From positions 1 through 33,544 of the forward strand of contig REBV01000190.1 of assembly GCA_007692545.1 (NCBI GenBank): a stretch of 33,544 nt of DNA. The letters run 5' to 3'. The notes under the pieces were generated by a model. That model was not told the origin of the DNA and searched no databases. It saw nothing but the letters and a program-made list of their open reading frames with translations. Positions within the stretch are counted from its first letter, which is position 1; each line of letters begins with the position of its first letter. Shown piece by piece: positions 1 through 33,544 of the stretch. The stretch is from Puniceicoccaceae bacterium. GTDB taxonomy: Bacteria; Verrucomicrobiota; Verrucomicrobiia; Opitutales; Coraliomargaritaceae. The position numbers were made by a program, and so were the translations under genes.

Positions 1-1
1 A

Positions 2-124
2 CAACTCTTCATCAACAACTACTCCAGCAACAACACCCATCCCCAGCTCTGGGATAAAGTATGCCAACGAATAGAGCATCTGGTCGCCTCAAAAGAACGG
101 CTTCTTAAAAAACGCCCGGCGTGA
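2..124 (+). CDS. C-terminal end of a CDS entering from the left edge (unknown product)
   Basis: Open frame from base 2 to TGA at 122-124: ...QLFINNYSSNNTHPQLWDKVCQRIEHLVASKERLLKKRPA*. Confidence 0.4.
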   Translation, partial: QLFINNYSSNNTHPQLWDKVCQRIEHLVASKERLLKKRPA

Positions 125-230
125 TGGATTGCTCCTACCCTCCGGCCAAAATGCCAATTCGCCAGACCCATTAGCCTCGACTTAAATACACTTGCGAACC
201 GGGCTTTAATTTCTACTTCTCACACACATC

Positions 231-908
231 ATGCCCGCGCTACATGACTCTCCAGCCCTTTCATCGATCATCAAGCTTGCTTACCGGTATCGATTGAACC
301 GGCTACACCAACACCTTTGTCATCACTACTGGCAATTTCAGGAATTCGATAAAGCCAGTTTCTGCATTATTTCTGCGGAAGTTGATCGTATTATGTTCAA
401 TGAGAAATTTCCGTTTTCGGTTGTTGGCAGTGATGCAGTTGTCGGCGTTGGGCGTGGTGGCTGGGACTCCATGGTTGAAAAATTTGAAGGAAAACGGATT
501 TTCCGCTCCATCCGTCAGCGTTTTTGTGAAGGCGCAGAATGGGAAGATACTGTTCAATTCAAACGATCCATTCGCGACATTGAACGCGGCCGAAGGACAT
601 GGAATGGATGCCAGGCAGTCAGTGATCTGCACCAACACTGTCAATCGATTGATGCGCTTTATCAGAGTATGCAGCAATCAGGCTATCAGATTGACCTAAA
701 GCCAAGCCCACGGAGAAAAATTCAAAATACCTGTTTCCCGGATTTAATCTCGGTGGCAGCAGATCGAAATGGCAATTTCATACGCTGTGAAGGAGGCAGG
801 CATCGACTTGCGATTGCAAAAATACTGGGCATTCAGAAAATCCCGGCAGTCCTTCAGATTAAGCATAAGCTCTGCAACGATAACTTTGATACAATCCATA
901 CTGTTTAA
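231..908 (+). CDS. ParB/Srx-like domain protein, hypothetical (paralogue of 2281-3039)
   Basis: 225-aa ORF; C-terminal 'ISVAADRNGNFIRCEGGRHRLAIAKILGIQKIPAVLQIKHK' resembles the ParB-like G-x-H-R motif. Confidence 0.65.
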   Translation: MPALHDSPALSSIIKLAYRYRLNRLHQHLCHHYWQFQEFDKASFCIISAEVDRIMFNEKFPFSVVGSDAVVGVGRGGWDSMVEKFEGKRIFRSIRQRFCEGAEWEDTVQFKRSIRDIERGRRTWNGCQAVSDLHQHCQSIDALYQSMQQSGYQIDLKPSPRRKIQNTCFPDLISVAADRNGNFIRCEGGRHRLAIAKILGIQKIPAVLQIKHKLCNDNFDTIHTV

Positions 909-967
909 ACGCAAATTATAGATTTAGGTCAGCGGCACCCCAAAACAGTACACCAGAGGCGGCTAAG

Positions 968-2260
968 CTAACGATTACCATTGAATTCGGCAGAGAAGGC
1001 GGAAGCAACTGATTCCACTTCATTTTCAGTCGATAAAAATACCACCCAATCAAATGGCTTTGAGTAAATAAATTCACAATAAAGATCTTCCAGGAAAAGT
1101 ATTGATTCTTCCGAAAGCTCTTTTTTTCTATCCAATAAGGTAGGAGTTTTACAGTTGAAAAAAAACAATCCGCAAGTTGTGGGTATCAAAGCATTAAAGA
1201 GTCTGTAAAACCTGATTTTTCCAGGATGAGGGAAATCAGTCCCCAGACGAATTCCTCGCCCAAGGTAGTCGACAAAAAAACGATCCATTACTATTTTCTT
1301 TCTAAAATTAAATAAACGAAAGAAATACCAATTCAGTAACGAGAAAACGAGGATCAGATTAGAAATCTTCTCGTCCGCCAGATTTTTAGCTATCCGGTCA
1401 CCGGAAAACCACTTCACGATCTTTTTATAAAAGAAATTACGACGAAATAGTCTTTTATAACGGTATTTCAAAAAAAGATCAGGATTGTTCGACAAAACAA
1501 CATCGGTTATCGTGCCTTTCCCCGAGCCGTCAGCTCCTATCACTGGCAAAATGTTTCTGGATCGAATACTCCGGGAAATCCTGGAAGACTTCTTGCGGTA
1601 AAATTCTGCTGCCAAGCCAACTGAAGCAGGGCAAAACCCAAGCTCTGCTAGTCGAAGCAAAGCAAGACGACATGCGTCACGGGCAGAAATCTGATCGTCA
1701 CTCAACTCCATCAAAAGTGATATCACAGCACGACCAAACACATCATCTCCATTAATCTCACTTAAAAACCATTTGGATCGAAATGTATTCTCAGGAGTCG
1801 TTAAGTCTCGTTTTTTGAAAAACAAATGAGTGATAAAAACACAGGCTAGAATTGAGTTCTTATTAACAGAAAATTGTGGGTTCCCGAACAGTTGGGATGC
1901 GGGAAGGACCCCAAACTTGGTGGAATCACCCACGAAATACGACATTTCGATGGAAAACCAAAACTCATAAACGATTCGCTCGAGGCCGGAATCCATGAAA
2001 AACTCCACCTGCCATTTCCGGTATTTGCGTTTGATCAGCTTGAAATGGACACCTTTTTCCTTACAGATAGAAAAAATTAGTTTTAGTATTGAGCAGAAAT
2101 CATCTTTTAGGGCAATAAAATCATAATCACCGGCAACATACGAATCCAATCCGTTGATAAACTTGGGGCGCAGTAATTCAACCTTCAAGCCGGATCGGGA
2201 AATCCCGTCGATACAAGAATTCGAACAATCGATCAGTTTTTTTAGATTTTCCGCATCCAT
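968..2260 (-). CDS. P-loop kinase-like (thymidylate-kinase-like) protein with possible nucleotidyltransferase-like N-terminus
   Basis: 430-aa ORF; Walker A-like 'VIGADGSGKGT'; N-terminal 'VAGDYDFIALKDD'. Confidence 0.65.
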   Translation of the reverse strand: MDAENLKKLIDCSNSCIDGISRSGLKVELLRPKFINGLDSYVAGDYDFIALKDDFCSILKLIFSICKEKGVHFKLIKRKYRKWQVEFFMDSGLERIVYEFWFSIEMSYFVGDSTKFGVLPASQLFGNPQFSVNKNSILACVFITHLFFKKRDLTTPENTFRSKWFLSEINGDDVFGRAVISLLMELSDDQISARDACRLALLRLAELGFCPASVGLAAEFYRKKSSRISRSIRSRNILPVIGADGSGKGTITDVVLSNNPDLFLKYRYKRLFRRNFFYKKIVKWFSGDRIAKNLADEKISNLILVFSLLNWYFFRLFNFRKKIVMDRFFVDYLGRGIRLGTDFPHPGKIRFYRLFNALIPTTCGLFFFNCKTPTLLDRKKELSEESILFLEDLYCEFIYSKPFDWVVFLSTENEVESVASAFSAEFNGNR

Positions 2261-2280
2261 CTATTTAAATACGTATAATT

Positions 2281-3039
2281 TCAAGATTCCGATATATCCG
2301 GGTGGTTATGCATTGTAAGCTTGTCCTTATTGCAAATGGATGATTTCACCCCCGACAAAAATTTATCTCGCGCCCGAACCCAAGTGGAGTGCCTTGCTAA
2401 AACATGGACAGGGATTTTTTCTATGTTCAAAATCCGGGCTAAAGTGACTCGATGCACACCGTCGCGCAATTGAAAATCACCATTTCTATCAATCAAGACC
2501 AGAGGTTCCAGTGAGTGCCTCTGCCGTTTGCTCCCCATTCGATGATCCATGTCCGGAGCGGTATGCCCGTTTTCCTCGTTTGACAAATATCCTTTAGATT
2601 CAATGGAGTGATACAAGCCATCAACGTAAGCACAGCGAATTTCCAGGAATTGCTCTAATGTTTCGTAGCCCCACCAATGCCCCTTTTCTTCGATCTTATT
2701 TCGAGCGTATTCAAAATAAGCAGTTTGGCTCCACTCCAATCCCTGGACAAACCTTTGATTTAACCCCACAAATGTATTCTTATCAGTAATCGGCACTAAC
2801 TCTAATAAATCCCAGTTTCCAGAAACAATTTGCCCCAAACCATCCTTAGTCGAAAACTTTTTATTTACTACATTTATCTCAGACGGGTTCACGAAAATCG
2901 CTTTCTCGGGAGTGGGAAGCTGTGCGTATGAAAATCGATTCCATAAATGGCGTGATGCGCGCTTTAACCCTAAAAAACCATTTATTTTTCTCATACTTAA
3001 CAAAATCTCACCATCGGAAATATTAATTGCAAGACACAA
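2281..3039 (-). CDS. ParB/Srx-like domain protein, hypothetical
   Basis: 252-aa ORF; 'LVLIDRNGDFQLRDGVHRVTLARILNIEKIPVHVLARH' aligns by eye with the ORF at 231-908. Confidence 0.65.
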   Translation of the reverse strand: MCLAINISDGEILLSMRKINGFLGLKRASRHLWNRFSYAQLPTPEKAIFVNPSEINVVNKKFSTKDGLGQIVSGNWDLLELVPITDKNTFVGLNQRFVQGLEWSQTAYFEYARNKIEEKGHWWGYETLEQFLEIRCAYVDGLYHSIESKGYLSNEENGHTAPDMDHRMGSKRQRHSLEPLVLIDRNGDFQLRDGVHRVTLARILNIEKIPVHVLARHSTWVRARDKFLSGVKSSICNKDKLTMHNHPDISES

Positions 3040-3083
3040 GCACCTCCCGCTCTGGATGCGTTGATAAATTAAAAAATCGGAGC

Positions 3084-4226
3084 CTATGGAATGCTCGTGT
3101 ATGCATTGACTAAGAGCTCTACAGTCTTATTTGTAGAGAAGTCTCGCTTTATCTTGGCATGGATTTGCTCAAGCTCGAAATCAGCCATAATACTTGCCTG
3201 GTCCTGCTTTAACAGGCGGATCATTGATTTGGCTAAATAATCCGTTTCCCCCGGTGGATATAAGAAATTTTTGTTTTTTATAAACTCAGGAATCATCCCA
3301 GTAGCTGCGGCCAAAATAGGAGTTCCAGCCGCCACTGTTTCCAACACAGACATTCCAAAGCTTTCGCTCCTGGAAGGATGAATTACCAAAGGAAAAGACC
3401 TGATGGTTTCTGCGTAATTTTCAACCGGATCTAAAAATAGGAGTTTGAACTTTTTAAGTCGATCAGTCGAAAAAAGTTCCTTGGGGTCTTTGCCGTATTG
3501 ATCTCCCAAAAATACAATTTGTGGAAAACTTTCTATTTCACCCGATTTTTCTATAATCAAAAGAGCTTCAACGAGATCCTGCCAACCTTTTCGAGGGCTG
3601 GTAGAGCCAAGCACCAAAACCTTTTCAATTGATTCACCAGGCTTAATCGGCACTGAAGAATAGAATTCGTCAGGAAGCACTCCATTGTAAACTTTCATAT
3701 GGTTACCTGCCGGGAACCACTCTTGTGCACTCTCAAAAAGCGCATCTCCTACAGAAATAATTACATCGTGCCGATCACATCCGTACTTAAAAAAATCACG
3801 CTTTGTCATGCCTGGTGTCCGCAAAGTAAGCACTGATTTAGCATCGAGTGATTGTGCCAGACGGTATCCTAAAATACTGTCTGGATGGTCATTTGCATGG
3901 ACGATCAATCTTGCCTCACTAACAAGATAGTTATTGAGCTTACCCGCGAGGTTTTTACCAAACAATCGATTCGCAAAAAGCCTTCCAGGCAGGCTTCTGG
4001 ACTTCGGGAAATGTGGCGAGAAAACCTGAATACCAAAAGTGCGCGCGTAGGTCGTCAACCACCCTTCCTTACTGGTGACAAGAATCGGGGCTAATTTCTG
4101 AATTTCCGGAGAGGATAATATCCGTGACAATGATTTTTGTGCACCCGCTAAATGCACAGAGTTTTGCACATAAATTACCTGCGTCGAAGTAGCATCTTCC
4201 GGCATTTTTATTAGAGGTTCCTTCAC
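3084..4226 (-). CDS. Glycosyltransferase, GT4/group 1-like
   Basis: 380-aa ORF; 'VLVLGSTSPRKGWQDLVEALL' and 'VIHPSRSESFGMSVLETVAAGTPILAAATGMIPEFI' are typical GT-B C-terminal motifs. Confidence 0.85.
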   Translation of the reverse strand: MKEPLIKMPEDATSTQVIYVQNSVHLAGAQKSLSRILSSPEIQKLAPILVTSKEGWLTTYARTFGIQVFSPHFPKSRSLPGRLFANRLFGKNLAGKLNNYLVSEARLIVHANDHPDSILGYRLAQSLDAKSVLTLRTPGMTKRDFFKYGCDRHDVIISVGDALFESAQEWFPAGNHMKVYNGVLPDEFYSSVPIKPGESIEKVLVLGSTSPRKGWQDLVEALLIIEKSGEIESFPQIVFLGDQYGKDPKELFSTDRLKKFKLLFLDPVENYAETIRSFPLVIHPSRSESFGMSVLETVAAGTPILAAATGMIPEFIKNKNFLYPPGETDYLAKSMIRLLKQDQASIMADFELEQIHAKIKRDFSTNKTVELLVNAYTSIP

Positions 4227-4265
4227 GATTAAATTTGATTTTGCGCAATTACTGAGGCCGTTTAT

Positions 4266-5735
4266 TCATTCAAAGATTTCTTTCAGCCGGTTTTTTATTT
4301 CATGCCTTACTGGCGAGGCATCTTCCCAATTTGATAGTAAACGATCAAAATCAGACTTAAAGTCTTTTTGGAAACGAGCTCTATTCACTAAAAATTTCAT
4401 TCCGTCGGTATCGATTATGCATAGATTCGATTCATCGACCAAAATATTGCTAGCTTTAAAATCGCCGTGGATGGCTCGAACATCTTTGAATCGCCCAAAA
4501 ATCGTGGCCAATTGGGCAATCACTCGTTCTGTATCCTCCTGATTGTTGATAGCTGAAGCCAGATATTCGCTTAAACTTTGTCCTTCACAGCTTTCCATTA
4601 GAAAATAAGCCCGCTTAAGAAGTCCGAATTCACGCTCTTCGACGATCGCCAATGGCTTAGGCGTAGAGATTTCAAGGTGATTGAGTGCTATGCCATTAGC
4701 CCAGCTGCGCATCGCCCGACTCAGGTGAAAACGATGCCGCAGTCGATAGAAAAACGGCTTTGGATTATACCGTTTGATCACGATCTTTTGCCCCGCCCAC
4801 TCGATTTGCTGAACAGTGCAGGTATTGCCATTCTTTAACCTATGCCCTAGATCCATCAGATGATCCGGAGCGGTTTTTAGCTGTGAGATCAGCTCCGGGT
4901 CCAATTGGCGCTGGTAAATCAATGTGTGCTGCCCCTGTCGTGTCTTTTGATACTGCGAACAGTCGCGCTGGCTCTTCTTCAATAGGCGACGCAGGTTCTT
5001 TGCTTCTTCCCGGGCAAGCAGTGTACGAAAGCGTGCACTCTTCAGTTTGCGCAGCAATTGAAAGTCGCCCAACTCATCGCAGACTTCGAAGGCTGATTGT
5101 AGGAATCGGCTGCGGAAAGACTCGGCGGACTTACCCAACATGGCCGCCATTCTGCGGACACGCCATGAGGCGGATCGAGTTCCCCGAGTGAAACGAATCG
5201 AACCCGCATCGATGGTATAAATCGATTGTTTAGCCCATAAAAAATTTCGAAGATGCGCATCGGTTTGATAGACGCCGGAATCCCAATGCTGGAAAAGTAC
5301 TTTGATGAGAGAACGCATTGCTTGCGACATTTCAGCTGAACTCACATTTGTGCTTCGCCTCAACAGTAGCGCAGAGAGCTCTATCGACTGCTCAATAAAC
5401 TCGGTGATCACCCATAATCCACCCAGACCGTCCGCAGCAGTGCACAGCAATTTTGGGCACGCTATCGAGCGCTCGGCCAGCCGGACCAATCCATCCACCT
5501 CACGCTTAAACTCTCTCTGCTGCTTTTTCCCGGAAATGAAGCACTTAGCCACAAGCAATTGACCGGATGCAGCATCCCGAGCCAACCAAACCTCACGACG
5601 CCCCTTCAAATAGCGCAGTGACTGCTGCAAAGCCAGCTCAACCGGCCCACTCCATGCCGCATTGTAGGTATCTACAATTTCAAGTTGGACAACATTCGAC
5701 CCGGCAGCATCAGTACTGTCTTTCAAGCTTTTCAT
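4266..5735 (-). CDS. Lipopolysaccharide (Kdo/WaaP/InaA-like) kinase with two tandem kinase-like domains
   Basis: 489-aa ORF; 'YQTDAHLRNFLWAKQSIYTIDAG' and later 'IHGDFKASNILVDESNLCIIDTDG' are two separate catalytic-loop-like motifs. Confidence 0.75.
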   Translation of the reverse strand: MKSLKDSTDAAGSNVVQLEIVDTYNAAWSGPVELALQQSLRYLKGRREVWLARDAASGQLLVAKCFISGKKQQREFKREVDGLVRLAERSIACPKLLCTAADGLGGLWVITEFIEQSIELSALLLRRSTNVSSAEMSQAMRSLIKVLFQHWDSGVYQTDAHLRNFLWAKQSIYTIDAGSIRFTRGTRSASWRVRRMAAMLGKSAESFRSRFLQSAFEVCDELGDFQLLRKLKSARFRTLLAREEAKNLRRLLKKSQRDCSQYQKTRQGQHTLIYQRQLDPELISQLKTAPDHLMDLGHRLKNGNTCTVQQIEWAGQKIVIKRYNPKPFFYRLRHRFHLSRAMRSWANGIALNHLEISTPKPLAIVEEREFGLLKRAYFLMESCEGQSLSEYLASAINNQEDTERVIAQLATIFGRFKDVRAIHGDFKASNILVDESNLCIIDTDGMKFLVNRARFQKDFKSDFDRLLSNWEDASPVRHEIKNRLKEIFE

Positions 5736-5744
5736 TTTGGAGGG

Positions 5745-6140
5745 TTAATAAGTTTGCACGACCAATTCGGGGATGCGCTCAAAATCGCAGTGATTACGCG
5801 AGACAATAGGAACGCCGCGCGCCAGTGCGTGGCATCCGATCCAAAGGTCATTCGCACCAATCAGATTCCCCGAAGCTTTAAGCCAGCGAAACTGCCTGCG
5901 ATAGACGCCAGCAACGTCAGCCGTCAGCTCCAATAGATCGAGACGGTCGCGGGCGAAAGCGATAAATGGGTGGGCTTCATCACTAAAACCGGTTAAAAAC
6001 TCACCCCAGGCAATTGCCGAAATTTGCAAACGTGCTTGCGCATGTACTTTCAAAAAAGCGGCCACCGCCCCATGCCGCTGCGCTCTCGCTTCTCTCTGAT
6101 AATCAATCAGAAAACAAGTATCGACCATTAAGATGTCCAT
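5745..6140 (-). CDS. vapC: PIN-domain toxin, VapC family
   Basis: 131-aa ORF; 'MVDTCFLIDYQ', 'GEFLTGF', 'GANDLWIGCHALARGVPIVSRNHCDFERI'. Confidence 0.85.
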   Translation of the reverse strand: MDILMVDTCFLIDYQREARAQRHGAVAAFLKVHAQARLQISAIAWGEFLTGFSDEAHPFIAFARDRLDLLELTADVAGVYRRQFRWLKASGNLIGANDLWIGCHALARGVPIVSRNHCDFERIPELVVQTY

Positions 6141-6370
6141 TTATCTTTAGGCGCTGCGTCATTTTGCTGGTCATGCTCCAAAGCCTCCAGGACAGATTCT
6201 TCCACCAGTGGCACATTGTCCATGTTTGAGAGCCAGGCTTGAGCGGTGGGCGCATCCGTATCCCACTTTCCCCGCCGTATGACTTGCGAGAAGGATTCCC
6301 CTGGATGCTTCCTCGCACGGCGCAAACGCGCATAGGCATCTGCCGCAATCGAGATATTCTTCGAACTCAT
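6128..6370 (-). CDS. vapB: Antitoxin, VapB-like; ORF extends to 6406 but MSSKNISIAADAY is the likely start
   Basis: Overlaps the start of the downstream PIN toxin; 'ISIAADAYARLRRARKHPGESFSQVIRRGKW'. Confidence 0.75.
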   Translation of the reverse strand: MSSKNISIAADAYARLRRARKHPGESFSQVIRRGKWDTDAPTAQAWLSNMDNVPLVEESVLEALEHDQQNDAAPKDKWTS

Positions 6371-6463
6371 ACCCACACTCGTATGGGTGCTTTCTGCATT
6401 TGTCAAGGCGAAGCCTCATTCGGGAATAAACAAAAGATCGACGCCACTGGTATGCTGTCGCTA

Positions 6464-6901
6464 TTACAAAATTTCCAGATTGGCTGCTGTGGCATTTTTT
6501 ACGGCCTTTAGATTGATGTTTGCATCGAAAGTCGCGAGTTTCAAACCGTGCTTGGCTGCCAAAGCCAGCAGGTAGATGTCAGTGATCTGTTTCGAACCAA
6601 GGATATGCTGGAGATCAAATAGCCCTTGATTGGTTAAACTGATTGAGTCCTCAATTAAACAATGGTCTTGCCTGGCTATAAAGCCATCCAAGCGACGAAT
6701 AATATCCGGGGGAGTTAGACGAATCTTTTTACTGTAGTTGGGGTTGGAAAGAATACGAATCAAACCGTTTTCCACGAGAGGACAGCTTGCTATTCCCGCA
6801 CTGGATTGAGCCTCCAACCAACTGTGCGCCCGGTCGTTGAAAATGTGATCAGCATCGAAAAGTGCGATCAAGACATTGATATCAAGCAGTGCCCGCATCA
6901 A
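6464..6901 (-). CDS. vapC: PIN-domain toxin, VapC family
   Basis: 145-aa ORF; 'MMRALLDINVLIALFDADH', 'DIYLLALAAKHGLKLATFDANI'. Confidence 0.85.
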   Translation of the reverse strand: MMRALLDINVLIALFDADHIFNDRAHSWLEAQSSAGIASCPLVENGLIRILSNPNYSKKIRLTPPDIIRRLDGFIARQDHCLIEDSISLTNQGLFDLQHILGSKQITDIYLLALAAKHGLKLATFDANINLKAVKNATAANLEIL

Positions 6902-7128
6902 ATGCCTTCTTCGTCCAAGATCGACTGGACGTGATTGAGTGTGATCAACTCATCGCGCCGAGGCAGCATTTCGATACCATTGCGCACTGTCTGCTGTGTG
7001 TGCGGCTCAGGGCAAAGGCCACGCCGTGCCAAGCGGGTGATAATCCTGCCAGTTGTTGTATTTTCCAAAGCAGCCAGATCTTTAGCCGCTTGTAGGACAT
7101 CGGCATCAATTTCCAATGTAGTTCGCAT
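6898..7128 (-). CDS. vapB: Antitoxin, VapB-like ribbon-helix-helix
   Basis: 76-aa ORF 'MRTTLEIDADVLQAAKDLAALENTTTGRIITRLARRGL', overlapping the PIN toxin start by 4 bp. Confidence 0.8.
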   Translation of the reverse strand: MRTTLEIDADVLQAAKDLAALENTTTGRIITRLARRGLCPEPHTQQTVRNGIEMLPRRDELITLNHVQSILDEEGI

Positions 7129-7154
7129 ACATCAGATGCAACTGCATTTGATGT
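7129..7154. promoter_or_regulatory. Palindromic candidate operator of the second VapBC pair
   Basis: ACATCAGATGCAACTGCATTTGATGT, 11 of 13 symmetric pairs, directly abutting the antitoxin ATG. Confidence 0.5.
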
Positions 7155-7233
7155 GACTAGTCAAGGTGTAAACGGTCAGTCGGAAATAAACACCCCTTTT
7201 GAAGATGCAACAGCGCCAGGCCGCGATCAATTA

Positions 7234-9528
7234 CTAGCCAAAGGCCTTGCGCGCCTTCCGTTTCATCCGCTTGAGCGAGGCTTTGAAGGCATATAGCTTG
7301 AAACTTAGCCTTTGCCATGCCGTGAAGGCTGCCTTTTCTTTCTCCAGATACGCAGTCATGAAATAGGCTTGCCGTTCCGGGTCCAGCTTGTGGGCGAGCC
7401 GTTTCAAATCGGCCACACGTTGACTGCGGCTGAAACGCTGGTTGGCGAAACGTGCCCGCGCCGTGTCGATGAGTGAAAAGACCAGCCGATTGTCAGCTTC
7501 GATTCGCACCAGTACGTTGCCCCCGGAAAGATCCCGGAAGTAAACGCCGCGTGAATGAACTGTGCGGATAAAATCCACCAGCTCAGAAGCAAATGCTTCA
7601 AAACTAAAGCCCTCCACCCTTTCTTCACCTTTGGCATAGGCAATAAAGAATCGGCGTACACTCAGCCGTGTCTGGGCATGCTCACAGATAAACCAGTTGT
7701 CCAGGACCCGCTTCGGATCGCGATGCTCAAAGTAGGCCACTACCTTGGGCGTTTCGATGCCACGCCGCATTAGCTGACTCGTGCCGTTCCAACTGCGCAC
7801 TGCTTTGGAGGGCTTTGTTCGATCCAAAATACGTTTGTGCCAGGCAACCCGAACCGGCTTCTTCACCACCAGCGATTGGCCGGGAGCGAGCGGATGCTCC
7901 ACCGTCCAAATCGCATTGCGTGCATCGCGTAGTATCCGGTCCGCCGGAGCGGTACCCAGCGAGTCCGGTTTCAACGCGGCAATTAAGCGATCGGCCTCAT
8001 CACCGGATCGCGCATAGACCAGCCCACGCCAGGTTTCCGTCTGATAGTCGTAGTAGCGGAAGCCGTCCTGTGCACGGGCCGCTACCACCTGCGGCATGAG
8101 CTTGGCTGCAGGCTGGATCGCGATGGCTGTCCCCGGCTCCCAGCACAGATAGACGGGGGATTCGCTGAAGAATTTCGGCACCCCGGGCAGCAGCTCACCA
8201 TCACGGCTATAGACCGCACGGATCGAACCCAGGCTCGCTTTCGCATACACTTCAGCGGCACAGGCCAAGCTACCGTTTTTGGTCCAGACGACATGAAAGT
8301 GTGCCTCCCCTTGGTTAAAGGCGTGCACCTCCAGGCCCTTCCGCCCGCAAAGCCGCCCGACATAGCCCGCTCCTGACAGCTGACGGTGAAGCATCTTGAA
8401 TGCATAAAAGGCGGCACGGCGACGCCACTCACCAGGCGCTCCGGGCATTTCCCGGTAGTCGGCCACCACATCCCGAACGGTACGATCTTCGGGCAGGCCC
8501 ATACCATCGTCCAGTAAGCCCTCCCGCTGACTCACCAGGGGCCCCCAGTAGAAGCGCTCAAAGGTCCCTTCCGAGGCGCAAAGCACAAAATAGCGCACCA
8601 AATAGTCGGCCATCTGTTCCTCCGGGGACGCTAAAATACGCTCAATGCGCGGCAGGGTCCAAAAGGCACAGCTTGACCAGTTCCGCTGGATCCCGTTACG
8701 CCGCCCGATGGCAGCGACCAGCCGCAGCTTTTTAATCAAATCATAGCCGTGCAAGCCTTTCATCGACTCACCCAGGATCTTTCGATCCAGTGCCTCCGGC
8801 TCAATTGCCCGCTCGGCAAACATATTGTTCGAATGAATCTCAGGTAAAAGCCCTCGCCGCTTGAGCATCCCGAGCACACCCGCATTATACTGCGGCTCGA
8901 AGTCCGTCACATTCGGGCCGACCAGCAGCAAGCCGCTTTCCTTGACCAAAGGAAAGGCCGCTGCCCAAGCCGCGAGAAAGCCCTCCAGGCTGTAACCCGA
9001 CCACTTTGCACGATTGATCGTTGTCCCAATCTCAACGGCTTCGATCAGTCCCGATGCCTGGGCCAGGCTCTCCTGGACAAAGTGGCCCCACGCCTCCACC
9101 GCCGCTTGCGCGGGCATTTGCCGCGCCTGCTCCAAGGCTTGCACCAGGTGCAGGAGCACAGCGATCCGGGCCTCGTTCAAAGCTCGCAACAAAGGCAGCA
9201 GAGATTCCATCGTGGAGGCTTCAGAGAAATCAATCCGCACGGATTTGACTCCGAGCTCTTCCAACAATGCCATGGTTGCCTGGGTCGCCTCAAGATCTCT
9301 GGGCGCGGCCAGACACACCCCGATGAAGGTGTCGGCGAGCTCCCGTCTACCGCTCGTGCGATTGCAGGGCGTTTGATTGCCGTTCAGCCCGAAGCGTAGA
9401 CCTTTGGCCGCCTCCAGCAAAAACTCCATATCCAAACGACCCGGCGGAGACAAATTAACGAACTTGGCTTTCGTCTTCGCCGAGCGGACGGGTAACGGGC
9501 ACTCGATTGGACGTTGAGTTTCAGGCAT
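7234..9528 (-). CDS. Fusion protein: TIM-barrel glycoside-hydrolase-like N-terminus plus Kdo/WaaP-type lipopolysaccharide kinase C-terminus
   Basis: 764-aa ORF; 'VKSVRIDFS...VEIGTTINRAKWSGYSLEGFLAAW...LLVGPNVTDFEP' and C-terminal 'HSRGVYFRDLSGGNVLV...FSLIDTARARF'. Confidence 0.7.
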   Translation of the reverse strand: MPETQRPIECPLPVRSAKTKAKFVNLSPPGRLDMEFLLEAAKGLRFGLNGNQTPCNRTSGRRELADTFIGVCLAAPRDLEATQATMALLEELGVKSVRIDFSEASTMESLLPLLRALNEARIAVLLHLVQALEQARQMPAQAAVEAWGHFVQESLAQASGLIEAVEIGTTINRAKWSGYSLEGFLAAWAAAFPLVKESGLLLVGPNVTDFEPQYNAGVLGMLKRRGLLPEIHSNNMFAERAIEPEALDRKILGESMKGLHGYDLIKKLRLVAAIGRRNGIQRNWSSCAFWTLPRIERILASPEEQMADYLVRYFVLCASEGTFERFYWGPLVSQREGLLDDGMGLPEDRTVRDVVADYREMPGAPGEWRRRAAFYAFKMLHRQLSGAGYVGRLCGRKGLEVHAFNQGEAHFHVVWTKNGSLACAAEVYAKASLGSIRAVYSRDGELLPGVPKFFSESPVYLCWEPGTAIAIQPAAKLMPQVVAARAQDGFRYYDYQTETWRGLVYARSGDEADRLIAALKPDSLGTAPADRILRDARNAIWTVEHPLAPGQSLVVKKPVRVAWHKRILDRTKPSKAVRSWNGTSQLMRRGIETPKVVAYFEHRDPKRVLDNWFICEHAQTRLSVRRFFIAYAKGEERVEGFSFEAFASELVDFIRTVHSRGVYFRDLSGGNVLVRIEADNRLVFSLIDTARARFANQRFSRSQRVADLKRLAHKLDPERQAYFMTAYLEKEKAAFTAWQRLSFKLYAFKASLKRMKRKARKAFG

Positions 9529-9670
9529 ACAGGAAGAGAAAAATTAGAGTGGTCGAAAGTGGCGGAATCAGCAGCATGAGGCCTAAGTAATGTTCCATTG
9601 CCAAACTTTCGCCTCGATAATTCAAGTCAAGACTGACAATGCCGCCGTCATAACTCTAGATAACGCCTCA

Positions 9671-10261
9671 ATGACAAAGAAAACTATTTGGCTAAACCCA
9701 GCCTACCAGCAAACCTGCCCGCCCACGGCCATCTTCGCCGACCGCGATGGCACCCTCATCCGGCATGTGGACTATATTGACGATCCGGCAAAAATCGAAC
9801 TGCTGCCCGGAGTCAAAGCGGGCGTGCAACGCTTAATCGAGGCGAAGATCCCCTTCTTCATCTTGACCAACCAGTCCGGAGTGGGCCGGGGCTACTTCCC
9901 CATCGAGCGGGTCTATGCCTGTCAAGCACGGCTCTTTGAGCTGCTGGAGATCGAGCCCACCCAGATCGCGGGCTGGTGCATCGCCCCCGAAGCCCCGGAG
10001 ACAGCGGGCGGCTACCGCAAGCCCTCCCCCCGCTTTATTCAAGCAGCCTGTCAACATCTGGACCTCGCGCCCACTGAATGCCATATGGTTGGCGATACCC
10101 TGGTCGATCTGGAGACCGCCTGGAATGCCGGCGCCCGCGCCTGGGCCGTAGCCTGCGGCAAGCCGGCACTGCCCGAGGCCCATGCAGCAGGAACAATCAC
10201 AGGAGGATGCTATCGAATCTGCCCTGACTTCGCGGGTTGCTTGGCTCAAATTATGCCTTGA
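9671..10261 (+). CDS. gmhB: D-glycero-beta-D-manno-heptose 1,7-bisphosphate 7-phosphatase (HAD superfamily); ORF opens at 9590
   Basis: 'AIFADRDGTLIRHVDYIDDPAKIELLPGV', 'FILTNQSGVGRGYF', 'CHMVGDTLVDLETAWNAGA'. Confidence 0.88.
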   Translation: MTKKTIWLNPAYQQTCPPTAIFADRDGTLIRHVDYIDDPAKIELLPGVKAGVQRLIEAKIPFFILTNQSGVGRGYFPIERVYACQARLFELLEIEPTQIAGWCIAPEAPETAGGYRKPSPRFIQAACQHLDLAPTECHMVGDTLVDLETAWNAGARAWAVACGKPALPEAHAAGTITGGCYRICPDFAGCLAQIMP

Positions 10262-10277
10262 AATTTGCCCGCTGGTT

Positions 10278-11528
10278 TCAAAAAAATAAGCAAGATGCTG
10301 GTATTTGAAAAATTTTTTCCGTAATCCTGCTGGGGCGTGGACTATGATTAATAACCAAACCTAGCGGTAATCCATGGATTTCCATCAAGTTTTGCATGGC
10401 TCGAAGTTCTGTCCTCGGGGTGTTAGAACCATATTTGACCTCAATTGGCAACATTCCAAAACTTCCTTCCAATATGAGGTCAATTTCTCCGCCTGCCTTC
10501 GTCCGAAAATGCGAGTATTGCAAGCGCCTTGCCCTGCTGGCCTCCACGCCACGGATGATTTCTTCGACAACAAACCCTTCAAATAGGTTTCCTAATCGTG
10601 GGTAGGTTTCGAGCTCACTGGCGGAATGCAAATTTTGCAAAAAACAACAAAGCCCGGTATCACGAAAATGTCCTTTGGGCATTTTAACCGTTGTCTTTAT
10701 TTTGGCCGTCTGAAATGCAGGCAAACTCCTCCAAAAATAAGTGCCCTCTATAATTTCCAAATAGTCTCGCACTGATTTTTCACTTGCTTCAATCGAACGA
10801 GCGATCTCCGAGCGATTGATGATTGAATGAGAGAGATGGGATAACATCTGAATGACCCGACGGTATTTGATTAGATCCAACTTCGGGAAGAGTGCCAGGA
10901 TATCCCTCTGGATATAGGTCAAAAAATAATTTTCATACCAATCGATGCGAAACTCTGAATCTCTGCGAAGCGCAGGCTCCGGATAGCCACCCCAAAGCAT
11001 CGCCTCGCGGGATTTGAAAGACCCAGAATTATCCAGTCCTGACTTCAGAGAAAGGAGGCGTTCTCCTGCAACCTCGGATAAAGGGTTTTCAAATATATCA
11101 AAAAAAGCGGCGCGTGGCTTCTCCTTCAACTCGTTCTGCGCAAGCGGGTGCATTTCCATAATGGCAACCCTCCCGGCCAAGGATTCACTCACTTGAGCAA
11201 TCAACTCAAAGCTAGCCGAACCCGTTATGATAAAACGCCCCCGCTGAGATCTATCCTTATCAATGACACCTCTCAAAATTTTAAAAATCTCTGGATGGGC
11301 TTGAACTTCATCCAGTATGACGTGTCGCGGATGATCCATAAAAAAGAGTTCCGGATTATTGAGAATGCGTTCGGCGTCTAACGGATTCTCCAAGTCAAGA
11401 TAAAGCCAGTCTGCTCCCAGTTGTCGCGCAAAAGTACTCTTCCCGACTTGACGCGCTCCAAGCACAACCAATGCAGGAAAGTTGTTTAGTAAACGTGCTC
11501 CCTTAGAACTCCAATTTCGAATAACCAT
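10278..11528 (-). CDS. AAA-type ATPase with DUF4143-like C-terminus; ORF opens at 11627 but MVIRNW is the likely start
   Basis: 'FPALVVLGARQVGKSTFARQLGADWLYLDLENPLDAERI', 'HVILDEVQAHPEIFKILRGVID', 'GGEIDLILE...PIEVKYG'. Confidence 0.88.
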   Translation of the reverse strand: MVIRNWSSKGARLLNNFPALVVLGARQVGKSTFARQLGADWLYLDLENPLDAERILNNPELFFMDHPRHVILDEVQAHPEIFKILRGVIDKDRSQRGRFIITGSASFELIAQVSESLAGRVAIMEMHPLAQNELKEKPRAAFFDIFENPLSEVAGERLLSLKSGLDNSGSFKSREAMLWGGYPEPALRRDSEFRIDWYENYFLTYIQRDILALFPKLDLIKYRRVIQMLSHLSHSIINRSEIARSIEASEKSVRDYLEIIEGTYFWRSLPAFQTAKIKTTVKMPKGHFRDTGLCCFLQNLHSASELETYPRLGNLFEGFVVEEIIRGVEASRARRLQYSHFRTKAGGEIDLILEGSFGMLPIEVKYGSNTPRTELRAMQNLMEIHGLPLGLVINHSPRPSRITEKIFQIPASCLFF

Positions 11529-11561
11529 GTAATTTATATTCGCAGGCTCACTCATAAAAGT

Positions 11562-11610
11562 CAATAACCATCCTATTTCGTTTAGCTCTAACGAAATAGG
11601 ATGGTTATTG
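11562..11610. repeat. Perfect 21-bp inverted repeat with 7-nt loop upstream of the DUF4143 ATPase gene
   Basis: CAATAACCATCCTATTTCGTT-TAGCTCT-AACGAAATAGGATGGTTATTG. Confidence 0.95.
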
Positions 11611-11726
11611 CTAATGAATCTCTTCAACGCGCGAGCTTCGGCTGAAATACTCCCTTAAAGATTGGTCGCTTGACGGAAGTATGAACCTTAACAGCATACA
11701 AAAAACACACGACATCCCATTCGAAG

Positions 11727-12719
11727 ATGAACCTAGGTCAAAAAACACTCGTCACCGGCGGCGCCGGCTTTATCGGCAGCGCCCTGATCCACGCCCTCAA
11801 TGAATCCGGCCACAGCGACATCGTGGTCTCGGATCTACTCGGTCAGGATGAAAAATGGAAAAACCTCGTCCCACTCCGCTATGCCGATTACCTGGAGGCG
11901 GATGACCTGCTGATGCTAGCCGAGGAAGCCCCGGAGTATTTCGACCAGTTCGCCGCTATCTACCACCTCGGGGCTTGCTCCGCCACCACGGAAAAAGACG
12001 CCAGCTACCTGATCCATAACAATTACGAATTCACCAAAACACTCGCCTCAATCGCCATCGAACGCGGCATCCGTTTCGTTTACGCCTCCAGCGCCGCCAC
12101 CTATGGCGACGGCAGCACTGGTATGGACGACACCCTGGAGGATCTGCACTCGCTCTGCCCGCTCAACATGTATGGCTACTCCAAGCATATGTTCGATTGC
12201 TATGCGCAGCGCATGGGTTGGCTCGACCAGATTGTCGGCCTGAAATATTTCAACGTCTTCGGCCCCAACGAAGCGCACAAGGGCGACATGCGCAGCCTGG
12301 TGGCCAAATCCTACGAACAGATTCAAGCGACCGGCGAGATCGGCCTCTTCAAAAGCTACCACCCCGACTATACCGATGGTAATCAGATGCGCGATTTCCT
12401 CTACGTAAAAGACGCCGTAGCCATGACCCTCCACCTCGGGAATACCCCCGGCGCGAATGGCCTCTTCAATCTCGGCAGCGGCCAGGCCAACACCTGGAAT
12501 ACTCTGGCCCAGGCCATCTTCACTGCCCTGGATATGGAGCCCAACATTCGCTACATCGAAATGCCCGAACAGTTGAAAGGGAAATACCAATACTACACCT
12601 GTGCCAATACCGACAAACTCCGCGCCACCGGCTACACCGCCGAAGGCTACAGCTTGCCGGAAGCCGTCAAAGACTATGTCCAAAATTACCTCGTGGCGGG
12701 GAAACGTCTCGGTCAGTAA
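11727..12719 (+). CDS. hldD: ADP-L-glycero-D-manno-heptose 6-epimerase
   Basis: 'TLVTGGAGFIGSALI', 'GACSATTEKDASYLIHNNYEFT', 'YASSAATYGDG', 'MYGYSKHMFD', 'LKYFNVFGPNEAHKGDMRS'. Confidence 0.95.
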   Translation: MNLGQKTLVTGGAGFIGSALIHALNESGHSDIVVSDLLGQDEKWKNLVPLRYADYLEADDLLMLAEEAPEYFDQFAAIYHLGACSATTEKDASYLIHNNYEFTKTLASIAIERGIRFVYASSAATYGDGSTGMDDTLEDLHSLCPLNMYGYSKHMFDCYAQRMGWLDQIVGLKYFNVFGPNEAHKGDMRSLVAKSYEQIQATGEIGLFKSYHPDYTDGNQMRDFLYVKDAVAMTLHLGNTPGANGLFNLGSGQANTWNTLAQAIFTALDMEPNIRYIEMPEQLKGKYQYYTCANTDKLRATGYTAEGYSLPEAVKDYVQNYLVAGKRLGQ

Positions 12720-12730
12720 ATAAAACACCC

Positions 12731-12755
12731 TTGACATTGGCCATAAATATGGCCA
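12731..12755 (+). promoter_or_regulatory. Candidate promoter (-35 TTGACA) and operator palindrome TGGCCATA-AA-TATGGCCA of the Phd/PIN pair
   Basis: TTGACA at 12731-12736; perfect 8-bp arms at 12738-12755; antitoxin ATG at 12766. Confidence 0.55.
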
Positions 12756-12765
12756 TTTTAAAATA

Positions 12766-12999
12766 ATGGAATTAAGCGTTGCCGAAGCGAAGGATCAGTT
12801 CAGCCGCTGCCTGTCTCAGGCACAGGCGGGGGAAACTGTAATCATCCGCAAGCATGGCAAGGCAGTTGCGCAGATAACAGGGATCCCCGAAGAGCCAAAA
12901 AACCGGATTCAGTTTGATTCTGCTCCCGGCTCAGTTCAGATCTTCTGTGATCTGACCGAACCTGCCATTCCTACAGAGGATTGGGAGTGCCTACAATGA
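12766..12999 (+). CDS. Antitoxin, Phd/YefM family
   Basis: 'MELSVAEAKDQFSRCLSQAQAGETVIIRKHGKAVAQITG'. Confidence 0.88.
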   Translation: MELSVAEAKDQFSRCLSQAQAGETVIIRKHGKAVAQITGIPEEPKNRIQFDSAPGSVQIFCDLTEPAIPTEDWECLQ

Positions 13000-13388
13000 A
13001 GGGGCTTTTGCTCGACACCTGTGCTCTCATTTGGCTGGTATCCGAGTCAAAACGCTTTTCGACTAAGCAACGGACGGCACTCGAGCAAGCGTCTCAGGTT
13101 TACATCTCAGCCATCTCTTGCGCTGAAATCGCATGCCTGACAGATCGAGGACGTATCGACCTGAGTCAGCATTGGAAAAACTGGTTCGACCAGCATACGA
13201 CACAAAACGGCATTAGAATTAAAGATATAGACTACCCTACAATCAGCGAAGCCTACAGCCTGCCTGGCGAATTCCATCAAGACCCCTGCGACCGGATCAT
13301 TGTGGCCACGGCCAGAATTCTTGATTTGTCTTTGATCACCAATGATCGAAAGTTACACACGTATCCCTTTGTCCGCACCATCGAATAG
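12996..13388 (+). CDS. PIN-domain toxin; ORF opens at 12981
   Basis: 'MKGLLLDTCALIWLVSES', 'DPCDRIIVATARILDLSLITNDRKL'; start overlaps the antitoxin stop. Confidence 0.88.
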   Translation: MKGLLLDTCALIWLVSESKRFSTKQRTALEQASQVYISAISCAEIACLTDRGRIDLSQHWKNWFDQHTTQNGIRIKDIDYPTISEAYSLPGEFHQDPCDRIIVATARILDLSLITNDRKLHTYPFVRTIE

Positions 13389-13400
13389 AACAGAAACCCC

Positions 13401-13898
13401 GTGCATTTACCAAACGAGAAACTCCTGAGCTTGCCAGCAGCCGTCGCCGAGCGTCAAAAACTCCGCCAGTCCGGACAAAGCATGGTCATGACCAACGGTT
13501 GCTTCGACTTGCTCCATGCCGGCCACATCAGCTACCTGCAAGCCTCCCGCAAACTGGGCGACCAGTTGTGGGTCCTGATCAATAGCGATGCCAGCGTTCG
13601 GGCGCTCAAGGGCCCCACCCGCCCCATCACATCCGAGACTCAGCGGGCCTTTTGCCTGGCTGCGCTGGCCTGTGTCGATCGTGTCGTCATCTTTCACAAC
13701 CCGCGCCTCATCACCGAAATCGAAGCACTCCAGCCCGACCTCTACACCAAGGCGGGCGACTACACCCTCGAAACCCTCCACCAGGGCGAGCGTGCCGCGT
13801 TTGAAGCCGTCGGCACCACCATTGAATTCCTCCCCTTCCTCGAAGGCTTTAGCACCACGAAAATGATCGATAAAATCATCCAGGCCGGTTCTATCTAA
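13401..13898 (+). CDS. rfaE2: D-glycero-beta-D-manno-heptose 1-phosphate adenylyltransferase (RfaE domain II type)
   Basis: 'MVMTNGCFDLLHAGHISYLQASRKLGD', 'NSDASVRALKGPTRPI', 'FEGFSTTK'-like 'LEGFSTTKMIDKI'. Confidence 0.93.
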   Translation: MHLPNEKLLSLPAAVAERQKLRQSGQSMVMTNGCFDLLHAGHISYLQASRKLGDQLWVLINSDASVRALKGPTRPITSETQRAFCLAALACVDRVVIFHNPRLITEIEALQPDLYTKAGDYTLETLHQGERAAFEAVGTTIEFLPFLEGFSTTKMIDKIIQAGSI

Positions 13899-13901
13899 AA
13901 T

Positions 13902-14465
13902 ATGTCCCACGTCCAAAAAGATTACCAAGCACTCAAACAGTGCGTCGATGCGCTCGCACCGCTCCTGCCCCGGATTGAAGCCACCGGGCAACTCATGGTC
14001 GAGCGACTGCACGCGGGCCGGACCGTCTATGCCTGCGGCAATGGCGGCAGCGCCACCGACTCGATGCACCTGTGCGAAGAGCTGGTTGGTCGCTACCGCG
14101 GTGAGCGCCGTCCCCTGCCTGCGGTCTCACTCAATACCGACAGCTCCGTGCTGACCTGTATTGCCAACGACTACGGATTCGATCAAATCTTTGCCCGCCA
14201 GATCGAGGCTTTGGGCCGAGCTGAAGACATCCTCGTCGGCTTCTCCACCAGTGGAAACTCGGAAAACATTCGCCGCGCATTTCAGGCCGCCCGCAGCAAG
14301 GGCCTGACCACCATCCTGCTCACCGGTAAAGACGGCGGGAGCATCCGGGAAATCGCCGACCACTCGATTATTATCCCCAGCCAAAATACCGCGCGTATTC
14401 AGGAACTACATACATTCATCCTCCACGCCTGGCTCGAACTAGTGGAAAACGAAGACTGGAACTAA
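13902..14465 (+). CDS. gmhA: Sedoheptulose-7-phosphate isomerase
   Basis: 'YACGNGGSATDSMHLCEELVGRYRGERRPLPAVSL', 'GFSTSGNSENI', SIS-domain motifs. Confidence 0.93.
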   Translation: MSHVQKDYQALKQCVDALAPLLPRIEATGQLMVERLHAGRTVYACGNGGSATDSMHLCEELVGRYRGERRPLPAVSLNTDSSVLTCIANDYGFDQIFARQIEALGRAEDILVGFSTSGNSENIRRAFQAARSKGLTTILLTGKDGGSIREIADHSIIIPSQNTARIQELHTFILHAWLELVENEDWN

Positions 14466-14474
14466 GCACCCCAC

Positions 14475-15479
14475 ATGGCATTCGATCTACCCAGCACCCT
14501 CGCCCGCTTCGCCGAATTAAATATTGTCGTCATCGGCGACATCATGCTCGACCACTACATCATGGGCGACGCCACCCGGATCTCTCCCGAAGCTCCGGTG
14601 CCCGTCGTCTCCGTCGCGCGCGATCAATACGTCCCCGGCGGCGCAGCCAACGTGGCCAATAATTTGACCGGTCTCGGCGTGCCGACCACCCTGCTCGGTG
14701 CCTGCTGTGACGACCCGGAAAGCCTCCTGCTGCGCAAAGTGCTCGCCGAGCGTGCCATCCGCCTCTCCCCCCTCAGCCAGAAAGACGGGGCCACCACCAT
14801 CGTCAAAACCCGCGTCGTCGTCCAGCGCCAGCAACTCTGCCGTATCGACCGCGAAGCCAAGCCCGCGGCCTATGCTCTGGATGCAGCGCTCCAATCACCG
14901 GAATTCCTCGAGCTGATTCAATCCGCAGATGCCATTCTCTTCTCCGACTACGCCAAGGGTGTGGTCAACGAAGCCCTGCTGCAGGCCGTTCGCCAGGCCA
15001 TCCAGTCGTGCCCGAAACCGCCGCTGCTAGTCGTCGACCCAAAACCAAAACGCCACCTCAACCTAGCTGGCATGACCCTCATGACTCCCAACCGGACAGA
15101 GGCACTGCAAATGGCCGGCTTCGACAGTAGCCCCGACGCTGACTTTGACGACGATGCCGTCATTGCAGCCATCTTCCAGGCCCATAACCCCGAGAAACTC
15201 GTCATCACCCTGGGTGCCGAGGGCATGCTCTTGGGCGAAAACGGCCAAGCCATCGGCCGCATCCAGACCGAAGCCCGCGAAGTTTTCGACGTCTCCGGTG
15301 CCGGCGATACAGTCGTCGCCGTCCTCACCGCCGCACTCGCCTCCGGACTCCCCCTCGAAGAAGCCGCCAAGCTCGCCAACCGCGCCGCTGGCATCGTCGT
15401 CAGCCACCTCGGCACCGCACCGATAACAAAAGCAGAGCTGGAAATAAGCCGCGATATTGACTCAGCCCTGCCCCACTAG
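14475..15479 (+). CDS. rfaE1: D-glycero-beta-D-manno-heptose-7-phosphate kinase (RfaE domain I type, PfkB family)
   Basis: 'VVIGDIMLDHYIMGDATRISPEAPVPVV', 'PGGAANVANNL', 'FDVSGAGDTVVAVLTAAL'. Confidence 0.93.
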   Translation: MAFDLPSTLARFAELNIVVIGDIMLDHYIMGDATRISPEAPVPVVSVARDQYVPGGAANVANNLTGLGVPTTLLGACCDDPESLLLRKVLAERAIRLSPLSQKDGATTIVKTRVVVQRQQLCRIDREAKPAAYALDAALQSPEFLELIQSADAILFSDYAKGVVNEALLQAVRQAIQSCPKPPLLVVDPKPKRHLNLAGMTLMTPNRTEALQMAGFDSSPDADFDDDAVIAAIFQAHNPEKLVITLGAEGMLLGENGQAIGRIQTEAREVFDVSGAGDTVVAVLTAALASGLPLEEAAKLANRAAGIVVSHLGTAPITKAELEISRDIDSALPH

Positions 15480-15763
15480 AATGATGGCCCAAGATGGTCT
15501 TCCCTGACCGTATTATTTGAAACCATACCACTGCTGTCCAAATCTGGATTCTGACAGAGCTTACTCTTAAAGCGGAACTTCTTCTTTGGGGCACCCTCAC
15601 TGACCTTGCCAAGGAGCTGGTAAAAAAGCATCGAAACGAAGTGATCCCAGCTGGCAAAGCCTTTACTCCGGGCCTCGCTACCAGTCTGACCAACCAAGCG
15701 CCCAGAGTAAAACTTATAAAAAAACGTTTTAGATTTTCCATTCTGACAGATTGGCATTGGCAC
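15476..15763 (-). pseudogene. Relic of the N-terminal part of an IS4-family (DUF4372-like) transposase
   Basis: 95-aa ORF 'LVGQTGSEARSKGFASWDHFVSMLFYQLLGKV' resembles the IS4 N-terminal 'F.SWDQFVAMLF.QL' motif; no catalytic domain follows. Confidence 0.5.
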
Positions 15764-15778
15764 TGCTCTAAATGAGCC

Positions 15779-16087
15779 ATGCTAAATCAATCGGACTTGG
15801 GGGAATTGGAAGCAATGGGTTTTATTGGCGCAATTCGTTGCGCATCCAATGGGGCCATCATTGATGCCACGGGCGATGACCTTGAAGTGTTTGGAAACAT
15901 CCTTGGCTACATAAGCCAGGTCGCCGACATGATCGGCGAGCCCTTCGGCATGGATTCGATCGAAGAGATTCATATCGAAAGTGCCAATACAAAGGCTATT
16001 TGCATACCCCAGGAGGATAGTAGCTTGGGTGTGCTCTGTAGTAGCCGTTCCAATACAGATGCAATACTGGAGGCATTCATTAACTAA
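15779..16087 (+). CDS. Small roadblock/LC7-like protein
   Basis: 102-aa ORF 'GFIGAIRCASNGAIIDATGDDLEVFGNILGYISQVADMIGEPFGMDSIEEIHIESANTKAICIPQEDSSLGVLC'. Confidence 0.55.
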   Translation: MLNQSDLGELEAMGFIGAIRCASNGAIIDATGDDLEVFGNILGYISQVADMIGEPFGMDSIEEIHIESANTKAICIPQEDSSLGVLCSSRSNTDAILEAFIN

Positions 16088-16093
16088 TTGAGT

Positions 16094-16681
16094 ATGATCG
16101 ACAAAATAATCAAAAACGTCCTCGAACTGCACGGTGTGGAAGGTGCCTGTATCCTCGACAAAAAAGGAAAGCTGCTGCACAACGAACTGCCGGACTTCTT
16201 TCTGGATGACTTCCTAGACGATTTGGCCCGCCGCATCATGGCGCTCTACGAAGCAGTCGATGAAAACTACATGGCCTGTAATGATTACCTGCTGAAATTC
16301 CCCCAAAAGTATCTCTATTTGCGCCGGAGTCGAAATATTTTACTACTGGTAGCGGTGGATCCCTCGGTAAATTTGGTCTCACTGCGGATGGTGACCAACC
16401 TTGTGCTCAAGCACGTCACCCCGAAAGTGCTCTCCGAGATGCGGGCGAGCATGAGTGATTCTCTGCTGGGCATGAATGTAAATGCTCCTGTGGTGCCGGA
16501 GCCTCTCAAGGTGGAAGCACCGAAGCCGGCAGAGGAAGAAGGGCCGGCAGCCACATCTGAAAAGCTGGCTTCAGATACGGCAGATTCTGAACCGGAGGCA
16601 AAACGGGGAACCCAGGCCGTGAGGGGGCAAACAGTCGCCCGACCGCGCCCGGCCCGTTCATTCCGGGGCACGCGGTATTAA
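16094..16681 (+). CDS. Roadblock/LC7-like protein with low-complexity C-terminal tail; ORF opens at 16088
   Basis: 'VLELHGVEGACILDKKGKLLHNELPDFF...KYLYLRRSRNILLLVAVDPSVNLVSLRMVTNLVLK' followed by a P/E/A/R-rich tail. Confidence 0.55.
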   Translation: MIDKIIKNVLELHGVEGACILDKKGKLLHNELPDFFLDDFLDDLARRIMALYEAVDENYMACNDYLLKFPQKYLYLRRSRNILLLVAVDPSVNLVSLRMVTNLVLKHVTPKVLSEMRASMSDSLLGMNVNAPVVPEPLKVEAPKPAEEEGPAATSEKLASDTADSEPEAKRGTQAVRGQTVARPRPARSFRGTRY

Positions 16682-16708
16682 GCCATTCGACATTGGTGTA
16701 GATAAATT

Positions 16709-17953
16709 ATGCTCATTCTGACAAGAGACCGAAAAGCCCGCAGCCAGCTTTCGCTGCTACTTCGCGAACTCGGCTTCCGACCTGTCTTCCATGAATCGCT
16801 GGAGGGCTTATTGGCAGCCATCCAGACTCAGGAAACAAGCGAGACCTGCTTAATCGATATAGAGCTGGAACTGGACCTTGAATCGATGGAGCAAATCCGC
16901 TTGGCCCAGGCCGGGGAAAAAATTATCGGCTTTGAGTGCTATCGGGCCGGGGTAGAAGCCAAAGCTGAAAAAGTGGCCGCTCTTTACTCATCTGTGCTTA
17001 TATTACCAACGCACGCAGAACGGGCCAAATTACGGCTCAAGCATGCGCTCAATCCGATTGGTCAATCCGGCAGCACGAACCGCCTGGCCACCCGTTCGCC
17101 CTTCCCGATGAAGCGCACATTGACCAGCGCCCTGGGCACGCTTCCTGGCACAAAGCAACGTGCCACTTTCATGACCCCGGTCCACACCCGCTATCTCGTG
17201 AGTGAGAGTCGGGCTGCCCGCCAACTGATCCACGACCTCAAGCAAAAGAAATCCAAATCATGCAGCCTCTTATTGGAAAGTCACGAAGAGGCCGAGTTTG
17301 AGCTGATTGCGCGGGAAATGAATTATCTGGATAATGGCGATAGCTTATCTCTTGAGCTGATCGACGGCCCTCATTTAAGCATCGACTACCTGCAGGTGCT
17401 GGAGCGTCAGGCCAACAAAGAGAAGGCAATCGTCATCGCCTATGCCGGTCGGGTCGACGGCCTGAATCAATCCTCGCTCAGCGAGCTAATTGACTTCATC
17501 GAGTATCTATCGAGTTTGCGCAACCCCCACATGCGCCTTATTTTGGCTCACGAAAAAGGAAGTGAAGCCTGCTTTCAAAGCGGCGTGGTTGAGCAGTTGC
17601 CAAAATTGCGAACGCTGACGGAGTCGATCCACGTCCCAGCTTTCGCCGAACGCCCTGAAGACATCGCCCCGATCTGCCAGATGCTGATCGCTTCGATGCG
17701 GGCCGCACACCCCTTTCTTCAGGTCAGCCGCCTATCACCCGAAACAATCGCCTATCTCATCGAGCACCGCAGCGAATATGCCTACGCCAAGCTCGTGCGT
17801 ATTCTCCGCAACTCCTTCGCTCTCTGTCGGCACCGGACTCTTTTACCCGACGACATCAAAAACTTTGGTGAAAGTGACCTCACTACCCAACACCTGCTGG
17901 AGAGCATGGCCGATGAATCCTATTTCCCTTCCAATGAAACCGCTAACGCATAA
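16709..17953 (+). CDS. Degenerate NtrC-like protein: receiver-like plus AAA-like domain lacking Walker A; no HTH seen
   Basis: 'LILTRDRKARSQLSLLLRELGFRPVF...CLIDIEL'; 'SLLLESHEEAEFELIAREMNYLD'; 'LPKLRTLTESIHVPAFAERPEDIAPICQMLI'. Confidence 0.6.
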   Translation: MLILTRDRKARSQLSLLLRELGFRPVFHESLEGLLAAIQTQETSETCLIDIELELDLESMEQIRLAQAGEKIIGFECYRAGVEAKAEKVAALYSSVLILPTHAERAKLRLKHALNPIGQSGSTNRLATRSPFPMKRTLTSALGTLPGTKQRATFMTPVHTRYLVSESRAARQLIHDLKQKKSKSCSLLLESHEEAEFELIAREMNYLDNGDSLSLELIDGPHLSIDYLQVLERQANKEKAIVIAYAGRVDGLNQSSLSELIDFIEYLSSLRNPHMRLILAHEKGSEACFQSGVVEQLPKLRTLTESIHVPAFAERPEDIAPICQMLIASMRAAHPFLQVSRLSPETIAYLIEHRSEYAYAKLVRILRNSFALCRHRTLLPDDIKNFGESDLTTQHLLESMADESYFPSNETANA

Positions 17954-17964
17954 TCAAACAAAAA

Positions 17965-19353
17965 ATGAGTCTTACAAGTCGATTGAAAACCTGCCTCCTC
18001 TTCTGTCTGCTTGCTCTGCTGCCAGGCATCGCCCTCGCCGGGGAAGCCACGGCAGATAGCGCCATCTACTTGAGCCAGAATACCGGCGATATCCTCTGGT
18101 ATCTGGTGGCGGCGGTTCTGGTCTTCTTCATGCAAGCCGGCTTCGCCCTACTGGAAACAGGCCTGACCCGCGCGAAGAACGCCTGCAACATCATGATGAA
18201 AAACATGCTGGACTTCAGCTTCGGGGTCGTGGCTTTCACCATTGTGGGCTACTCGATCATGTATGGCAGTAGCATCGGCGGGTTCTTCGGCTGGGACAGC
18301 GGGTTCTTCGTCATGGGCGACGCACTTATGGTTGGCGACGACCTGGCCGCCACCAACCTGGTCGCGGCCGAATGGCTCTTCCAAGTCGTGTTCGCCGCGA
18401 CGGCCGCGACCATCGCCGCCGGGGTGATGGCTGAGCGGACGAAATTCAAAGCCTATATTATTTACTCGGTGGCGATCACGGCCTTGATCTACCCTATCGT
18501 CGGTCACTGGATCTGGGCCGATGGCTGGTTGGCCAATATGGGCATGCGTGACTTTGCCGGTTCCACCGTGGTGCACTCGGTCGGCGCCTGGGCCGGCCTG
18601 GCCGGAGCCATCGTGCTGGGTGCACGCAAAGGGAAGTTTGATTCCGAAGGCCGCCCGCTACCGATCCCCGGTCACAACATGCCGCTCGCCACACTTGGCT
18701 GCTTTATTCTGATCCTGGGTTGGTTTGGCTTCAATGCCGGTTCCACACTTGGAGCGGTCGACGACATGGCCTACGTCGCCATGCTTACGATGTTGGCTGC
18801 AGCTACGGGCTGTATCGGCGCCAGCATGACGACCTGGGTGAAGTTTGGCAAACCCGACCTCTCGATGACCTTAAACGGAGCACTCGCCGGGCTGGTCAGC
18901 ATCACAGCCTGCTGCGGCAGTGTCAGTATTATCGGGGCCATGGCTATCGGCCTCCTCGGTGGTATCATCGCCGTGTTCGCCGTACTTTTCTTCGAGCAAA
19001 AGCTACGCGTGGACGACCCTGTCGGTGCCGTCAGTGTGCACGGCATTTGCGGCGTCTGGGGCACGCTGGCCGTTGGGCTCTTTGGCAGCACTGCGATCGA
19101 CCCCGGCCTGCTGTCTGATGGCCTCCTCTATGGCGGCACCGCTCAAATTGGGGTGCAAGCCCTGGGCGTTGCAGCGGTCTTTGCCTTCGTCTTCCCCGTA
19201 TCTCTGATCCTTTTCAAAATGATAAAGGCCATCACAGGACTACGCGTCAGCGAAGAAGAAGAATTACAAGGTCTGGATATCTCAGAGCACGGCAATGAAG
19301 CCTATGCTGACTTCCAGGTCTATGCTGACCTGCCGGAAGAAGAGCTGAGCTAG
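17965..19353 (+). CDS. amt: Ammonium transporter
   Basis: 462-aa ORF with signal peptide; 'WYLVAAVLVFFMQAGFALLETGLTRAKNACNIMMKNMLDF', 'DFAGSTVVHSVGAWAGLAGAIVLGARKGKF', 'VHGICGVWGTLAVGLF'. Confidence 0.96.
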   Translation: MSLTSRLKTCLLFCLLALLPGIALAGEATADSAIYLSQNTGDILWYLVAAVLVFFMQAGFALLETGLTRAKNACNIMMKNMLDFSFGVVAFTIVGYSIMYGSSIGGFFGWDSGFFVMGDALMVGDDLAATNLVAAEWLFQVVFAATAATIAAGVMAERTKFKAYIIYSVAITALIYPIVGHWIWADGWLANMGMRDFAGSTVVHSVGAWAGLAGAIVLGARKGKFDSEGRPLPIPGHNMPLATLGCFILILGWFGFNAGSTLGAVDDMAYVAMLTMLAAATGCIGASMTTWVKFGKPDLSMTLNGALAGLVSITACCGSVSIIGAMAIGLLGGIIAVFAVLFFEQKLRVDDPVGAVSVHGICGVWGTLAVGLFGSTAIDPGLLSDGLLYGGTAQIGVQALGVAAVFAFVFPVSLILFKMIKAITGLRVSEEEELQGLDISEHGNEAYADFQVYADLPEEELS

Positions 19354-19456
19354 TGAAGCTCCACTAGATCGAATGGCACTTAGTTAAGGGTCTTGATCGA
19401 GGCTCGGCAAATAAAAGTAGCTGCAGTTTAGACAGGTGTAGCGAGCTTCGAACAGC

Positions 19457-19804
19457 CACGGGCGGTATGACCCGATTAACGGCACCTCACAGCTCGATGC
19501 CGTGCGTATGCTCAACGAAGACCCGGATACCGATGCGATCATCATGATCGGTGAAATCGGTGGTAACGCCGAAGAACTCGCCTGCGCCTACATCAAGGAG
19601 CACGTCAAGAAACCGGTGGCTGGTTTTATCGCTGGAGCGTCTGCCCCGAAGGGCCGCACCATGGGCCACGCCGGCGCCATCGTCTCCGCCTGCGGAGCGG
19701 GCACTACCGAAGCCAAGTTCGCCGCCATGGAGGCTGCCGGTGTATCCATCGCCCGCAACCCTTCGGAAATCGCAGACGCCCTGCTTCGTATTTATAAGGG
19801 TTAG
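19457..19804 (+). pseudogene. sucD: 5'-truncated succinyl-CoA ligase alpha subunit remnant (C-terminal third)
   Basis: Frame reads [76 protein letters not shown]...; in-frame TAG at 19439-19441 and no N-terminal CoA-binding domain. Confidence 0.85.
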
Positions 19805-19900
19805 CCGGTGCGCATTGGCGCTGACTAAAACTCCTAATCAATACGGAGTGCGGGTGCCTCGCCACTGCGTAGCCCGTAGTGCGTGGACTGCTCCCGCCAT

Positions 19901-20923
19901 TCACCCAAAAACCGCCCGCCGCAGCTTGTTGACCACCGCCAAATCACCCCAGGCTGCCCCCCGCGCCGTTTTGCCCTCAGCTGGTCGACACCCACGCCCC
20001 GCCTCCCACTGCGCCGCATAGCGCCGCACAAAATCGGCGGACCCAAGAACCACTCCATCCGTAAAATACCGCACCCGGCACCGCAACACCACGGATAGCG
20101 GCAACTCCCCCTTCTGCTCATTCAGCACCTTCTCCGCCGCCTTGCGGTCAATCAGCTTCCCTTTATGTGTCCAAGGCGATGCCCCCTTGCCAAAAATCAA
20201 ACTCCGGTGCGCCGACAGAGCCGACTTCAGGCTCGCCGCCTCCCCTCGCCGCTTCGAACCATTCGCGTAAGTCGACCAAATCACCTCCAGCCCCCGCTGC
20301 GCCTTCTGATTGCCCGCCACCGCTTCCGCGTAGCCGCACCAGCGGTAGTCCTTCGGGTCTTCCACCAGCCCCGCACGCACCGGATTCAAATCGATATAAG
20401 CCGCCATGGTTTGCAAAGGATTGCCTTCGCCCTGCACCAACACACTCTTAAACCGGTCCATCCACAAAGTCCCCAGCCGATTGTTATGATTGCGATTATA
20501 CCAGATGGAAAAGCGCTGCTTCAGCGTCTTCATAAATTCAGAAAGGTCATGCATCCGCGCCAGCAATTGCGCTCGGACCTTCTCAGCATCCTCCGTCCCC
20601 TCACGCAGAGCCGTTTCCAAGCGGGCAAACGAAGCCGTCTGATATTTCGTCGGCTTCGGGTAGAGCACCTTAAAGCGCCGCAGCAGTTCCGCATCCGAAA
20701 CAGCCCGATCCTTCTCCGGCACCCGCACCAAAACATGAAAGTGGTTCGTCATTATGGAGTAAGTCAGCACCTCCACCCCACAAAAGTCCGCCACCTGCCA
20801 AAGCATCCTACGAAGCACTTCCTTCTCACGCTTCCCCAACAGCATCTCTCCACCCACCACGCGACTCATTGCATGGTGGATAACTGCCGACTCGGCACAT
20901 TTCATTCTGCGTATACGTCTCAT
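19901..20923 (-). CDS. REP-associated tyrosine transposase (Y1_Tnp/IS200-like), long form
   Basis: 'VEVLTYSIMTNHFHVLVRVPE' HUH motif and 'MAAYIDLNPVRAGLVEDPKDYRWCGYAEA'. Confidence 0.88.
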   Translation of the reverse strand: MRRIRRMKCAESAVIHHAMSRVVGGEMLLGKREKEVLRRMLWQVADFCGVEVLTYSIMTNHFHVLVRVPEKDRAVSDAELLRRFKVLYPKPTKYQTASFARLETALREGTEDAEKVRAQLLARMHDLSEFMKTLKQRFSIWYNRNHNNRLGTLWMDRFKSVLVQGEGNPLQTMAAYIDLNPVRAGLVEDPKDYRWCGYAEAVAGNQKAQRGLEVIWSTYANGSKRRGEAASLKSALSAHRSLIFGKGASPWTHKGKLIDRKAAEKVLNEQKGELPLSVVLRCRVRYFTDGVVLGSADFVRRYAAQWEAGRGCRPAEGKTARGAAWGDLAVVNKLRRAVFG

Positions 20924-20994
20924 ATTGAATTTCCACTAATTAACCCCATCATTCAGCGAGCTAAACTCAAGTCAAGCCTCATCTGTTATTATCA

Positions 20995-21026
20995 GGCTAT
21001 AAAATTTACTGGCTATAAAATTTACT
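20995..21026. repeat. Perfect 16-bp tandem duplication GGCTATAAAATTTACT x2
   Basis: 20995-21010 and 21011-21026 are identical. Confidence 0.95.
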
Positions 21027-21039
21027 CCCTGAGGTAAAA

Positions 21040-21097
21040 GTAGCTCACGCTTCCAGCGTGTCGCGGAGTTGTTAGACACGCTGGAAGCGTGCACTAC
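21040..21097. repeat. REPIN A: GTAGCTCACGCTTCCAGCGTGT ... ACACGCTGGAAGCGTGCACTAC
   Basis: Left unit 21040-21061, right inverted unit 21076-21097. Confidence 0.9.
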
Positions 21098-21440
21098 TTT
21101 GGGCTAATCAACGACGACGAAATCAAAGGGGTCATTCCGTATGTTTCGATATTTTTGGGGGCGGGCAGCAAAATCGGGTCATGCCGGAATGGCGCTAACT
21201 TAAGAATAAATCGCGAAGTTAGGGCTGACTGGGATGGTTTGCTTCAGCTACCCTTTAAAGGTTTTAGTTACTGAAGTTCCGACACTTACTACCAATCGGC
21301 AGCTAAAGCAGCCGTTCCCAGTATAAGTCCCAAACAGCCTAAGTGAGCACCATTCGGGTCTGCCCAATGTTTGCTTCGCCTCAGATTCACTTTGCTCCCC
21401 AACCCGGCGGCGGGAATCAGAAGCCTCTCCTGAGGTAAAA

Positions 21441-21498
21441 GTAGCTCACACTTCCAGCGTGTCGCGGAGTTATTGAACACGCTGGAAGCGTGCACTAC
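21441..21498. repeat. REPIN B, near-identical to REPIN A
   Basis: Left unit 21441-21462 (one substitution, CACACTTCC), right unit 21477-21498. Confidence 0.9.
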
Positions 21499-21659
21499 TT
21501 TGGGGAAAGAAAAGATTGAGCGAAAACAGTCTTCCAAAACCATTTTACTGGATACGGCCATCGCAAGAAGGCGAAGCGGGCCAATGGGGAATATAAACAT
21601 TCACGAAAGGCTCTCGCCCCACCGCAAAGCCCTGCGGCGAATCTCCGACCCCCATCCCC

Positions 21660-21857
21660 TTACCGGGGGAGATGACGATCGATCTCGTTGAGCACACTTA
21701 TGCAGTGAGTCAGATCTTCGTTTTCAGGCAACCAGGGCAGGTTGTCCATGAACTCTTCTTCACGGGTGATCATGGCTTCGACGAAACGCCTGCCCGCCCC
21801 GGTCAAAGCGACCAACGAGGATCGTTTGTGCCCGGGGTTGGGCCGGAGGTCTATTGA
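21660..21857 (-). pseudogene. C-terminal remnant of a MarR-family regulator
   Basis: 'SIDLRPNPGHKRSSLVALTGAGRRFVEAMITREEEFMDNLPWLPENEDLTHCISVLNEIDRHLPR*' resembles the MarR wing and C-terminal helices; no helix-turn-helix upstream. Confidence 0.5.
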
Positions 21858-21871
21858 CAACTCTATTGTCA
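21855..21871. promoter_or_regulatory. Palindrome TGACAA-CTCTA-TTGTCA, candidate MarR-type operator upstream of the acyltransferase/ligase gene
   Basis: Perfect 6-bp arms with 5-bp spacer, 30 bp upstream of ATG 21901. Confidence 0.35.
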
Positions 21872-21900
21872 TCATAAAAGTCGCGAAAACCACACAACTC

Positions 21901-24900
21901 ATGACAACTAATATCCGACTTCCAAAGACCTTCTGGTGGCATAATTTCGCGCAGTTCGGCGGTGCCTTAAACGACAACCTCTTCAAGCTTCTGATGATTT
22001 ATGCGCTCATCAGTTGGCAGGGCCCGGAGGCGGCGGCCGGGGTCCTGGCCACGGTGGGGATGACCTTCGCGCTGCCTTTTCTCCTCTTCCTGCCGGTGGC
22101 CGGTGGTCTGGCTGACTACTTTAGCAAACAGCGGCTGATCCGTGTGCTCAAGGTGGCGGAGCTGGCAATCATGAGCTTTGGCATTGTCGGCTTCTTCCAG
22201 CAGAGCAGTGGCATGCTCTACATCACAATGTTTTTGATGGCGACCCAGAGTGCCTTCTTTGGTCCCTGCAAATATGGCATCCTGCCCGAGCAAGTGGGTA
22301 ACGAGCGTCTTTCCCGCGCCAACGGTTCCATTCAGCTCTTCACCTTCCTGGCCATCATCGCCGGCACCATGCTGGCGCCGGAGCTGAGCCTCTTACTTGA
22401 GCAAAATTACGGTCAGGCCGCCTGCGTCAGCCTGATCATTTCGGGTCTCGGCATCGCCGCCGCCTTTCGCATCGCGCCCACTCCCAGTTACCGCGCCACC
22501 ACCCGACTACAGCTGAATGGCTTCAAAAATCTGGCTTCTGCCTTCAGGTTCATCCGCAAGGACGGCTTTCTTATTCTGACGATCTGTGCCCTGGGGCTTT
22601 TCGGTCTGATCGGTGCGTTTATTCAGCTCAACCTGATCGACTACGGCTACCAACACCTCGACCTACTGCACGAGCAAGCCACCCGGCTGTTTCTGCTAGC
22701 TGCTCTCGGCATTGGGGCGGGGGCCAGCCTGGCTGGTTGGTTTAGCGGGCGCTCGATCGAATTTGGCATCGTGCCAGTGGGGGCCGCCTTGATGACGCTG
22801 GGCATGGGGGGTCTGGCTTGGATCGATGCCGGCAACATCCCGGCCGCCTCGCTCTACGTGGCAGTGCTCGGCCTCGGAGCGGGTCTGTTCGTCGTGCCAC
22901 TGGAAGCCTTTCTGCAATTCCGCAGCCCGTCGAAACAGCTTGGTGCGATCCAGGCCGCCGGCTCCTTTTGCAGTTGGATGGGCATCCTGCTGGCCAGCGG
23001 CCTACTCTTTCTGTTTTCCGCTGTGCTCGATCTGTCGGCCCGGCATGGCTTCATGATTATAGCACTGCTGCTCGCGGTGCTGACGCTGCTGAGCCTGCGC
23101 GTGCTACCCGACTTTTTCGCCAAGTTTGTGGTGATGCTCGTCACCCGGGCTTGTTACCGTTTGCGCGTGCGGGGCCTGGAAAACATCCCGACAGATGGAG
23201 GTGGCCTGCTGGTGAGCAATCATGTCAGTCTGATGGATGCGGTCCTGATCGCCGCCTCCATGCAACGCCGCCCCCGGATGCTGATGTCACGGGACTTCTA
23301 CGAAAAATCGTCCTGGCTAATACGCAAGTGCTGCTACCTCGCCAATGTGATCCTCATCCACAGTGGCGACAACCCGAAGAAGCTCATCCGCTCCCTCCAA
23401 TCTGCCCGCGAAGCGATGGACGCCGGCTTCCTGGTTTGCATTTTTGCTGAGGGTGCCCTCAGCCGTAGCGGCATGATGCGCCCCTTCCGTCCCGGGCTGG
23501 AGCGGATCGTCAAAAACAGCAGCTACCCGATCATTCCGATCTACATCGGCGGCGCCTGGGGCAGCCTCGCCAGCTACCGCAACGGGATGCCCCGCATCCG
23601 TCCACTCAGGGAGCTCCGCTACCCCGTCTCCGTCGATTTTGGAACGGCCCTACCCACCGAGAGCTCAGTCTTCCAAGTGCAACAAGCGGTGACCGAACTC
23701 TCCGTCCAAGCCTTCGACGCCCTCAAGGCGGGACGGGAGAGCCTGGGGCGGGCTTGGGTGCGTTCTGCCCGCTGCCACTGGAGCCATCTCGCCATTACCG
23801 ATTCCACCAGCAAGAACCTGAGCTTTGGCGAGGCCTTGATCGCCTCGCGCCTGCTGCAAAAAATACTCCGTCAGAGCATCGATCCGGCGGAGAAGCACAT
23901 TGGCGTCCTCCTCCCCACCGGTGCCGCCGCCATGCTCACCAACCTCGCCCTCTGCCTCGACCGGCGGGTGGCCATCAATCTGAATCATACCACGCCCAGC
24001 GAAATCTTCCAAGCCGCCCTCAGAATCGCGGAAATAAAGACCGTCGTCACCGCCCGGGCCTTTACCGAAAAGTTCCCCGAGATTCCACTGCCGCCCCAGG
24101 TGCTGTATCTGGAAGATCTGCTGGTCCGACCAACTGGACTGGACGCACTCAAGCAATGGGCAGTGGCCAAATTTGCTCCTGTCTCAGTACTGTATCCAGA
24201 TTATGGATTCGTGGCAGACGACCTTGCCACGGTTTTATTTTCCTCCGGATCCACCGCTGAGCCCAAGGGCGTCATGCTCAGCCACCACAACCTGCTCTCC
24301 AACATCGAGTCCTTTCGTAGCGTCCTCTCCCCTCACCGGGACGATGTCATGCTGGCCACGCTGCCGCTCTTTCATTCGTTCGGCTACACGGCCACTTTCT
24401 GGTTTCCGCTGCTCTCCGGCATGACCACCGCCTGCCACACCAACCCCCTCGAGCCCCAGCCAATCGGTGCCCTCGCCGCCCGCACCCGGGCCACCATTCT
24501 TTTAACCACCCCCAGTTTCCTGCTCGCCTATGCCCGCAAGATTCAGCCTGAGCAATTTGCCAAGCTGCGCTACGTCTTCGCCGGCGCCGAGAAGCTCCAG
24601 CCACGCGTCGCCGATCTTTTTGCCAAACGCTTCGGCGTGCGACCACTCGAGGGCTATGGTGCCACTGAGCTCTCCCCCGTGTGCGCACTCAGCCTGCCCG
24701 ACATCGAAGTGGGCGACCTGGCCGAAGCCGGCAGCCGCCCCGACCGCCTCGGCCGGGTCCTGCCGGGCATGGCGATCCGTATCAAAGACCCCGAAACCGG
24801 CAAAATCCTCTCCGCAGGAGACGAGGGCCTGATCGAGATTAAGGGGCCGAATGTCATGCTTGGCTACCTCGGGCGCGAGGAACTGACCAAGGAAGTGCTG

Positions 24901-25290
24901 CAGGACGGCTGGTATGCCACTGGCGACATCGGCCACATGGACAGCGACGGCTTTTTTGCGATCACCGACCGACTCTCCCGTTTCAGTAAAATCGGCGGAG
25001 AGATGGTTTCCCATGGTGCCGTCGAACAGGCGCTGCAACAATCCCTCGGCCTGGGGCCCACGGACCTGGCCGTGGTGGCCGTGCCCGACCCTCAAAAAGG
25101 CGAGCGCCTCTGCGTCCTGCACAAGACCCTGCCGATCGACAAAAGCACCCTCCCCGAGCACCTGGGAGCACTCCCCATATCCAACCTCTGGAAGCCCAAA
25201 CCCGGCAACTGGATCGAAGTCGATGAACTCCCCTACTTGGCCAGCGGCAAAGCCGACTTTCGCGCGATGAAGGACCTGGCGATAAAGTAG
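21901..25290 (+). CDS. aas: Tripartite MFS (LplT-like) / PlsC acyltransferase / acyl-ACP synthetase (Aas-like); ORF opens at 21742
   Basis: 'FWWHNFAQFGGALNDNLFKLLMIY' MFS; 'GGGLLVSNHVSLMDAVLIA' and 'FAEGALSRSG' PlsC; 'VLFSSGSTAEPKGVMLSHHNLLSNI' and 'DGWYATGDIGHMD' AMP-binding. Confidence 0.93.
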   Translation: MTTNIRLPKTFWWHNFAQFGGALNDNLFKLLMIYALISWQGPEAAAGVLATVGMTFALPFLLFLPVAGGLADYFSKQRLIRVLKVAELAIMSFGIVGFFQQSSGMLYITMFLMATQSAFFGPCKYGILPEQVGNERLSRANGSIQLFTFLAIIAGTMLAPELSLLLEQNYGQAACVSLIISGLGIAAAFRIAPTPSYRATTRLQLNGFKNLASAFRFIRKDGFLILTICALGLFGLIGAFIQLNLIDYGYQHLDLLHEQATRLFLLAALGIGAGASLAGWFSGRSIEFGIVPVGAALMTLGMGGLAWIDAGNIPAASLYVAVLGLGAGLFVVPLEAFLQFRSPSKQLGAIQAAGSFCSWMGILLASGLLFLFSAVLDLSARHGFMIIALLLAVLTLLSLRVLPDFFAKFVVMLVTRACYRLRVRGLENIPTDGGGLLVSNHVSLMDAVLIAASMQRRPRMLMSRDFYEKSSWLIRKCCYLANVILIHSGDNPKKLIRSLQSAREAMDAGFLVCIFAEGALSRSGMMRPFRPGLERIVKNSSYPIIPIYIGGAWGSLASYRNGMPRIRPLRELRYPVSVDFGTALPTESSVFQVQQAVTELSVQAFDALKAGRESLGRAWVRSARCHWSHLAITDSTSKNLSFGEALIASRLLQKILRQSIDPAEKHIGVLLPTGAAAMLTNLALCLDRRVAINLNHTTPSEIFQAALRIAEIKTVVTARAFTEKFPEIPLPPQVLYLEDLLVRPTGLDALKQWAVAKFAPVSVLYPDYGFVADDLATVLFSSGSTAEPKGVMLSHHNLLSNIESFRSVLSPHRDDVMLATLPLFHSFGYTATFWFPLLSGMTTACHTNPLEPQPIGALAARTRATILLTTPSFLLAYARKIQPEQFAKLRYVFAGAEKLQPRVADLFAKRFGVRPLEGYGATELSPVCALSLPDIEVGDLAEAGSRPDRLGRVLPGMAIRIKDPETGKILSAGDEGLIEIKGPNVMLGYLGREELTKEVLQDGWYATGDIGHMDSDGFFAITDRLSRFSKIGGEMVSHGAVEQALQQSLGLGPTDLAVVAVPDPQKGERLCVLHKTLPIDKSTLPEHLGALPISNLWKPKPGNWIEVDELPYLASGKADFRAMKDLAIK

Positions 25291-25375
25291 CTCACGCTTC
25301 CAGCGTGTTTAACAATGTAGCTCACGCTTCCAGCGTGTCCCAACTCGCAATCGACACGCTGGAAGCGTGCACTAC
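25287..25375. repeat. REPIN C with two left units and one right unit
   Basis: Left units 25287-25308 and 25317-25338, right unit 25354-25375. Confidence 0.92.
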
Positions 25376-25458
25376 TTTTTTACTTTCGACAAAAAGTCCG
25401 GCCTACAAGGATGGAAAAACGACTTGTGCCACGGGGCAAAGGCTTTCAATTTTAAACC

Positions 25459-27036
25459 ATGCTTTTTCTTCTGCTGGGAGGTATTGGGTTATTCTTATTG
25501 GGCATGATTCTCCTGACGGATGGGTTGAAGTCCTTTGCCGGTGATTCTTTGCGCTTGGCTTTGTTGCGCTTTACCGGCCGTCCGGTGACGGCCTTTTGCT
25601 CGGGGGCAACCGTGACGGCGATGGTGCAGTCCTCCAGCGCCACCACCCTGGCCACGATTGGCTTTGTCAGTGCCGGGTTGATCACCTTCCCCCAAGCCAT
25701 TGGAGTGATCATCGGGGCGAGCCTTGGCACCACCAGCACAGGCTGGATTGTCTCCACCGTCGGGCTGAAATTCAGTGTCGGGATGCTGGCGCTGCCGCTG
25801 ACCGGGATCGGTGCCTTTATGCGCCTGCTGGGGCGTGGGCGCATGGCCTCGCTGGGACTGGCTCTGGCCGGGTTCGGTTTGATTTTCATTGGGATCGACA
25901 CCTTGCAGGAGGGCATGCGCGCGTTTTCTGAGAGGTTTGATCTGGGGCGGATCCCGGCCAGCGGGTTCTGGGGGCACTTGCTTTTGCTGCTGGTGGGCGC
26001 GGCGATGACCGTGGTGATGCAGAGTTCAAGTGCGGCCGTGGCCACTACCTTGGCCGCACTGCACACGGGGGCCATTGGTTTCGAGCAGGCTGCATCGCTG
26101 GTTATCGGTCAGGCGATCGGAACCACGGTGACCGCCATGCTGGCAGCGATCGGTGCCACCGTTGCCGCGAAACGAACGGCGGTGGCGCATGTGCTCTTCA
26201 ACCTGCTTACCGGATTGATCGCTTTGCTCCTGCTGCCATTCTTTCTCTGGATGATTGTGGGCTTGTCGGAACGGACGGGGACAGAGCCGGGAGCGGTTGC
26301 CTTGGCCGCATTCCATACCAGTTTCATTGCCTTGGGCGTGCTCATCTTTCTGCCTCTGGTAAAGCCCTTCTCCAGACTGGTCGAAAAGATCGTCCCAGAG
26401 CGAGGGTCGAGCCTGACACAGTATTTGGACGCCTCGCTCAACACCCTACCCTCAGTCGCATTGGAGGCGGTGCGAAATTGCTTGCGGGAGGTGTCGCTAC
26501 TGGAGTGTCGGCGCCTAATCCTGATCCTGCAGCATAAGGGGAGAGAACGCTGGGAGTCTGACCGGGTGATTACCGCAGATGCGGTCAATCGTGCCCGCAT
26601 CTTCCTCAGTCGGGTTCCCATGGCGCCGGGTGAAGAAGAGAGCAGCGGCCCCCGGGTCTCGCTCTTTCACCTGCTCGACCACATCGGCAGTTGGATGGCG
26701 CTGCAGATTCCGCTAACTCCCCGCCCCGATATCCAGCAGGACCCACTCTACCAAGAGTTGATAGGCAAGGTAATCGAAACCCTTCATCAGGGAGAGTCCG
26801 TGCTGGCGGAGAATGGGCGCGGCGAATCCGTAGCGGCGCTGCAAACGCTGGCGGAATCGGTCAAGGACCTGCGGCAAAATGCCCGACAAGAAATCCTGGA
26901 TGCGCTTTCCCGCAAGCAGCGGATTCCAGAGGCCAGCATGCAACTTCTCGATTATCTACGCATGCTGGACTCCGCCACCTATCACCTCAGCCGGATCGTG
27001 CATTACCTCAACCAAACCGAATTCAGTGAAAAATAA
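25459..27036 (+). CDS. Na/Pi cotransporter family protein with PhoU-like C-terminus
   Basis: 'GGIGLFLLGMILLTDGLKSFAGDSLR', two 'MVQSSSATT'/'VMQSSSAAV' repeats typical of Na/Pi cotransporters. Confidence 0.92.
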   Translation: MLFLLLGGIGLFLLGMILLTDGLKSFAGDSLRLALLRFTGRPVTAFCSGATVTAMVQSSSATTLATIGFVSAGLITFPQAIGVIIGASLGTTSTGWIVSTVGLKFSVGMLALPLTGIGAFMRLLGRGRMASLGLALAGFGLIFIGIDTLQEGMRAFSERFDLGRIPASGFWGHLLLLLVGAAMTVVMQSSSAAVATTLAALHTGAIGFEQAASLVIGQAIGTTVTAMLAAIGATVAAKRTAVAHVLFNLLTGLIALLLLPFFLWMIVGLSERTGTEPGAVALAAFHTSFIALGVLIFLPLVKPFSRLVEKIVPERGSSLTQYLDASLNTLPSVALEAVRNCLREVSLLECRRLILILQHKGRERWESDRVITADAVNRARIFLSRVPMAPGEEESSGPRVSLFHLLDHIGSWMALQIPLTPRPDIQQDPLYQELIGKVIETLHQGESVLAENGRGESVAALQTLAESVKDLRQNARQEILDALSRKQRIPEASMQLLDYLRMLDSATYHLSRIVHYLNQTEFSEK

Positions 27037-27055
27037 ATCACCCTCCCGAGCCAAA

Positions 27056-27142
27056 GTAGCTCACGCTTCCAGCGTGTTTAAGAATGAACTCACGCTTCCA
27101 GTATGTCCGACAACAATACGACACGCTGGAAGCGTGTGCTAC
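27056..27142. repeat. REPIN D with one full left unit, one GTAG-less left unit and one right unit
   Basis: Left unit 27056-27077; GTAG-less unit around 27085-27106; right unit 27121-27142 (ends GTGTGCTAC). Confidence 0.88.
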
Positions 27143-27220
27143 TTTATAAATGAAAATCTGAAGCGTAAAAAAACTCTACCTTGCCTCGACAACCTCCGGA
27201 TCTTATTTTCACAGCATTTC

Positions 27221-27946
27221 ATGTCTAACTCGCCTACAAACAAAGTAGCTCACGCTTCCAGCGTGTCCCCACAACAAACTCACGCTTCCAGCGTGTCCCA
27301 ACCCACCACCGACACGCTGGAAGCGTGCACTACTTTTTTTAATCCGCATGCGCCGATCCAATCCAGCCAGCGCAACCTACCGCATTGGTATCAGGACGGA
27401 GTGGCCTATTTTGCGACTTTCCGCCTAGCGGATTCCATTCCCCGGCAAAAGCTCAAACAATGGCACGCCGAGCGCGAACACTGGCAGAAAGCAAACCCGG
27501 AACCACTCTCCAACAAACAACACAGTGAATACGCCGAACGCTTTCCCGAACGATTTCAAAAATGGCTGGATGCCGGAGGGGGTGCCTGCGTGCTCCGCAA
27601 CCCTGCATGCGGGCAAATCGTTGCCGACGCTATGCGCTTTTTCGATAACCAGCGCTATCACCTCGACGCATGGGTCATCATGCCCAACCACGTCCATGTT
27701 ATTTTCCAGGCGATACCACCCCATGCGCCCAAAGAAATTCTGCATACATGGAAGTCCTATACCGCCAACAAAATCAATCAACTCCTGAAGCGATCCGGTG
27801 CACTCTGGCAGCGGGAGGCCTACGATCACATCATCCGATCCCCCGCCCAACTGCATCACTATCGGAACTACATAGCACAAAATCCAGTCAAAGCCCGTAT
27901 CACCGTCACCCACATTAAAGTAGTTCACCCTTCCGAACCAAAGTAG
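27221..27946 (+). CDS. REP-associated tyrosine transposase (Y1_Tnp), short form; track ORF opens at 26879, true start uncertain
   Basis: 'NLPHWYQDGVAYFATFRLADSIP', 'HLDAWVIMPNHVHVIFQ' HUH motif, 'LWQREAYDHIIRSPAQLHHYRNYIAQNPVKARI'. Confidence 0.85.
   Translation: MSNSPTNKVAHASSVSPQQTHASSVSQPTTDTLEACTTFFNPHAPIQSSQRNLPHWYQDGVAYFATFRLADSIPRQKLKQWHAEREHWQKANPEPLSNKQHSEYAERFPERFQKWLDAGGGACVLRNPACGQIVADAMRFFDNQRYHLDAWVIMPNHVHVIFQAIPPHAPKEILHTWKSYTANKINQLLKRSGALWQREAYDHIIRSPAQLHHYRNYIAQNPVKARITVTHIKVVHPSEPK
27245..27333. repeat. REPIN E, lying inside the RAYT open frame
   Basis: Left unit 27245-27266, GTAG-less left unit around 27277-27297, right unit 27312-27333. Confidence 0.9.
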
Positions 27947-28090
27947 CTCACGCTTCCAGCGTGTTTAACTACAAACTCACGCTTCCAGCGTGTCCGACAA
28001 AGTAGCTCACGCTTCCAGCGTGTCCGACAATGTAGCTCACGCTTCCAGCGTGTCCCAACCCACCACCGACACGCTGGAAGCGTGTGCTAC
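27943..28090. repeat. REPIN F1: four left units in ~30-bp tandem and one right unit
   Basis: Left units at 27943, ~27972 (GTAG-less), 28002 and 28032; right unit 28069-28090; degenerate extra unit at 27920. Confidence 0.9.
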
Positions 28091-28126
28091 TTTATTTCCA
28101 TCATGGGCGTGTCCGACAACTCGGCG

Positions 28127-28148
28127 ACACGCTGGAAGCGTGCACTAC
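28127..28148. repeat. REPIN F2 right unit abutting the clpB 3' end, with only a partial left unit
   Basis: ACACGCTGGAAGCGTGCACTAC at 28127-28148; preceding GGCGTGTCCGACAACTCGGCG looks like a decayed left unit. Confidence 0.8.
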
Positions 28149-30742
28149 TTTATTTCCATCGTCAGTGCATCGTCGACGAGTTTAAATAAAACGACGCTTT
28201 GTTCGGCGATTTCGCCGCTGAGGAGGGCGCGGGCCAGCTTGGTCTCGACTTGTTTTTGCAGGAAGCGCTTGAGTGGTCGGGCACCGTAGACCGGATCGTA
28301 GCCTTTCTCGCCGATCCAGATGCGGGCGGCGTCTTCGAACTCGATGCTGATGCGGCGGTCGGCCAGACGCTGGTTCAGATCGACCAGGAGCAGATCCACG
28401 ATTCGCGTAATCTCATCCAGAGTCAGCGGCTTAAAGAGCACTGTGTCATCGATCCGATTGAGGAACTCGGGGCGGAAGCCCTGGCGTAACTCGCTCATGA
28501 CCGATTCGCGGACCGATTCAGGTATCTCCGAGCCGGATACGCCCTCCGTTAAATAACGACTGCCGACATTGGAAGTCATGATTATAACGGTGTTTTTGAA
28601 ATCCACCGTCCTGCCCTGTGCATCGGTGATGCGGCCGTCGTCCATGACTTGCAGCAGCACGTTGAAAACATCGGGGTGGGCCTTTTCAATTTCGTCGAAA
28701 AGCACTACGCTGTAAGGCTTACGCCGCACCGCTTCGGTCAGCTGACCACCTTCGTCGTAGCCGACGTATCCGGGAGGCGCTCCGATCAGGCGAGCCACCG
28801 CGTGCTTTTCCATGTATTCGGACATATCAATCCGCACAATATTATCCTCGGTATCGAAGAGTGTCTGCGCCAGGGTGCGGGCCAGCTCCGTCTTCCCCAC
28901 CCCGGTGGGCCCGAGAAAGAGAAAGCTACCGATGGGCCGACGTGGGTCCTTGATCCCGGCGCGGGCACGCAGGATGGCCTCGGAAACAAGCACCACGGCT
29001 TCATCCTGGCCGACCACGCGCTCGTGCAATACTTCTTCCAGTCGGAGCAGTTTCTCCTTTTCCCCTTCAACCAGGCGGGTCACGGGCACACCGGTCCACT
29101 TGGAGACGATTTCGGCGATCTCCTCCTGCGACACCTCTTCCTTGAGCAGGGCTCCTTCCTTGGCTTCGACTGCTTCGAGTTGTTTGAGCCGAGCCTCCAG
29201 CTCTGGCATCTTGCCATGGCGCAGCTGGGCGACTGTATTCAAATCGTAATTACGCTCAGCCTTTTCCATCTCGATGCGGGTGGCATCGAGCTCTTCACGG
29301 ACCTGCCGAATCTGATCGATCGCGCCCTTTTCGGCGTCCCACTGACTACGGAACACCGTTTCTTTCTCACGGATATCGGCCAGTTCTTTGGAAAGTGTCT
29401 TGAGGCGCTCCTTTGAGGCCGCATCCTTTTCGTTTTTCAGCGCGGCTTCTTCGATTTCGAGCTGGAGGGCGCGGCGAGATAGTTCGTCCAGCTCCTGCGG
29501 CATGGAGTCCATTTCGGTGCGAATCATGGCACAGGCCTCATCGACCAGGTCGATCGCCTTGTCAGGCAGGAAACGGTCGCTAATGTAGCGATGCGAGAGC
29601 ACGGCGGCTTGCACCAGAGCATTATCCTGAATGCGCACCCCGTGATGGAGTTCGAAGCGTTCCCGGATACCGCGTAGAATGGAGATGGTGTCTTCGACGT
29701 TGGGCTGATCGACTTGCACCGTTTGGAAGCGGCGCTCCAGGGCAGCATCCTTTTCGATGTATTTCCGATATTCGTCGAGCGTGGTCGCCCCGACACAGTG
29801 AAGCTCACCCCGGGCCAGCATCGGCTTGAGCATATTGCCCGCGTCCATCGCACCTTCGGACTTACCCGCACCCACGATGGTGTGCAACTCATCGATAAAA
29901 AGGAGAATGCGACCGTCGCTGTTTTTCACTTCGGCCAAGACGGCCTTGAGGCGCTCTTCGAACTCGCCCCGGTATTTGGCGCCGGCCACCAGCGAGCCCA
30001 TATCGAGCGCGAAGATGGTCTTGTCTTTGAGGCCTTCCGGCACATCGCCCCGCACAATGCGCTGGGCCAGACCTTCTACTATGGCGGTCTTGCCCACCCC
30101 GGGCTCACCGATGAGCACCGGGTTGTTCTTGGTCTTGCGCGATAGGATACGAATGACCCGCCGGATCTCCGAGTCCCGCCCGATGACGGGGTCCATCTTG
30201 CCCTTGCGGGCCATGGCCACCAGGTCGATGCCATACTTTTCCAAAGCCTCAAAAGTCGCCTCCGGATTGCGCGATGTCACCTTCTGGCCCGCCCGGGCCG
30301 ATTCGATGGCTGCCAGCACTTTCTTGGAATCGAGCTCAAACTGATCGAAAAATTTGCCCAACTTGCCCGCAGGCTCCGCCTCAAGCAGGCCCAGCAACAG
30401 ATGCTCCGTGCTGACAAAGTCATCACCCAGCGTGCTCTTAGCCTTGTCGGCCTCAGTCAGGGCTTTTTGCAGAGCCGTCGAGATGTAAACCTGACTGGCA
30501 TTGACGCTACCGCTGGCCTTCGGCAGCGCATCCAGCTCGCGCTTGGCGGCCAACTCCAAGGCAGCTGGTGATAGCTGCATGCGCTCCAAGAGCCCTGGCA
30601 CAATACCGCCCTCTTGCCGCAGCAAGGCCAAGAGTAAATGCCAGACACCAATTTCAGAATGCCCCTGCTGACGCGCTAAATTTTGCGCTTCCTGCACAGC
30701 GAAGGCAGACTTTTCAGTAAAACTATTAAAATCAATATTCAT
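28145..30742 (-). CDS. clpB: ClpB chaperone ATPase; ORF opens at 30778, [11 protein letters not shown] is the likely start
   Basis: '[32 protein letters not shown]', '[26 protein letters not shown]', ClpB middle domain and Clp N-terminal repeats. Confidence 0.97.
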
Positions 30743-30974
30743 ACCCCGATTCCTGCATAAAGCATTCCACTTTAACAAACGTCCATCAAATCATAAAACA
30801 CTGATAATCAATATATTGAGATTTATAAAAACCACAGCGACCGGGTCATTCTCCGTGTAAACGTGACAGTTGAGCCAGTAGCCGCGCCATTCTGACACAC
30901 ACTCCGCTTCCCGCTCCGCGTAGCGCGCCGACTCTTCGCTCGACAAAATCTTTCCAATCCTTTCCCATACAAAA

Positions 30975-31370
30975 ATGATGAAGCTCTCTCCTTTCCGACC
31001 AGGCAATCACACAAAACTCCTCTTCGCGGCACTACTCATTTTAGGCGCACATTTGAGCTCCGGCTTCGAGCAGAGCAGCTATGCTGTATTTAAACTGGTC
31101 CCGGACAGCAAGGACGAGGCTTCGATCGTAGCGGATGGGCGACTAGCGATCAGCGAATCAATATTCCGACCAGCGGACGCAGCTGCGGCAAGCCCCAGCC
31201 TTGCGTCTCAGCCCACTAGTGCCTTTCAATTGGACCTTACTGGGAGCCAATTCGGCTCCAGTGGCAGCGCCTTCGACACCTCGCTCAATGACTTGCCACT
31301 TCAAAGCCCTGCGCCGATAAAAACGCTCGACCTCGATCTCGGTATTTCGGAGGTAGACAGCTCCCACTAG
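30975..31370 (+). CDS. Hypothetical secreted protein
   Basis: 131-aa ORF with signal-peptide-like 'KLLFAALLILGAHLSSG'; no family recognised. Confidence 0.4.
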   Translation: MMKLSPFRPGNHTKLLFAALLILGAHLSSGFEQSSYAVFKLVPDSKDEASIVADGRLAISESIFRPADAAAASPSLASQPTSAFQLDLTGSQFGSSGSAFDTSLNDLPLQSPAPIKTLDLDLGISEVDSSH

Positions 31371-31375
31371 CGGAA

Positions 31376-32029
31376 TCAGGACTTCCGGGTCTTCTTCGCT
31401 CGTTTGCGATGGGGATAGACCGTGCGGCAGATTTCACAATCCATGCCCTGACAACCCCGCGCCGTGCAATGCTCGCGACCATAGAAAATAATCTGCAGGT
31501 GCAGCTCGTTCCAGCACGACTGCGGAAACAGGCGCTTTAAATCCCGCTCGGTCTGCACCACGCTTTTTCCGTTGCTCAGCCCCCAGCGCTGAGCCAGGCG
31601 GTGGATGTGCGTATCGACCGGAAAAGCCGGTACACCGAAGGCCTGCGCCATGACCACCGAGGCCGTCTTGTGACCGACCGCCGGCAGTGCCTCCAAGGCC
31701 GCCATATCCGCCGGCACTACACCACCGTGCTGCTCCAATAAAATGCGCGAAAGCCCGGCGATACCCTTGGCCTTCATCGGCGAGAGTCCACACGGACGGA
31801 TGATGGCACGGATCTCCTCTTCCGGGACTTTGACCATCGCCTGCGGTGTATCGGCCCGTGCAAAAAGCAGCGGCGTGATCTGGTTGACCCGCACATCGGT
31901 GCACTGAGCCGACAGCAAGACTGCGATCAACAGTGTGTAGGGATCCTTATGATCCAGCGGCACCGGCGGATTCGGATACAGTTGCTGCAAGCGGTTTAGG
32001 ATGTAGCTGGCGCGTTCTTTTTTGGTCAT
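31376..32029 (-). CDS. nth: Endonuclease III
   Basis: 'LLIAVLLSAQCTDVRVNQITP', 'LEALPAVGHKTASVVMAQAFGVPAFPVDTHIHRLAQRWGL', C-terminal cysteine cluster 'CTARGCQGMDCEIC'. Confidence 0.95.
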   Translation of the reverse strand: MTKKERASYILNRLQQLYPNPPVPLDHKDPYTLLIAVLLSAQCTDVRVNQITPLLFARADTPQAMVKVPEEEIRAIIRPCGLSPMKAKGIAGLSRILLEQHGGVVPADMAALEALPAVGHKTASVVMAQAFGVPAFPVDTHIHRLAQRWGLSNGKSVVQTERDLKRLFPQSCWNELHLQIIFYGREHCTARGCQGMDCEICRTVYPHRKRAKKTRKS

Positions 32030-32122
32030 TTGCGTCGTCGGGTCTTTGTTTCTTGAAGCCTACTGAATCTTACGCCAATAAAAGATCAACTCGCATCCAT
32101 CACAAGCGCCGTTGCACGCCAA

Positions 32123-33544
32123 ATGTCATTTAAACTCGAAGATCTTCCCTATCAACGCCAAGCCATCGATGCAATCGTTCGACTATTCGAGGGGCAGCAG
32201 CGTAATTACTTCGATCTGGACCTGCGGGGCGATTGCTTTCCCAACAAACTTCTACTGGCCCGTAAAGAGATTCTCGCCAATATTGAAAAAATCATTCAGG
32301 AGAACGGCATCGGCCACGGAGAAGCCAGTCTCTGCATGGATCCCGACTACTGCGTTGAGATGGAGACCGGAACGGGTAAAACGCTGGTTTACCTGCGCAC
32401 CATTTACGAACTCTGCCGCGAATACGGCTTCACAAAATTTATTATTCTTGTCCCTTCCGTGCCGATTCGCGAGGGCGTTTTGAACACGATCGAGTCTTTC
32501 CGCGCTCAACTGGAGCGCCTCTACAATATTCCGCTTCACGCCTTCGAGTATGACAGTAAAAAACTGACCAAGGTGAAACGCTTTATCGAGGGCACGGACC
32601 TTCAGGTCATGATCATGACCACCCACTCTTTCAGTGCGGACGATAACATCATCAACCGTCCTGATCGCGATGACTCGCCCGACGGTTACTCTTACTGGCA
32701 GGCCCTTAGCAAGGTGCGCCCGATCGTCATCATGGACGAACCACAAGAGGGCATGGACACCGAAAACCTCGCACCCCGGCTCAACGCTCTCGATCCGGTT
32801 GCGCGCCTTCGCTATTCTGCGACTCACAAGCTCCTGCGTAACTTGGTTTACCGCCTGAGCCCTTTTGAAGCCTACAACCAGCGGCTGGTTAAGAAAATCG
32901 AGGTGCTCTCAGTCGCCGAAATCAACGACGAGGCCACCCTGAAAATAGAGCTGACCGATATCCAGACCGGCAACGGCCCGCCCAAGGCGAAACTCAAAGC
33001 CTGGCGGCAGATGGCCACTGGCTTTAAATACGCTGAGACCAAGTGGCTAAAATCAGGCGAGTCGCTGGAAGACGCCACCAAGAACATCTCCTACCGCGAT
33101 TTCAAAATCAGCCAGATTCGCGCCCAGGGCCTGCGCGGCGGTGGTGCCATGGTCAAATTCAGTAATGGCGTCGAACTCACGCCACACACCGCGACGGGTG
33201 ATATCAAAGGCATCTTTCGTCAGCAGCTCTACTGGCTCTGCTACCGCCACTTCCAAAAAGTCGATTCGCTTAAAACCCAAGGCATTAAACCGCTCTCACT
33301 TATCTTTATCGACCGGGTTGCCAACTATATGGAGCCCGACGGTATTATCCGCACACTTTTCGCCGAGGAATTTCCAAAAGCCTACCGCGATCATTATGGC
33401 GAAGAGGCTCCAGAAAGCTTCGTTCATGAGGTGCAGGCCTATTATTTCGCCAAGACCAACGCAGGCGAATTCACCGATAACGAGAACTCGATGGCGAAAC
33501 AGCGTGAAATCTACGACGAGATTCTGCGCGACAAAGAAGCCCTG
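32123..33544 (+). CDS. Type III restriction enzyme Res-like DEAD/DEAH helicase, partial at the right edge (absent from the ORF track because it has no stop)
   Basis: Translation from ATG 32123: MSFKLEDLPYQRQAIDAIVRLFEG...MDPDYCVEMETGTGKTLVYLRTIYEL...RPIVIMDEPQEGMD...LRYSATHK. Confidence 0.85.
   Translation, partial: MSFKLEDLPYQRQAIDAIVRLFEGQQRNYFDLDLRGDCFPNKLLLARKEILANIEKIIQENGIGHGEASLCMDPDYCVEMETGTGKTLVYLRTIYELCREYGFTKFIILVPSVPIREGVLNTIESFRAQLERLYNIPLHAFEYDSKKLTKVKRFIEGTDLQVMIMTTHSFSADDNIINRPDRDDSPDGYSYWQALSKVRPIVIMDEPQEGMDTENLAPRLNALDPVARLRYSATHKLLRNLVYRLSPFEAYNQRLVKKIEVLSVAEINDEATLKIELTDIQTGNGPPKAKLKAWRQMATGFKYAETKWLKSGESLEDATKNISYRDFKISQIRAQGLRGGGAMVKFSNGVELTPHTATGDIKGIFRQQLYWLCYRHFQKVDSLKTQGIKPLSLIFIDRVANYMEPDGIIRTLFAEEFPKAYRDHYGEEAPESFVHEVQAYYFAKTNAGEFTDNENSMAKQREIYDEILRDKEAL

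Follow-up and report, generated by a model that had tools for sequence, protein, structure and literature searches.

Pseudomonas and Escherichia coli carry REPINs together with RAYTs (REPtrons), and the repeats described here resemble them in four respects: the GTAG foot, the hairpin, the arrangement in facing pairs and a RAYT flanked by the same repeats. They differ from REPtrons in their low copy number (33, in an incomplete metagenome-assembled genome, MAG) and in that the RAYT clade concerned also nests inside host genes. REPIN families usually exceed 100 copies per genome, and RAYTs are usually described as single, domesticated and vertically inherited genes, the persistence of which is puzzling. 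The locus was found in a stretch of 33,544 nucleotides from a Puniceicoccaceae bacterium, referred to here as the window.

REP units and RAYT genes of the window

At up to three mismatches, the window contains 18 copies of the REP word GTAGNNCACGCTTCCAGCGTG (15 of them exact), and 100 shuffles contained none. All window copies lie in six loci spanning 21037 to 28151, which bears out the facing GTAG hairpin units reported at six loci by the initial annotation. REPIN A (21037..21100) consists of a left unit at 21040-21060 (GTAGCT) and a right unit on the minus strand at 21077-21097 (GTAGTG). REPIN B (21438..21501; left unit 21441-21461 with one mismatch, right unit 21478-21498) is a 90% copy of A including its flank; since the identity extends over an 87-nt segment with flanking bases common to both, the two look like a single local duplication of that segment. 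In REP array C (25284..25379) two left units (25287-25307 and 25317-25337) face a right unit at 25355-25375, and in REPIN D (27053..27145) a left unit (27056-27076), a degenerate unit (about 27086-27106) and a right unit (27122-27142, GTAGCA) follow one another. REPIN E (27242..27336) has a left unit at 27245-27265, a footless one at 27275-27295 and a right unit at 27313-27333. REP array F (27917..28151) comprises left units at 27943, 28002 and 28032, a footless unit at 27972, right units at 28070-28090 (GTAGCA) and 28128-28148 (GTAGTG), and a degenerate unit within the 3′ end of the second RAYT gene. Several loci, such as C and F, are thus arrays of direct units and not simple pairs; the GTAG foot has been lost in two units (27275 and 27972), and a 102-nt unit is repeated at 25280, 27238 and 27995. 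The two free bases between GTAG and stem are also found in the GTAG-1 and GTAG-2 families (PMC3733652). An Rfam search of the region gave no match.

The left and right ends had been said to differ consistently, and inside the window they do: all nine left units that kept their GTAG read GTAGCT, while the seven right units read GTAGTG (five) or GTAGCA (two). Outside the window, three exact facing pairs were found, two of which (CT/TG on contig C121 and CA/CT on C314) keep the asymmetry while the third (TG/CG on C273) does not, so that it is common, not absolute.

Genome-wide, 33 matches to the REP word were counted at up to two mismatches (3.19 Mb on 321 contigs, 92.6% complete), against none for a reversed control pattern. 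Seventeen of these lie outside the window on 12 contigs, and 11 of the 12 outside loci examined for it are in no long open frame. The stretch from 21037 to 28151 is therefore a dense cluster with about half of all genome copies, and the earlier statement that the family is confined to 7 kb is contradicted. A tandemly copied segment without any mobile REPIN family would account for the likeness of A and B and for the 102-nt unit, and local duplication does hold for parts of the cluster, but as a full explanation it is refuted by the 17 copies on 12 other contigs, some of them facing pairs in unrelated surroundings. The test proposed with the initial annotation, that the word might not be over-represented elsewhere or might be unpaired, was run and left the REPIN reading standing. 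The repeats are thus supported as a REPIN family, which is a known kind of element.

The REP word was not found in the same-genus and same-family genomes searched; elsewhere in the order it was present in three genomes (G066, G083 and G133) of one other family, f24. Contamination as the source of the window was considered and rejected: its acyltransferase is 61-62% identical to that of same-genus genomes and 36-47% to that of f24, so the contig fits the family of its own genome. This acyltransferase gene (21742-25290) matches the acyl-ACP-phospholipid acyltransferase profile PRK08633 up to position 1142 of 1147, and its TAG stop (25288-25290) is supplied by the GTAG of array C. In the same way, the TAG stop of the second RAYT gene (27944-27946) sits in the GTAG of array F. 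Stop codons supplied by the GTAG of REPs have already been described (PMC3733652).

Two RAYT genes had been noted close to the repeats, and both carry a Y1_Tnp domain. RAYT1 (19901..20923, minus strand, 340 aa) has a Pfam Y1_Tnp match of E 8e-11 and the motifs NHFH and YIDLNP. That RAYT1 serves the repeats was not supported: it is of another type, about a dozen other Y1_Tnp ORFs of RAYT1 type (300-370 aa) occur on many contigs of this genome, and the published listing gives no REPs for the classes that have its HUH and tyrosine motifs (PMC6006769). RAYT1 is thus probably not their partner, and of the earlier proposal of a REPIN family mobilised by RAYTs nearby, the facing pairs, the GTAG foot and the hairpin stand, with the dispersed copies as further support, while the role of RAYT1 and the 7-kb confinement fall away.

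RAYT2 (about 27221..27946, plus strand; Y1_Tnp Pfam E 1.5e-8) has a conserved core starting at about 27365 and is flanked by its REPs, with D and E upstream and F downstream. Its score against the NCBIfam model REP_Tyr_transpos is 78.2 bits, about 2 bits under the cut-off of 80, a curated naming threshold. The E. coli TnpAREP structure 4er8 was the best match both in a profile comparison (1.4e-7) and in a Foldseek search with the RAYT2 model. Across 28 sequences P-N-H-V-H and Y217 are invariant, and the Pfam Y1 match is above cut-off. Judging from these features, RAYT2 is likely the cognate transposase of the REPs that flank it, and its clade looks like TnpAREP subclass 2.4, or RAYT group 4. 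The conserved core begins just past the right unit of REPIN E, and the only in-frame ATG near the RAYT2 start (27221) lies upstream of that REPIN; for these reasons the N-terminus of RAYT2 is probably encoded by REPIN E, provided that translation begins at 27221. An AlphaFold model of RAYT2 has a confident core, and the repeat-encoded part is predicted to be disordered (pLDDT below 50 for residues 6-54).

RAYT genes inside host genes

A search with RAYT2 returned homologs within very long open frames. This genome holds three members of the RAYT2 type. On contig C193 the RAYT clearly lies in frame within an Eco57I-type methylase gene (a frame of 1640 codons), and on C79 it probably lies in frame within a SNF2-like helicase gene of 1212 codons, a host named from reading the sequence and not from Pfam. 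The C193 locus carries a different REP family. Elsewhere in the order, the hosts were MmeI-type and type I restriction enzymes, a creatininase and, with the RAYT at its end, MoaE. One of the MmeI-type genes (L109, in genome G095, contig C154) has two further in-frame REP insertions, which are missing at the matching place in L108 (G005, C299); L108 has its RAYT at the same host site as L109, with a frameshift. The creatininase gene with a nested RAYT is found in G325, a single-contig genome of 4.2 Mb. An evenly drawn set of 88 matches from the same order had about 11 in frames of at least 440 aa.

GTDB genomes were scanned with the RAYT2 alignment, and the best 80 loci, from many phyla, were kept. 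A RAYT was called nested when one open frame held its core together with over 150 residues on the N-terminal side or over 120 on the C-terminal side. A long open frame surrounds the RAYT in 52 of these 80 loci, a figure that describes a similarity-ranked sample and is not a rate, and that entails an open frame by definition. In at least 41 of the 52, by our own count, the same host gene lies on both sides; among the remaining nested loci some are at contig ends and some resemble terminal fusions. Hosts of the 52 were named by clustering and Pfam: sixteen are Eco57I-type methylases, seven HsdR, five LeuRS (plus one uncertain) and five CarB, followed by CCA/polyA polymerase (three) and by PriA, MmeI, adenosine deaminase and dehydrogenase-oxidoreductase (two each). 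Exonuclease VII, menaquinone biosynthesis, SNF2, NUDIX, radical SAM, decarboxylase and one unnamed host occur once each. L166 was left out of the leuS claim for its poor match to LeuRS. In L150 (G286, C2) the methylase frame stops shortly past the nested RAYT, and this may be a decaying copy. A plasmid search gave one distant free copy, annotated as a transposase. Ten of 28 free copies were checked with Pfam for out-of-frame interruption of a gene, and eight of them had named genes on both sides; these were always two different genes, and a split gene around the RAYT was seen in none of the eight.

The insertions can be compared with empty sites, which for leuS pinpoint the insertion exactly. 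For CarB, the E. coli protein matches up to position 482 and the alignment picks up again at 487, after an insert of 242 residues; for LeuRS, the Thermus thermophilus protein matches up to 364 and again from 377, with 216 residues in between. In an alignment of LeuRS, eight occupied proteins stand against seven without insert, all at one place, and one of the empty relatives shares 79-84% identity with the occupied L204. The leuS that bears the RAYT is, in five genomes, the sole full-strength match to PF13603 (the editing domain), the others being weak and of Ile/Val type, and carB is single copy in four of the five genomes in which it has a nested RAYT; because most loci are MAG contigs, "only copy" refers to what an incomplete assembly contains. 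The fused proteins score above the equivalog cut-offs for leuS and carB. An AlphaFold model of a LeuRS-RAYT fusion, run with five sequences, had a mean pLDDT of 46, too poor for use.

Borders, selection and alternative readings

Of 47 nested loci, 29 have borders that match each other in inverted orientation over 12 nt or more, compared to 2.2% of mismatched pairs, and when direct matches are included the number rises to 38 of 47 by our own count; an obvious shared border repeat was absent in the other 9 of 47. In the leuS of L182, for example, the left arm is GGAGCGCGGGCGTCCCGCCCGT and the right flank contains its reverse complement. No ATG, GTG or TTG occurs within 45 codons before the core in 16 of the 52 nested loci, and with no start codon nearby the transposase at such loci is probably made only via the host protein. 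Where computable, dN/dS of nested RAYTs is 0.07-0.29, though most pairs have dS values close to saturation; the creatininase pair, which is unsaturated (dS 0.30), gives 0.13. Nested RAYTs are under purifying selection.

In a tree of 92 RAYTs the host labels cluster (32 changes versus 57 when shuffled), and strongly supported branches force at least four label changes for Eco57I, three for LeuRS and three for HsdR. Independent entry into the same host site is likely on this evidence, though not proven, because label changes may be gains or losses. The nested RAYTs of the Eco57I hosts L105, L149, L177 and L213 are 72-77% identical, with hosts down to 43%, hinting at RAYT transfer between homologous Eco57I sites. 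Recurrent use of a site may reflect a target sequence, prior REPs or the places where a host survives.

The explanation that we propose starts from GTAG-footed hairpins in facing pairs, which would spread through the genome by copying, with RAYT2 as the most likely agent, by analogy with RAYT biology. Members of the RAYT2 clade often reside as in-frame inserts in unrelated protein genes: the unit of repeat, RAYT and repeat adds about 200-240 residues without a stop, in the frame of the host and at a place that the host protein would tolerate. The repeat-encoded parts would probably serve as flexible linkers, and the transposase would then be produced as a domain of the host protein. The RAYT2 of the window is a free intergenic form, with a frame that begins by passing through a REPIN and closes at the TAG of a REP. 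In short, we consider it probable (roughly three chances in four) that we are dealing with a mobile element whose insertions keep the frame, so that host proteins carry it as an extra domain, comparable to an intein without splicing. Direct support comes from the frame, the border repeats, the empty sites, the conserved catalytic residues and the recurrence at the same site in separate RAYT lineages. We infer from this that the fusion is produced as a protein, that host enzymes function while carrying it and that the RAYT has kept its activity.

Domestication, by which the host enzyme would have taken on the RAYT domain for some benefit of its own, would fit the strong purifying selection, the intact HUH and tyrosine residues and the recurrence of the same host and site across phyla. 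It is nonetheless unlikely: the hosts are a disparate set, close relatives manage without the insert, separate RAYT lineages at one site suggest invasion over inheritance, and among Eco57I hosts the RAYTs can reach a higher identity (74%) than the hosts themselves (43%). Still less probable is that the insert is removed or skipped through RNA splicing, protein splicing or a ribosome bypass that uses the facing hairpins. The long facing hairpins on either side and the tolerance of the insert by essential enzymes could be read in this way, but neither RNA-level removal nor a bypass would require the insert to stay an open frame, as it has done, and the Pfam scan of nested proteins found no intein (Hint) splicing domain. 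That the nested frames are assembly or binning chimeras formed at repeats is very improbable: many loci are indeed MAG contigs and REPs, as repeats, can mislead assemblers, but the same junctions turn up in genomes that are not related (one site is shared by eight LeuRS), the RAYT is enclosed in frame by a single host gene at 41 loci or more, and the nested arrangement is also present in the single-contig G325 and in L163, from a Dolichospermum sp. record that is not titled as a MAG.

A stronger form of the in-frame insertion reading is put forward tentatively, at somewhat less than even odds: the RAYT clade would be a protein-level parasite of essential and defence genes, which enters the same permissive sites again and again, in frame every time, is produced solely as part of host proteins and forms a non-splicing counterpart of homing inteins. 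If so, imprecise loss of the insert would harm the host and the element would be stabilised.

Relation to known systems

The residence of a RAYT clade in frame in leuS, carB, priA or restriction genes would give a direct answer to the question of how RAYTs persist and spread, and nesting predicts enzymes bearing a transposase domain, which can be tested. The annotation of RAYT-bearing essential genes calls for care. Filters that drop long fused transposases would have hidden a class of mobile element; unexpectedly long proteins were discarded as fusions or annotation errors in the classification of TnpAREP proteins (PMC6006769).

REPINs, RAYTs, TAG stops derived from REPs and in-frame REPs in genes and in tnpAREP are already known (PMC3733652, PMC6006769). 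With TnpAREP subclass 2.4, or RAYT group 4, the present clade shares motifs of the NHVH, WQ and YIxxNP type and a core of about 190 residues, and REPs in frame within tnpAREP have been reported for that subclass, as for REPIN E in RAYT2 if the start is at 27221; unlike the present loci, what was reported are REPs inside tnpAREP, not tnpAREP inside host genes (PMC6006769). No description of complete RAYT genes nested in frame in essential or defence genes was found in the open literature. The intragenic GTAG REPs of Opitutus terrae and the Rickettsia palindromic elements are similar in being in-frame palindromes in protein genes, including those for DNA repair, but they comprise 20-80 codons, whereas here a complete transposase gene is carried (PMC3733652, PMC10969869).

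A further parallel, in another class of element, is offered by the loci described above when they are set beside inteins. Inteins with homing endonucleases place a mobile nuclease in frame in essential proteins and recur at the same site. The nested RAYTs differ from them in that no splicing domain was found, in that an HUH tyrosine transposase takes the place of the homing endonuclease, and in their REP borders. We read the nested RAYTs as an alternative way of life within a transposase family that is already known.
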